This document shows, one piece after another, positions 1 to 64,000 of a DNA stretch of 64,000 nucleotides. Source of the stretch: Promethearchaeota archaeon (lineage in GTDB: Archaea > Asgardarchaeota > Lokiarchaeia > Sigyniarchaeales > SOKP01); assembly GCA_018238625.1 (NCBI GenBank), contig JABCSY010000004.1, positions 1 through 64,000 of the forward strand, given 5' to 3'. The notes below the pieces were generated by a model. That model saw nothing but the letters and a program-made list of their open reading frames with translations. It did not search any database and was not told where the DNA came from. Within the stretch, counting starts at the first letter, position 1, and every line of letters begins with the position of its first letter. A program made the position numbers and the translations under genes.

Positions 1-47
1 ATCCATCTAATAAAAAAAGATTCAATTTCTATGGGAGGATTAGAAAA

Positions 48-869
48 ATGATAAGCGATAGTCTAAATAGAATTTGGATATTAAGTAAGAAAAACATCGC
101 GCTCTACATAAAAAGAGGTCCGGTTTTAATTTTTGGCTTGTTATTTCCTTTCTTCATGACGCTTTCTTGGGCTATTGGTAGAGCCATCCCTATCAACCAT
201 GTTTTTATTGGAATTGTATCTATGACTTCTTTCTTCACAGCAACAGCAATTAGTCCCGTTGTATTACCAATTGAAACTCGTGAAAAATCGTTAGAAAGAA
301 TTTTAGTCTCTCCGATTTCATTAAGCGAAATTTTATTAGGGATAGTCATCGCTTCGACTCTATATACATTAATAATTACATCAGTAATAACCACTATCTT
401 TATCCTATTGTTTTCAATTGTGTTTAATTCAATTGCAACGATCTTTTTAATGTTTTTAGGGATTGGTCTAATGTCAATCTTAGGGTCTCTATTGGGGCTA
501 TTATCTGCAGCATATCCTACAGATAAGACTTCTGATGTAATGCTTATTATGAATCTTATTAAGTTCCCTTTACTATTTATGAGCGGTATTTTTATTCCTC
601 TTCATAGTTTGCCCCCTTATTTATTATTTTTATCCTTTTTTTCACCAATAACCTTTCTAACGGACTTATTAAGATTTTGCGTAGACGGAAGTAATTTCTT
701 TACATATCAATTTGATGTCGTCTTGTTAACCACATGGATTGGTGTATTATTTATTGTAGGTTATCTGATACATAAAAGAACAATGCCTAAGAGGCTGGCA
801 GAAACGGGAAAAACTAAGAAAAAAATGAAGATGATGAAAAAGAATATAAAAGCATCAAGAGTGTTATAA
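48..869 (+). CDS. ABC-2 type transporter permease
   Basis: Six or so hydrophobic segments and ABC-2 permease-like pattern (ISPVVLPIETREKSLERILVSPIS); GGAGGA SD upstream. Confidence 0.8.
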   Translation: MISDSLNRIWILSKKNIALYIKRGPVLIFGLLFPFFMTLSWAIGRAIPINHVFIGIVSMTSFFTATAISPVVLPIETREKSLERILVSPISLSEILLGIVIASTLYTLIITSVITTIFILLFSIVFNSIATIFLMFLGIGLMSILGSLLGLLSAAYPTDKTSDVMLIMNLIKFPLLFMSGIFIPLHSLPPYLLFLSFFSPITFLTDLLRFCVDGSNFFTYQFDVVLLTTWIGVLFIVGYLIHKRTMPKRLAETGKTKKKMKMMKKNIKASRVL

Positions 870-871
870 TT

Positions 872-1174
872 ATGGCGGATTTTTTAAAGAATTTAGAATT
901 TTTATCAGGAAAGCCGGATTTAAAGAGAATCGTTAAATCAAAAAAGAAGTTTAACATTGTTCGCATTTGTTTAGAAAAAGGACTGGAAATAGAACCCCAC
1001 CCAGAACCTTACGCCGTTTTCTTTCTAGTTTTAGATGGTTCGGGAATATTTACCAATAAGGAAGGAGAATTTAAACTGAAAAAAAATGATTTTATCTTTA
1101 TAGAAGCTGATGAAATAAGAGGTATAAAATGTCTTGAAAACTTAGTCGTTTTAGGAGTCCAAGACGGACACTAG
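872..1174 (+). CDS. cupin-domain protein
   Basis: Small beta-rich ORF with EPHPEPYAVFFLVLDGSGIFTNKEGEFKLKKNDFIFI cupin-like pattern. Confidence 0.7.
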   Translation: MADFLKNLEFLSGKPDLKRIVKSKKKFNIVRICLEKGLEIEPHPEPYAVFFLVLDGSGIFTNKEGEFKLKKNDFIFIEADEIRGIKCLENLVVLGVQDGH

Positions 1175-1308
1175 AACACTCAAGAAGAACTAAATACATG
1201 GATTAGAATTTATAAGTTTAAGTTTGAGAAAATATCATCATATCTAGAAAATTAGAAAAAAATCTGTAGAAAATGTTAAGTTTTTAGATTTAAGTCATTT
1301 TAAATGTT

Positions 1309-1482
1309 TTATTCTCTTGAAATATAGTATCTAAATTTATCGTTATCAACCTGCCACGCTTTAAAAAAATCAAATGCCTTCTTAGTATCACATAATTTTT
1401 CTATATTTTCAATACTATTATAAAGATCTTTTAAAAGAGTTTTATCACAAGGATATTGTCTGTGAGAGAGATTAAGTTCCAT
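1309..1482 (-). CDS. small hypothetical ORF (57 aa) not in the ORF track
   Basis: ATG...TAA on minus strand, MELNLSHRQYPCDKTLLKDLYNSIENIEKLCDTKKAFDFFKAWQVDNDKFRYYISRE; coding-like composition only. Confidence 0.3.
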   Translation of the reverse strand: MELNLSHRQYPCDKTLLKDLYNSIENIEKLCDTKKAFDFFKAWQVDNDKFRYYISRE

Positions 1483-1559
1483 TTTATTGTTCTTTTCACC
1501 TAGTTTTATTAATTTAGAAAGAGTTTTTAGAACTCATTATCTAGTTAGGATAAAAGCAT

Positions 1560-1997
1560 TTAATTGAAAATATCTTCTACTTGCTTTAGACTTTTTCCAA
1601 ATTCTTTTAATTTAGAAGGAAGTTTTTTAATGATTTTTTCATCTGCAGTGAAAAAAATTTTACCTAATGCAATACTTATTCCAAGATAGGAAGTATCATA
1701 AATCGATATATCATGGTCAACAGCTATTTTAATCATGCATTCACGTATCTCTTTTTTTATCGTAATTACTTTAAATCCATAGTTCTCTAGACTCTCACCA
1801 GCATCATTAAGTTCACTTGGATCAAACAATTTACTATATTTCAAGGCGTTCATGACTTCAAAGTATAATAAGGATGGGATTAATAATTCGATTTGTCCAT
1901 CTATGAACTTATCTCGCAAGAATTTTGCTTTATCTGATTCATTTTCTTCTATGAACCACTTAACTACCACACTAGCATCTATAACTATTTCGATCAT
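1560..1997 (-). CDS. vapC: PIN-domain ribonuclease toxin, VapC family
   Basis: IVIDASVVVKWFIEE N-terminus, conserved acidic residues, IYDTSYLGISIAL C-terminal PIN motif. Confidence 0.85.
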   Translation of the reverse strand: MIEIVIDASVVVKWFIEENESDKAKFLRDKFIDGQIELLIPSLLYFEVMNALKYSKLFDPSELNDAGESLENYGFKVITIKKEIRECMIKIAVDHDISIYDTSYLGISIALGKIFFTADEKIIKKLPSKLKEFGKSLKQVEDIFN

Positions 1998-2020
1998 TTA
2001 AGATTCTACTTTTTTCTCTT

Positions 2021-2251
2021 CTAATGTCTTTCTTCCCTGAATTTACGAATAATGTCTATGCTATTGAAATTTTCGGGAGCCTTTTTACGGATCCTTTCGT
2101 TCAGCAAGACAGCTTTAGCTTTATTTATCTCGGTTTTATTCTGAATTTCTATTTTAATTGCTTTACGAATTATCTCACTCCAGTTAAGATGCTTAAGTGC
2201 ATCCATCTTCTTTTTTAATTCAGGATCGATTCTTACACTTATGTTTGTCAT
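2021..2251 (-). CDS. vapB: VapB-like ribbon-helix-helix antitoxin
   Basis: ISVRIDPELKKKMDALKHLNWSEIIRKAIK RHH motif; directly upstream of vapC. Confidence 0.8.
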   Translation of the reverse strand: MTNISVRIDPELKKKMDALKHLNWSEIIRKAIKIEIQNKTEINKAKAVLLNERIRKKAPENFNSIDIIRKFREERH

Positions 2252-2266
2252 AGAGTGTCAATATAT

Positions 2267-2300
2267 ACATATATTACGTATATACATGTATTACGCATAT
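2267..2300. promoter_or_regulatory. tandem 17-bp direct repeat upstream of vapB (putative operator)
   Basis: ACATATATTACGTATAT followed immediately by ACATGTATTACGCATAT (15/17 identical). Confidence 0.55.
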
Positions 2301-2351
2301 ATAAATATTATCTTTGGGTTATACTATTTTTAGTCCTCTATCGGTCTGATA

Positions 2352-2693
2352 ATGTTTATAATTGGGATTGCTCTTTATATTGTTGCCTTGATTAATTTCG
2401 CAAAAACTCCTTTAAATGGGCCCATTGTTATCACATTTATTGGAGTATGCTTTGCTTCGGCATCTTGGATTTTATTATTTCTACTTGTTCTATATAGCCA
2501 TTTACATCATATTACAACTATAGCAGTAAAACGCTTCTGCCTTGAGAAATATGGTGATGCTTGTCCAGAATATATGAATAAAACTCATAAATATATAGAA
2601 TTTCCAAAAAAGATGGTTAGAAAATCATGTAAAGCAAATATTTTCATGGAAATATTTAATAGTATTTGGGAATTTAATAATAAATATGGCTGA
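2352..2693 (+). CDS. small membrane protein, unknown
   Basis: Two hydrophobic segments; overlaps start of next gene. Confidence 0.55.
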   Translation: MFIIGIALYIVALINFAKTPLNGPIVITFIGVCFASASWILLFLLVLYSHLHHITTIAVKRFCLEKYGDACPEYMNKTHKYIEFPKKMVRKSCKANIFMEIFNSIWEFNNKYG

Positions 2694-3453
2694 TTATAAA
2701 TACTGGTCAATTAGATTCGAAGATAATATTTTTTGGCTTTACTTAAATCGCCCTGATAAAAAAAACGCTTTTGATATTATTGTAGCTAACGAATTAGAAC
2801 AAATATTAGATGAAGAAGTCGAAAAGAATTTGAACAAAATTCGCGTATTAATATGCACTACTTCTATGGACGATATTTTTACCGTAGGGCTTGATATCAA
2901 ATGGCTCGTAACTCTGGACGAATCTAAAGCAAAAGATATGACAAGGAAGTTACAGAAAATTTTTGGTAAGTTTGAAAGCATTTCAATCCCCGTTATAATG
3001 GCTATAAAGGGTTTGAATCTTACGGCGGGATTTGAACTTATGCTGTGTGCAGACATTATCATTGCTGCCGATAACGCAAGATTTGGACAAGTTGAGACAA
3101 AATGGGGTATGACGCCTGCTGCTGGTGCAACTCAAAGATTAATTCGTTTAGTAGGACCTCTAAAAGCAAGAGAGATTATATACACTTCGAGGATCTTCGA
3201 CGCTCAAGAAGCTTTGAAAATGGGTTTGGTAAATGAAGTTGTCCCGTTGATGGAGCTTGAAGATCGAGTCGAAGAAATGGCAAGAATGATGATACAAAAT
3301 TCAGGTAAAGCAATTGCTTTTTGCAAGCGATTGATTCAAGAAGGGATATATAACAACGAACATGGGTTTCAAATGGAAGGAGAAGCTTTTCACGAGCTTT
3401 TTACTTCTGGAGAACCTAAAAAAAAATTAAAGTTATTCTTAGAAAAGAAATAA
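2686..3453 (+). CDS. enoyl-CoA hydratase/isomerase family
   Basis: NRPDKKNAFD, crotonase-fold GLNLTAGFELMLCADIIIAADNARFGQ, GMTPAAGATQRLIRLVG. Confidence 0.9.
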   Translation: MADYKYWSIRFEDNIFWLYLNRPDKKNAFDIIVANELEQILDEEVEKNLNKIRVLICTTSMDDIFTVGLDIKWLVTLDESKAKDMTRKLQKIFGKFESISIPVIMAIKGLNLTAGFELMLCADIIIAADNARFGQVETKWGMTPAAGATQRLIRLVGPLKAREIIYTSRIFDAQEALKMGLVNEVVPLMELEDRVEEMARMMIQNSGKAIAFCKRLIQEGIYNNEHGFQMEGEAFHELFTSGEPKKKLKLFLEKK

Positions 3454-3892
3454 AGAATGCTATTATTTGCTATTTTTTCAATTATATTGAGAAAAAACTC
3501 TTGTTCTTCTTCTGTAAGAACATTCATCATCCTTCTATATATAATATCTCTCTGTTTCTGATAAAGATTCACAATCTCTTTACCCTGTTTACTTATAGAT
3601 ACCTTTACAATTCTCCTATCGGATTGATTTCTCTTCCGGAGGATCTTTTTTTTTTAACTAGCCTATCTATAATCCCTGTTGCTGTGCTAGAATTAATCTC
3701 TAATTTTTCAGCAAGTTCTCTCATTATAATTTCTTTTTCACTATAAATCGTTACTAATGTTAAAAGTTCAGGTTTACTTACACCTATTTCACTGCTATGA
3801 CTTTCCATCGAAGAAAAAAAATTACTAATTTTATCTGATGCTTTTATTAGTCGATGTATCTTTTCAGACCCATTTTTCTCTTGTGAGCTCAT
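3390..3892 (-). pseudogene. MarR-family regulator split by a frameshift at an A10 run
   Basis: ORFs 3605-3892 and 3390-3572 join across the homopolymer to give ...STATGIIDRLVKKKKILRKRNQSDRRIVKVSISKQGKEIVNLYQKQRD..., a MarR wing and C-terminus. Confidence 0.7.
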
Positions 3893-4156
3893 AATTTCGT
3901 TATAGTATTTTATTACTTAAAATAATTAATATAATAATATTTCGTTACTTGAATAGTTCCTTTTCTAATCTTTCTAATATAGAGTAATTAAAAAACATGT
4001 TTGCAAAACCTTTCAAGCATATTTAAAGTTTGAAATAAATTCATTTCTATTTTTTATTATTTACAATATCTAAAGAATAACACTAATTTAGAAATTAATA
4101 TTATTATTATTATCATTAAAAAATTGAAAATAAAACTATCAAATTCACATATTTAA

Positions 4157-6127
4157 ATGACACATTATAAACCTTATCCTTTTACGGCAATAGTAGGACA
4201 AGATTTAATGAAATTAGCTTTAATTTTAAACGCTATTAATCCAAAAATTGGTGGAGTTTTAATAAAAGGTACGAAAGGAACGGCAAAATCTACAGCAGTA
4301 AGAGCATTAGCAGATTTACTTCCTGAAATTGAAGTTGTAAAAGATTGTCCCTTTAATTGCAATCCCAAAAATTTAAAAGAATCGTGCCATTCGTGTCAAG
4401 ATAAAATTATCGCAGGCGATATTAAAGAAGAGAATATTATCCTTAAAGAAATGAGAGTTATTAATTTACCAATTAATTCTACAGAAGATCGTGTTGTTGG
4501 TACTATTGATATTAAAGAAGCACTCTTGAAGGGAATAAAAGCCTTAGAACCCGGAATATTAGCTGAAGCAAATCGTAATATACTTTATATAGACGAAGTT
4601 AATCTCCTAGCAGATAATGTAGCGGATATACTTTTGGATAGCGCTGCGATGGGTTTAAATATAATTGAACGTGAGGGCATTAGTTTTCACCATCCATCTA
4701 ATTTTATCTTGATAGGAACTATGAATCCTGAAGAAGGAAACTTGAGGCCACAGCTTTTAGATCGCTTTGGGTTAAGCGTAGATGTAGAACGTATTGAAAA
4801 TGTTGATCAGAGAGTTCTAATAATCAAATATGTTGAGGATTTTCAGAAGGATCCAAATAATTTCTATAATAAATTTAAAAAAAAACAAAAGGACTTAAGA
4901 AATAAAATTGTAAAAGCTCGAAAAAGCCTAAATTTAGTTCAAATTTCTGACGAGGATTTAAAAAAAATTGCTCAATTATGTATTGATTTTCGAACTGACG
5001 GACATAGAGCGGATATAACAATAACTCGTACAGCAAAAACTGTTGCAGTATTCAATGATAGAACTGTAGTAAATGAAGATGACATTAAAATTGCTGCTAA
5101 ATTATCTTTAAGCCATAGGTTAAGGCGCTTACCTTTCGAAGATCAGACTTTTAACGAAAATGATCTTGAAGATATGTTTGAAAAGCAAAAAGAGTTACAA
5201 ACAGACAAGAACAACTTAAATGATATTACTGGCGATCATCAAATCTTAAACATCAAAGAGGAAGTATTTAAAATAAATAAAGATATAAAAGCAGATAAAA
5301 TCATTCAAAAAAAAAAGATAAGAAAAGATATGAACATATCTGGACAAAGAATCATACATCCAACTACTAGCTCTCGTGGAAAATACATAGGGGGTCAAAA
5401 ATCTAGGGATCTGAAAATTCCTATGTCTCACGATATTGCATTGAACGAGACATTAAATGAAGCCGCATTAGAACCTGAAAATAGAGATGCAATTAAGAAC
5501 GGTGGAAATCTAATTATTAAGGAAGAACACATTCATATAAAGAAAAGAATGGGTAAATCAAGTTATTTAATTATTTTTTGCGTTGATGCTTCTGGCTCGA
5601 TAGGAGCTAATGGTAGAATGGAAGTTGTAAAGGGTATAATTTTTTCCATTTTACAATCAAATTATGTGTATCGTGATAAAGTATCACTAGTTGTGTTTCG
5701 AAAAGATAAAGCAGAAATAATTTTACCACCAACTAGAAGTACAGATTTAGCTTATAAACTATTAAAAGAAATTCCGACTGGCGGAACCACTCCTCTTGTT
5801 GCTGGCTTAATAAAAGCTATGGATGTTGCGCTTGAAGAGAATCGAAAAGAATCTGGATATATACCTCTTATTATTCTCTTAACTGATGCAAGAGGTAATG
5901 TTTATTATAAAGATGCTATTGATGATGTGCTAAAAACGGGAGAACAAATCTCAAAACATAATATAGGCACAATTATTATTGATGTTGAAGATTCTAATGT
6001 AAAGTTAGAAATTTGTAAGAAATTAGCTAAATCAGCCAATGCAGCATATTACCATATAGATGATTTAAATAATAAGAATTTAAATGAAATTTTAACCATT
6101 GAAGGGGTTTTAGAGAAAAATAAATAA
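4157..6127 (+). CDS. Mg-chelatase-like fused AAA+ (ChlI/BchI) and VWA (ChlD/BchD) subunit
   Basis: Walker [26 protein letters not shown] Walker B, C-terminal [23 protein letters not shown]. Confidence 0.9.
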
Positions 6128-6131
6128 TAAT

Positions 6132-9100
6132 TTGATTAGTAAAATGAAAGAAAATTCAGAAAAAATTGAAAAAATACCCAAAATCTCCCTTATCACCGCC
6201 TCAGTTTTTATGAAGTGGATGACCGAAGGTATAATTGAAATTTATCAACAACTTGGGCGCCTTTTTACTTTTAAAATATATTTTTTAAACGATGTTAACG
6301 ATGGAAAGATCCCAAAAGAGGAATTTATTAAAGCTATTTATGAATCAGATATAATGCTTATTGATATCAGGGGTCATTGTTTAGCAGTTGACATCTTCGA
6401 AGAAGCTTACGGAAAGATGGAAAAAGAAAATCTTCAATTATTCGAAAAGAAACAAATAATAACGTTAATTGGAGGAAGTCCTCAGCTTATGAGGTTAACT
6501 AAAATTGGTTCTTTTATGGGCCGGAAAATTCCTTTACCAAAGAAGAAATTAGAATTAGGCTTCGATGAAATACCAGATATTACCGAAGCAATTAATAAAG
6601 GCATGAAAATAGACCAAATTATAAGAAAATTTTCAAAAATGTTTCCATTTGGATCTTTTAAACATATTAAAAACTGGGTATATTTAAGAGATTATTGGAG
6701 TCATGGTTTTGCAGGAATAGCAGAAAACCATAAAAATTTGATTCTCTTTCTTTTAAAAAATTACTTGGGATTTAAAGACTTAAAAGTGTCTAAACCACTG
6801 AAAATTCCTGAAATTGGGATATACGATCCAAATTCCAACAAATATTTTGAAACTTTAGACAAATTTTTACAATTTAAACCTATAGATCCAAATAAACAGA
6901 CAATAGGATTATTTTTTTATGGATCGCTTTATTTTGAGCAATCATTACCGATAATTGAAGAATTTGTAAAAAAATTCTCTAATTTTAATATTATTCCTGT
7001 TTATTCAGAAGTACTATACAATGTGGAAGCTCATCAAAACTTCTTTTTTAAAAATGACAGAAATCTCGTGAGTATTGTTCTCAATTTTCAATATTTTCAG
7101 CTTAATGGAGGACCTTTTGGAGGAGATTCTTCTATAACTTTAGATTTATATAAAAAAATGAATGTCCCCCATCTCAATCCATTAATTCAATACGATCTTC
7201 TCTATGAAGATTATCTTAAGTCTGAACAAGGAGCAATACCAATAAACCAAGTAATATCGATTGTAATGCCGGAATTAGACGGAAGAATTGAGATGATGAC
7301 AGTTGGATGTATGCAAAATTTAGGTTACTCCGAAGAGATACACTCAGATGTCTTAGAAGTAGCTTCTATTTCTCATCACATCGATTTTATAGTTGAGAGA
7401 GTCAAAAAGTGGCTTAATCTGCGTATTAAGGAAAATTCTGAAAAAAAAATTGCTATAATTATTTATAATTATCCTCCCAGCGAGGATAAAATAGGAAATG
7501 CTGCCTACTTAGACGTCTCAGAATCCGTTAGAAATTTGATTTCCATCTTAATTCAAGAAGGATATAACTTTGAAAACATACCAGAAAATAAGAATCTAGC
7601 AGATTTGTTTATTGAAAGTGGAACGTTAAATAATTCTAAATATATAAATGTCAAAAACTTCAAGGGAGTATTATGGAGTAAAGATGAATATTCAAATTAC
7701 TTTGGTCAATTACTTGAAAACCTACAAAAAGAAATAGTTGATTATTGGAGTGAAGTACCTGGGAAAATTAATGTGACAAATGATCATTTTAAACTTCCTA
7801 TTCTTCAATTTAAGAATTTATATATCGCATTGCAACCTGCCAGAAGCTTGGTCTCTGGAGATCCTAACGATTATCACGATAAAAACCTACCTCCACATCA
7901 TCAATATCTTGCTTTTTATCGTTATCTTGAAAAAATATTAAATATTGATGCTATGATTCATTTTGGGACCCATGGAACCGTTGAGTTTCAACCAGGAAAG
8001 CAAACATCTGGGGGTCCAGATGATTTTTGCTTAAATCTCATAGGAACGATCCCAAATTTGTATTATTATCACATAACAAACACAAGTGAATCTGCAATCG
8101 CTAAAAGAAGAGGAAATGCTGTTGTAATAAATCATGCTGGACCCACTTTTAAAAAATCGGATTTATATCAAGAACTTGCTAATTTAGAGTTCTTAATCTC
8201 AGAATATCAAAATGAAAGTGTTTTAAATTCGAGGGAATCAATTGAACCAGTAATAGCTGAAAGAATTAGAGATTTAGAATATGATATTTCTGAATTGGCT
8301 AAAAATCTAAATTTTGAATATTCTTCTATCGATGAGCTTGATGATTTATTATATAGATATAAAACTTCAGTTATTCCAATGGGACTTCATGTATTAGGTA
8401 GAAATTATACTATTGAAGAAAAAAAAGATTTGATTCTTCAAATTCTTTTGAATTCAGGGGAAATACCTGACGATTTAAAGGATGCTTTACTAAAATTTGA
8501 ACAACAAGAAAAACAGAAATCAAATATTTTCGAAGAATATCTAAAAGAAATTGTAGAAGGGTTCTATGGTTCAAGAAATATAACTAAACCATATGAGATA
8601 AGCGAGGAAGAACATTTGATTTTGATAAATTGGGTTAAAAATTTCCTTTTTAACATTGATAATTCTATGGAAATGGAAAATTTAATTCAAGGATTAGAAG
8701 GGGGATATATAGAACCCGGACTTGGTGGCGATCCAATACGTTCGCCTCACATATTTCCAACAGGTAGAAATTCGTACGGATTTGATCCGAGATTAATTCC
8801 AAGTTCAACAGCTTTTAAAAGAGGGGGAATAATAGCGGAAAGATTAATTGAAAATTATAAAAAAGAGCATGGAACATTTCCTGAAACAACAAGTGTAGTT
8901 CTATGGGCTTTCGAAACAATGAAAACGGGAGGCGAAACTATTGGTCAGATTTTTAATTATTTAGGTGTTAGACCAATTAAAAATAGATCTGTATGGACAA
9001 CTGAACTTGAAGTAATACCTCTTGAAGAAATGAAACACCCTCGAATTAATGTTATCGTTACAATCTGCGGGATTTTCAGAGATACTTTTCCCTATATTTT

Positions 9101-9932
9101 AAATTTAATAAATGAAGCAGTAGAATTAGTCGAAAATTTAGACGAACCTTTAGATAAGAATTATATCAGAAAAAGCGTGTTAGAATTAAGAAAAAAAGGT
9201 CTAGAACATCCCGAAGCTAGAATATATGGACCCGCACCAGGAAAATACAATACAAATTTGACTGATATTGTTTCGGCGGGAGTTTGGGAAGTTGAAAAAG
9301 AATTAGTTGACGATTATATAAATTGCATGAGCTTTGCGTATATGAAAAATCAGAAAATCAAGAAAATTTCTGATACTTTTATAGAAAATGTCAGTAAAAT
9401 TAATATCATGAGCCAAGTTAGAGATTCTTCCGAATACCATATTACCGATCTCGATCATTACTTTGAGTTTACTGGAGGATTAGCTAGGGTTTTTAAAGAA
9501 ATTAATGGAACACAGGCAAATATATATATTGCAGATACAACAACTAAAGACATAAGAGTTGATTCCTTAGAACAAAGTATCAAGGAAGGAGCTATTACAA
9601 GGTCATTAAATCCTCGGTGGATAAAAGCAATGCTAGCTCATAAATATCATGGCGGTCAAAAAGTTGCTGAAAGAGTTGAAAACATTTTAGGATTTGCTGC
9701 TACTACAGATTCAGTAGATAAATGGATTTGGGATAAGGGCTACGACCAATACATCGAAAATGAGGAAATTAGAACGGCTTTAATCGAAAACAATAGGTTT
9801 GCTATGATGGATATTGTAAAAAATATGCTTCAGGCGGAAAAAAGAGGTTATTGGGATGCAACCGAAAAACAACTTGATAATTTGAAAAAGTTATATCTCA
9901 ACCTCGAAAATTGGGTCGAAACAACTTATTAA
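6132..9932 (+). CDS. CobN/BchH-family chelatase large subunit
   Basis: HFGTHGTVEFQPGKQTSGGPDDFCLNLIGTIPNLYYYHITNTSESAIAKRRG; 1266 aa; follows ChlID subunit; TTG start. Confidence 0.9.
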   Translation: MISKMKENSEKIEKIPKISLITASVFMKWMTEGIIEIYQQLGRLFTFKIYFLNDVNDGKIPKEEFIKAIYESDIMLIDIRGHCLAVDIFEEAYGKMEKENLQLFEKKQIITLIGGSPQLMRLTKIGSFMGRKIPLPKKKLELGFDEIPDITEAINKGMKIDQIIRKFSKMFPFGSFKHIKNWVYLRDYWSHGFAGIAENHKNLILFLLKNYLGFKDLKVSKPLKIPEIGIYDPNSNKYFETLDKFLQFKPIDPNKQTIGLFFYGSLYFEQSLPIIEEFVKKFSNFNIIPVYSEVLYNVEAHQNFFFKNDRNLVSIVLNFQYFQLNGGPFGGDSSITLDLYKKMNVPHLNPLIQYDLLYEDYLKSEQGAIPINQVISIVMPELDGRIEMMTVGCMQNLGYSEEIHSDVLEVASISHHIDFIVERVKKWLNLRIKENSEKKIAIIIYNYPPSEDKIGNAAYLDVSESVRNLISILIQEGYNFENIPENKNLADLFIESGTLNNSKYINVKNFKGVLWSKDEYSNYFGQLLENLQKEIVDYWSEVPGKINVTNDHFKLPILQFKNLYIALQPARSLVSGDPNDYHDKNLPPHHQYLAFYRYLEKILNIDAMIHFGTHGTVEFQPGKQTSGGPDDFCLNLIGTIPNLYYYHITNTSESAIAKRRGNAVVINHAGPTFKKSDLYQELANLEFLISEYQNESVLNSRESIEPVIAERIRDLEYDISELAKNLNFEYSSIDELDDLLYRYKTSVIPMGLHVLGRNYTIEEKKDLILQILLNSGEIPDDLKDALLKFEQQEKQKSNIFEEYLKEIVEGFYGSRNITKPYEISEEEHLILINWVKNFLFNIDNSMEMENLIQGLEGGYIEPGLGGDPIRSPHIFPTGRNSYGFDPRLIPSSTAFKRGGIIAERLIENYKKEHGTFPETTSVVLWAFETMKTGGETIGQIFNYLGVRPIKNRSVWTTELEVIPLEEMKHPRINVIVTICGIFRDTFPYILNLINEAVELVENLDEPLDKNYIRKSVLELRKKGLEHPEARIYGPAPGKYNTNLTDIVSAGVWEVEKELVDDYINCMSFAYMKNQKIKKISDTFIENVSKINIMSQVRDSSEYHITDLDHYFEFTGGLARVFKEINGTQANIYIADTTTKDIRVDSLEQSIKEGAITRSLNPRWIKAMLAHKYHGGQKVAERVENILGFAATTDSVDKWIWDKGYDQYIENEEIRTALIENNRFAMMDIVKNMLQAEKRGYWDATEKQLDNLKKLYLNLENWVETTY

Positions 9933-10062
9933 ATATGATAATAAGTTTTTATTAAGAGTTAAAACAAATTTAATTATTATTATTTATTAAAATATATATT
10001 CTTTAAAGATAGTGCAATAAAAAGGAATAAAGTATAAAATAAATAAAGTGTAGAGGATTTAT

Positions 10063-11211
10063 ATGGATTTTTCGTTAACTGAAAAGCAGAAAATGATCAA
10101 AAAAATAACTCGTGAATTTGCAGAAGAATATATTGCTCCGGTGGCACAAGAGAGCGATCAAAAAGCTGAATTGGACCCAACTGTTTTAGAGAAGATGAAA
10201 GAATTGAAATACTTCGGTTCTTGTATTCCAGAAGAGTATGGAGGTGCTGGATTGCATAACGATACTATAAGTTTTGCGATTATAACTGAAGAGATCGGAC
10301 GAGTTGATGCGTCTTGGGCCATAACTACGGGCGTCCACGCGAGCGTGTGTGCTTATCCTATTTATAAGTTTGGAACTGAAGAACAAAAGCAAAAATTTCT
10401 AATTGACCTTGCGAAAGGTAATAAGATCGGTGCTTTTGCTTTAACCGAAGCGAATGCAGGTTCTGATGCTGGAGGCGTTCAGCTAACTGCAGAGAAAGAT
10501 GGAAATGAATATACACTAAACGGTAGTAAAATTTTTCAGACGAATGGCGGTATTGCAAAAACATTACTAGTTGTTGCAAGGACAGGTGGAGAAGATACCA
10601 GAAAAAAATTAACTGTCTTTATAGTAGATACAGATACACCTGGTTATTCAGTAGGTGTGAAAGAAGATAAGTTAGGTGTTCGAGCATCTAACACTTCTGA
10701 ATTGGTATTTCAAGACGTGAGAGTTCCCGAAGAAAACATATTGGGCGGACTTGGAAATGGATTTAGGATTGGCCTTCAAATCTTAGATTACGGTAGAATT
10801 AGCATAGCTTCTCAATGCGTAGGGCTAGGTCAAGCGTGTTTAGAAGCGTCTATTAAATACGCCAACGAGCGGGAACAATTTGGACGAAAAATATCGCGTT
10901 TTCAAGGAATTCAGTGGAAAATCGCTGATACGACAACTGATGTAGAATCAGCTCGGTTATTAACTTATAAAGCTGCGTGGATGTGCGATCAAGGAATGGA
11001 TTATGGATTATCGGGATCTATGGCTAAGCTTGTAGCTTCTGAAGCTGCGATGAAAGCAGCCCACCAAGCTGTTCAAATCCATGGCGGCTATGGTTTAATG
11101 AAAGCGTATGCGGTTGAGAGATATTTTCGGGACGCAAAGATGGGAGAAATCTACGAGGGTACGTCAGAGATACAAAGATTAGTTATCGCTAATCATATGT
11201 TAAGAAAATAA
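10063..11211 (+). CDS. acyl-CoA dehydrogenase
   Basis: GAFALTEANAGSDAGG and YFRDAKMGEIYEGTSEIQRLVIANHML signatures. Confidence 0.95.
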   Translation: MDFSLTEKQKMIKKITREFAEEYIAPVAQESDQKAELDPTVLEKMKELKYFGSCIPEEYGGAGLHNDTISFAIITEEIGRVDASWAITTGVHASVCAYPIYKFGTEEQKQKFLIDLAKGNKIGAFALTEANAGSDAGGVQLTAEKDGNEYTLNGSKIFQTNGGIAKTLLVVARTGGEDTRKKLTVFIVDTDTPGYSVGVKEDKLGVRASNTSELVFQDVRVPEENILGGLGNGFRIGLQILDYGRISIASQCVGLGQACLEASIKYANEREQFGRKISRFQGIQWKIADTTTDVESARLLTYKAAWMCDQGMDYGLSGSMAKLVASEAAMKAAHQAVQIHGGYGLMKAYAVERYFRDAKMGEIYEGTSEIQRLVIANHMLRK

Positions 11212-11415
11212 TAATTAATTTTTTCAATTTTCTAATTTTTTGATATTTTATAGAGATTCTATTTTTAATTTTTTTAGATTTATTTCAAGTAAGCTCTAAA
11301 AAATCTATAACTTTGATAAATTTAATAAGATTTTATAATGTCTTTTAATAATTTGATATAACGTAATGAAGATTTAATTCTATCTAACTACATTAAAAAA
11401 TAGATATTTGAAACT

Positions 11416-12225
11416 ATGAAGATTTTTGTTTGTATTAAGCAAGTACCGGGTATTTCTGAGGTTAAAATTGACCCAAAAACCAATACATTAGTAAGAGAAG
11501 GAATACCTTCAATTATTAATCCACACGACAAGCATGCGATCGAATTAGGGCTTTCAATTAGAGAAAGTCATAGTGGAGAAGTGATCGCAATAAGCATGGG
11601 ACCACCCCAGACGGAGCAAGCCTTACGAGAGGTTTTATCAATGGGCGTCGATAAAGCGTACTTATTAACTGATAGAGCTTTTGCTGGGGCGGATACGCTA
11701 GCTACATCTCACACGTTAGCCTTAGCGATTAAAAAAATAATGAGAGAAGCAGATAAAGACGAGAAATACATTGTAATCTGTGGAACTCAAGCAATTGATG
11801 GGGATACTGCTCAAGTTGGACCAGAATTGGCAGAAGAGTTAGGAATCCCTCAAATAACATATGTATTAAAGTTTCAGTTAAAAGGCGAAGATCTTGTTGT
11901 TGTAGAGCGGGTGTTTAGAACTGAAGAGGTAGTTGTTATTGAAACAAAATTACCCGTATTAATTTCTGTATTAAAAAATATAAATAAGCCGCGAACACCA
12001 AGTATGGGAGGAATTGTAAAAGCTTATCATGAAAAGGAAGTTCATTTTTTAAATTCTGAAGATTTAAGCGCTAATAAAGCAGATATAGGATTAAACGGGT
12101 CGATGACGGAAGTTTGGAAAATATTTGTTCCTCAAAGAAAAGGAGATCATCTCATATTGGATGGCACTATAGAAGAAATGGTTTCAAAATTAGTTAATAA
12201 TCTGAAAGACGATAAAGTTTTGTGA
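11416..12225 (+). CDS. etfB: electron transfer flavoprotein beta subunit
   Basis: MKIFVCIKQVPG, ICGTQAIDGDTAQVGPELAEELGIPQITYV. Confidence 0.93.
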   Translation: MKIFVCIKQVPGISEVKIDPKTNTLVREGIPSIINPHDKHAIELGLSIRESHSGEVIAISMGPPQTEQALREVLSMGVDKAYLLTDRAFAGADTLATSHTLALAIKKIMREADKDEKYIVICGTQAIDGDTAQVGPELAEELGIPQITYVLKFQLKGEDLVVVERVFRTEEVVVIETKLPVLISVLKNINKPRTPSMGGIVKAYHEKEVHFLNSEDLSANKADIGLNGSMTEVWKIFVPQRKGDHLILDGTIEEMVSKLVNNLKDDKVL

Positions 12226-12239
12226 AAGGAGGTTTGAAA

Positions 12240-13433
12240 ATGAGTATTATTGTAGATAGCGATTTATGTGAAGGTTGTGGTGCCTGTATAACTTCGTGTC
12301 CTTACGGTGGCGTTGAAATTATCGAAGACATTGCTGTTTTTACTGAAGACTGTAATTTATGTGGGGCTTGTATAGAGTCATGCCCTGTAGATGCCATTAC
12401 ATTGGTACGGGCAGAAAGAATTGAAAAGGTAGATAAAACACAATATAAAGGAGTTTGGATAATAGCAGAACATTATAAAAACGAAATTCATAAAGTTGCG
12501 TTTCAGCTCTTAGGGAAGGGGCGAAAGTTATCAAACGCATTAAATGTGAATTTAACTCTTGTCATATTAGGAGATAAATTTGACGATAAACTGGAAGAGA
12601 TTGGTGAATACGGTGCGGACGAAATTATATACATTAAATCGGCAATATTTAAAAACTATTATTCGGACTTGTATGTAAATGTATTAACTGATTTAATTAC
12701 TGATTATAGGCCGGAGATTATATTAATAGGAGCTACTCCAACAGGAAGAGATTTTGCCCCAAGAGTTGCTAAGCGAATAAACGCGGGATTGACAGCAGAT
12801 TGTACGGGGTTAGATATCGAAGAGGAAACGGGTAATTTGATGCAGACGAGACCTACATTTGGTGGAAATATTATGGCAACCATCCGTACGCCTTCGAGCA
12901 GACCACAAATGGCAACTGTGAGACCTGGTACTTTCAAGGTTGACAAAACTTCTAAAAAGAAAGTAAGAATTATTAAAATCGAAAAGGAATTTAAAGAAAA
13001 AGATACTTTAACTAAAATCATAAAGATCATAGCAAAACAAAAGGAGAAAGTCAATCTAGAAGACGCCGAAATAATTGTTACTGGAGGGAGAGGCGTTGGT
13101 TCAATGGAAGGGTTTAAAATTATTGAGGAATTGGCTAGTGTCTTAGGAGCAGAACTGGGAGGTTCGAGAGTTCCAGTAGAACTAAATTGGTTAGGCGAAG
13201 ATAGACAAGTTGGGCAAACTGGAAAAACCGTTTCTCCAAAACTCTATATTGCATGCGGAATTTCGGGAGCGATCCAACATTTAGTAGGGATGCAAAATTC
13301 AGAAATTATCGTTGCAATCAATAAAGATCCACTTGCTCCAATTTTTCAAGTAGCTCACTATGGAATCGTTGGCGATTTACATAAAGTTGTACCTGCTTTG
13401 ATTGAAGAACTTAAAAAGACTAAATCTGAGTAG
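12240..13433 (+). CDS. etfA: electron transfer flavoprotein alpha subunit with N-terminal 2[4Fe-4S] ferredoxin domain
   Basis: CEGCGACITSCP and CNLCGACIESCP then ETF-alpha; C-terminal ACGISGAIQHLVGMQNSEIIVAINKDPLAPIF; ATG at 12240 preceded by AAAGGAGG (track start 12222 likely upstream of the true start). Confidence 0.93.
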   Translation: MSIIVDSDLCEGCGACITSCPYGGVEIIEDIAVFTEDCNLCGACIESCPVDAITLVRAERIEKVDKTQYKGVWIIAEHYKNEIHKVAFQLLGKGRKLSNALNVNLTLVILGDKFDDKLEEIGEYGADEIIYIKSAIFKNYYSDLYVNVLTDLITDYRPEIILIGATPTGRDFAPRVAKRINAGLTADCTGLDIEEETGNLMQTRPTFGGNIMATIRTPSSRPQMATVRPGTFKVDKTSKKKVRIIKIEKEFKEKDTLTKIIKIIAKQKEKVNLEDAEIIVTGGRGVGSMEGFKIIEELASVLGAELGGSRVPVELNWLGEDRQVGQTGKTVSPKLYIACGISGAIQHLVGMQNSEIIVAINKDPLAPIFQVAHYGIVGDLHKVVPALIEELKKTKSE

Positions 13434-13477
13434 GATTATAAAAAAAATAAAAATAAAATAATTTCGTTAATTCGATT

Positions 13478-14269
13478 TTAGACTTTATCTAGACGGCCAC
13501 CGTTTATTCCTATGACCTCTCCATTCATAAACCACGCAGCATCGCTGCACAAAAATAATATTACTTGAGAAACATATTTCGATTCCCCTATTCCTAAAGG
13601 AATTCTTCCTGAGTAATATTTTCTCCATTTTCCTTCTTGTTTACTTAGTAATTCACCAAGAATCGGAGTTTCGATAAGTGTAGGCATAATTGCATGAGAT
13701 TTAATATTGTATCGAATTAATTCTAATCCAGCAGTTTTAACCATTCCAATCATCCCAGATTTAGCTGCAGCATAATTCAATTGACCAATATTTCCCTCAG
13801 CAGCTTGACTACTAATCGTAATTACTCGTCTATCGGGATAATCAGCGATCTTTTCTTTTGGATTTTCCTTACAATAAGATATCCATCGTTTAGCACACGC
13901 TTGTAGAGTTAAGTAAAACCCTTTAAGGTGAGTATTTATCACATCGTCCCAATATTCTTCTGATAATTTGTGTATCATTCCATCCTTTAAAATACCGGCA
14001 GAATGAACTAGAAAATCAACCGTTCCATATTTCTCAAAGGTTTTATTTACCCCCGCTTCGACCGAATCAGATTTTCGTACGTCCCCCTCAATAAATAGGA
14101 CGTCTCCGCCTGCGTCTTTGATTTCTTTCTCAACGCGCAACCCATTTTCTTTATCAAAATCAAATATTACCACTTTTGCTCCTTCAGTTGCGAAATCTTT
14201 AGCGGTTCTTTCTGCCAAGCCTGAAGCTCCACCCGTGAGAAAAGCTACTTTACCATCAAATTTACCCAT
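13478..14269 (-). CDS. short-chain dehydrogenase/reductase
   Basis: GGASGLAERTA, NYAAAKSGMIG catalytic YxxxK. Confidence 0.9.
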   Translation of the reverse strand: MGKFDGKVAFLTGGASGLAERTAKDFATEGAKVVIFDFDKENGLRVEKEIKDAGGDVLFIEGDVRKSDSVEAGVNKTFEKYGTVDFLVHSAGILKDGMIHKLSEEYWDDVINTHLKGFYLTLQACAKRWISYCKENPKEKIADYPDRRVITISSQAAEGNIGQLNYAAAKSGMIGMVKTAGLELIRYNIKSHAIMPTLIETPILGELLSKQEGKWRKYYSGRIPLGIGESKYVSQVILFLCSDAAWFMNGEVIGINGGRLDKV

Positions 14270-15273
14270 TTTATTCGACCTCGAGTTTAATTTTTTTTTT
14301 GTATTTTTTGTTATTTAATTTACTTCAATATAAATTTGAAGAATAATAAGAATTTAAAATTTTTATTATTTAAAATAATTCATTTAGATCTAGATTACGA
14401 TCTATAATTATATCGCGGACTTTTGTTTTGGCTCGTATTATATTTTAAATTGATGAATAAAATAATATTTTTGCTACAATTTTCTTTCCATTTACGATTA
14501 AAAAGGAATTACAAGGCGTAAGAAAAAAAAGATTAAGTAATGGAATGCGAATATATTTAGCGGGAAAAACTCATTCGTGGAGGAATAAATTATGGGCTAA
14601 AATAGGAACATTCCACTACAAATATCGATTTTCGATATTCTATCATAATAAAGATCATTCAGATATAAAAATATTTCGAAAAATTCGCTAATTTTACAAA
14701 CGCTCTATTTGAATATTCAATAAATTTACATGTTATAAGTTGGTTTGAAATAATATCTATGTTATTTTATCTATATAATCTTAGAATTAAATATAATTGC
14801 TAAGATAACTCATAATTTTAATTAAAAAAAAATATTTTTCTCGAATTTCATGGGACAAAAATCAATTTATTTCAAAAATATTATCCAAATTAGTGTACAA
14901 AATTTTTGATCGCTAAGAATAAAATTGTAAAATGTACGATTTTATTAAGAACTTAATAAGGAAAAAGGCGTCATAAAATGTGAGATTAATACATCGTACT
15001 CATATGTGGGATTTTTTTAATTTTCTAATTGTTTTCTATTTGATTTGTAGCTTATCTTTTTTCATTATACTAGTGCATATGTTATAGTTTAGTGTTAGAC
15101 ATTTTTTTTCAAATTATTTGTGATTAAATTTGATTTATTAAAATCTTTTAACCTATGAATGGGATAATAATGGGAACCTATTATCGTAAATAACGAATAT
15201 TTTAATTAAATTTAAGAAGCTAATTAAAATTATTAAAGATAGTGAAACTCTTAATTTTTAACGAACTTTAACC

Positions 15274-15894
15274 ATGGAAATTAAAAGTTATAATTTATTA
15301 AATGTAGGGGTGGGTGGCCAAGGTGTTATCCGAGCAGCGCAAATTCTTTCATATGCGGCTTTATTGGAGAAATATAAAGTGAGAACTGCAGAAACACATG
15401 GCATGGCCCAGAGAGGTGGATCAGTTGCGTCATATCTTCGATTTGGTACTGAAGTGGAAGGTCCACTTGTTCCACGAGGGAAAACCGATACTATTTTGGC
15501 TTTTGAAGCAAGTGAGGCAGCTAGGATTTTTAATTATGCTGGACCACAAACTGTCTTTTTAATAAATAAAAACATCATTATCCCACCTGTGATTCATCAA
15601 ATGAATATGGACTATCCAAACATAAAACAGATAAGCGAATTTTTGAAGAATGTTTCTCAAAACATATATTTTATAAATGCTGATGAGATGGCACTGAGTT
15701 TGGGGAATCCTCGAACCATGAATGTTGTAATGTTAGGCGTACTGTTAGGTTCAGAAGCTATACCCCTTAAAAAGGAGTCTCTTATACAAGCTATTTTAAG
15801 CTATCTCCCAACAAAAGTACACGATGTTAATAAAAAAGCATTTGAAGTGGGAATTGAAAAAGGAAAAAGCATAAGGAGGTATAATATTGAGTAA
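15274..15894 (+). CDS. iorB: indolepyruvate/2-oxoacid:ferredoxin oxidoreductase beta subunit
   Basis: NVGVGGQGVIRAAQIL, ETHGMAQRGGSVASYLRFG. Confidence 0.9.
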   Translation: MEIKSYNLLNVGVGGQGVIRAAQILSYAALLEKYKVRTAETHGMAQRGGSVASYLRFGTEVEGPLVPRGKTDTILAFEASEAARIFNYAGPQTVFLINKNIIIPPVIHQMNMDYPNIKQISEFLKNVSQNIYFINADEMALSLGNPRTMNVVMLGVLLGSEAIPLKKESLIQAILSYLPTKVHDVNKKAFEVGIEKGKSIRRYNIE

Positions 15895-17794
15895 ACCATA
15901 CTACGCAGAAGACAATCCCGGAAAAAGAATCGTTATGTTAGGTAACGAAGCAATTGCTCGCGGAATTTTGGAAGCGGGCGTTGTCATTGGTGCGGGATAT
16001 CCTGGTACGCCATCTTCAGAGATATTACCTGCATTAGCTGAAATGCAAAAATATTTTCCACATCTCAAATTAGAATGGAGCATTAACGAAAAAGTAGGTT
16101 TTGAAGTAGCATACGGCGGATCTATGTCAAATGTACGCTCGGTTGCGGTAATGAAGCATGTTGGGTTGAATGTCGCGTCAGATGCATTTATGACGGCTTG
16201 CTACGCTGGGGCTCGAGGCGGAATGGTTGTGATCTCGGCAGATGACCCTAATTGCTATTCTTCTCAAAATGAACAGGATAATCGATATTTTGGGCTTCAC
16301 GCTTTAGTACCCGTCTTTGAACCTGCGACACCTCAAGAGGCAAAAGATATGATAAAATACGCTTTTGATTTTTCGGAAGAATATCACTCTTTAGTATTAT
16401 TTCGGACTACAACCAGGTTAAATCACGGAAGAGGAGACGTTATTCTTGGAGAGGTTAAAGAGATTAATCGCGATTACGGTTTTGATTGGGATCGTTCTAG
16501 ATGGGTTTGTTTGCCATCACACTCACGAGTTTTGCGTGTTAGATTGTTAGAAAGGTTAGAGGATATTTCTGAATTTGCTGACGAATTTCCTTTTAACTCG
16601 TTAAAATTATCAAAAGAGAAAATTAACGGTGTTAGATATGGATTTGTTGCTGCGGGCATACCATACTCTCAATTGCTAGATGCTCTCAATTATTTCGGTA
16701 TTACTAATAAAGTATCAATTTTAAAACTCGGGTTAGTTTATCCTCCACCTAAAAAACTAATTAAAAAATTACTTAAATCTACTGATGAAATTGTAGTCGT
16801 TGAAGAACTCGAACCTTTCCTTGAAAATATCATAAAGCAATTAGCATTCGAAGAAGGCATCTCAAATGAACTTAAAATTCATGGAAAAGACTTGTTTCCT
16901 CAAAATGGTGAATTCTCTGCAGAAATTTACTTAGAAAATATTGCTAGTTTGGTTGGATTGCCTTACGAAAAAGTTCCTGTACCAGAAAATATGATGATTA
17001 TACCTCCAAGGCTTCCCATTTTATGTCCTGGATGTGGTCATAGAGCAACTTTTTACGCAATTAAACAAGTAGAAAAAAAGATGAAAACTAAGTTCGTAAA
17101 TTCTTCTGATATTGGTTGTTACACGCTTGCAGTGTACAAACCCCTTGAAGGAATAGACACTGAAGTTTGTATGGGGGGCTCTATTGGTTTAGCAAACGGA
17201 ATTGCTAAAATACAACCGGAGAAAAATCCCGTGCTTGCAATATTAGGCGATTCCACATTCTTCCATTCTGGTATACCAGCTTTAATAAACGCTGTTTACA
17301 ACAAAAATAACATTTTAGTTGTTATTTTAGATAATAGGTCGACTAGTATGACGGGATTTCAAGACAATCCAGGTACAGGAATCACCCTCACAAAAGAACA
17401 GGGAATTCGCGTAATCATAGAAGATCTCGTAAAAGGATGTGGCGTATCTCCAGATAAGATTTGGGTAGAAGATTCCAACAATCTAAATAAAACTATAGAA
17501 AAGCTAGAAATAGCTGTTAAGGCTGAAGGTGTTCGAGTTTTTATTTCTAGACACTTATGTTCTTTAGTAGAAGCTAATCAATTTCGGGTACAACATATAG
17601 AACCACCCATAGTAAAAGTAGATCAAGACAAATGCGTTGGGTGTCTTATATGTGTTAATAAATTCGGATGTTCTGCGCTAAATTTTGATGATAGTGAAAA
17701 AAAAGTAACAATCGATCAAGCTATTTGTAGGGGGTGTAAAGTGTGTATCGAAGTTTGCCCTCACGATGCAATATATGAGGAGATTGAATCTTAA
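15887..17794 (+). CDS. iorA: indolepyruvate ferredoxin oxidoreductase alpha subunit
   Basis: GYPGTPSSEILPALAEM, CPGCGHRATFYAI, GDSTFFHSGIPALINAVYN, C-terminal 2[4Fe-4S]; TTG start overlapping iorB stop. Confidence 0.93.
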   Translation: MSKPYYAEDNPGKRIVMLGNEAIARGILEAGVVIGAGYPGTPSSEILPALAEMQKYFPHLKLEWSINEKVGFEVAYGGSMSNVRSVAVMKHVGLNVASDAFMTACYAGARGGMVVISADDPNCYSSQNEQDNRYFGLHALVPVFEPATPQEAKDMIKYAFDFSEEYHSLVLFRTTTRLNHGRGDVILGEVKEINRDYGFDWDRSRWVCLPSHSRVLRVRLLERLEDISEFADEFPFNSLKLSKEKINGVRYGFVAAGIPYSQLLDALNYFGITNKVSILKLGLVYPPPKKLIKKLLKSTDEIVVVEELEPFLENIIKQLAFEEGISNELKIHGKDLFPQNGEFSAEIYLENIASLVGLPYEKVPVPENMMIIPPRLPILCPGCGHRATFYAIKQVEKKMKTKFVNSSDIGCYTLAVYKPLEGIDTEVCMGGSIGLANGIAKIQPEKNPVLAILGDSTFFHSGIPALINAVYNKNNILVVILDNRSTSMTGFQDNPGTGITLTKEQGIRVIIEDLVKGCGVSPDKIWVEDSNNLNKTIEKLEIAVKAEGVRVFISRHLCSLVEANQFRVQHIEPPIVKVDQDKCVGCLICVNKFGCSALNFDDSEKKVTIDQAICRGCKVCIEVCPHDAIYEEIES

Positions 17795-19159
17795 ATGCAT
17801 AATTTTTTTTTTCCGAAAAGTATAGCAGTAATAGGGGCAACCGCAAATCCTAGAAAGTTCGGAAACGCAGTTACGATTAATATTTTAAAGAACAAAAATT
17901 TAGAAAGCAAATTGTTTCTTGTAACTCAAAAAAGCACCGAAATTTTAGGATTAAAATGCTATAAAAGTATACTAGATGTCCCAAAAGATGTGGATCTCGC
18001 GATAATTTTAGTCCCTGCAAAAGCAGTTGATGGAGTAATAAACCAATGCATAGAAAAGCAAGTAAAAGGTATAATAATAGTTACTGCTGGTTTTGGGGAA
18101 ATTAATCAAGAAGGTAAAAAAGCGGAAAAAAGAATCGCAGAAAAATGTACAGAAGTGGGCATTCGAGTTATGGGACCTAATTGTGTAGGCATACAAAACA
18201 CAGACATAGGACTTAACGCTTCTTTTATTCAAGCAGCGCCCCACGGAAATATTAGCATGATTAGCCAATCTGGTTCGTTCGGATGTGCCAGTTTTTATGC
18301 GATGGAGAGAGAAAGTCTCGGATGTTCAAAATTCGCAAATATTGGAAATAATGTTGACATTTCTTTTGTCGAAGTTCTTGAATTTTTTAGGGAAGATCCT
18401 AACAGTCGAATCATTTGTATTTACATGGAAACGATTGAAGATGGAAGAGATTTTTTAAAAGCTTTAAAATCTATTGTTCCTATTAAACCAATTATTGTCT
18501 TAAAAGGAGGAAGAACTTCATCTGGAATGAAGGCGGCAAGTAGCCACACAGGTTCGATAGCAACTAATTATAAAATGTTGAAAACATCCATTAAACAAGC
18601 TGGAGCAATACTATGCGAAAATGCTTCCGATTTTATTACAGCTTTGAAAACATTCTCTTTTTTACCAGTTCCTAAAGGTGAAAAGATAGGAGTGTTAACT
18701 AATAGTGGAGGGAGCTCTGTTCTTTTCAGTGATAAAGCGGAAGAATTTAATTTAAAACTAGTAGAATTCTCTGATACACTTAAAGAAAGAATATCGCCTC
18801 ACCTTATATCCTTAGTAAAGATAGAGAACCCACTTGATATGATAGGTGTTGCTGGTGAGGAACAGTATTACGAAATAACCAAAGCCATGTTAGAAGATTC
18901 AGAAATAGATATAGTTGTTCCTTGTTTGGTAGTACCCCCTTTCTTAGAAATGAAATCTGACGAGCATTATCGTGGAATGATAAAAGCTTGGAACCAAACT
19001 GGGAGGTTAAAACCTATTATACCTTTAATTTTTTTTGGAGAAGATTTTGAAGATCTAAAGAAATTTGCTAAAAAAGAAAAAGCACCAATTTTTTATACGC
19101 CTCACGAAGCGGCTTACGCCACAAAAATTTTAGTAGAACGATTGAAACTGAAAATGTAA
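17795..19159 (+). CDS. ADP-forming acyl/acetyl-CoA synthetase alpha-like (CoA-binding + succinyl-CoA ligase-like)
   Basis: FFPKSIAVIGATANPRKFGNAV, GPNCVGIQN, SSHTGSIATNYKM. Confidence 0.88.
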   Translation: MHNFFFPKSIAVIGATANPRKFGNAVTINILKNKNLESKLFLVTQKSTEILGLKCYKSILDVPKDVDLAIILVPAKAVDGVINQCIEKQVKGIIIVTAGFGEINQEGKKAEKRIAEKCTEVGIRVMGPNCVGIQNTDIGLNASFIQAAPHGNISMISQSGSFGCASFYAMERESLGCSKFANIGNNVDISFVEVLEFFREDPNSRIICIYMETIEDGRDFLKALKSIVPIKPIIVLKGGRTSSGMKAASSHTGSIATNYKMLKTSIKQAGAILCENASDFITALKTFSFLPVPKGEKIGVLTNSGGSSVLFSDKAEEFNLKLVEFSDTLKERISPHLISLVKIENPLDMIGVAGEEQYYEITKAMLEDSEIDIVVPCLVVPPFLEMKSDEHYRGMIKAWNQTGRLKPIIPLIFFGEDFEDLKKFAKKEKAPIFYTPHEAAYATKILVERLKLKM

Positions 19160-19191
19160 AGTGGAATTCTTAAAAAAAGTAGTTTTTTAAA

Positions 19192-19617
19192 CTATTGTTC
19201 AAAATCTTCTACTAGATCAAAGCCATTCTTTTTTAACACTTCAAACCCATTTTCGTTATCGTCTAATCTTAATACTGTCACAGTTTTACTTTCTGACGAT
19301 TTTTCGGCAAATGTATATAAATATTCAATGTTAACTTTATTATCTCCAAGAGTTTTAGCAATGTTATACAATTGAGAGATGTTATCCGTAAGCCTTACTG
19401 CTATAACTTCTGTAACTGAATGCATATAATCGTTATCTTCTAATAACTCTACGCATTTCTCAAATGGTTTGACTAAAAGCAATAATAATCCATAATCTTC
19501 TGTTTCGGCAACAGTTATAGATTTGATATATATTTTATTTTCCATAAGGAATTCGAAGAAATTGGCTAGTTGTCTTGGTTCGTTAGGGAGAAAAACAGAG
19601 ATTTGTTTGAGTTTCAT
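19192..19617 (-). CDS. ACT-domain protein (tandem ACT)
   Basis: KQISVFLPNEPRQLANFFEFLMENKIYIKSITVAETEDYGLLLLLV. Confidence 0.8.
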   Translation of the reverse strand: MKLKQISVFLPNEPRQLANFFEFLMENKIYIKSITVAETEDYGLLLLLVKPFEKCVELLEDNDYMHSVTEVIAVRLTDNISQLYNIAKTLGDNKVNIEYLYTFAEKSSESKTVTVLRLDDNENGFEVLKKNGFDLVEDFEQ

Positions 19618-19825
19618 TTTTTAATCAAATTATGTTGATTTTTATTTGAAATATTATCTTAAATGATAATTGTACTTAATTAAATTACGTTTAAAAATGA
19701 TACTGAAATAGCGAAAATTGGAATTTTTTAAAGATCTCACTTAATTTTTTAAATGTAATTTACTTCTGGATTCATGAAGCGAAATTTCATTTATTTAAAT
19801 CTTAACAGAATAATTTTGGAGAAAA

Positions 19826-20563
19826 GTGGAAAATATGATTAATTGGGAGGACAAATTTAATGAGCAATTAACATGGACTGCTGAATTAAGAGATAGTTTA
19901 TATGAAAAAGCAGAATTCTCTCATAAAAATCAATTATTAGAAATAGGCTGTAAAACTGGTGAATTACTGAAAGAAATTGGAATAAAATATAATTTAAAAC
20001 TATTCGGTATAGATAAGAATAAAAATAAAATTGAATACGCAAGTGGTAACTTAGAGAAAAATCTTATCGATGCAAAGCTCGAAACGATGGATATATTAAA
20101 TAATAACTTTGAAGATAACTTTTTTGATGTTGTTATTACTTATTGTTATTTCTTGTGGGAAATGGACTTAAATTATATTTTAGCGGAAATTCATAGAATT
20201 TTGAAACATAACGGAGTTTTTTTGATTTTTGGTGAGCCTGATTTTGGAGGAATTATTGAATATCCTGATACGGGATTAAAAAAAGAGTTATATAATAGCC
20301 TTAAAAATTCAGGAGCAGACCCCGAAATAGGAAGGAAGATACCTCAATATTTTGTAAATAAATTTAGACTCGTGGAACATTTTTGTTCGAGTTTTCCATG
20401 GATCCCAAGCATAAATAGAGCCAGTTTAGTTAACGATTTAGAACTTTACATAAATAATTTAAATACTAAAAAATTTAATTCAGTTTTGATTATACAAAGT
20501 ATAGAAAGTGATAAATATTTTTTATTTATCCCAATATTTGGTTATTATCTTAAGAAGATTTAA
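19826..20563 (+). CDS. SAM-dependent methyltransferase
   Basis: LLEIGCKTGELLKEIG motif I, FDVVITYCYFLW. Confidence 0.8.
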   Translation: MENMINWEDKFNEQLTWTAELRDSLYEKAEFSHKNQLLEIGCKTGELLKEIGIKYNLKLFGIDKNKNKIEYASGNLEKNLIDAKLETMDILNNNFEDNFFDVVITYCYFLWEMDLNYILAEIHRILKHNGVFLIFGEPDFGGIIEYPDTGLKKELYNSLKNSGADPEIGRKIPQYFVNKFRLVEHFCSSFPWIPSINRASLVNDLELYINNLNTKKFNSVLIIQSIESDKYFLFIPIFGYYLKKI

Positions 20564-20580
20564 AGAATTGATAAAAATTA

Positions 20581-21333
20581 ATGAGTTTAAAAGAGTTTTA
20601 CGACCACCATAAAAATTTTTCTGCTAGAAATCGTTTCGAATACGATATCTCACCCGGAATTAGATGTAAATTCGATTTATTAATCAAAATAATTGGTAAT
20701 AGTAGGATCTTTAAAAACGCGATAGATTTAGGTTGCTCAGGAAACTCTCTTCTTTACATCTTAAAAAATGTACAAAATAAATCATATTACGATATATCTA
20801 CTATACCTTTAAAGCGATATTCTGAACAGAATCCTTTATGTGGGGATGTTGTTAAATTACCTTATAAAAACAATACTTTTGACCTGGTACTTGCTTTAGA
20901 CGTGTTAGAACACGTAAAAAATGACGATTTAGCTATCTCTGAAATAAAAAGGATATTAACACATGGAGGATTTGCTGTAATTACAGTCCCACACAGGATG
21001 AAATACTATTCAAAACAAGATAAGATAATCGGTCATTATCGTAGATATGAAATTGAGCAAATTTTAGAATTGTTCCAACGTAATAATTTCAAATATATAA
21101 ATCACTTTGGAGTTTATGGAGTATTAATGAAAATGTCCTTACTTCAATCGATTAATCCGAAAAAAACGGAAAAAGATCTAATAAATTTACGCAATAAATA
21201 TCGCTCAAATTTAATTTTCAGAAAGATTTGGAATCTTTTTGTCAAACTTAGTTCGAAATTAATGAAAATAGACGCGAAATATTATTCTTCAAAACGAATG
21301 ATGAATATGGCGTTTATATTTCTAAAATTATAA
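20581..21333 (+). CDS. class I SAM-dependent methyltransferase
   Basis: AIDLGCSGNSLL, FDLVLALDVLEHVKNDDLAISEIKRIL. Confidence 0.85.
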   Translation: MSLKEFYDHHKNFSARNRFEYDISPGIRCKFDLLIKIIGNSRIFKNAIDLGCSGNSLLYILKNVQNKSYYDISTIPLKRYSEQNPLCGDVVKLPYKNNTFDLVLALDVLEHVKNDDLAISEIKRILTHGGFAVITVPHRMKYYSKQDKIIGHYRRYEIEQILELFQRNNFKYINHFGVYGVLMKMSLLQSINPKKTEKDLINLRNKYRSNLIFRKIWNLFVKLSSKLMKIDAKYYSSKRMMNMAFIFLKL

Positions 21334-21335
21334 TC

Positions 21336-21731
21336 TTATTTGTTTTCAGCGTATTCTTTTTTCAATTTTTCAAATAACTTTTTATATTGCTCTATGTATT
21401 TCCCGTCGTTAGTTTCCTCTATTTTCTTAAGAAGTTCCACTGAATTATTTAATACAGTTGAAGTTTTTTTGAGTTTATCAAAATATAATTGCTTTATTTG
21501 TTGAGATTTAGCAACTCTTAGAGAACTTTTATAACCCTTAATCGAGTTTTCTAAATCTTTTTGTGATTCGATTACTGAATCTGCTAACTGTTTTTTTCTC
21601 TGTTCTAATTTAATACAATTATCACATATTAATTTTCCCGATTTTTTTTGCCCTTTTTTAATCATAAAGGGATTTCTACATCTAGAGCATTCAACGAGCG
21701 CAACAATTAATTTATCGTTAGGTTCGGGCAT
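21336..21731 (-). CDS. small zinc-ribbon coiled-coil protein
   Basis: CSRCRNPFMIKKGQKKSGKLICDNC followed by charged helical region. Confidence 0.6.
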   Translation of the reverse strand: MPEPNDKLIVALVECSRCRNPFMIKKGQKKSGKLICDNCIKLEQRKKQLADSVIESQKDLENSIKGYKSSLRVAKSQQIKQLYFDKLKKTSTVLNNSVELLKKIEETNDGKYIEQYKKLFEKLKKEYAENK

Positions 21732-21871
21732 AAAAGATAACTAATTAAAATTTAGATTTTTTTAAATTTTAAATTATTAAGTTAATAACTTTTTTATAAT
21801 ATAATTCTTGATTTTTTTGATACTTTCTCAGATCAAGAAAAGTTTATGATAAATTTTACATAGGTTTTTTT

Positions 21872-22672
21872 ATGGAAATATATCTTACAACAATATTTTT
21901 ATTAATACTATTAGGTTTTATAACGGGAACCCTTTCAGTTATGGCTGGAATTGGAGGCGGAGTATTTTTTGTCTCCATAATGACTCTTTTGTTTTTGATG
22001 CCAATTAATATTGCCATAGATACATCTACATTCATAATTTTAACGTCTTCATGTGCGGGATTTATAACTTATCTAAAACAAGGAAGGACAAATTTCAAAT
22101 TAGCTTTGACATATGGTGTTTTTTCTATTTTAGGGAGCATTTTAGCCACCATTTTATTTTCATTTATTCAAATCGATAATTCAATGTTAAAGATTTTATT
22201 TGCATTGACATTACTCGTGGCAGGGTTAAATATGATCCATAAAGCTATTAAAACAAAAGGAGGATTAACGAGTAAAGACTTAGAAAAGGAAGAGTTCCCA
22301 TTGCACGATTACGATTATAAAACTAATTTAAAAAAAGTAATTCCGTTATTCATATTAGCCGGTTTTGTTGCAAACCTACTTGGAATTGGAGGTGGGATAA
22401 TAAATACTCCATCCCTCAACATAATATTAGGTTTTCCTATCCATAATTCTACAGCAATTTCAACTTCAATAATCTTTTTCACAGCTATATATAATACAAT
22501 CATTAAGTGCCTCTTAGGGCAAATAGATTATCTAGTTGGCCTTCTAATAACTTCTGGCGCTATATTAGGTTCGATATTTGGGGCAAAAATATCAAGCAAA
22601 ATGTCGAAAACATATTTAAAATTTTTCGTGGCAGTTATCTTACTAGTTTTAGCAATTAGAATGTTTTTTTAG
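21872..22672 (+). CDS. TSUP/TauE-SafE family permease
   Basis: GTLSVMAGIGGGVFFV and internal repeat GIGGGIINTPSLNIILGFPIHNSTAISTS. Confidence 0.88.
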   Translation: MEIYLTTIFLLILLGFITGTLSVMAGIGGGVFFVSIMTLLFLMPINIAIDTSTFIILTSSCAGFITYLKQGRTNFKLALTYGVFSILGSILATILFSFIQIDNSMLKILFALTLLVAGLNMIHKAIKTKGGLTSKDLEKEEFPLHDYDYKTNLKKVIPLFILAGFVANLLGIGGGIINTPSLNIILGFPIHNSTAISTSIIFFTAIYNTIIKCLLGQIDYLVGLLITSGAILGSIFGAKISSKMSKTYLKFFVAVILLVLAIRMFF

Positions 22673-22763
22673 AGTTAATATAAAAAAAATATAATGGAAA
22701 ACTGATAATAATATATGTAAACGAATTATGATGTAAGAAAAATAAAATAAATGGAGATAAAAT

Positions 22764-23555
22764 ATGGACGAAAAAATTGAATTAGTAATTAAAGATAATA
22801 TTGCGATTATAAGACTAACAGATCCAGAGAATTTTAACCCTTTAAATAAAAGTTCTGGGAAAAATCTATTAGAAACTATAGAATCTATTCGAAATAATAA
22901 CACTGTGAGATGTTTAATAATAACTGGCTCCGGAAAGGCTTTTTCGGCCGGTGGAGACATAAAACAATTTAAGGCGAGTATTGAAAATGGCACATCAGGT
23001 CAAGTTATGGACGATTTAACGAAAGACCTTTATAAAATTGCGTTAATTTTGCGTCTTTATCCAAAACCTGTTATCGCGTCTGTGAATGGCTGGGCAGTAG
23101 GAGCTGGAATGAACCTCGCTCTCTCGTGTGATATCATAATTGCCTCAGAAAAAGCGAGGTTTAGGCAATCTTTTTCCAAACTCGCTCTAATTCCTGGATT
23201 CGCTGGAACTATTTTGTTAAGTCGTCAGCTCACGTGGCAACAAGCGACACAAATGGCGTTTTTCGGAGACACTTATACAGCTAAAGAGATGAAAAAACTT
23301 GGTTTTGTTAACGAAATCGTTCCTCATGAAGATTTAGAAAAGATTTCTTTACAATGGGCTGAGAGACTCGCCAAGGGACCAACATTAACATATGCAAGGA
23401 CAAAAAAATTATTCTTTGATGCTCTTAGCACGCCCTTAGAGGAACACCTTGAAAAAGAACGACAAATACAGATAAAATCGGCTGAATCTGAAGATTATAA
23501 AATTGGTGTATTTGCACTAAACGACAAAAAGGAACCTAAATTTATTGGAAATTAA
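22764..23555 (+). CDS. enoyl-CoA hydratase/isomerase family
   Basis: GSGKAFSAGGDIKQF, NGWAVGAGMNLALSCDIIIASEKARF. Confidence 0.93.
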   Translation: MDEKIELVIKDNIAIIRLTDPENFNPLNKSSGKNLLETIESIRNNNTVRCLIITGSGKAFSAGGDIKQFKASIENGTSGQVMDDLTKDLYKIALILRLYPKPVIASVNGWAVGAGMNLALSCDIIIASEKARFRQSFSKLALIPGFAGTILLSRQLTWQQATQMAFFGDTYTAKEMKKLGFVNEIVPHEDLEKISLQWAERLAKGPTLTYARTKKLFFDALSTPLEEHLEKERQIQIKSAESEDYKIGVFALNDKKEPKFIGN

Positions 23556-23636
23556 TATATTCGTGTAAAGTAATTTCTATAAATCTTAAATCCTTTTTAG
23601 AATATTATATATTATTTTAATAACGCGTAATTTAAA

Positions 23637-24464
23637 GTGATTCTTTCGATGAGTAAGGGATTTAGACTTCTAAGGGTTGAATATATTTTTGCTGTGCTCA
23701 TTCCTTGTTTATTGAGCATATATTTAAACGATTACGATGTTTATCCTCACATTTGGATATTAGCTGGATTTGTGTTTTATGCCATTACGGGAAATACACT
23801 TAATGATGTAATCGATATGAAAGATCCAAACGAAAAGGAAACGCTAGAAAGAGTACAGGGTTATAGCCGAAAAGAAATATTCACAATTTCTCTAGCAAGT
23901 TTTTTATTAGGGACCGTATGTTTCATGAAAAGTATCGTAGAAAAACCCCTCTTAGGCGTTTATTTAGCTATTATCGTTATTTCCGTAATTCTATACTGTC
24001 TATTTAAATCGCAGGTTATTATTAACCATATTATTTTAGGAATATCGCACATTTTTTTACCTTATTTTATAATAAAAATCAACGCTGGCGATATTTCTAT
24101 GAATTTCTTTCCTGGTCTAACTTTATTTGAGTTATTAATATTACTTTCTATAACCTCTGTGGCATTTTCCGGTCAAATGCTTCACGAAATGATTGATGGA
24201 GATTCGTTATCAAAATTATCTCCAAAAGCGTCTCGCTTAATAATATGGATTGCCTCTGTGATATCACTGATAATCGCTATATTTTCTCTTATTATCACTC
24301 AGTTAATCATATTTTTGCCAATCTTTTTCTTTCCTTTTGGAATTATGTATATTTTTAGGAAACCTAGAAGTGATTTAGCAGGAAGAAGTTCGTTAAAAGA
24401 TGTGGGGATCATATTAGGAAATCTAATATTCGCTTATATCATAATTTTAATTATTGCACCTTAA
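23637..24464 (+). CDS. UbiA-family prenyltransferase
   Basis: NTLNDVIDMKDPNE aspartate-rich motif, eight or so TM segments; GTG start. Confidence 0.85.
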   Translation: MILSMSKGFRLLRVEYIFAVLIPCLLSIYLNDYDVYPHIWILAGFVFYAITGNTLNDVIDMKDPNEKETLERVQGYSRKEIFTISLASFLLGTVCFMKSIVEKPLLGVYLAIIVISVILYCLFKSQVIINHIILGISHIFLPYFIIKINAGDISMNFFPGLTLFELLILLSITSVAFSGQMLHEMIDGDSLSKLSPKASRLIIWIASVISLIIAIFSLIITQLIIFLPIFFFPFGIMYIFRKPRSDLAGRSSLKDVGIILGNLIFAYIIILIIAP

Positions 24465-24554
24465 AAAATCATTCTTAATAACGAATTTAAAAGATTATAA
24501 CTTTTTATCTAATCAAATCAAGAAGAAATAAAGAATAAAAAAAATGAGTTTGAA

Positions 24555-25823
24555 ATGACTAAAATTGAACCTGTTGATAAAGATTTTTTTTCTCCGTTTA
24601 ACGAAGAAGCTTGCACTCTTTGTGGAGAATGTTTTCATAATTGTCCCGTAATGGGCCTTTCTATTGAAGAATCCATTGAAGAAATGAAAAAATTAATCGC
24701 TGGGAATGAAACAAAACGAGTGTTAAAAGAATGTCAGAGTTGTCATTCATGTAATTTTTATTGTCCTGAAAATGCTCATCCAGCAGAGTTGATTTTGCAG
24801 AGATGGAACGAAAAGTACAAAAGAGAGGGGTTAAAAATCCGTGGGAAGCATTATATGACGCTTTATCCTCACTACCCTAACTTCCGATCTTACGTTATGG
24901 ACCACATGCCTAAAAAAACGCAAGAACTTGTTAAATCATGGGCAGATTTATCTCCTTTAAAAGGTGACACGCTTACTTATCCAGGATGTAACATAATTAC
25001 CTATGCCGAGTTAACGCAAGCAAGCTTTTTTAAGGATCTAGATATTAGGGGTAGGCTTGAATATTGTTGTGGAGAAACATTATTTCGAACGGGATACGAA
25101 GACGAGTTATTTCAAGTTACTAAGAGGTTAGATAAATGGTTTAATATATTAAAACCAAAAAATTTGCTAGTTTTGTGCACAGCAGGAACTAATGTTTTCA
25201 AAAATGTATTACCTCGTTATGGATTAACCTATAAATTTGATTCTGTTAAATCTTATATCCAATATTTATGGGAAAAAATTGAGAATGGTAAAATTCAAAT
25301 TACAAATAAATTAGATATGACGGTTTCGATTCAAGATTCTTGTTATTCAAAAATGTTTGGAGATGACTACATGGATTTACCTCGAAAAATTTTAGAAGCA
25401 ATTGGGGTAAAAGTAATTGAAATTGAAGCATGTCGCGAAAATATGAGGTGTTGTGGAATTGGAGGCGGATTTTCTGTGGATTCAGCGTATCACACAATGA
25501 AATTAAGATCAGCAACAATGAGAAACATAAAAGAATTTAACAAAGCGAAAGTAGACGCTGTTTGCGTTTATTGCGCTGGGTGTTTAGCTACTTACAGCAC
25601 CGCCAAAAAATTATATCTCGGGAAATTTAAAGTGTACCACATTATCGAACTGCTCCAGATGGCCATGGGAGAAAAACCTATGTCCAATAAAGAGAAAAAA
25701 AAAAGGGCTAAACATTTCTTTTGGGGCATAATGAAAAAACAACTCCCGAAATTACCCTCAAAAAAAACATTTAAAATAGCAGATCTCCCAGAAGATCCAC
25801 CACCGTATAGCGAGGCGTATTAA
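24555..25823 (+). CDS. HdrD/GlpC-like Fe-S protein, two [4Fe-4S] motifs and two CCG domains
   Basis: CTLCGECFHNCP, CQSCHSCNFYCPEN, EYCCGETLFRTG, RCCGIGGGFS. Confidence 0.88.
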   Translation: MTKIEPVDKDFFSPFNEEACTLCGECFHNCPVMGLSIEESIEEMKKLIAGNETKRVLKECQSCHSCNFYCPENAHPAELILQRWNEKYKREGLKIRGKHYMTLYPHYPNFRSYVMDHMPKKTQELVKSWADLSPLKGDTLTYPGCNIITYAELTQASFFKDLDIRGRLEYCCGETLFRTGYEDELFQVTKRLDKWFNILKPKNLLVLCTAGTNVFKNVLPRYGLTYKFDSVKSYIQYLWEKIENGKIQITNKLDMTVSIQDSCYSKMFGDDYMDLPRKILEAIGVKVIEIEACRENMRCCGIGGGFSVDSAYHTMKLRSATMRNIKEFNKAKVDAVCVYCAGCLATYSTAKKLYLGKFKVYHIIELLQMAMGEKPMSNKEKKKRAKHFFWGIMKKQLPKLPSKKTFKIADLPEDPPPYSEAY

Positions 25824-25825
25824 AA

Positions 25826-27184
25826 ATGGTGGAAAATAAAAGAACTCCTGCTTTCAGAGAAGATTTATGTGATTTGTGTGGACTTTGTTTTCATCTATGT
25901 CCCGTTTTACAATTACCTTTGGATGAAGCAAAAGAAGAGATTCAAAATTTAGTCAAAGGTCGAAAGTCAAAATATGTACTTGAAAAATGTAATACTTGTT
26001 TATCTTGCAATCTATACTGCCCTCAAAATGCTAACCCATATCAATTGATACTCGAGAGATGGAACGATTCGTATAAAGAGAGAGGCGCGCCTCCTCTTTA
26101 CTATTTTGTTTGTCCTACTGAAGATCGTAACATTTGGCAACTTCTAAATTTGTTTTTATCTAATCGAGAAAGAAGATGGATATATAAGTGGATGCATTAC
26201 GTTCCTAAGAGCGAGGATACTGTTTTGTTAATTGGAAACTATACACATATATTCCCATTTATTATTGGAGGTAGTAAATTGCTTAATTACTTCAAGCCTA
26301 TCGATCGGATCGACCAATGGGAAGGAGGTGCCTACTTATACCAAGGAGGATACTTAGATATTGTAAAAAAGATAGCTGAGAGGACAAAAAGAGATTTTGA
26401 TAGTTGGGGCGTCAAAAATGTTGTTGCTACTTTAGATGCTGTTGAGTATTTCTTCAAGGAAGTCCATCCGAAGGAAATGGGGGTGAAACACGATCAGAAT
26501 TTTATAAATTTTCATCGCTGGTTATTAGATAATATTAGCTCCGGAGAAATCAATCTTCAAAACCAACTTAATCTAACGGTTACCGTTCACGATAACTGCT
26601 TTTCTAAAGCACTAGGAGGATATTGGGAGGAACCAAGAACAATATTGGAGAAATGCGGTTGTAAAATACTTGAGATGAAACACATTAAAAAAGATTCGTT
26701 GTGTTGCGGGTTTGGAGCTGGGGCATCGTGGGTTAAGAATATTTCTCTACCTTTTGATATGATCTCTGAAGGAGTAAAAAAATTTAAGGAAGCAGAAGAT
26801 ACTGGCGCAAAAGCTCTAATATCTTACTGTGGAGGATGTATTTATTTAATGTGGGCTACTAAGGAGTTGTTGAGAAGTAAAATAGATTTATATCATATCA
26901 TTGAAATTGTCAGAATGGCAATGGGCGAAGAATTAGATTATCCTAAGGATAACATTAAACGAGCGTGGGATGTCATTGCGATTATAACTTACTCTTTGCT
27001 ACTATCGTCTTTTAAGAAAAACTTTTACATAAAAAGTATTACCTACGACAAAGATTTTAGCACATATAAACCGAAGAAGTATTTACTATTAAGGTCGATA
27101 AGGTATCTATTTGATTTTAAGTTAATTAGAATCCTTTACGCTAAAATGTTTAGGTTAATGATGCCTATTATGAAGACACGATAG
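25826..27184 (+). CDS. HdrD/GlpC-like Fe-S protein paralog lacking the first CCG motif
   Basis: CDLCGLCFHLCP, CNTCLSCNLYCPQN, only the second CCG motif (SLCCGFGAGAS). Confidence 0.85.
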   Translation: MVENKRTPAFREDLCDLCGLCFHLCPVLQLPLDEAKEEIQNLVKGRKSKYVLEKCNTCLSCNLYCPQNANPYQLILERWNDSYKERGAPPLYYFVCPTEDRNIWQLLNLFLSNRERRWIYKWMHYVPKSEDTVLLIGNYTHIFPFIIGGSKLLNYFKPIDRIDQWEGGAYLYQGGYLDIVKKIAERTKRDFDSWGVKNVVATLDAVEYFFKEVHPKEMGVKHDQNFINFHRWLLDNISSGEINLQNQLNLTVTVHDNCFSKALGGYWEEPRTILEKCGCKILEMKHIKKDSLCCGFGAGASWVKNISLPFDMISEGVKKFKEAEDTGAKALISYCGGCIYLMWATKELLRSKIDLYHIIEIVRMAMGEELDYPKDNIKRAWDVIAIITYSLLLSSFKKNFYIKSITYDKDFSTYKPKKYLLLRSIRYLFDFKLIRILYAKMFRLMMPIMKTR

Positions 27185-27235
27185 AAAAAACAAACCTTTA
27201 GTAGTATAAAAGCTATATTCATATTTCAATTCATT

Positions 27236-27261
27236 ATCCTAAACCAAATGAGGCTTAGGAT
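27236..27261 (+). terminator. hairpin followed by T-run, possible terminator after the Fe-S gene pair
   Basis: ATCCTAAACCAAATGAGGCTTAGGAT followed by TTTT; ~9/10 paired stem. Confidence 0.45.
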
Positions 27262-27471
27262 TTTGAAAAAATTTCTTTATAAAGGTTTTTTATTGAAATT
27301 CTGGATAGAGATACTATTTATATAGGATTTTTTTTATATTTAAATTACCAAAGTCCGAAAATCGGTAATTTTAGTTGTTTAGCTAAAATTGTGCCTTAAA
27401 ACATAATTCTAAAGAAATCTAATAATTAATTAAAAAATTACATTTAATCGCGTAAAAAGGAGGGGAAAATT

Positions 27472-28704
27472 ATATCTGATTCTATTTCTAAAAAAAAAAT
27501 TGAATATATCCAGCAAAATGACGAATTTGATTATTTAAAAAGCTTAATTAACTCTCTTGAAAAGGGTAATTGCGCTGGAATTTTACTACAAGGTCCACCG
27601 GGTACAGGAAAAACTTTATTGGCGATCTCGCTTGCTAAGGCGTATAAAGCCTCTTACTATATTATTGATGGGTCGCCTGACCTTGATAGAAGAGACATCG
27701 AAGGTAATTGGGAGCTTTTAAAGGGCGAAACTAAATTTAATTACGGTCCTCTTACTTTAGCCATTAAGGATGCAAATAATGAGGGAATAGCTTTTATTAT
27801 TATTAATGAAATTAACGCTATTCGCGAAAATGAACAAATATCGCTAAATTCTCTTTTATCCGAAAATCATATCAACTTAATTTCAAAGGGTTTTGAAAAA
27901 CACGAATTAAATTCTGAAAGTAAATTAATCATTATAGGAACTATGAATAAAGGGGTTATTGGTATTAATAAATTACAAGAAGCTTTTGAGGATCGCTTTA
28001 TCATAACCCCTGAAATATCTTATCCTTTAAAAAACAAAGAAATTGACATTGCGAGCCAAATCTCGGGATGTAAGAAAAAGATTGCTGAGATTGTTGTAGA
28101 TGCTGCTCGCCAAATTAGGAAACAGGCGATCCAAGATTATTCTATAACAAAAATATTTTCAACTCGCTTAGTAGTAAATTTCTGTATGTTAATTTCTCTG
28201 ATGCCCCCTAAATACTTAAAACACAACATCGAAAATGTAATCATCAATAAACTCGGAACTACTACTGAAGAGAAGAAAAGCATCGCCATGATTCTTGATG
28301 GAAAGATGTTCGAAACCAAGTTAAAGGAAGAATTAATAGATAAAAAGACAACGTTAATGAGCCGGGAATGTAAGTTAGATAAAGATTCACTCGACCAACT
28401 ACTTACTAACACTAAAGTATGTTTTACTGATTATATTAGTAAATATGGCCGATCAAATGCGTTTAGACAAAACGGAAATATAATGTGGAAATTGATTCAA
28501 TGGATGTGGTTAAATAAAAGGGAAACTTTACAAAATTATTTTCAACTGACAGAGGTTCTAAGCTTACCTACGCAATACAAACAGCAAACAGGAAAAGAAT
28601 ACATTTACAATGGAAATATAACCTTAAATTATATAAAGTGGATATACCAGAAAAAACCCGAAGAATTAAAGAATTTTATGAAGAAATTGTATCCTGTTTT
28701 ATAA
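27472..28704 (+). CDS. MoxR/CobS-like AAA+ ATPase; start probably non-ATG (ATA at 27472 or ATT at 27469)
   Basis: In-frame extension contains the Walker A GILLQGPPGTGKTLLA missing from the ATG-based ORF (27619); AAGGAGGGG SD 6 nt upstream of ATA. Confidence 0.85.
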   Translation: MSDSISKKKIEYIQQNDEFDYLKSLINSLEKGNCAGILLQGPPGTGKTLLAISLAKAYKASYYIIDGSPDLDRRDIEGNWELLKGETKFNYGPLTLAIKDANNEGIAFIIINEINAIRENEQISLNSLLSENHINLISKGFEKHELNSESKLIIIGTMNKGVIGINKLQEAFEDRFIITPEISYPLKNKEIDIASQISGCKKKIAEIVVDAARQIRKQAIQDYSITKIFSTRLVVNFCMLISLMPPKYLKHNIENVIINKLGTTTEEKKSIAMILDGKMFETKLKEELIDKKTTLMSRECKLDKDSLDQLLTNTKVCFTDYISKYGRSNAFRQNGNIMWKLIQWMWLNKRETLQNYFQLTEVLSLPTQYKQQTGKEYIYNGNITLNYIKWIYQKKPEELKNFMKKLYPVL

Positions 28705-30812
28705 CATATAATATATGTACATTAGCAAAAATCAGATTGAAAAGCTGTGAAATCGTGTTAACTGAATTAATAGACCTGTTTGAAAGGGATTTTACTTCCG
28801 ATGTATTAGCTTTAACCAATATTGGGAAACGAATTAGTGGAAACAAGGATATAATGATTCAGTATATAGGCAATATCCCTGCGGTTTATACTGATTGCAA
28901 ATTTATATATTTACCTAACAAATTTAAGGAGGATATAAAAGCGGCTCAAGGGCTTGTTGCTCACGAAAGCGGTCATATAGGATACGGTTCATTTGAACTA
29001 GGATTGATAAAATTGATTGATGTTCTTGCTAAAAAATACAAATTACCACCGCTCTTTATTAAAAACTTAATTAACGTCGTTGAAGATGTAAGAATTAATG
29101 GTATTAATGATAAAAAATTTCCTGGATTTTATAGAAATTTGAGGGAGTTAACAATTAAGATGTTACCACGAATTAAATCATCGATTAAATCGAACAATGA
29201 TATACTCTTATATATCAACTTGTATATGGAAGAATTCGAAGAGTTCCAAAAAAAACCATCTTTAGGAATGTTTAATCTAAGTGAAAAAGATTGGAAAGGG
29301 GTTTTGAAGGTTAAAAAATTTCTTTTAAAGTCGTTAAGCCCTAGCGCTTCTATTATTTCGTGTGATGTGTTATGTAACATTCTCAAAAAGTATTTCCCTG
29401 AAGAAAAATCGAGTTCGACACAAAAGAAAGGTAATCCCAATCCTAATATGAAACCTAATCCTAATATGAACCCCCATCCTCATATGAATACTATCAACCA
29501 TATGGAAATAAATGCTCGAAATAAAAAAAAAAAAGAAAAAACGGATTTAGATAAAATAAGCGAAAAGCTCATAGAAAAACTAAAAGATACTAAGATAAAT
29601 CCCGAGGATTTAGACGATTTAGAGGACCCTGCTGAAAAGTTAAATCCTAAAGCGAATAAAAGCCGTAAAGAAAAAGATAGGGGACAGAAAAAAAGTAAAA
29701 GCAAAAAGAAAGGAAACGGAGAAATAGATAAAGAATCTGATAAAAATAATCAAAGTAAAGATGTAAAGGAATCTGATAAACAGTTTAAAAATAGTTCTCA
29801 AGATGATGAACTTGATGATCTCATCAAGAAAAAATTTAATTTGGATGATTTAAAAAAAGATTTAAAACCAAAGAAAGAAGGTCATACCCCCATTAACAAT
29901 GAAAGAAAAAAAGATAACTTTTTAGCAGAAATTAGAAACCTTGTTAAGAACGCGGATGACGCTATGAAAGAACGACTATTGATTTTAGGGGGAGGTAAAT
30001 ATTTTATCAGTTCAAGTAAGTGTGAACGTGAAAGAAAAGTAATCAATGTTAAAATTGAAAGTCAGAAAATGTGTCCTGACACTATGACTTATGTCCAGAT
30101 TAAGTCTAATTATCAGGGGATAATCAAAAAAATGAAGTTAATTTTTGCTGACTTGAAAAATAAAGCTGCAGTTGACACGTTTCAAAAGAAAGGGAGGCTA
30201 AATAACAAATTTGTAAAGGCAGTTACCAGCGATTATCAATTTAAACAATGCTTTACAAGAAAAATTACAAAGAAAGAATTGAGGTTGCTACTAATAGTAG
30301 ATATTAGTGGAAGCATGAAAGGCGTTAAAATTCGAGCAGCAAAAATAGCCATGGTAATGTTATATGAAGCGCTTGAAGATTTGGCGAAAATTAGAATAGT
30401 TTTATTTACAGGGGGATATGACGCTTTAAATATTTTGGTGAAGGATTTTAACGAACCACTTAAATTAAGATATTTTGATAAATTTGGTTGTCACTCTACT
30501 TCTCGTCAAAATTTAGATGGAATTTCAATAAAACACGAGTCTGAAAAACTGGAAAGGAACGATCTCATAATAGTCGTATCAGATGGGCAACCCTCGGCAG
30601 ACGGGGGGTATAGCTTGTTTGATGCGATACCCGATATTCACGACGTTAGAAAACGCTTCAAAATGTTTGCGTTTTCTATAGATTCTCAAGGTGAATACTT
30701 GAACAAAATGTATGGTAAAGATTGGATACTAACAAGTTCTCGAAACGAGTTAGAGTTAGGAAACAAAATGCTGAAATTTTGCCAAATAATCGTAAAAGAG
30801 TTTTATAGATAA
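28638..30812 (+). CDS. CobT-like VWA-domain protein
   Basis: AHESGHIGYGSFELG, acidic/basic low-complexity middle, C-terminal MIDAS LLIVDISGSMKGVKIRAAKIAM; follows the CobS-like ATPase; exact start uncertain. Confidence 0.8.
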   Translation: MDIPEKTRRIKEFYEEIVSCFITYNICTLAKIRLKSCEIVLTELIDLFERDFTSDVLALTNIGKRISGNKDIMIQYIGNIPAVYTDCKFIYLPNKFKEDIKAAQGLVAHESGHIGYGSFELGLIKLIDVLAKKYKLPPLFIKNLINVVEDVRINGINDKKFPGFYRNLRELTIKMLPRIKSSIKSNNDILLYINLYMEEFEEFQKKPSLGMFNLSEKDWKGVLKVKKFLLKSLSPSASIISCDVLCNILKKYFPEEKSSSTQKKGNPNPNMKPNPNMNPHPHMNTINHMEINARNKKKKEKTDLDKISEKLIEKLKDTKINPEDLDDLEDPAEKLNPKANKSRKEKDRGQKKSKSKKKGNGEIDKESDKNNQSKDVKESDKQFKNSSQDDELDDLIKKKFNLDDLKKDLKPKKEGHTPINNERKKDNFLAEIRNLVKNADDAMKERLLILGGGKYFISSSKCERERKVINVKIESQKMCPDTMTYVQIKSNYQGIIKKMKLIFADLKNKAAVDTFQKKGRLNNKFVKAVTSDYQFKQCFTRKITKKELRLLLIVDISGSMKGVKIRAAKIAMVMLYEALEDLAKIRIVLFTGGYDALNILVKDFNEPLKLRYFDKFGCHSTSRQNLDGISIKHESEKLERNDLIIVVSDGQPSADGGYSLFDAIPDIHDVRKRFKMFAFSIDSQGEYLNKMYGKDWILTSSRNELELGNKMLKFCQIIVKEFYR
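29433..29504 (+). repeat. degenerate 18-bp in-frame tandem repeat encoding NPNPNM/KPNPNM/NPHPHM/NTINHM
   Basis: Four consecutive hexapeptide units in the CobT-like linker. Confidence 0.8.
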
Positions 30813-30839
30813 AGTTAAATTAATAATTTATTTCATAAC

Positions 30840-31601
30840 TTATAAATACTTTTTCAACCACTTTACCGTAGGATTTATAAATTCTATCAGAAATTTTGCA
30901 TCAAAATCATGGGTTGCGTTTTGTATTTCTACAAGTTTATGATTCTCATCTTTCGGTAACATTTGGAATGCTTTTCTTGTAAGTTCTAGGGGAACTGCTT
31001 CGTCCGAGGTGCCTTGTACTATAAGAGTAGGAGGAACTAGTTTCTTTAAAGAAGGTTTTATCCGAAATTGTGCAAAATTTGTCATAAAACTAAGATCAAT
31101 AACGATAGGCTCACCATCTCCCGATGATGGAATTTTTACAGGTCCTTTGTTTAAATCCTTAAACCAATCAGTTTGATCTTCTGATGAATGGACAAAGAAG
31201 TACGGTGCCCAAAATATATAAGTAATAATACCGGATAAATTTGCTTTTAAAACAGTAGGACCACCATATGAAAGACCCAATACAGCAATTCTTGAATATC
31301 CTTGATTCTGTACCCAACTATAAACATTTTCGAGATCAGTAGCTTGTTTAGATAATGTAATTGGTTCTCTTTTATTTTCACCAGAGCCCGAGAAATCAAA
31401 TATAAGTACATCGTAACCCTCTTTATTTAACGCTTTAGCGGTCTCAGGAAAGCGTCCCAACTCATATTTATCACCTGTAAATCCATGACACATTATAAGA
31501 ATGGGGGGTTTTGCAGAGTTATTTTCTTCTGATGTTATGAATAATACTCCGTGAAGCTCATTCCCATTCGTACTGGGGATTAGTACTTTTCTCTCTTCCA
31601 T
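30840..31601 (-). CDS. alpha/beta hydrolase
   Basis: ILIMCHGFTGDKYELGRF, AVLGLSYGGPTVLKA nucleophile elbow, ATHDF. Confidence 0.88.
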   Translation of the reverse strand: MEERKVLIPSTNGNELHGVLFITSEENNSAKPPILIMCHGFTGDKYELGRFPETAKALNKEGYDVLIFDFSGSGENKREPITLSKQATDLENVYSWVQNQGYSRIAVLGLSYGGPTVLKANLSGIITYIFWAPYFFVHSSEDQTDWFKDLNKGPVKIPSSGDGEPIVIDLSFMTNFAQFRIKPSLKKLVPPTLIVQGTSDEAVPLELTRKAFQMLPKDENHKLVEIQNATHDFDAKFLIEFINPTVKWLKKYL

Positions 31602-31752
31602 AGAAATTACCTAATACATGAAAAATGTATAACAAACGTAATGATTTTAAAGTAGAATCATTTTTAAAATTAATTTTTAAATGAATATTTCTAAGCAAAA
31701 AATCTTAAATAAAACTGATCCCTTGTTAAAATAATTATTAAATAAGATTAAT

Positions 31753-32598
31753 GTGGAAATTATGACTGAAGAATATGCTGATTTAAATGGAGTTAAAATT
31801 TGTTATGAAATTTACGGAGAGGGATATCCGTTATTTTTTATTCATGGATTTGGAGCGAAAAAGGAATCTTGGATAGCTCAAGTACCTGAGTTATCTAAAC
31901 ATTTTAAAGTCATCCGACTTGACAATCGCGGGGCGGGAAAATCAGATAGACCCGAAACAGAATACACCATGGAAATATTTGCTGATGATATTAAAAACCT
32001 TATGGACCATCTTGGAATTGAAAAAGCAAATGTGTGCGGGTGGTCACTTGGAGGGATGATAGTTCAGAATTTTGTTTTAAAATACCCTAATAGAGTAAAC
32101 AAAGTAATTTTAATTAATACTAATTTCGGTTTCCCTGATGCCTCAGGACCAGAAGTCTATAAAAATATGCGTCTTAGCGAGTTAGAGGCGAAAAAGGTGG
32201 ATCCCGCCAAAGCATGGTGGTCTGGAACCCGTTCAAGTTTCTATATAAAATTTAGGAAACAGATGGAAGCGAACCCTTCAAAAAAGTGGTATGGCGTATG
32301 GTCCGCAGAAGATTTAATAAAGGAGAGTGCAATTAACCCACCTACAGCTAAAGACATTAATATGCAAGCTGGAGCATTAAAAACCCACAACACATTCGAT
32401 AGATTGGATACCATAAAAAATCCAACGCTATTACTTACTGCTTCTCACGATAAGTTAACTCCAAAAGCATCAATGGAACAGATTCATAAAAAAATACCTA
32501 ATAGTACTCTTGTAATTATTGACAAAGCTGGTCATAGCAGCCCTCTTGAAAAAACTCCAGAAGTTAACCAAAATATTATTGAATTTTTAAAATCATAA
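31753..32598 (+). CDS. alpha/beta hydrolase
   Basis: FFIHGFGAKKESW, NVCGWSLGGMIVQ, DKAGHSSPLE. Confidence 0.92.
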   Translation: MEIMTEEYADLNGVKICYEIYGEGYPLFFIHGFGAKKESWIAQVPELSKHFKVIRLDNRGAGKSDRPETEYTMEIFADDIKNLMDHLGIEKANVCGWSLGGMIVQNFVLKYPNRVNKVILINTNFGFPDASGPEVYKNMRLSELEAKKVDPAKAWWSGTRSSFYIKFRKQMEANPSKKWYGVWSAEDLIKESAINPPTAKDINMQAGALKTHNTFDRLDTIKNPTLLLTASHDKLTPKASMEQIHKKIPNSTLVIIDKAGHSSPLEKTPEVNQNIIEFLKS

Positions 32599-32676
32599 TT
32601 TTTCCTTTTTTTAGATTTATTTTTTTCCAATTTTTTAAGAAAATTAGATTAAAACATCTCGAACGCATTAAAGCTA

Positions 32677-33894
32677 TTAAATAGAAGATAATTTTTCATT
32701 TATTTCGTTTTTATGTGTGAAAATTTTCTGGAAAGATATAATAAATGCTGGAAACGCAATAATTGCGACGACGATTCCTAACCAATAAGGTGGGAGCGTA
32801 TCAAGTATGAAAGGTCCTAATAACGGGCCAATTATTTGAGCAAGACTGTCTAAAGCAGAAGAAATACCATTTATTTTACCTTGTTCCTGAGGAGATGCTG
32901 TTTGGGTAATTTTACTAAGCATGGGACCCCGGGTTAAGGAGGCTGCAAAACTAATAAACATCATAAGAATAAAAAGAACAAAAATATTTGTTGAAAAACC
33001 CAATAAGAAAAAGCAGACTAGAAATGTAGCTAAACCCAAACGTATAGCATTATCTTCCCCAAGTTTCCTAATAGTTGGTTTAAAAAGAGTAAATCTTATT
33101 CCTGTCCGAAATATTCCAGACGTCATAAATAAGATTGAAATGTCGATTGGCGTAAGATCTAGAACGCTAACACTGAAAAAAGAAAGGGAAGACATTACAA
33201 TGGTAAAGGAGATTGTATGAAAGGCCCAGAGAGTTAGAATAGAGAGAGCACTTTTATTATCTCTTATTTTAGGCAAAACTTCAAATTTGTTTTCATGAGG
33301 TTGAATCCTTTTTTCCTTCGGCCATGTCTCTTCCAACATAGCTAGCGTAACAATAATTGTAATTACTGTTAGACCAGCTGCAAATAATCCAGGTCCTAAA
33401 AGACCAAACCACGTAAAAAGAACACCCCCAATTGCTGGTCCTATTAGAGATGCTAACACATGGGCGATCCCAACGTTAGCCATTTGAATACCTCTATCTT
33501 TTGGTGGAACTTTATCGCTTATGATAGCTTTAGCAATTGGAAAATTTCCTCCAAATATTCCATCAATCATGCGTGCTAAAAATAACATCCATAATGTGTT
33601 TGAAAAAGCGGTTAATATAAACGCTAAACATGTGCCGAATTGAGAAATCAAAAGTAATGGTTTTCTCCCATATTTATCGCTAAGTTTTGCTAAAATTGGT
33701 CCAAAAATAAAACTGAACATTGCATTAACAGAAAATATTAATCCGATCATTGTCATAGAAGTATTAAAGAGTTCACTAAAGAATCCTACCATAGGAAAGA
33801 AAAGCGTGAACCCCAACACATCAATGAAAATAGCAATCCATAAAGGCGTTAATATTCGATATTTGAATAGTTTTCTATTGTTATTTTCGGTCAT
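32677..33894 (-). CDS. MFS transporter
   Basis: 12-TM pattern, LAKLSDKYGRKPLLL motif A. Confidence 0.9.
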   Translation of the reverse strand: MTENNNRKLFKYRILTPLWIAIFIDVLGFTLFFPMVGFFSELFNTSMTMIGLIFSVNAMFSFIFGPILAKLSDKYGRKPLLLISQFGTCLAFILTAFSNTLWMLFLARMIDGIFGGNFPIAKAIISDKVPPKDRGIQMANVGIAHVLASLIGPAIGGVLFTWFGLLGPGLFAAGLTVITIIVTLAMLEETWPKEKRIQPHENKFEVLPKIRDNKSALSILTLWAFHTISFTIVMSSLSFFSVSVLDLTPIDISILFMTSGIFRTGIRFTLFKPTIRKLGEDNAIRLGLATFLVCFFLLGFSTNIFVLFILMMFISFAASLTRGPMLSKITQTASPQEQGKINGISSALDSLAQIIGPLLGPFILDTLPPYWLGIVVAIIAFPAFIISFQKIFTHKNEINEKLSSI

Positions 33895-34208
33895 ATTTTA
33901 ATATTCCTAAATTATTTTAAGAAGAATAAGACAAGAATGCTCTTAATATTCCCTAAACTTATCAAATAAAATAGACGATGACTATTAAATTATATTAAAA
34001 AAGATTTTGAATTTTTATATTAGATGAGATTTTAGCCTAAGTAATTTTACTTTTAAGCCTCTCTATTTCAATAATTTTATATGTTAATACCAGATGATTA
34101 ATCTAGCAAAAAAAAGTTAAAGTTTGTTTATCGTCTTTCAAAAAGAGGTTAATTTTAAAATTCATTAGAGTTATTTTGTTTTTAAGAAAAAAAAAAGAAT
34201 CGTAATTA

Positions 34209-35318
34209 ATGATGTCTGAAACCTATGAAAACTTTATGATTTATGGATTAGAAAGTACTGGCGAAAAAGTTAGGTTAGATATTACCGAAGAAGATTTTCG
34301 CGCTAATAATGGAACGAACGTATTAAATCCTTACCAAGTACTAGTTATCGTAAAAGAAGGGTTAAGGAGAATCTATATTTGGAAGGGGGTTGAGTCCCCC
34401 GTTAGAAAAAAATTTATTGCGTCGCAAGTCGCCGCACAATTACAAAACGATTTAGTCGTTAATGGTCATTTTCATAGATGTAAGATAATTTCGGTTGACC
34501 AAGGAGACGAACCACGCGATTTCTTGAGAGCGTTTGATTTTGAATCGATAGAAATTCAAGAGATCTCGGAAGCTTACAAAAGCGAGTTTAGACAGATTCA
34601 ACCTATATCTATGGGTAAAGAAAAGAAGGTTTATCAATGGGGGGGACCTCCTCCTGCTTTAAAAGCTAATAGTACGATTAGTAAAAAAGTAAAAGAATCC
34701 GATAGAGAAATTACGCTAAAAAGTAAAGACCCTATTAAACCCCCCGAATTAGATACTAGGAAAATTATCGAAAAGATTGTAAAAAATGAGGTTCCAACCA
34801 ATTTCAAGCGTCAAAATTTGATTTTAGGTAACTTCGAAATTTACGGAGCAGTTATCAAGAAAGCTAAAATTTTCGGAAAAGAAGTGGAAGAGGTCGATTG
34901 GGAGCCAGTTAACTCCTTACCTCACGATATAGTCGAGTTAGATAATCGAACTTTAAGAATTTATTTCGATGGAGAAAATGGGACGATTGAAGGGCTAGAA
35001 ATACTCCAAAAAACGAGCGCCCCTCAAATTGAAGAAAAAAAGGATAACAAATTAGACTATAATAAATGGACGGTAAAAGAATTGAAGCAATATTGCCAAG
35101 AAAGCGACATAAAAATACCTTCGTCGTATAAAAAAGCAGATATTATAAAGCTTATTCAATACGGACCCACTCTAGATGCTATTGACCAGAAGATTGACTA
35201 TAACAAGTGGACGGTAAAGCTATTAAAGGAGTTTTGTCAAAAAAATGATATTAAGGTGCTAACTTCTTATAGAAAAGCAGACTTAGTACGAATTGTGAAA
35301 GAATATAATGAAAAATAA
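34209..35318 (+). CDS. gelsolin-like domain protein with two C-terminal SAP/HeH-like helical repeats
   Basis: RRIYIWKGVESPVRKKFIASQVAAQLQNDLVVNGHFHRCKIISVDQGDEPRDFLRAF (gelsolin-like); repeats DYNKWTVKELKQYCQESDIKIPSSYKKADIIKLIQ and DYNKWTVKLLKEFCQKNDIKVLTSYRKADLVRIVK. Confidence 0.75.
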   Translation: MMSETYENFMIYGLESTGEKVRLDITEEDFRANNGTNVLNPYQVLVIVKEGLRRIYIWKGVESPVRKKFIASQVAAQLQNDLVVNGHFHRCKIISVDQGDEPRDFLRAFDFESIEIQEISEAYKSEFRQIQPISMGKEKKVYQWGGPPPALKANSTISKKVKESDREITLKSKDPIKPPELDTRKIIEKIVKNEVPTNFKRQNLILGNFEIYGAVIKKAKIFGKEVEEVDWEPVNSLPHDIVELDNRTLRIYFDGENGTIEGLEILQKTSAPQIEEKKDNKLDYNKWTVKELKQYCQESDIKIPSSYKKADIIKLIQYGPTLDAIDQKIDYNKWTVKLLKEFCQKNDIKVLTSYRKADLVRIVKEYNEK

Positions 35319-35348
35319 TAGATAAAAAAAATACTATATTAAATTTAC

Positions 35349-38318
35349 TCAATCCTGAGAAGCGTAGAAATCGTCGAAGCTTTCTTGTAACTGAATCATG
35401 TATAGCTTTCTCTTTCCAGGTATAACTTTTTCTGTAAGCGTTTTTGCTTTCTCGTAGCAGGTGGCTGCTTCTACGCGCATTCCTAAGTGTTTATAGGACT
35501 GGGCTAATTTTAGAAAAGTGTGAAATGCGAACCAACTTCTTGGGTTGGCTTCTAAAGCTTGGGTAAATTTCTCGATAGCACCTTTGTAATTTTTTGAGTT
35601 CATTAATACCTCCCCGTATGTATCGTACAGGTTTGCATCGAGAGGTTCGATTTCGATAGCTTTTTCAATTGTCTCAATTGCTTCATCGTATCTTCCAATA
35701 TTACTCAATGAAATGGCTCTATTGTTTAATAACCCTGGCGAGTTTGGATAAAGATCTAAGGCATCGTCAAGAGTCTTGATCACTTCCAAATAATTACCCA
35801 TCGTGTAATGCGTAAAGCTTTTCAGTTGATACAACGATTTACGTTCCTGTGGAAATTTTTTCATCATCTCATCGATAAGAGCCATTACATCACCTCTCAT
35901 ACTATCGTTCGTAATGTACAAGTGAATTTTTGTATTATAGATATCGAAGTGGTCAGGGGTTAATTCAATTGCTTTTTCAATTTCAACTAAAGCCTCTTCA
36001 GTCCCATTTGTCTCATTTAAAATATAACTATACAGTTGATAATACCTAGCCAAATGTTTTTTATTCAGCCCCATTGATATCGCCTTCTCAAATTCCTCAA
36101 CAAAGAGCTCTTTGTTTGCTTTACTCACATCAAAATTGTATACAATGTTGAATCCGTGAACCAATCCGGTAATAATATGAGAAAGTGGGTGATTTATGTA
36201 ATGAAACCTTGCTTTATTGACTATGTCTAAGGCTTTCTCGAACTTTCCTCGTGTTAAATACGAGAAGGATAGTATCAAATACGCTGCTGTATCGATGCGG
36301 GGGTTATGATCGAGTAAATTGATTTTAACTACTTGTTTAATCCAATTTTTCCCCTCTTTATAATTAGTTGTGAATATGTATAATAGAGCTTTCATTACTG
36401 AGAGTTCTAGATCCCTAGGACTTATTTCAATTAATGAATTAATAAGTTCCAAAGGCCCGTCAATTGATTTTACACAGCACTCTTTATCTGTTAGGAGGCA
36501 CAGAAATTTAGTTCGTTGGAGCAAAATATTATCAGGGTATTCAGCTAAAGCTTCTTCTACAACGATTAAAGCTTTATCGTGGTCAAGATTTATTAGTATT
36601 TGGGCTTTTTGAGCAAAAAGCGATGCATCGTAAGCTCTGCTTAACCCAGATTCGATGACTTCTAACGCTCTATTGAATTTACCCATAAAGAAATAGGTTA
36701 TTGATTGAAACAAATAACCAATATATTCATCAGGGTGTTTATTTATGATTTCTTCAGTTAGCTCGAGCGAATCCTCCAATTCTCCATTGCTAGTGTAAAA
36801 TAAATCTTTCAGAATCATTAGTTCAATATCGTTCAAATTTTTTAAATTATCTGTAAGTAATTCGTTCACTTTCGATAGTCTTCCTTTCGCCAACTTACTC
36901 TCTATATTCGCCAAAAACTCAGCGTTCTTAGGGAAGTATTCCTTTTTGAATTGAGATGTTCGAATAAAATTAATTTTGCTCAAATAGAAAATGTCCAAGC
37001 TATCAAAAATTCTGTTGTGTAAGAAGTAATACGCTTCGCTATCGGCTGGTTTGTTTATCGAACTCGCCGTATCAGATGTATCAAAACTTTGAATTACCTC
37101 GAAAACGTTTTGAAAGGCGATCCCTTTTATTTTATCTGTATGGTCGATCAAACTCTTCTCGCTCTCAAATTTATACGCCAAATGCTCGATATACCCCGGA
37201 ATGAATTTTTTTAAAGCCGGTTTCAAATCGTCGTGGAATAAAATACTACACATATCGCCCGTTATATCTTCAAGTAACTCGTTGATATCAGGTATGTGTG
37301 GAGATTGAACGCCACTCGCTTTCTGGAACTTACTCAAATAGGTAAATCTCCTAATGAAATCTTCGATAATTATATTAAGCATTTTTTCTAACCGTTCTTC
37401 AGCCTGAATGTAGTAAGTGTATTTACCGCTTACATTTAGTTTAAAGAAGCATATCGGATAGATGTTATCTTCAACGATCTTCTCAATGAAGAAGTTCAAT
37501 GTTGTTAGCTTTATATCGTATTCTAAAGCAAAATCTTTAGCCGTGATGTAGTTAGGGTATTGATCCGGGTGATTAATAGCGAGATAAAGCAGAATTTTAT
37601 CAAAATCCACCTCGTTGGACAAAGTACTTTCAACCTTAGTATAATCCAACCTGAGCACCATGTTCAAAAATCTGTATTTTATCCCGTTATCATCGATATT
37701 GTATTCTTTAAAAAACTCCGCTACTTTATCTGTTATTACATCAACTCTCTTGCTCTCTTCGTCTAATATCGATTGGCGATCTAAATCGTATTTCTTTAAC
37801 ATATTAAAGTATTCTAGCTCACCTGAATTAGTAATCAGATACTCTCGATTATTTTTCTCAACATAACCATTATCAAGTAATAAATTCAAGTTTTTTGACA
37901 ATGAGGATTGATTGATTTTAAGCGGTTCCTCAAGAAAATCTGACCATTTACAATGGTGGTTATTGTACAACATCCACAGAATCCAATCATCGTAATTTCT
38001 CTTATTTGTTATAGTCTCAGGTGGATAATTCAATGATTTTTCAAGCATATCTTTAACTTGAAGATTGGCATATTGTTTTCGACCTTCAGCTGTAATCTTA
38101 TACTTACCCTTCCTCTCCTTCTCAATAAAACCATTATTAATTAAGATTGTAAGATATTTAGACAAAGTTGCTTGACTTATGTTTACAGGATCTGATTTAA
38201 AATCAGACCATGAACAATGGTCGTTATTGGAGAGCATCCAGAGTATAATATGCTCAAAATTTTTGTTGATTTTCATAGGTGTAATTATACCTTCTGGTGG
38301 AAATTTTGGTATACTCAT
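35349..38318 (-). CDS. winged-helix (tandem) + TPR regulator, 989 aa
   Basis: Two similar N-terminal wHTH copies (HIILWMLSNNDHCSWSDF...SQATLSKYLTILINNGFIEKE; DWILWMLYNNHHCKWSDF...NQSSLSKNLNLLLDNGYVEKN) and C-terminal TPRs (GRYDEAIETIEKAIEIEPLDANLYDTYGEVLMNSKNYKGAIEKFTQALEANP). Confidence 0.85.
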   Translation of the reverse strand: MSIPKFPPEGIITPMKINKNFEHIILWMLSNNDHCSWSDFKSDPVNISQATLSKYLTILINNGFIEKERKGKYKITAEGRKQYANLQVKDMLEKSLNYPPETITNKRNYDDWILWMLYNNHHCKWSDFLEEPLKINQSSLSKNLNLLLDNGYVEKNNREYLITNSGELEYFNMLKKYDLDRQSILDEESKRVDVITDKVAEFFKEYNIDDNGIKYRFLNMVLRLDYTKVESTLSNEVDFDKILLYLAINHPDQYPNYITAKDFALEYDIKLTTLNFFIEKIVEDNIYPICFFKLNVSGKYTYYIQAEERLEKMLNIIIEDFIRRFTYLSKFQKASGVQSPHIPDINELLEDITGDMCSILFHDDLKPALKKFIPGYIEHLAYKFESEKSLIDHTDKIKGIAFQNVFEVIQSFDTSDTASSINKPADSEAYYFLHNRIFDSLDIFYLSKINFIRTSQFKKEYFPKNAEFLANIESKLAKGRLSKVNELLTDNLKNLNDIELMILKDLFYTSNGELEDSLELTEEIINKHPDEYIGYLFQSITYFFMGKFNRALEVIESGLSRAYDASLFAQKAQILINLDHDKALIVVEEALAEYPDNILLQRTKFLCLLTDKECCVKSIDGPLELINSLIEISPRDLELSVMKALLYIFTTNYKEGKNWIKQVVKINLLDHNPRIDTAAYLILSFSYLTRGKFEKALDIVNKARFHYINHPLSHIITGLVHGFNIVYNFDVSKANKELFVEEFEKAISMGLNKKHLARYYQLYSYILNETNGTEEALVEIEKAIELTPDHFDIYNTKIHLYITNDSMRGDVMALIDEMMKKFPQERKSLYQLKSFTHYTMGNYLEVIKTLDDALDLYPNSPGLLNNRAISLSNIGRYDEAIETIEKAIEIEPLDANLYDTYGEVLMNSKNYKGAIEKFTQALEANPRSWFAFHTFLKLAQSYKHLGMRVEAATCYEKAKTLTEKVIPGKRKLYMIQLQESFDDFYASQD

Positions 38319-38355
38319 GATTTAATAATGGTATTGCGTCTATATAAGGTTTTTT

Positions 38356-38422
38356 GTTCGCATCGAACTTCGAAGTTCGTTCGAACTTCTCAAAGTCAAA
38401 CTATATTAAACCTTTCGAACTT
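38356..38422. promoter_or_regulatory. cluster of CGAACTT sites including a 16-bp perfect palindrome
   Basis: CGAACTTCGAAGTTCG (38364-38379), further CGAACTT at 38382-38388 and 38416-38422, GTTCGcatCGAAC at 38356-38368; lies between divergent genes. Confidence 0.7.
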
Positions 38423-38469
38423 AATCAAATTAACAACAAAAAAAAATAAAAAAAAAGAGGTAAAATAAA

Positions 38470-38544
38470 ATGAAAAAGGATGAAAATAGAAAACTCATAA
38501 AAATGGTAGAATTTAACCCAGCAAATTTAATTTGTAGATATTAA
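38470..38544 (+). CDS. micro-ORF 1 (24 aa) MKKDENRKLIKMVEFNPANLICRY
   Basis: ATG with GAGGT SD at 8-nt spacing, shared with two neighbours. Confidence 0.6.
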   Translation: MKKDENRKLIKMVEFNPANLICRY

Positions 38545-38616
38545 TTAAATAATATTTTTTTTATATAATTTTTAAACCAAAAAAAATTAAAAAAAACAAA
38601 AACGAGGTAAGATAAA

Positions 38617-38688
38617 ATGGAAAAGTACGATGAAAGATTGATAATAATAAGAAACGCGGGATACATTCCTGAGCGTTTAGAGTTTTAA
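38617..38688 (+). CDS. micro-ORF 2 (23 aa) MEKYDERLIIIRNAGYIPERLEF
   Basis: ATG with GAGGT SD at 8-nt spacing; C-terminal GYIPERLEF resembles micro-ORF 3. Confidence 0.65.
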   Translation: MEKYDERLIIIRNAGYIPERLEF

Positions 38689-38792
38689 CCTAAATTAATT
38701 TTTTTTAATTCAACATTCAAAATTTAACCAAAACAAAAAACAAATCAAAAAAATTAAAAAACAACCAAAAAATAAAAACGAGGTAAAATGAT

Positions 38793-38867
38793 ATGAAAAG
38801 AAAAGAAAAGGATACCCAAACAATCCTAAACCCGACGGGATATAATACTGCAACATTAAGATTTTAA
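38793..38867 (+). CDS. micro-ORF 3 (24 aa) MKRKEKDTQTILNPTGYNTATLRF
   Basis: ATG with GAGGT SD at 8-nt spacing; C-terminal GYNTATLRF resembles micro-ORF 2. Confidence 0.65.
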   Translation: MKRKEKDTQTILNPTGYNTATLRF

Positions 38868-38900
38868 ATTAAATTTTTTTTGTCTTTTTATTTTTACTCC

Positions 38901-39169
38901 TTATTTATTAATACTGCTTTCTATTTCGCTTATTCTTTTTTTACCCATTCTAGTTATCGTGTAATTTCTCTTACTAACTTTGTGAATATAACACTTCTCA
39001 ATGAATAAGCGAAGGTATTTTGATAAAGTTGCTTGACTTATATTTACAAGATCCGATTTAAAATCAGACCATGAACAATATTCGTTAGTATAGAGCATCC
39101 AGAGAATGCAGTATTCAAATTTTTGGGAATTATCTAGAAATTTGTTTAAGATTTCTTTAGATGGATAAA
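38901..39169 (-). pseudogene. truncated copy of the N-terminal winged-helix domain of the 989-aa regulator
   Basis: YPSKEILNKFLDNSQKFEYCILWMLYTNEYCSWSDFKSDLVNISQATLSKYLRLFIEKCYIHKVSKRNYTITRMGKKR aligns with regulator N-terminus; homology continues upstream of the only ATG (39098); no TPR portion. Confidence 0.65.
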
Positions 39170-39262
39170 TTATTTTTCTAATTAATCTAAATTGTCTTTA
39201 TTTTGTTTTATTGAGAAATCCTTGTTCATGTACTAAAAAAAAGATTAAAATTAATTAGAATT

Positions 39263-40168
39263 TTAACTAAATACATTAGTTCCTTTCTGCTCTAAGAGAT
39301 TTCGAATCTTTACGAGATAGCTTCTTTTATAAAATTGAATTTTTGATTCTGAAAAAGGTAATAAACTCCAATAATAAGCCAGAATCTCTTCAGGATGTAA
39401 TCTGTGCTGGTTGTTGTAGGGGTCAATTTCTTCGCACAACTCAAATAATTTAAGTGGAGGAGTTATGAATTTTGGTCGGTTGTTTTCAAATAAAGGCAAG
39501 CATTTATTATCTTTCATTTCAAACTCAAGAAATGTAAAACGGAAGTATTCAAAAAAATATCCACCTCTAAAAGGAGTTTCAGAATAGAGAAAAGGAACTG
39601 CTTTTATCTGGGCCCCGTTATTTTGAAATGTTACATAGCAGTTCTTTCCAATTGTATCCGGATTTGACACATATAGGTGTTTATATTCGTTAGGGACATC
39701 TAATTCGGGACAAGCTGTAAATCCAAGTTTAAGATATAAGTCATTCCGGAATTTTGTGTTAGTAGTGCTAATTACGTGAAAAAGTTCGTGTGCGATTAGT
39801 TCTTTTAATTCGTCGTATGGCCATTGAACCATAGAAATTGGGACATAGATAGAAGTATTCCTCGTGTAAGCGGCATCGCATTCCTCTCGACCTGTGGTTT
39901 TTATAAGTTTAACGCTGTCCAATAGGTATTCTTTGTACGGCGCGTAGCAAATGTCCAATTCGCTGAAAATTCTATTAACGATAATTTCCTCAGAATCTGT
40001 CCATTCAACCGTTTGTCGGGAAAGAAACTCCACCAAGTCTTCTTTCGATACCTTTTCCGTGGTTCCTAAGCGAGACTGTAAGTCAAACTCGCTAAAATTA
40101 GAAATATAATCGTCTTTTTCGGCGATTACGGAAGATGCTGTTTGAGCATCAAGAAGTTCAGCCTTCAA
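39263..40168 (-). CDS. putative zincin-like metalloprotease (HExxH)
   Basis: LKELIAHELFHVISTTN motif; otherwise unrecognised. Confidence 0.6.
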   Translation of the reverse strand: MKAELLDAQTASSVIAEKDDYISNFSEFDLQSRLGTTEKVSKEDLVEFLSRQTVEWTDSEEIIVNRIFSELDICYAPYKEYLLDSVKLIKTTGREECDAAYTRNTSIYVPISMVQWPYDELKELIAHELFHVISTTNTKFRNDLYLKLGFTACPELDVPNEYKHLYVSNPDTIGKNCYVTFQNNGAQIKAVPFLYSETPFRGGYFFEYFRFTFLEFEMKDNKCLPLFENNRPKFITPPLKLFELCEEIDPYNNQHRLHPEEILAYYWSLLPFSESKIQFYKRSYLVKIRNLLEQKGTNVFS

Positions 40169-40426
40169 TTAATTTTCACCCTAGTAAAATATGCTGATGG
40201 ATTTAATGATGAAAATTATGAGATAGTATTTAAGAAAACAGAGGGTAAAAAATTAGTATTTTAAATAAAAAGGAATTGTTATTTGGTTTAATAAACCCTA
40301 TTCTTTTTTAATTATCATAAAACTTAATTTTAAGAACAAGAATTTGCATTATTTATGGAACAAGAAGTTTTTTTGACACAAGAAACTATTCTGTAATTTA
40401 AATACTCGTTTAGGATCTAAGATTTT

Positions 40427-41803
40427 ATGGTTTATTTTAAGATTAATGGTTTAGGATATAACTGCGGACTAACCAAGGATAATTGCCCACAGAAAGCGCA
40501 ATCTTGTAGGGAATGTATTAAAAAGCGATTATTGGATTTAGGATTCGAATTTGAGTCAACCTTAGAGGTTATTAAAATTGATTCTGTCGATAAACAGCTT
40601 AAACTAGAAAGAAAGACCATTTGGAAGAAATTTTTAGATGTCTTGAATATCAAACATATTCTCTTAATGGATAAGCGTTCAGGGCTAACTTTATTAAATT
40701 ACGCAGTCTCAGGTGTCGATATTGATGCGGATTTACTGAGCGGCTTTATTCAAGCCAATATTACTTTTTCAGAATCTAGCGAAGTTTCGAACAAAAACAT
40801 CGTACCTTCCTTCGAGTTTCAATTCTACGAATTTCAATATAAGAAGTTTAACATTCTACTTAAAGACGGTGATATTATCAGAGTTTGTTTAATTCTAGAT
40901 CATAAAGCATCCATTAAACTAAGAAATCAAGTATTTCAGTTCTTAGAGGATTTTGAACCTCAATTTAAAGATGAACTTATAGATTTTCGAGAAAGGGGCG
41001 TGTACATTGATTTTCAAGACATGATAGGTTACATCGTTGAGTTTTTTAACATTAACCTTATGTTTCCCATGACTTTAGCTCGCTCGATACCACCTTATGA
41101 ATTAGATAAAGTAAAAAAAAATCGAGTTCAGAAAGCCATATACAACCTCGCAAAAGAAATGCTAGGCATAAAGCCCTTTTTTTTCATAAATAACATGCTC
41201 ATTAGACTAAAAAAAATTGCTGATATTGAGGACGAAGTTATTCTTTATGAACTCTATCAACTATTAGAGCGTAAAATTATATCTCCAACGCCGATAGAAA
41301 CAATTGCAAATAACATTGAGTCAGTTCAGTCCACAGATCAGAATAAATTGATAAAATCGAGTTTAATAGCTCCAATTATTAATAATAATACCGATCTGGG
41401 GGATTTAAAAGAACAATTAACAACTATGGACGTTTACTCAGCGAGTAGATTGATAAGAGAGATTATGAAAAAAGCTCGAGCCGCAGCAAAAGATTCTAAA
41501 TTTCAGGTATCCTTAAATGAATACAATAGAGCGCTATTAATTGCTAAAGAGCTAGATTTTAAAGAAGAAATAGCGAAGATATCGCTTAAGATTTTTAACA
41601 TCGAAAGTAAGTCCAAATACATTGAGCTTGATTTTAATATTGAAAAAGCAGAAAATGCTGAAAAAAAAGGCGATGTATTCAATAGCATCAACTATTATCA
41701 ACATGCGTTAAAAATTCTCGATGAATTCAAGGTGTACAATGTCTTGGATCCCAGAATAAGAAAAATTAAAAAGAAGATCCAAAAACTCAGAGAAGAAATA
41801 TAA
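40427..41803 (+). CDS. putative longin/roadblock-like domain protein with C-terminal TPR-like helices
   Basis: IKHILLMDKRSGLTLLNYAVSGVDIDADLLSGFIQANITFSE...FNILLKDGDIIRVCLILDHKAS resembles longin-like folds; Cys-rich N-terminus NCGLTKDNCPQKAQSCREC. Confidence 0.5.
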   Translation: MVYFKINGLGYNCGLTKDNCPQKAQSCRECIKKRLLDLGFEFESTLEVIKIDSVDKQLKLERKTIWKKFLDVLNIKHILLMDKRSGLTLLNYAVSGVDIDADLLSGFIQANITFSESSEVSNKNIVPSFEFQFYEFQYKKFNILLKDGDIIRVCLILDHKASIKLRNQVFQFLEDFEPQFKDELIDFRERGVYIDFQDMIGYIVEFFNINLMFPMTLARSIPPYELDKVKKNRVQKAIYNLAKEMLGIKPFFFINNMLIRLKKIADIEDEVILYELYQLLERKIISPTPIETIANNIESVQSTDQNKLIKSSLIAPIINNNTDLGDLKEQLTTMDVYSASRLIREIMKKARAAAKDSKFQVSLNEYNRALLIAKELDFKEEIAKISLKIFNIESKSKYIELDFNIEKAENAEKKGDVFNSINYYQHALKILDEFKVYNVLDPRIRKIKKKIQKLREEI

Positions 41804-42097
41804 AATCGGTTTTCTGAAAGAATAGTTTCTACTAAAATATTAGTATTCAGATTTTAATTTGTAACTTTAATTTCATAAGATTGTTTAAATCTCTCCTAAT
41901 TCATACGATTTTTGATATCATTTTTTTAATATTTAATATTATATTTATATGGTATGTAGGGGTAATGTTATTTAGCAAACAAAATACGGTTTCTAAGCAT
42001 TGCGTAAAAAAAAATTAAGTATAATGAGATAATAGAGAGTATTACTAATTGTCTTTCAAAAATATAAATCTACAGCTTAGCTTAAGGTGGGAAAAAA

Positions 42098-43123
42098 ATA
42101 GTAAATAATAGATTAATAAAAAAAATAACTACAAGAGTACTAACAGATAGTTCTGAAATTTTAACTTATTTGCAATTTGGAACTAATATTCCAATTCTCC
42201 CTGATCTTTCAAAATACATTTTACATGATCTGGAGTACTTTAAAGCAAAATCCATTTTGCTATTAGAAGGTGGAAATCCTGTTGGACAAGTATTAGTATA
42301 TGACGATGGGCGAGATGCTTTATTTTTTGGATATTTTGGCATATTGAATCATAATAGTGCAAAAATAAATTTTTTAATTGATGAGCTTATTAAATATGCG
42401 AAAGAAAAAGAATATAAATTAATAAGAGGACCAATAAATATACCGGTAATTATATATGGATGGGGATTTATGAAAGAAGGTAGTTTCGAAAGTTTATTTA
42501 TTACTAAACCTGTAAATCCTCCAATATATCCAAAAACATTCTTAAAAAAGAAATTTTATGTAAAATCTGAACAGGTGACTTGGTTAGGTCCTCGTTTACC
42601 TCGATTTGATCCATGGAAACTCAAGAGATATGATTATAGTGATTACGAATATTTTTACCCTAATGATATTGCTGATTTTAAAAAGTATAAATCCGATTTT
42701 TTAAGAATACATGCAGAAAACTTGCCCCTCTCCGCTCAAATTACTCCGAGGATAAATGGGGTTTATGATAGTTATGTAGACTTTGTTTTTAGATATGGAT
42801 TTAACTTTATGATTTTTTTTGTAAAATTTAAACCTACAGAAAAAATTGTTGCTTGTGGAGCTTATTTACCAAATCCGTTTAGAAAGGATTTAAAAGGAAA
42901 CTATGATTCTTGTGTAATCTATACTTGGGCAGTTGAATCTAAACATAGGCGTAAGGGATTAGGAATGCTAATGTATGGGGCTACATCTCAATTACTATGG
43001 AAACAAAAAATTAAATATGGTATAGGCCCTATGCCTAAAAGTAATATTGCCAATATGGGTTTTGCGGTGAAACTTGGTGGTGTTATTAGTAGAACTCATC
43101 TTATTTTTGAATACAAGGTATAA
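42098..43123 (+). CDS. GNAT-like acyl/acetyltransferase; probable ATA start at 42098 (track start TTG 42170)
   Basis: WAVESKHRRKGLGMLMYGATSQLLWK acetyl-CoA-binding-like motif; AAGGTGGG SD 6 nt upstream of in-frame ATA. Confidence 0.6.
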   Translation: MVNNRLIKKITTRVLTDSSEILTYLQFGTNIPILPDLSKYILHDLEYFKAKSILLLEGGNPVGQVLVYDDGRDALFFGYFGILNHNSAKINFLIDELIKYAKEKEYKLIRGPINIPVIIYGWGFMKEGSFESLFITKPVNPPIYPKTFLKKKFYVKSEQVTWLGPRLPRFDPWKLKRYDYSDYEYFYPNDIADFKKYKSDFLRIHAENLPLSAQITPRINGVYDSYVDFVFRYGFNFMIFFVKFKPTEKIVACGAYLPNPFRKDLKGNYDSCVIYTWAVESKHRRKGLGMLMYGATSQLLWKQKIKYGIGPMPKSNIANMGFAVKLGGVISRTHLIFEYKV

Positions 43124-43248
43124 TAAAAATAATAGGTTATGTTTATAATGTAGATAGGAGATGTTAAATAATGACAAGATCGGCAGGAATAGACTCAAAA
43201 GTTTAAAGAAAATGAAAGAAATTAAATATTATATTGATATGAATTAAA

Positions 43249-43578
43249 TCATAAAGGATAATTAGAGCGAAATGAAGTTCCTTTTTTTCCTTTAATCAAA
43301 TCTTTAACATCTTGTTCGATTAATCTAAAATTATTATCTCCTTCAACTTTAATTTCATATATTGGTTTAAAATTCTTTTTGTTTTCGAATAGATGGATTA
43401 TATAAGAACAAGGTACATCAATAATTGATATTATTATCCACTTCCTATTTTCTTCTTCATTAACATCTTTATAATTAAATATTACATTTTGTAAAGTGAT
43501 TTCACATATATTTTCGAATTTTTTAATTTTTATTTGATAATTAATACCCAGTTTTTCTAATGCTGCTAAAAGATTCAA
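43249..43578 (-). CDS. hypothetical protein
   Basis: 109-aa ORF, no recognised family. Confidence 0.45.
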   Translation of the reverse strand: MNLLAALEKLGINYQIKIKKFENICEITLQNVIFNYKDVNEEENRKWIIISIIDVPCSYIIHLFENKKNFKPIYEIKVEGDNNFRLIEQDVKDLIKGKKGTSFRSNYPL

Positions 43579-43764
43579 AGTATTATCGGATAAACCATCT
43601 ATCGCTTTAATATAATCATCTTAAAAGTAATAATTTTAAAAAAAATTTATACAAACCTATAATGAAAGAATTTCTATATAAATTCAATTTTTCAAGTATT
43701 CAAATAAAAAGGAATTGCGATTTGATTTGAGAGTTATTTTAAATTGAAAAAAAGCTATTTATTT

Positions 43765-44481
43765 TTATAACTCACGCCCGATTCCATAATAAATAAAAAT
43801 TGCTGAGGAGATCATTAGAAAAAAAGTAACTACAACCCACACCGACCTAAAAAGAGGGTCTTGCCACGTGATATAAAGAACTGCCCCATAAAGTATTAAA
43901 TACATCCCGAAAACACCAATAATAAAAGTTATGAGTTTCTTCTTAAGTATTTTATCTTGAAATGTTTTTATTAAGCGTCTTGAATATATCACTGTTGGTA
44001 TAACAATACATCCTGTAAAAATAATATAAATACACATAAAAAAAGTCCAACTATAAATCGGTCGCCACTGTTCGGTAAATGTAATTCCATTGGGAATAAA
44101 AAAAAATAACCCATTAACAAAACCGTAAATTATTGTAATAATCAATTGTTTTTTTATTGTGAATACAAATTCAAGCTTAAGTATGCTGACTATAAATGTA
44201 AGGATAAAAATAGGTGAAAACAGCATTGGATAAAATGTGAAGATGTAAAGTATTTGTAACAACAATACATTGTCAGGTATAAATGCTGCTGTTACAATAA
44301 AAATAGCATTAAATATTAATCCGAAAGCTGTAAAAAAATAAACCATGCTTAAAGTAAGAATGGGACGCGGTCGATTACGTATTAGTAATTTTATCGCAAG
44401 AAATAAAAATATACATGCTACAATCAACTGTGGTATAAAAATGATTAATAATCTTGACGGATCTGTTGATTGTAATATCAT
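43765..44481 (-). CDS. multi-pass membrane protein, unknown
   Basis: About seven hydrophobic segments. Confidence 0.7.
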   Translation of the reverse strand: MILQSTDPSRLLIIFIPQLIVACIFLFLAIKLLIRNRPRPILTLSMVYFFTAFGLIFNAIFIVTAAFIPDNVLLLQILYIFTFYPMLFSPIFILTFIVSILKLEFVFTIKKQLIITIIYGFVNGLFFFIPNGITFTEQWRPIYSWTFFMCIYIIFTGCIVIPTVIYSRRLIKTFQDKILKKKLITFIIGVFGMYLILYGAVLYITWQDPLFRSVWVVVTFFLMISSAIFIYYGIGREL

Positions 44482-44601
44482 GTTATAACACTACCTTTTA
44501 TTAACCACTTAGTTAATTTAATATAGTATTTCTATTATTAATTGTTCATTCTTTTATTTAAGTGTATAAATATGTGAATATAAATTAATGTTTATTCACA
44601 T

Positions 44602-45453
44602 TTAGAATTTGAAATTTATTGATTTTGACTGAAAATAATCGTATCCAATTATCTGAGGGGCAAGAATCATCCTTTTTATTTTAAGAACTCCCGAAAAAAT
44701 CACCTCAAAAGTAAGATACGAAGCAGCTATTCTTACTAAAGGAGCCATTGCTATAAAAGGAAGATTTCCTGAAAATATCCCGTCCATGGCACCCTTTTCA
44801 CGATCATAACGCGAGATTATTTCGGGAAACTGTGTCAATTTATCTAAAACCTGCTTTTTAATGTCTATTAAAACCGATTTTGATTGATAAATTTGGGGAA
44901 TTGTCATTTTATTTGTTTTAAAACCATAGCAAGTTTCGTAATCCTCGCTTTCAGAAGTAAACCACCACGCCCAAAGGTAAGGCACCGCCCATGCTTCTAG
45001 CATTAAAATCTTTAGTTCTCTACATTTACGCGAAATCAGTATAGAAACAATAGGATCGTCTAAAGTTAAAGCCACAACGGAAGAACCCTCTATAATTTTT
45101 AATACATTTCGCTCGTTAACTTCGTAATACTTACATACATTAATTTCGGGGTTAATATTCTTTAGTAATTTTTCAACTACATCGACTTTGTATTCTCCTA
45201 TATCTGCTCTTACGCATACTTGTCTGTTTAGATTAGATTCTTCAAACTTGTCGTTATCGCATATAACAAGATTTTCGCATCCAGAGCGAGCAAGTTGTTC
45301 CGTTAGTGGCCCACCAAGACCTCCTTGACCAAGAATTGTAATCCGAGCTTTACGAAGTTGTTCTTGTTCAATAAATGTTACGAGCCCGATATTTCTATTA
45401 ATTTGATTCCAATACGACTGAGACCAATTTTTAGGTCGTTTATCTTCAAACAT
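44602..45453 (-). CDS. E1-like / ThiF-MoeB-HesA family adenylyltransferase
   Basis: ITILGQGGLGGPLTEQLARSGCENLVICDNDKFEESNLNRQVCVRADIGEYKVDVVEKLLKNINPEINV. Confidence 0.88.
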   Translation of the reverse strand: MFEDKRPKNWSQSYWNQINRNIGLVTFIEQEQLRKARITILGQGGLGGPLTEQLARSGCENLVICDNDKFEESNLNRQVCVRADIGEYKVDVVEKLLKNINPEINVCKYYEVNERNVLKIIEGSSVVALTLDDPIVSILISRKCRELKILMLEAWAVPYLWAWWFTSESEDYETCYGFKTNKMTIPQIYQSKSVLIDIKKQVLDKLTQFPEIISRYDREKGAMDGIFSGNLPFIAMAPLVRIAASYLTFEVIFSGVLKIKRMILAPQIIGYDYFQSKSINFKF

Positions 45454-45609
45454 AATAATCCGATTTTAATGATTAAATAACATATTTCAAAATTTTATAC
45501 ACTCTTTTCGTTTGCAGTTTTGGCTTAACTATTTCCCTTATCCTATAATCTTTGAATTATTTTTCATCGGAGAAATGTTATAACATAATTACCATTTAAT
45601 AAAAAGAAT

Positions 45610-46857
45610 TTACTTTTCTCTTATTTCTTTAAAATATTTTATAATTTTAAGAAACTCTTCCGTTTCTGGAATTAGTTTGATATCTTTATTTAATTCTTTT
45701 TCGTGATATACAAACAGTACTTGGTCTTCAAACAAATTTTTAGCTTTATTGTACTTGAAAGCGGGAATGTAGCCTGTTGGTTTAAATCCGGCATTAAAGA
45801 AAATCGTTTGATGTGCGGGATCATAAGCGGAAATATATGCTTCAAAATAGCGTAGTCTCAATTCCTGAGTTATTGATTTTATCTCTTTTAAAAACACATA
45901 TAACTCCTCTAAATTTGAAACTTTATAAACCACTTTTTCTGCGATACAGATATTATCGTAGTGTAAAAATTCAAAGAAAGAATTAGTTCCTTTTATCGAA
46001 ATAGTAATTTGCTCGTTACCAAACTTGTCCCTTTCAGCTCTTCTCTTTAAAAGCGAGCTTATGTTTACAATTTTATCCTTATCTAATTCTGAATCTAATG
46101 TATCGTAATTTTTTATTGCAGGCAGTCCTAAACTATAGTTTTGAAAAGCGTAAAAATAACAGAAAATCGCCTGAGATATTATTTTAGGTTTTTCAGAGCT
46201 TCTGTAATTAAATAATGCTTTCCGATTGTAAATAATAAATAAGATTTCTGATTCGGAATGGTTAAAAAATATGTCCTTATTAGGGAAAAACGCTGTTGGG
46301 TTAAATCCTGTTAACTTTGCTATATGTTGGATACTAGAAAAACTTGAGCGAATTTCAGCAAACCAAATTAATATTTGATCTTTAAATTTATACATAGGAG
46401 CAACCACACAGGCGATACTAGCAGTGGATATGTCTGCTTTATGTTGATAGTTCTTTCTAAAGGCGAAGCCAAAAAAATTTCCAATTTTTTTTTCAAAATC
46501 GAGGTGAAGGCCAATACATCCTATTACTTTGTTGGGTTTAAATCTAAAAATTATCCAATAATAATTGGGACTTCTTATCATGCTCCGAACTTCAGAGATA
46601 TCCTCCATTCTTTTATAAGGATAAGTATTTTCATAAACTTCCTTGAAGATATTTGTGATTTCCTCTGCGTCCTCTTCTGTGGCAAACTTTAATGAGGGAA
46701 TTCTCTTTCCGTTCCTTATGGGGTTTTCAAAATCATACCCTTTTTCTAAATCCATTTTCCTTGAGTAAGGATAATTTTTGAGCATATCCTCAATAGTAAT
46801 GATATCCTCTTTAGATTTAGAAACACTTTTAGAAAACATTATTAAACGGCTATCCAT
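45610..46857 (-). CDS. GNAT-like protein, 415 aa
   Basis: ATEEDAEEITNIFKEVYENTYPYK ... VIGCIGLHLDFEKKIGNFFGFAFRKNYQHK pattern. Confidence 0.6.
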   Translation of the reverse strand: MDSRLIMFSKSVSKSKEDIITIEDMLKNYPYSRKMDLEKGYDFENPIRNGKRIPSLKFATEEDAEEITNIFKEVYENTYPYKRMEDISEVRSMIRSPNYYWIIFRFKPNKVIGCIGLHLDFEKKIGNFFGFAFRKNYQHKADISTASIACVVAPMYKFKDQILIWFAEIRSSFSSIQHIAKLTGFNPTAFFPNKDIFFNHSESEILFIIYNRKALFNYRSSEKPKIISQAIFCYFYAFQNYSLGLPAIKNYDTLDSELDKDKIVNISSLLKRRAERDKFGNEQITISIKGTNSFFEFLHYDNICIAEKVVYKVSNLEELYVFLKEIKSITQELRLRYFEAYISAYDPAHQTIFFNAGFKPTGYIPAFKYNKAKNLFEDQVLFVYHEKELNKDIKLIPETEEFLKIIKYFKEIREK

Positions 46858-47175
46858 AAGCTACTTAACATTATTATTATTTTATTATTAAATTTATGGA
46901 ATATATAGGGGATAACTTATAATGACAACTTATAAAGGAAAAATTTTCGTCAACAAAAAAAGATTATTTTGTTTAAATCTAATCAGTTATTAGATGTATA
47001 ACTTGTTTTTAAATTCCAACAAGATCGTTGAAAAAATTATTTGCCAATTTTTCCAATAGTTCGAAGTTTGAGTAAAGTTCACGATTCGAAACTATTTATA
47101 GCATCATACTTATCAGATACTAAAAGAAATTGAATTAAGTATTTAGAATCAATTTTTTAGGAGTTTTGAAAAAGT

Positions 47176-48471
47176 ATGGAAGAATTAACTACGAAAAAAA
47201 CGTTTAGGCATTACCTTTATTTTATGTTTGGGCAACAGTTTTCGCTGTTAGGCTCAGGAATTGTTGGTTTTGTAATCGCGTGGTGGATTACGATTGAAAC
47301 ACAGAGTGCTGTGTTTCTTTCAATTGCGGTATTTGTAATATTTGTACCGCAAGTTATTGTTACGCCATTTGCAGGCGTCTTAGCTGATAGGGTGAACCGT
47401 AAAACGATTATCTTTATGGTAGATTCTCTTCAAGCGGTTTTAACTTTTGTATTGTTCCTATTTTTCTTTATAGGATTAATTAATATTTGGGTGATATTTG
47501 TAATACATACTTTGCGCAGCGTTCTTTTTGCGTTTCACGTACCAGCATTTCAAGCGATTATTCCATCTATGGTCCCAAAAGAAAGATTAACTCAAATTAA
47601 TGGCTTCAATTTTCTTATTTCGGGAGTGGTTTTTATAATAGGACCCTTATTGTCGGCTATACTTTTAGAATTGTTTCCAATAACATTTATTTTTTTAATT
47701 GATGTTCTGACTTTTGTAATGGCTCTAATTCCGTTGCTATTGATAACAATTCCCCACGAAAATAAATCCTTAAAGGAATCAGAATCAGAAAAGAAATCGT
47801 TCACGAGAGAATTCAAGGAAGGTTTCCTTGTCGTAAAAGCAGTGCCAGGTCTCTTAAGCATGATAGTATTTGCTATGATTTTTAACTTCATAAATAGACC
47901 TTTTAACGTGTTATGGCCTTACTTTATTAACATAACACATGGTGGAACAGCGCTACATTTGGCTTTACTTTTTGGTTCTATGCAGATAGGAAGATTGCTT
48001 GGCTCTTTAATTACATCGATCAAAAAAGAGTGGAAACATAAGATCAAAATCAATATAATTGGAGCATCGATATTTTTTGCCTCGTATTTACTAATAGGTC
48101 TTGCACCCTATCAATCGTTTAATTTAATGATGATTGGTGGATTTTTCGGTGCGATAATCTTTCCAATAACAGTAGCTACTTATTTAACGATATTACAAAC
48201 AGTAGTTCCTTCGGACAAAATAGGAAGAGTTATGTCAATAGATCATACGATTTCTATGGCAATAGCCCCTATTGGTGCTCTAATGGCGGGACCTATGGCG
48301 GATTTAATAGGTATTAATACTTTATTAGTTATTTGCGCTTTCGTGGGTATTATCTATCCCTTTCTCTTATGGATTTTCACAAAGATTAGATATCTCGAAC
48401 ATCCTCGAGAAAAGGAGGAAATAGTTGTACCTAAACAAGAAATAATAGAATTGAAAACTCAAAAAGCTTAA
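47176..48471 (+). CDS. MFS transporter
   Basis: 12-TM pattern, GVLADRVNRKTIIFMVD. Confidence 0.92.
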   Translation: MEELTTKKTFRHYLYFMFGQQFSLLGSGIVGFVIAWWITIETQSAVFLSIAVFVIFVPQVIVTPFAGVLADRVNRKTIIFMVDSLQAVLTFVLFLFFFIGLINIWVIFVIHTLRSVLFAFHVPAFQAIIPSMVPKERLTQINGFNFLISGVVFIIGPLLSAILLELFPITFIFLIDVLTFVMALIPLLLITIPHENKSLKESESEKKSFTREFKEGFLVVKAVPGLLSMIVFAMIFNFINRPFNVLWPYFINITHGGTALHLALLFGSMQIGRLLGSLITSIKKEWKHKIKINIIGASIFFASYLLIGLAPYQSFNLMMIGGFFGAIIFPITVATYLTILQTVVPSDKIGRVMSIDHTISMAIAPIGALMAGPMADLIGINTLLVICAFVGIIYPFLLWIFTKIRYLEHPREKEEIVVPKQEIIELKTQKA

Positions 48472-48545
48472 TTTTTTTTTTCTCTTTTTTTTGTCTAGAT
48501 AATCGGTTAAATAATTTTTTATAAGACAATAGTAATAATTATACT

Positions 48546-49352
48546 ATGAATGAGAACAAAGTAGAAGGAAAAGTTAATTCCGAATTTGAGCAGAAAAAAG
48601 GGCAAGTTGTCGAACTTCCCATTCTAGACTTCCTCAAAATTAATTTCATTAGCTTCTTGGTCCCTCTTTATGCGTGTTTAGGTTTTTTTTTATTATTTGA
48701 ATATGGTTTTATAATCTATTTTTCAATTCTACCAATAATTCATTTCTTATTACTCCCTGGTTTCCTACTATTTCTTTATTTTATTTATCTTATTTTATTA
48801 ATTGAGTTCACAGCATTATGGACTCGGCGATGGAGTAAGAAATCTCCTCCCGTAGAAGGGGTTTTCAAACGGGTTTTAGACGATGTTAACAGCGAAGAAG
48901 GAAAGATGATGAAATACTACCACAAAAGAGGATTCATAGTAAAATATCCGATGTGGTTGACGTCCAAATCGCCTTTTCCTTGGCTCGTGAATCGCGCGCT
49001 AAGAAGGATTAGTCACAATAAAATCGGAAAGAACGTAATTTATTGCGATTCTTACGTAGGTTTAGAATTCACAGATTTAGGAGATAACGTCTTCTTCTAC
49101 CCTACATCTGCATTGTCGAGCCACGCCGTTAATACTATCTTTGGAAAGATAAGTATGATGGAAATAAAACTTGGAAAAAACACGACGTTCTATCCTGGAA
49201 TAATAGCCGGTCCCAACGCTTTAACAGAGGATAATAACGTTATCTTTCCAAACACGGTGTTACATAAAAATTGGAGAGGGAAACCAGATAAATACTATTA
49301 CCAAGGAAGTCCTGGAAGACATATAGAAATCAAGCATTTGAAAAAAAAATAA
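48546..49352 (+). CDS. membrane-associated hexapeptide-repeat (left-handed beta-helix) transferase-like protein
   Basis: Two N-terminal TMs; imperfect hexapeptides KIGKNVIYCDSYVGLEFTDLGDNVFFYPTSALSSHAV. Confidence 0.65.
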   Translation: MNENKVEGKVNSEFEQKKGQVVELPILDFLKINFISFLVPLYACLGFFLLFEYGFIIYFSILPIIHFLLLPGFLLFLYFIYLILLIEFTALWTRRWSKKSPPVEGVFKRVLDDVNSEEGKMMKYYHKRGFIVKYPMWLTSKSPFPWLVNRALRRISHNKIGKNVIYCDSYVGLEFTDLGDNVFFYPTSALSSHAVNTIFGKISMMEIKLGKNTTFYPGIIAGPNALTEDNNVIFPNTVLHKNWRGKPDKYYYQGSPGRHIEIKHLKKK

Positions 49353-49378
49353 AATCTTTAGTACAATTTTATTTTAAT

Positions 49379-50878
49379 TTAAGAAGCTTGTGTAGATTCA
49401 ATTTTTGGGAATTTTTTATGCTTTTGCAAGAATTCTCTATAAGAATTCACCTTATCTAAAACAGAACCCGCAAGTTCTAGCGATTCGAAAACAGGAACGT
49501 TGCGATTTAACAATTTTAGCTTAAATTTGTATCTACTTTTATACGCTTCGAATCCTTCGTTTATTTTTAACATAACGCAATACATTGGTTTCGTACACGC
49601 GCTTTTTGCTTTTGCAATATATCTTATAAATTGTTTGTTTAAATCGAGTCCTTTATACCCCAAATCGTCCAAAACTTCTTCAAACCCTCCAAATCTTTCG
49701 GGATCTTTAACGAAGATAATAGAGGAAATGTTAGGGTCTTTATCTAGCGCTAGAATTGTACGGTAATAAATGTTTGGTTGAATTCCCATTCCACCTAGAT
49801 CTATTGGATTTGATAGGTTGGTATTTACATCTGGGACGAATCTTTTCATTTTATTCATTGTCTTCTCTGATAATTGAGGTATTTTTAGATTGTATTTTTC
49901 TAATATGTCTATTGCCTCAATCGTGGAACCACCACCAATTCCAATCACCCCTACATTACGCGTGTTTGGTAAGCGAGTTAGATTAAAGGCAGAAGCTAGC
50001 GCAGCAAGCTCGTTTGAATTACTTGCTATACAACTACCTGTTTGTTTCCCTACTGCCTTCCAAATATCATTGTTCCCGGCTAAACCTCCAGTGTGAGATA
50101 AAATTGCTTTTTTTGTTGCTTCTCCATATCCCGCCCTCCAAAGTATTACTGGTTTCCTATTTAGATTACATTTCTTAACTATTTCCATGAATTTCCGTCC
50201 TTGTTCGATTGATCTCAAGTTCTCAAGGTACAAACCAATTATTTTGGTGTGTTCGTCAGTTAAGAAATATTCTAAAAATTCTACAGGAGATAGATCTAAC
50301 GAATTACCAATTGAAATCGATTTTGAGGTATATAATCCATATGAAACGATAAGCTGAGAGATATTTTGAGCAATTCCACCAGATTGAAATATTCCACCAA
50401 AGTTACCTGATTTTCTGGATTGTTCAAATGCGAAATAGAGCCCTCCTTTTGGATTGTAAACGCCGATACAATTAGGCCCTATAATTCGGATGTTATATTT
50501 TCGAGCAACTTGTATCGTTTGGTTTTCCAGCGTCTCGTTTCCAACTTCGCGGAAACCAGAAGAAAAGATTGTGCAAAAAGGGACATTTCTCTGACCTATC
50601 TCCTCCAATAATTTAGGAACCAGACGTGAAGGTACAGCTAATATGACGTAATCAATGGGTTCCGAAATCTCTAAAATAGAGTTATAAACTTTATGACCTA
50701 AGACTTCTTTTCCAGCTAATCGAGGATTAAATAAATACATCGGTCCTCGAAACTTATCTTTCATTGCTCGGACGAAAAAGCCTCCGCCTGCCGGATCCCA
50801 GCTTGCTCCAATAATTCCAATAGATCTCGGAAAGAATAACCTATTAAAATCAATTTTTGATTCTTGTAATGTAGACAT
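49379..50878 (-). CDS. ADP-forming acyl-CoA synthetase alpha-like (CoA-binding)
   Basis: FFPRSIGIIGASWDPAGGGFFVRAM, GPNCIGVYNP, LSHTGGLAGNNDIW. Confidence 0.85.
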   Translation of the reverse strand: MSTLQESKIDFNRLFFPRSIGIIGASWDPAGGGFFVRAMKDKFRGPMYLFNPRLAGKEVLGHKVYNSILEISEPIDYVILAVPSRLVPKLLEEIGQRNVPFCTIFSSGFREVGNETLENQTIQVARKYNIRIIGPNCIGVYNPKGGLYFAFEQSRKSGNFGGIFQSGGIAQNISQLIVSYGLYTSKSISIGNSLDLSPVEFLEYFLTDEHTKIIGLYLENLRSIEQGRKFMEIVKKCNLNRKPVILWRAGYGEATKKAILSHTGGLAGNNDIWKAVGKQTGSCIASNSNELAALASAFNLTRLPNTRNVGVIGIGGGSTIEAIDILEKYNLKIPQLSEKTMNKMKRFVPDVNTNLSNPIDLGGMGIQPNIYYRTILALDKDPNISSIIFVKDPERFGGFEEVLDDLGYKGLDLNKQFIRYIAKAKSACTKPMYCVMLKINEGFEAYKSRYKFKLKLLNRNVPVFESLELAGSVLDKVNSYREFLQKHKKFPKIESTQAS

Positions 50879-50982
50879 ATAAAAACAGCTTAAAATGACT
50901 TCTAATAATAGGTTTAGTAATAATTTTTAACTAAAATATTTTATTATGGCGTAAAGGGGAAATTATCTTTCTTAAAAAATTA

Positions 50983-51708
50983 TTAGGTAACTCTTCCTAG
51001 TAATTCATTGGCCATTGATATATCGTCAGTAATAATTCCATCGACCCCCATTTCGATTAATCGCTCCATAACATCCTTATCGTTTACGGTCCAAACATTA
51101 ACTTTAAGATTGTTGTCATGAGCAAAATCAACGATTTTTTTGTCAGCTACACTATAATGTGGATGTATTGCGTAAAATTTGTTATCAACTGCTTTTAAAA
51201 TCTTTCTTTTAATTTGGCGGACTCGCACAAGATCTGCAGATAACAACAAACCGAGCTTTATATTAGGTTCTAGATTTTTCAACTTCGCTAACTCGCCAAA
51301 TGCAAAACAGCTAACAATTGAAGTATTTAGAAGATTTTCTTCTTTCAAAAGTTTAATCAATTTCTCAAGTAGGCCACTCGATTTAATTTCTATTTGCAAA
51401 CCCACTTTCTTTTTTGCGACTTTAATTAATTCTAATAAAGTAGGGATTTTTTCGCCTTCACCAGCATCTAATTTCTTAATTTCTTCCAAAGTCATATCTT
51501 TAATCAATCCTTGGACGCCTGAAGTGCTTAAAGTATCTGAATCGTGAATTATTACAATTTCGCCATCTTTTGTTTTGTGTATGTCAAATTCTACCATATC
51601 AGCTTTTAATTCAATTGCTTTCTTAAAAGCCATCAAAGTGTTTTCAGGGGCGATCGCGCTTGCGCCTTTATGTCCAATTATTAAAATATCTTTTTTTTTT
51701 AATGTCAT
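50983..51708 (-). CDS. glycerophosphodiester phosphodiesterase
   Basis: GHKGASAIAPENTLMAFKKAIELKADMVEFDIHKTKDGEIVIIHD. Confidence 0.92.
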   Translation of the reverse strand: MTLKKKDILIIGHKGASAIAPENTLMAFKKAIELKADMVEFDIHKTKDGEIVIIHDSDTLSTSGVQGLIKDMTLEEIKKLDAGEGEKIPTLLELIKVAKKKVGLQIEIKSSGLLEKLIKLLKEENLLNTSIVSCFAFGELAKLKNLEPNIKLGLLLSADLVRVRQIKRKILKAVDNKFYAIHPHYSVADKKIVDFAHDNNLKVNVWTVNDKDVMERLIEMGVDGIITDDISMANELLGRVT

Positions 51709-51742
51709 TAATAAAATCCCTTCAATTATTTAAGATTAAAAA

Positions 51743-52477
51743 TTAAGAAAATGATTTTAAAATAGCTTTCGCCCGAGAAATATCATTAGTAATTATACCG
51801 TCAACGCCTAGCCTTATAAGTTTCTTAATAGACACCTTGGAATCAACCGTCCACGGAAAAACTTTTACGTTATTAGCGTGAGCAAAATCCACAAACTGCA
51901 GATCTACCATCATTACTAAAGGATTAATCGCGTAAAGGTTATTATCTATACAATACTGAATCATTTCTTTTTTTTTATCCCAATCAATCTTTATAGTGCC
52001 TGGAGTTGGTTCTAATGAAGCTAATTTTAGGGAGGGCTCTAGCTTTTGAATTTTCAATAGCTCATCGTGTATAAAGGAACTTATTATCGTTGCGTCTAAA
52101 ATATCATATTCTCGAAAAATATGAATAACTTTTTCTGTAATTCCTTCTACTTTAATTTCGCAATTTAAACCAATCTTATTTTTTGTCAGCTCAACTAATT
52201 CTTGCAAAGTTGGAATTTGTTCCCCCTCTCCAAAGTTTAGTTTTCTCAATTCCTTCAGAGTCATATCTTTTAGTAATCCATCTTTACCAGTTATTCTTTT
52301 AATGTCTTCATCATGTGTAACTACTATATTTCCATCTCGTGTTTCTTGGACATCAAACTCCACATAATCGGCTTTTAATTCAATAGCTTTTTGAAAGGCT
52401 TTTAGCGTATTTTCGGGTGAAATCGAGCTTGCACCACGATGTCCTACTATTAGAATTTTTTTTTCCATTTCAATCAT
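51743..52477 (-). CDS. glycerophosphodiester phosphodiesterase (tandem paralog)
   Basis: GHRGASSISPENTLKAFQKAIELKADYVEFDVQETRDGNIVVTHD. Confidence 0.92.
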   Translation of the reverse strand: MIEMEKKILIVGHRGASSISPENTLKAFQKAIELKADYVEFDVQETRDGNIVVTHDEDIKRITGKDGLLKDMTLKELRKLNFGEGEQIPTLQELVELTKNKIGLNCEIKVEGITEKVIHIFREYDILDATIISSFIHDELLKIQKLEPSLKLASLEPTPGTIKIDWDKKKEMIQYCIDNNLYAINPLVMMVDLQFVDFAHANNVKVFPWTVDSKVSIKKLIRLGVDGIITNDISRAKAILKSFS

Positions 52478-52796
52478 CTTATAAATCTCATCTAAAACTT
52501 GTTAATGCTGAGGAAATTTAATATTACTTTTTAATTAAATTTATATTTTAGCAAATTAAAAACTATTAACTCAGAAAAATACGACTTCTGATAATTTATA
52601 CTTTCACAAACAAATTTCTCATAACCAATTTAAATAAAATTTAAATACTCAAATACGGCAACAAGTATTGGTCGCCATTAAATTTATAAATATAGAATAT
52701 TTTAATAATTAATTGATAGAAGATTATTGTATAATACTAACAAGTAATAATAAAGGTAAAATTTATAAAGATAAAATTTTGGTGGTCAACGAAACT

Positions 52797-53048
52797 ATGA
52801 GGTTTTGCCCAGATTGCGATAACATCCTGATACCTAAAAACAAAAAACTATTCTGCAAAGCGTGTGAGAAAGAATTCGAGATAGATCCAAACAATAACGA
52901 TTATAATATAGTTAAAACGATAAAACACGACGATAAAGAAGCAGCCCCAATAGTGATAAAGAGAGCTGTAACAAAATCTAAGATTTCTGCTCAAGATAGG
53001 AAAGCATTTGAAGAATTCTTCGATGTGGGCGATGCTAACGGGTATTAA
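52797..53048 (+). CDS. RPB9/TFS-like N-terminal zinc-ribbon protein
   Basis: MRFCPDCDNILIPKNKKLFCKACEKEFE; ATG at 52797 fits conserved N-terminus. Confidence 0.7.
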   Translation: MRFCPDCDNILIPKNKKLFCKACEKEFEIDPNNNDYNIVKTIKHDDKEAAPIVIKRAVTKSKISAQDRKAFEEFFDVGDANGY

Positions 53049-53201
53049 TTTTGCGGAGAGAACCAATTATACGCAATTAATTCCTTCTTCCTTGTTTTAA
53101 ATTTTAATTTTCATTGATAAAAGATATTTTTAACTTTCACATTAGATTTAATTTAAGTGAAATATTTTTTTAATAGATTTTAAAGATAATAATGCTGAAA
53201 G

Positions 53202-53609
53202 TTGATTAAAATGGCTGAAGAAAAAAAGAAACGGTTAAAAGGTTTTGCTAAAGTTGTTGCTAAAGAGGTCGAAGTTTTAAATACAATTGAGCAGTTCAAA
53301 GAAGATTTTAAAGATTCCGAACTTAAAATTCTCTTAAACGCCAAAGATGGAAAATACGCTGCTTTGTTAGTAATCGATAAAGGCAAAGTTTATGTAGAGA
53401 GCATCGAAAACAAACCAAAAGAAAACATAAAAAAGAAGAACGCTGGATGGGATGGATTATTGCAAGCAAAAATGCAACTTTTTGTAGAGCTTTTAGGTGG
53501 GGAAGATGTTTCGACGGGCTCAATAATTTGGAAAATTCTTACCTTCCGAATCAAAATTAAGGGGATTAAAAACGTTCTAACTCTAATGAAATTATTTGAA
53601 TATGAATAA
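53202..53609 (+). CDS. SCP2 sterol-binding-like domain protein
   Basis: AALLVIDKGKVYVESI...DGLLQAKMQLFVELLGGEDVSTGSIIWKILTFRIKIKG pattern. Confidence 0.55.
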   Translation: MIKMAEEKKKRLKGFAKVVAKEVEVLNTIEQFKEDFKDSELKILLNAKDGKYAALLVIDKGKVYVESIENKPKENIKKKNAGWDGLLQAKMQLFVELLGGEDVSTGSIIWKILTFRIKIKGIKNVLTLMKLFEYE

Positions 53610-53682
53610 ACTTTTGTTAGAATTTCATTAGATTAGATTTAATGATAAGAATTTAATTTTTTCTTTCTATTTTTTCCTAATT

Positions 53683-54114
53683 TTAAACTTCTAATTTGAA
53701 TACGGTAATTAATGATAACATTTTTTCTTTTAATCCTTCAGAGGTCTCATCTTTGACAGATTGAATAAGTACGTTTTTATCTTGGTCAGAGATATCGTGA
53801 AATCTATCAAGAAAGAGTCTCAAGTAAAGAACTTTTTTTGATGGATTTTTCTGGATATTGGAAACGAGATTATCAATTATGGAACTGATCGAAATAAGTT
53901 CTGAGCTTTCCGTTTCAGAAACACAAAGATTTTCTTTAGAAAAGCCATGTTCTTTAATAATACTATTTTTTTCAATAATATCGTTGGTTATCTCTTTGAG
54001 AAGATCATTTCGTGAGGTGATTGTTAAGTTTGAAAGAAATTCTTCCATTTCTCTGTTTTTTTTCTCAATATCCTTAATTATTGAAATTGTTTTAATTATT
54101 TTTTCCGGCTCCAT
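53683..54114 (-). CDS. helical hypothetical protein
   Basis: 143-aa charged ORF; no family recognised. Confidence 0.5.
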   Translation of the reverse strand: MEPEKIIKTISIIKDIEKKNREMEEFLSNLTITSRNDLLKEITNDIIEKNSIIKEHGFSKENLCVSETESSELISISSIIDNLVSNIQKNPSKKVLYLRLFLDRFHDISDQDKNVLIQSVKDETSEGLKEKMLSLITVFKLEV

Positions 54115-54167
54115 ATTAAACTAGACTTGTCTAAATTTTTAAATTTTTCCTTACTTATTTTAGTGGT

Positions 54168-54893
54168 ATGGACAAACTTATTATAGAAGACAAATTAAAA
54201 CTGTTTCAAGAGCTTATCAACTATCAATTTCAAAACCGCGAAATACTACTTGAAGCCTTAACTACCCCTCTATATGGGAATGAAAACAATTTAAGTCATT
54301 ATGAAATTTTAGAAACTCTCGGAGATGCGGTGATAAAATTGATCTTTAGTTTGAAAATATATAATTCAGGTGAAAATGATCCCGGCAGATTAACTAAAAC
54401 AAAACAATGTTTAGAAGATAACCAGACCTTTTTAAAGGTAGCTACCGAAATAAAATTATGGAAATATATTATTTCATCAAAGAAACAGAAAGTTAGGGAC
54501 ACTTCAATTTTAGCCGATGTTATTGAATCAATATGCGGTGCTATTTACATTGATTCTGGAAATAACCTCGAAATCGTTGAGCAAAAAATTATTAACACTT
54601 ATTTCTATGATTGGGATGCTTTAATAGAGGGGTCATCTAATTTGTTCAAAAACCAACTCTTAGAATACTTACAAAATATATTCAAAATCACGCCTACAAT
54701 TAAATTTGAATATGAAAAGTTAGGTCCAGACAATGACGCTCGTTGGATCGTGAAGAATCCTGAGATCTTAGATAAAAAACAAAATAGATTGTTAAACCTT
54801 CCCGATAATTTGAGATCAGAAAAATTCAGACGAATAAAAGATGCTGAAAAAGATCTCAGTTTAAAAGTACTAAAATATTTACAGTCGAAGTGA
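54168..54893 (+). CDS. rnc: ribonuclease III (RNase III domain + dsRBD)
   Basis: HYEILETLGDAVIKLIF, ADVIESICGAIYID, dsRBD-like NQLLEYLQN...EKLGPDNDARW. Confidence 0.88.
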   Translation: MDKLIIEDKLKLFQELINYQFQNREILLEALTTPLYGNENNLSHYEILETLGDAVIKLIFSLKIYNSGENDPGRLTKTKQCLEDNQTFLKVATEIKLWKYIISSKKQKVRDTSILADVIESICGAIYIDSGNNLEIVEQKIINTYFYDWDALIEGSSNLFKNQLLEYLQNIFKITPTIKFEYEKLGPDNDARWIVKNPEILDKKQNRLLNLPDNLRSEKFRRIKDAEKDLSLKVLKYLQSK

Positions 54894-55115
54894 CTTCTGT
54901 GTTTAATAAATATCCTATATTACTTTATAGTTTTAAAATAGATAGGAAAAGAATTGAAAGAAGTCTTGATATTCGAATAAATTAGAATCTTAATGTTTAA
55001 AGCTTTTTTATGCTTTTTTTTCTTACAACAATAAAATTTATTTAATTACATATTAAGATTATTTTTAGTTATAATTTTCAAATCTAAATATTTTAATTTT
55101 AACGGGTTAACCTTA

Positions 55116-56294
55116 ATGTCTGAATCAAGAATCATAAAAAAGACTCCTGAAATGGAAGATTACGAAGAAGAAACGGGAAAATTAGCAATATGGAAAGGTA
55201 AAGTAAATAAAGATTTTAAGAAGTGGCAAATTAAGAAGCAAAAGGATTCTATCAAAGAACAAAAAATAGAAACACTCTCGTTATCTCGTCAGGAAAGAAA
55301 ACAAGTAAAAACAGAACTAAAACAACAAAAAGAGGTCGGGAAAGATTACGAGCATCTTATTGTTGTTGAAAACCTCCACAAGACTTATTTGCTAGGGACT
55401 ACAGCCGTTGCAGCTCTACGAGGCGTGGATTTAACGATAGATAAAGGGGATTTCATAGACATTATGGGTCCTTCTGGGAGTGGTAAGACAACGCTCTTGA
55501 ATCTTTGTGGTGGTCTTGACACCCCTACGAGAGGAAAAATCTTTTTAGAAGGTCGTAATATTTCTATGCTAAATGACAATGATTTAGCAGAAATAAGAAG
55601 AGAACGCATAGGATTTGTTTTTCAATTTTATAATTTATTACCTCAAATGACATCTTTAGAAAATGTAATGGTTCCTTTACATTTTTCAGGGAAACTAAGT
55701 AAACGAGGAAAGAGAAAGAAAGCTTTGGATTTATTAAATCTTGTTGGTTTAGAAGAGCGTTCACATCATTCTCCTTCAGAACTAAGTGGTGGGGAACAAC
55801 AACGAGTAGCAATTGCAAGAGCATTTGCCAACGACCCAGCCATAGTAATTCTCGACGAACCGACCGGTGACTTAGACTCCAAAACCGGAATTATGATTTT
55901 GAACCTTATAAGAGATCTAAATAAAAAAGGAGCAACATTTATATCGGTATCTCACGATGCTGCGGTTTCTGAATTCGCTTCTAAAGTTTATCACATGAGA
56001 GATGGAAAGTTAACCCATGAAGGGAAAATAGGAGGCTTAAAAGAAACGGAAGCCATGCAAATAAGAAGAAAACAAGAAGCCGAAATAAATAAAGAAAAAT
56101 GTAAAAATATGATTTTTAGATTTTTATTTGCGAACCAAGGGAAAAATCAGATTAAAGTAAGTGATATTAAAAGTTCTGTTCCAAATCCAATTATTATGAA
56201 CTTACCAGAGCATTTTAACGATATTTTAGTAGAATTATTAAAAGAAAATAATATTAACGGAAATATTACAGGAGATAAATTGCTTCTAACTTAA
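55116..56294 (+). CDS. MacB/LolD-type ABC ATPase with N- and C-terminal extensions
   Basis: [53 protein letters not shown]. Confidence 0.95.
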
Positions 56295-56347
56295 ATGAAT
56301 TCATCTTTGTTAATATTTAATGTAAATAAAGAAAACTTTTAGTTCAA

Positions 56348-59338
56348 ATGACTAATATTAAATTAGTATTTAAATACGCATTTAAAGACCTTTCACGCCA
56401 CAAAGTTAGAACCTCATTAGGTATAACTGGGGTAATGATTTCTGTGGGACTTTTAGCGTTAGTTCTTTTTTTATCTGATTCTATTTCAGTAACATTTATT
56501 GATTACCTTAGTATAGACGCGGGTCAACAGGACTTTAATATCCGCGTAAGACATTACAATGGTGAACCCGATAATCGTTCTAACTATTTTGATTATCAAC
56601 CAATAGTAGAAACAATACAAAACGATATGGATGAAATTGGAGGTTTCATACCAAGAATGAGTTTATGGGGTAATGTAAACGTTTCAAAAGGGTTCGAAAC
56701 TCAAGAATTGATAAACGAAAGAAAAGGAGTGTCTATCTCAGGAATAAATTTAACTTTGGAAAACAAACTAACATTTGGTAGTTTTGTTAAACCCGGTTTA
56801 AACGAATTGTTAGATTTATCGAGTCTACCCTTATATCACTGCGCTATTTACTATGGTTTCAACGATGATATTAAATACGCCGAAAACGATTCAATTGAAA
56901 TAAGGATGGGTTTGTGGCACGGTGATAAATATTTTCATAGAGTTAGAAATTTTACGATAGATAGAATTTTTGATTTTCAATTAAAATGGCCAATAGGTTA
57001 TGCAAATAGACCGTTAATTGTTGTTGATATCAACACGCTCTATGATCTTTTTGGAAATGAAACGCTTAATGGAAAATGTAATGAATTAATTCTTACATTA
57101 AAAAAAGGTCTAAACTTATATGACGCAAGAGATATTGATGGTTCTGAAAACGTAGTGAAAGATCTAGCTGGTGAAATCCAATTTTTAATCGGAATTAATG
57201 AATATAACATCGATCTACCCAAATTAAACGTATTAGGCTTTTCAGAATATTTGAGCGTAGGAATCACGATAATCTTTGTCTTTGTATCGATGATATCGAT
57301 GTTGATATCAGGAGTTTTAATCAACGGAATACTTAAAACTTCTGTGGAAGAACGAATAAGAGAGTTCGGAATCTTTAGAACCTTAGGTGCTACTAAGAAA
57401 TATAATCTAATAATAGTCTTAGTTCAAGGAATGATTTTATGTAATTTGGGTACGATATTAGGTATTTTTTTTGCCCAACTGGCAACTCAATACGTAGTGC
57501 TCCCTATCGCGGGAGCCGTAGTGGCAGAATCCATACCTGGTTTGGCAGGCAACTTATCGTTTTCTATAACATTTTGGTCAATATTATTCTCATATATTAT
57601 AGGAGTAAGTGTAGGGCTTATAGTAAGCATCTCTCCGGCGTTAAAAGTAATGAAACTTCAATTAATTGAGTCAATTCATCCCTATCGTAAGGAAGATGAG
57701 TTATATAAGCTTCGAAAAAAAGCTGCTGTAAATTATAAATTAATAATAGTTGGGGTTATATTAGCTGCTAACGGTGCTTTTGTTCTTTTCGTTATTCCAA
57801 GAATATTAACAACTGGAGATGTTGCACTAATGTCAGGTGTATTAATAGCACTCCTTATAGTATTTTTAGTCGGAATGACACTAGCAGGACTAGGATTATT
57901 ACCTTTGATTTTAAGATTTTTTATTGAGTTTTTTCGCATATTTAATAAAAAACTAGCACCTGTGTATAAAATATTCATATTTAGATATGCAAGGAGAAAT
58001 TCGAGCACAATTGTTACTTTTGCTTTTACTTTTTCTTTCGTGATATTTACGGCAGGAGCTTTTAGTTTTTTGTCGAATGAAACAGTGCTTAGCGCAAATC
58101 TTCGCTATGGTGCTGATTTAGTGATAGAAACGCAAGGTTGGTACGAACTGGAAGAAGTAGATGATTTTATTTTTGGAGGTTTGGGTGGTGACTTAGCAAG
58201 TATTTCAATTAACGAGCTTAAAAGCAGTCAAGATAATGGGTATTCTGTAGATCCAACTAGAATCTTAACAAGCGACTTTAAATTTGAATTATTAACAATA
58301 GAGGGAATAGAAAGAGTATCTACAGTAATTGCAAGTCCTTTCCATTTAACGCAAATTTATTCAGAAGAAGGTAAAGAATTCACGGCAGAAATTGGAGATT
58401 ACGCAGGTTTAACCGCTCATGAAATTAGTTTAATAGGAATTGATGAAGTATATCCTTCTACAATTAAGACGGAATATATAGAATTTACCCAAGGTGATCT
58501 TTTATCGTCTTTTGAACAACTTTTTGAGGAACAAGAGGCATTTACATGTATTATTTCCGAGGGCATTTCTGTGAGTTTAGATATGCATCTAGACGATATT
58601 GTACGAATGGTAATTCAACGCGGCGACGAATCTGAGATATATCCATTTAAAGTAGTTGGTATAGCAGCCGTTATGCCAGGTTTCTTTGCGGAATTTGGCA
58701 GATCAAGCGCATCGGCACATATGGGAGGAGTTATGATTTCACAAGATGTTTACATGAATATTATGGATATCCCTCCTATCCCGTATTTAGATAAAGTATT
58801 TATTAAACTCAACTTAGATACTCAACTTTTTTCAATTAAAAACCAATTAGAAATAGAGAACGAGCAAAATTATGATTTTGATGTTATTAGCTTACAGCAA
58901 GCGGTTACACAACAACAACTATTTTTTACGATTATAGATGTATTTTTTACGATAACCTTAGATGCAACGATAGTTATATGCCTTTTTGGATTGCTCTCAT
59001 CTTCATATTCTACAATCATAGAAAGGAAAAAGGAGATTGGGATAATTCGAACGCTTGGGCTGAAAGGAAAGGAAATAACTAAGCTGTTTACTATCGAATC
59101 GTTAATTATAATGTTGAGTAGTGGAACAGTAGGCGTCATTGTGGGATGGACGACCGGATTATTATTAACTACATCAATGAATTTAATGAGCGATTTGCCA
59201 AATATTCTCACTTTTCCGTTATCAGACATGGTTTCAATTTTCACGATTTCAATTATATTCACTTTATTTGGGTTAAAAATATTACTAAGAAAATCCCGAA
59301 ACAAGAAAATTGTTGATATTTACAGAGAAACAATGTAA
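56348..59338 (+). CDS. FtsX-like ABC permease (two FtsX modules)
   Basis: VRTSLGITGVMISVGLLALV, EERIREFGIFRTLGATKK, ERKKEIGIIRTLGLKGKEITKLF. Confidence 0.92.
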   Translation: MTNIKLVFKYAFKDLSRHKVRTSLGITGVMISVGLLALVLFLSDSISVTFIDYLSIDAGQQDFNIRVRHYNGEPDNRSNYFDYQPIVETIQNDMDEIGGFIPRMSLWGNVNVSKGFETQELINERKGVSISGINLTLENKLTFGSFVKPGLNELLDLSSLPLYHCAIYYGFNDDIKYAENDSIEIRMGLWHGDKYFHRVRNFTIDRIFDFQLKWPIGYANRPLIVVDINTLYDLFGNETLNGKCNELILTLKKGLNLYDARDIDGSENVVKDLAGEIQFLIGINEYNIDLPKLNVLGFSEYLSVGITIIFVFVSMISMLISGVLINGILKTSVEERIREFGIFRTLGATKKYNLIIVLVQGMILCNLGTILGIFFAQLATQYVVLPIAGAVVAESIPGLAGNLSFSITFWSILFSYIIGVSVGLIVSISPALKVMKLQLIESIHPYRKEDELYKLRKKAAVNYKLIIVGVILAANGAFVLFVIPRILTTGDVALMSGVLIALLIVFLVGMTLAGLGLLPLILRFFIEFFRIFNKKLAPVYKIFIFRYARRNSSTIVTFAFTFSFVIFTAGAFSFLSNETVLSANLRYGADLVIETQGWYELEEVDDFIFGGLGGDLASISINELKSSQDNGYSVDPTRILTSDFKFELLTIEGIERVSTVIASPFHLTQIYSEEGKEFTAEIGDYAGLTAHEISLIGIDEVYPSTIKTEYIEFTQGDLLSSFEQLFEEQEAFTCIISEGISVSLDMHLDDIVRMVIQRGDESEIYPFKVVGIAAVMPGFFAEFGRSSASAHMGGVMISQDVYMNIMDIPPIPYLDKVFIKLNLDTQLFSIKNQLEIENEQNYDFDVISLQQAVTQQQLFFTIIDVFFTITLDATIVICLFGLLSSSYSTIIERKKEIGIIRTLGLKGKEITKLFTIESLIIMLSSGTVGVIVGWTTGLLLTTSMNLMSDLPNILTFPLSDMVSIFTISIIFTLFGLKILLRKSRNKKIVDIYRETM

Positions 59339-59355
59339 GGAGGATTAGAAAAAAC

Positions 59356-62300
59356 TTGAGAAGATTTAATAAAATAATAGTTTTTGTATTAATTCTGAGT
59401 TTTCTTTCTACTCCCCTTTATATAAATTTTAAGAAAGAAATCATTGCTTTGGGGGTAGAAAACGACGATACTTTTAAATGGGATTTGCTAAATCCATCTG
59501 ACATTGCAGGAACAGATCTTTATGCTGAACAGATTAATGTATTTGTCGCGGGTAACAAGTCCGTCATAAAACAGTCCCTTTTTACTAACGATACAAGTAT
59601 ATTGCCCCGCTTTGATACTAGGGATCCTGCTTTTTATAAATGCAATGTTCTCTTTAGTGTATCGAATGGAATTACGCCTGAAATTTTTCCACGCGTTCTT
59701 AACGAAGATGGTTTTTATAGGCAATATGAAATGACTTTCAACAGTTTTTCTGGATTCCTTTATTACGACGAAGAAGTAAACGAAGATAACGCTAAATTAA
59801 GGGCAGAGAGAGCTCTCGAAATCATAAAAAGAAAGTTTGAAATTGACCTTATCATGATTAACGCATCTAACCCATATCTTTTTCCCTTTGTTGGTTATTA
59901 TCCTAATTGGGACGTTTATTTTCGCGAAATCACTACAAATCTTCCTATGGACGGGTATTGGAAAGCGTTAGATGTTGATCGCTTAACATCTGAAGAATAC
60001 ATAAATAATCAGCATTTATCCTCGACATTTCTTTTAGTAAATTCTTTGGATTTATTAGATAAAGATATAACCGAATCAATAGATCAAGTTAATTTTAACA
60101 TCAATTCTCTCGATTTAGGGTATTTAGAAAATCTTGAGGTTGATAATATATTCGAGCAGTTTTCAAGTATTTTAGTTGATTATCCGTCTTTATTTGGTAA
60201 CTTTTCAGATTTTTTAGATTTAAATCAAACTACTCAAGAAGATTCTGAAGGTTTTGGTGATATGTTTAGCGGTTTAACTTTGTCAAACGAATCCCATTAC
60301 ACAAGTTTAATGGTGCAATACGAGGGTTTAAGTGAGGGTATTAAAAATGTTGGAGAAAATGAGTATAAATTTAATCTATGGGATGCTTTAGGTTATCAAG
60401 GAGAACCACTTCAACCAAGTCAAAAAATATTTATAGCATTAACGGGAGCCTTTATGAGCGAAATAGATATTAATATTTTTTGCACTGAAATAGTAGATGA
60501 AACACCTAAATATTTCACCTTTTACGATTTTTTGTTAGAACAAATAGCTTTATTGTCGTTCTATGCGGATGTTGATTTCGACATTCAATCATTAAAGGAT
60601 TATTCATTTGAATTAATTTGGGTGGATGAAAAAGGATTTAAACATAATTATGTCAAACCTGTAAATTTAAATGACCCTACGGACTATATAAATTTTTTAC
60701 ATCAACTGGGATGGCAAGGTTTACCCGGGATTCCTACAGGAATATTGAACCCTATCGAAGATTTTGTGATTACATATAAAGTTTCGAATTCAGAACCAAA
60801 TTTACTTATTACTAAAGATTTAATTGGGGAAAACGCATCATTTGGAGTTTATAATACTTTTTCTTTTAATATAACGGCAAAAAATGTAGGAAACGAAACC
60901 GCGTGGGGCGTTCCTACTCCCATTCCGATAGAATTGGACGACGTATTTTCAATAATTGTAGGTCCGGTTGGTGTATTTTTAGGCCTTGACGAAGACCTTA
61001 AAGATGCTATTTGGGAGGTGGCAAGAGTTGAATATTCCGGTCAATATGATTCCTTAGAAGATTTCTTTAATTTTGACGAGGACCCTCGATTGTTTTATTT
61101 TGATACCACGGGAGCTGGTTTAATCGATACTTATTATCCAAACTTTAGTAATTTCTCTAACCTTTTACCATATAACGAAAATATGAATCATGTGATTGAT
61201 CTAATAGCAATTGGCAATCCACAATTGATATCTTCTTTAGAAACAATAGGATTGCCTTCAGATTCTCTAAAAGAAACTTTCACTAATGATGATAGTATTT
61301 GGAACGATGATAATTGGAGATTAGAGCCAAATGAGATAATTTCGTATACATTTGATAATCTTTCCATCGAAAGTTTTGACACTTTTTCTCAATTTTACAT
61401 GTACAATTTCACGATTAAAGAAACATTTCCAGAACTACCCTCAATAATTTCAGGCGTTTCGATCGAAGAGACTTCGCCTCAAATGGCATTAACTAACGAC
61501 GATGAAGACTGGATTGTCGAATCAGAAGAAAAATATGTAGATCAACATGAAATTGAGATTCAAGTTCTTTTTCAGAATACGACAAATATAGATTTAATTA
61601 ATAATTCTCTAGATAGAGTTTCAATAGTAATCAACTTCACCGATCCTAGTAATGTTTTGGAATTTGAAGTTTTTAATTTTTCTACTGAAGAATTTCAAAG
61701 TATTTCCGCGTATTTGACGTCAACGGTTAATAATACTTCAACATTTTCATTTATAAAAAATCAAGGAACATTAGAATGGTTGTTTGATCCTACAGCGAGA
61801 GATAATCATACAATCATAATAAAAATAAAGGGTATTAGTACAAGTCTTTTCAATATTTCAATTAATGATTTAGATGTAGAACTTTATTATAGGGATATTA
61901 ATGAATATAAGGTTTTAGGATCGAGAGTCATCTATTCTTCGTTAAGCGGGAAAATTGAGTACATAAGAAACTCGAATTCGATATCTTTAAGCACTGACAA
62001 TATGGCTTCGATCGTTTCCTATTCTTATTTGACTAGTTATAGCACAAAAGTGGGAGATATTAATAACCTTACATTAGTTTTTAAAAACATAGGTTCTGAT
62101 TTTGCCAAAAATATTAACATTTCAATATTAATTCCAGGAATAATTTACGATCCAATCAACTTTACTATTGAAGAAAATTTCTTAAAATACAATGTAGCTG
62201 AACTTGCTCCTTATACGGAAAAACAAGTAAGTTTTTCTTTTTACATTCCAAATACTGCAGTAATTAGCAGTACAAATATTAGTTATAGCACCCTAGAACA

Positions 62301-63324
62301 TGTCCAAAATTTAAATTCAACTATTTTAGAATCTAATTCTAATCACGTCTGCTTTTCCGCTCCCATTGATTATCTAACTCGATTTCCCTATATTAAAACA
62401 ATAGAAATTCATTTTAATGCTTCGAATCTTACACCATCTATAGGAGAAGAACTGAACTTGTCCATTTATGTTAAAAACAACGGTCTTGAAGGATTCAACA
62501 TTCAAAACTTAACTATTTCAATGAACGATCAGTTTGGGGATTTAGTACGAATTGATAATGAAACTTTAAATATAGCGGAGTTAGGGTATAATATAGTTAA
62601 AGCCTTTAACATAACTCTAATTAAACGCGATTGGAAAGGGTATTTTTATCCTTCCATTAATTATGTGGAGAATTTAGAAAAAAGTTTAATTCAAATTGCT
62701 TCCTCAAAACCATTAATATTAGGGAGAATTAATTTTTCAATTATTAAATCAGTTGATAAGAACCAAGTTGAAATTGGGGACATTATAACGGTTGAGCTTA
62801 ATGTTAAAAATGTTGGAACAATTTGTGCTAAAAATATAAGCATTAATGACATCATTAGTTTCACAGAAATTGACTTCAACTTAATAAGTGGTAGTCTTAT
62901 TAACACGATCTCGTGTTTGCAACCAGGAGAGAATATAACCTTTTCATATAAAATTCAAGCTATATCTCAAGTCTTATTAAAGTTAAAACCCGCTGGAATT
63001 GAATATTATTACCTACTGAAGCTCGAGGACACATCTAATTTAGTTGAAATTAAAGTAGTAATTCCAGGAGTAATTCAAACATTTTTTGTTTTAGGTCCAA
63101 TGTTAATTTCTTTAACAGTTTTAACCATTTTCCTTTGGAAAACAAAAAAATATAAAGCTAAAAAGTACGAACTTCAACGGAACGAGTTAATGCTTTTCAA
63201 AGTTTCTGGTAGCAGCATTGTTTTACAAATTGAGAATACTTTAAGAGATAGATTTAATTCAATTTCTAAGATTCAGAGTGAAGAAATTATAGAAAAAGAA
63301 AATGGAGGTGAATCTATTAGCTGA
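59356..63324 (+). CDS. giant secreted, C-terminally membrane-anchored protein with CARDB/DUF11-like repeats
   Basis: N-terminal signal IIVFVLILSFLSTPLYI, many NxS/T, repeats SFNITAKNVGNETAWGV / LTLVFKNIGSDFAKNINISI / VELNVKNVGTICAKNISI, C-terminal TM plus basic tail; TTG start. Confidence 0.75.
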   Translation: MRRFNKIIVFVLILSFLSTPLYINFKKEIIALGVENDDTFKWDLLNPSDIAGTDLYAEQINVFVAGNKSVIKQSLFTNDTSILPRFDTRDPAFYKCNVLFSVSNGITPEIFPRVLNEDGFYRQYEMTFNSFSGFLYYDEEVNEDNAKLRAERALEIIKRKFEIDLIMINASNPYLFPFVGYYPNWDVYFREITTNLPMDGYWKALDVDRLTSEEYINNQHLSSTFLLVNSLDLLDKDITESIDQVNFNINSLDLGYLENLEVDNIFEQFSSILVDYPSLFGNFSDFLDLNQTTQEDSEGFGDMFSGLTLSNESHYTSLMVQYEGLSEGIKNVGENEYKFNLWDALGYQGEPLQPSQKIFIALTGAFMSEIDINIFCTEIVDETPKYFTFYDFLLEQIALLSFYADVDFDIQSLKDYSFELIWVDEKGFKHNYVKPVNLNDPTDYINFLHQLGWQGLPGIPTGILNPIEDFVITYKVSNSEPNLLITKDLIGENASFGVYNTFSFNITAKNVGNETAWGVPTPIPIELDDVFSIIVGPVGVFLGLDEDLKDAIWEVARVEYSGQYDSLEDFFNFDEDPRLFYFDTTGAGLIDTYYPNFSNFSNLLPYNENMNHVIDLIAIGNPQLISSLETIGLPSDSLKETFTNDDSIWNDDNWRLEPNEIISYTFDNLSIESFDTFSQFYMYNFTIKETFPELPSIISGVSIEETSPQMALTNDDEDWIVESEEKYVDQHEIEIQVLFQNTTNIDLINNSLDRVSIVINFTDPSNVLEFEVFNFSTEEFQSISAYLTSTVNNTSTFSFIKNQGTLEWLFDPTARDNHTIIIKIKGISTSLFNISINDLDVELYYRDINEYKVLGSRVIYSSLSGKIEYIRNSNSISLSTDNMASIVSYSYLTSYSTKVGDINNLTLVFKNIGSDFAKNINISILIPGIIYDPINFTIEENFLKYNVAELAPYTEKQVSFSFYIPNTAVISSTNISYSTLEHVQNLNSTILESNSNHVCFSAPIDYLTRFPYIKTIEIHFNASNLTPSIGEELNLSIYVKNNGLEGFNIQNLTISMNDQFGDLVRIDNETLNIAELGYNIVKAFNITLIKRDWKGYFYPSINYVENLEKSLIQIASSKPLILGRINFSIIKSVDKNQVEIGDIITVELNVKNVGTICAKNISINDIISFTEIDFNLISGSLINTISCLQPGENITFSYKIQAISQVLLKLKPAGIEYYYLLKLEDTSNLVEIKVVIPGVIQTFFVLGPMLISLTVLTIFLWKTKKYKAKKYELQRNELMLFKVSGSSIVLQIENTLRDRFNSISKIQSEEIIEKENGGESIS

Positions 63325-64000
63325 AGAAACTAATTAAATTCACACTTATTTTATTTCTTATCATAGGTTCAACTGTAGGAACGAGTTTCATTTTTAATTT
63401 AATAATTCCATATAAATTAAATTTTGGAAAACAAGAGAGTGTTGACTATCTACATAGTTCAAATAATGGTAAAAAATCTGTAATCGTTTTTTTTAATGAA
63501 TCCACATTTGATGCTAATGCTAAAACTAGGTTTGAATTTTATGGAGGAAATTTTAAAGAAAACGAAGAATGGAATTCCTTGTTTAATAACTTTTCGGGGT
63601 TCGCAGGAGTAATTCCTATAGAAAACATTTCCACATATAAAAGCGAGTTTCCAGATATAAATGTAGAAACTGATGAAATTATTGAAGTTCAAATGAATTA
63701 TGCAAGCATTCAAACCCAATCAGTAAATTCAACATGGTACATAAATGGTTATAAAGGAAATACAGATTCTTCTATTGCTGTTTTGGATAGTGGTGTAAAT
63801 CTTAACCATGACTTTTTACAAGGCAGAATTATAGGTTGGCAGAATTTTATTAGTCAAGATCCGATGACAGATTATAACGGTCATGGTACATTCATATCTT
63901 CAGTTATAGCGGGCACTGGTACTTCAACTTATAATTCTAATAGTCCTTCAATAGTGAATTTATACGGCAATTATTCTCATTTAGATCTTTTTGACGAATA
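63321..64000 (+). CDS. subtilisin-like (S8) serine protease, partial at window edge; CTG start overlapping previous stop
   Basis: SSIAVLDSGVNLNHDFLQGRI (Asp) and DYNGHGTFISSVIAGTG (His); continuous frame from CTG 63321 with no in-frame ATG before MNYASIQ. Confidence 0.8.
   Translation, partial: MKKLIKFTLILFLIIGSTVGTSFIFNLIIPYKLNFGKQESVDYLHSSNNGKKSVIVFFNESTFDANAKTRFEFYGGNFKENEEWNSLFNNFSGFAGVIPIENISTYKSEFPDINVETDEIIEVQMNYASIQTQSVNSTWYINGYKGNTDSSIAVLDSGVNLNHDFLQGRIIGWQNFISQDPMTDYNGHGTFISSVIAGTGTSTYNSNSPSIVNLYGNYSHLDLFDE

Follow-up and report, generated by a model that had tools for sequence, protein, structure and literature searches.

The locus described here lies in a 64,000-nt stretch of lokiarchaeal DNA, which we call the window. 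Three tandem micro-ORFs (A, B and C) stand divergent to the gene of a large regulator with winged helices and TPRs, and the two arms share a promoter region (Table 1). A previous, sequence-only reading had reported the three micro-ORFs, each preceded by GAGGT-N8-ATG, and all of its coordinates, Shine–Dalgarno (SD) motifs and peptides match ours; it had overlooked the divergent wHTH–TPR regulator, the shared operator, a further gene that relatives carry in the operon (gene D) and the orphan arrays described below. The arrangement GAGGT-N8-ATG has four occurrences in the window, compared with an expected 0.84, three of the four lying inside 340 bp, and a strong 5-mer SD near the start is found at only five of the 40 ORFs of at least 200 aa in the window. 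Measured from the start of the regulator gene, the start codons of A, B and C lie at 151, 298 and 474 nt. For C, the second ATG had been preferred as the start, a choice borne out by homologues that begin with GAGGTAAAAGAATATG or GAGGTAAAAAAATATG and do not have the upstream ATG-ATA-TGA. The proposed common C-terminal pattern is approximate: beyond the L, FNPANLICRY runs two residues longer than YIPERLEF and YNTATLRF.

Table 1. Coordinates of the genes and candidate regulatory features of the locus (positions in the window)
Feature	Position	Strand	Description
Regulator, 989 aa	35349..38318	-	wHTH 21-75, wHTH 109-162, helical middle 181-390, TPR superhelix ∼436-986
TATA-like box, regulator gene	38341..38346	-	TATATA, ∼23 nt from regulator start; putative function
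Candidate operator	38364..38388	.	Palindrome CGAACTTCGAAGTTCG 38364-38379 and conserved 20-mer TTCGAAGTTCGTTCGAACTT 38369-38388
TATA-like box, peptide operon	38402..38409	+	TATATTAA; aligned in relatives as TATATAAG/TATATTAA; putative function
Shine–Dalgarno of A	38457..38461	+	GAGGT, 8 nt to ATG; present before homologues too
Micro-ORF A	38470..38544	+	MKKDENRKLIKMVEFNPANLICRY, 24 aa, stop 38542-38544
T8 tract after A	38555..38562	+	Possible archaeal terminator; putative function
Shine–Dalgarno of B	38604..38608	+	GAGGT, 8 nt to ATG 38617; conserved
Micro-ORF B	38617..38688	+	MEKYDERLIIIRNAGYIPERLEF, 23 aa, stop 38686-38688
T8 tract after B	38699..38706	+	Sequence feature
Shine–Dalgarno of C	38780..38784	+	GAGGT; in relatives conserved or GAGTG
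Micro-ORF C	38793..38867	+	MKRKEKDTQTILNPTGYNTATLRF, 24 aa, stop 38865-38867
T8 tract after C	38874..38881	+	Sequence feature

The two spacers (38545-38616 and 38689-38792) have a common layout of stop codon, T-run, (T)TTAA(A)CC, A-rich stretch and GAGGT, and the T-runs behind every micro-ORF are conserved in the alignment of arrays. Each spacer could possibly serve its micro-gene as a terminator plus promoter, or as a processing unit. We also considered a role of the repeated T-tract/A-rich/SD spacers at the RNA level only; the codon-level evidence favors proteins. Convergent to C, an ORF at 38901-39098 (minus strand) encodes a 65-aa winged helix that resembles the N-terminal wHTH of the regulator; it is probably a truncated regulator copy, since no ATG, GTG or TTG start is visible for what looks like its full domain.

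The micro-ORFs are conserved in related genomes

Searching 99 relatives at the DNA level recovered homologous arrays from genomes of the same genus, at 67%–81% identity. Not fewer than 11 other genomes of this genus (Lokiarchaeia MAGs) carry such arrays. They encode clearly related peptides, with GAGGT or GGAGG standing 8–10 nt before each start. Homologues of A were recovered from 10 arrays (consensus MRRxEKKDVRxVEGFNPxNLVxRF) and those of C from seven (consensus MKRKExDxKTILNPTGYNIATLRY); family B has the consensus MEKxEKRxIIIxNAGxxPERxxF. A profile of B, searched against 25 genomes of the genus, matched 20 sequences over their full length (E ≤ 5e-9) and one, containing a stop, in part (E = 3e-7); the next matches were only noise (E ≥ 0.05).

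The pattern of indels points to translation. In pairwise comparisons of a six-array alignment, all 24 gaps inside the ORFs were multiples of three, compared with 26 of 114 outside, at similar nucleotide identity (0.755 within ORFs and 0.739 outside). Frame-breaking indels in relatives, which the sequence-only reading had named as evidence that would count against it, were thus absent. Amino-acid changes numbered 70 against 82.7 under random placement (p = 0.003), with family B driving the difference, and A and C were near neutral between close pairs. The simple pN/pS ratio was 0.70 for A, 0.52 for B and 0.48 for C; frame-shift controls separated B best, and A did not clearly exceed one of its shifted frames. 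Overall, these comparisons strongly support the three micro-ORFs as real, conserved genes. Neither NCBIfam nor Pfam contained a match to the micropeptides, and inspection of the peptides by eye found no recognizable export signal, the N-termini being charged and free of hydrophobic stretches. Conserved genes of 22–30 codons form a whole class in these genomes, below the usual length limits of annotation. A diverged version of C (MRRKEKEVKTILNPFGGLSELYLLLDF...; G000:C73:5981, locus L066) is also present in the window's own genome; it overlaps the terminal part of a gene for a NosD-like repeat protein and looks like a relic.

Descent of A, B and C from tandem duplication, as had been proposed, is plausible and moderately shown by sequence similarity. 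Similarity within the array of the window is significant (permutation p = 0.0000–0.0095), but profile–profile comparison recovers only the first few residues at the N-terminus. In a sister system (G009:C8), the three peptides (MNGKGKEIIVQNAGYNPIYIIF, MNRKENGKEIVVKYASYNPIYIIY and MKKANKEVYVRFASYNPRFMSF) are unmistakable paralogues (z = 7–9). That genome carries both an orthologue and a paralogue of the regulator, with a distinct peptide trio or pair beside each, the trio just named belonging to the paralogue.

A large regulator with two winged helices and a TPR superhelix

The regulator matches Pfam HTH_45 and TPR families (TPR_2, E = 1.9e-27), and its winged helices also resemble the Sso10a, Sta1 and Lrs14 families below the cut-off. 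An AlphaFold2 model (pLDDT 84) predicts a long TPR superhelix at residues ∼436–986 together with wHTH-like secondary structure. A fold search of the PDB with the whole model returned generic TPR superhelices at low TM-scores, Tom71 (3fp4, 3lca) among them, and the same search with the middle domain gave nothing significant, with a weak TFIIB-cyclin-like resemblance. The best matches in profile searches of NCBIfam and the PDB were likewise generic TPR and wHTH families only, and no viral copies of the regulator were seen in IMG/VR at the sensitivity used.

Members of the regulator family are present in 53 of 149 relatives (E ≤ 1e-20), range from 630 to 1011 aa and include many paralogues in Lokiarchaeia. 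Among distant homologues of ∼990 aa, the two parts of the protein diverge at different rates, the wHTHs being 50%–61% and the TPR halves 34%–37% identical.

Micropeptide genes accompany the regulator family

In the relatives, the array lies divergent beside orthologues of the window's regulator gene. We quantified this linkage by counting SD-preceded ATG ORFs of 20–33 aa located 100–1000 nt divergently upstream of de-duplicated regulators. At least one such micro-ORF accompanied 19 of 25 regulators of the ∼990-aa class, which share ancestry, so that these counts are not independent. The class had 29 micro-ORFs in total against 0.40 expected from dinucleotide shuffles; the comparison with shuffled sequence that the earlier reading had suggested thus did not reproduce the arrays. 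Micro-ORF-bearing promoters were found for four of 20 regulators of the ∼835-aa class and eight of 31 of the ∼635-aa class, and for three of 280 other genes at the same loci, taken as a control. The linked peptides are 22–32 aa long, and in the ∼990- and ∼835-aa classes F or Y is the last residue of 23 among 33; they differ greatly between regulator clades (e.g., MRKIREPTIIINNNQIGYNRPFINY, MKTNRRNKEKQVKNIKNYPTGYNPQYFRY and MRVKRMKKKTRLIIISNDVGSCHSRYISY).

Most relatives carry an additional gene ahead of A, gene D, which encodes 70–99 aa, usually starts with MAQ or MVQ and has C-terminal tails such as LGYRNNLINF or FRNYGVF. It has no known family in NCBIfam and its Pfam matches are insignificant. 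Because gene D comes first, the first micropeptide of the relatives lies ∼430–540 nt from the regulator; gene D is absent from the window, where the distance between regulator and A is only ∼150 bp.

Several regulators of the same fold stand without micropeptides and have other divergent neighbors, such as GTPase or histidine-kinase-like genes. Family members of ∼825 aa without micropeptides (L131, L132, L140, L143 and L157) share, on the divergent side, a conserved histidine-kinase-like gene (MQDVENVYQ...) with another conserved gene behind it. Six loci (L114, L120, L122, L123, L133 and L220) have a different micropeptide family, of 26–30 aa and ending in ...NPxKYxFGxKDL, divergent to ∼635-aa regulators; a Ras-like small GTPase gene often comes next. 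In the divergent operons of one regulator clade (L111, L115, L121 and L108), a Zn-ribbon microprotein of 31–32 aa (e.g., MKKRIRINCMKCGKEIKLDFTDSRAICKDCGR) is found among the micropeptides.

The shared promoter holds a candidate operator that is single copy in its genome

Between the two TATA-like boxes stands CGAACTTCGAAGTTCGTTCGAACTT. The conserved 20-mer within the candidate operator is single copy in its own genome, even when three mismatches are allowed. When up to two mismatches are tolerated, 11 of 25 genomes of the genus have one copy each, always at the divergent promoter, and the others have none. ACTTC/GAAGT repeats persist at the corresponding promoter position of more distant regulators, and half-sites average 3.3 at the promoters of ∼990-aa regulators with peptides versus 0.38 at 312 control promoters. 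An unbiased search for the full palindromic arrangement, GAACTTC-N4-GAAGTTC, across 149 genomes turned up 13 sites, nine of which lie within ∼120 bp upstream of regulator-family genes; the remaining four loci are without a regulator.

The sequence evidence strongly supports a regulator-controlled divergon, with the micropeptide operon on one side and the gene of a wHTH2–TPR transcription regulator on the other. Repeats of the GAACTTC/GAAGTTC type in the common promoter region are the predicted binding site of the regulator, which very probably controls the micropeptide operon through this operator; binding would control its own gene as well, the sign of regulation being conjectural. With 38364-38388 as practically the sole predicted site of the regulator in the genome, the simplest reading is an autoregulated switch with essentially a single target.

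Possible roles of the peptides

TPR superhelices are a peptide-binding fold that often recognizes a free C-terminus, as Tom71 does with the Hsp70 tail. The conserved part of the micropeptides extends to the stop codon, and a peptide–receptor pair fits the TPR fold, the aromatic C-termini and the faster divergence of the TPR part. Cytosolic peptides of 22–30 residues, or their conserved C-terminal ∼10 residues, which close with an aromatic residue bearing a free carboxylate, might then bind in the TPR groove and alter the activity of the regulator, giving a feedback or sensing loop of the Rgg-SHP/RRNPP kind. We put forward this feedback tentatively, at a little under an even chance.

Orphan loci bear on this question. 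Eight pairs of related peptides (A′–B′; L266, L267, L268, L269, L270, L271, L272 and L273, in genomes G014, G017, G002, G005 and G018) stand without a regulator, for example MEKSDIKALKAQSNYNSFELQYLKFACEIGKE with MDKYEKRTIIIKTPDAYLERIDF. They share a nearly invariant promoter, AATGTTCAAGAGTCCATTCATAGTTTA, which is different from that of the divergon, and occupy conserved sites, either between CCA-adding-enzyme-like and EF-2-like genes or near a CDP-alcohol-phosphotransferase-like gene (named by eye from their translated sequences). The promoter motif has nine matches in the genus, of which eight precede A′–B′ pairs. The ninth (L294; G008:C31, minus strand, ∼3995) precedes a small ORF ending in YYLNPEKFRFSLKNL and then a D-like ORF, which ties the orphan-type promoter to the NPxKYxF family. 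Because these pairs lack a regulator, such peptides can be separated from it and may have another target.

A different role is accordingly conceivable, in which the peptides are the output of the system, tiny intracellular effectors or adaptors whose C-terminal tail binds another protein, and the regulator senses some other signal. The orphan pairs, at conserved sites and behind a strictly conserved promoter of their own, speak for it, as does the presence of family D and the Zn-ribbon microprotein in the same operons of relatives; we nevertheless consider it somewhat unlikely, since the peptides vary strongly between regulator clades as the DNA-binding half stays conserved, and the operator is local and single copy, as in a self-contained loop. 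We think it improbable that the regulator governs the expression of micropeptides destined for secretion or modification (as RiPP-like, antimicrobial or killing peptides). Several short tandem precursors with an SD each and rapid sequence change would suit such products, but inspection shows neither a leader nor a signal-like hydrophobic stretch, RiPP-modifying or transporter genes are not consistently adjacent in the ORF lists examined, and Pfam and NCBIfam hold no match. We give very little weight to translated leader or attenuator elements, for which translation itself would matter and not the peptide: the T-tract behind each ORF means that read-through could depend on translation, but C-terminal residues and the length to the stop are conserved, and the genes downstream from C vary between genomes, leaving no common regulated target. 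Finally, chance ORFs in A/T-rich intergenic DNA, an explanation that very short ORFs with individual pN/pS of only 0.5–0.7 might invite, are refuted for practical purposes by the exclusively in-frame indels, the excess over shuffled sequence (29 vs. 0.4) and the clean profile separation.

Comparison with known peptide-sensing systems

In Firmicutes and their phages, intracellular TPR receptors are known to mediate communication by peptides. The RRNPP receptors (Rgg-SHP, PlcR-PapR, Rap-Phr, PrgX, NprR and AimR) have a single XRE/HTH_3-type HTH as their DNA-binding domain. Our putative peptide–receptor pair resembles these systems in that a short ORF adjoins the gene of an intracellular TPR regulator whose DNA-binding part is N-terminal, in the conserved local operator and in the several paralogues per genome; the divergent gene layout is shared with rgg-shp and RopB-LCP. 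The search criteria for RRNPP systems include a propeptide of 10–100 aa within ∼400 bp of a receptor with TPRs, as is found here with peptides of 24, 23 and 24 aa, and validated systems have propeptides of 21–50 aa (PMC10075063). At 989 aa, the lokiarchaeal regulator is far longer than the 250–500 aa set for receptors by RRNPP_detector (PMC10075063). It also differs in its two archaeal winged helices (HTH_45), in an operon that holds as many as three peptide genes besides gene D, in peptides that on inspection lack a Sec- or PptAB-type export signal and in being archaeal, with no sequence relation to RRNPP detected in profile searches, whose best matches were generic TPR and wHTH families. Because receptor size, HTH type and export signal depart from the RRNPP pattern, we do not assign the locus to this family; it may be RRNPP-like in its working at most.

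Among open-licence papers, we found no precedent for RRNPP-like signaling in archaea or for peptide signaling in Asgard archaea. A broader proposal, which we hold to be somewhat unlikely, is that Lokiarchaeia have many paralogous wHTH2–TPR receptors, each with rapidly diversifying leaderless micropeptides behind a single-copy divergent operator, and that peptides from unlinked orphan loci act on the receptors in trans or compete with the cognate ones; this would be an independently invented form of TPR peptide sensing, possibly between cells. The locus offers testable sets of receptor, peptide and operator in Asgard archaea. Should the peptides prove to be ligands, regulation by self-sensing or between cells would come into view in the archaea most closely related to eukaryotes; otherwise, what remains is a conserved family of micropeptides that is new and has a clear regulator.

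In architecture and logic, the likeness is greatest to Rgg-SHP and to the leaderless RopB/LCP of Firmicutes; in RopB/LCP, a TPR receptor is paired with a tiny divergent peptide gene lacking a secretion signal, and the TPR domain of the receptors diversifies faster than the DNA-binding domain (PMC10518010). The lokiarchaeal locus shares the leaderless divergent peptide gene and the faster-diverging TPR part; LCPs, however, are ∼8 hydrophobic residues long, whereas the lokiarchaeal peptides have 22–32 aa and a charged N-terminus, and the receptors are unrelated. With archaeal HTH_45/Lrs14/Sta1-like regulators, the common ground is the N-terminal winged helices, which match HTH_45. Those regulators are short and single-domain, whereas the lokiarchaeal protein joins two winged helices and a middle domain to a TPR superhelix of ∼550 residues.
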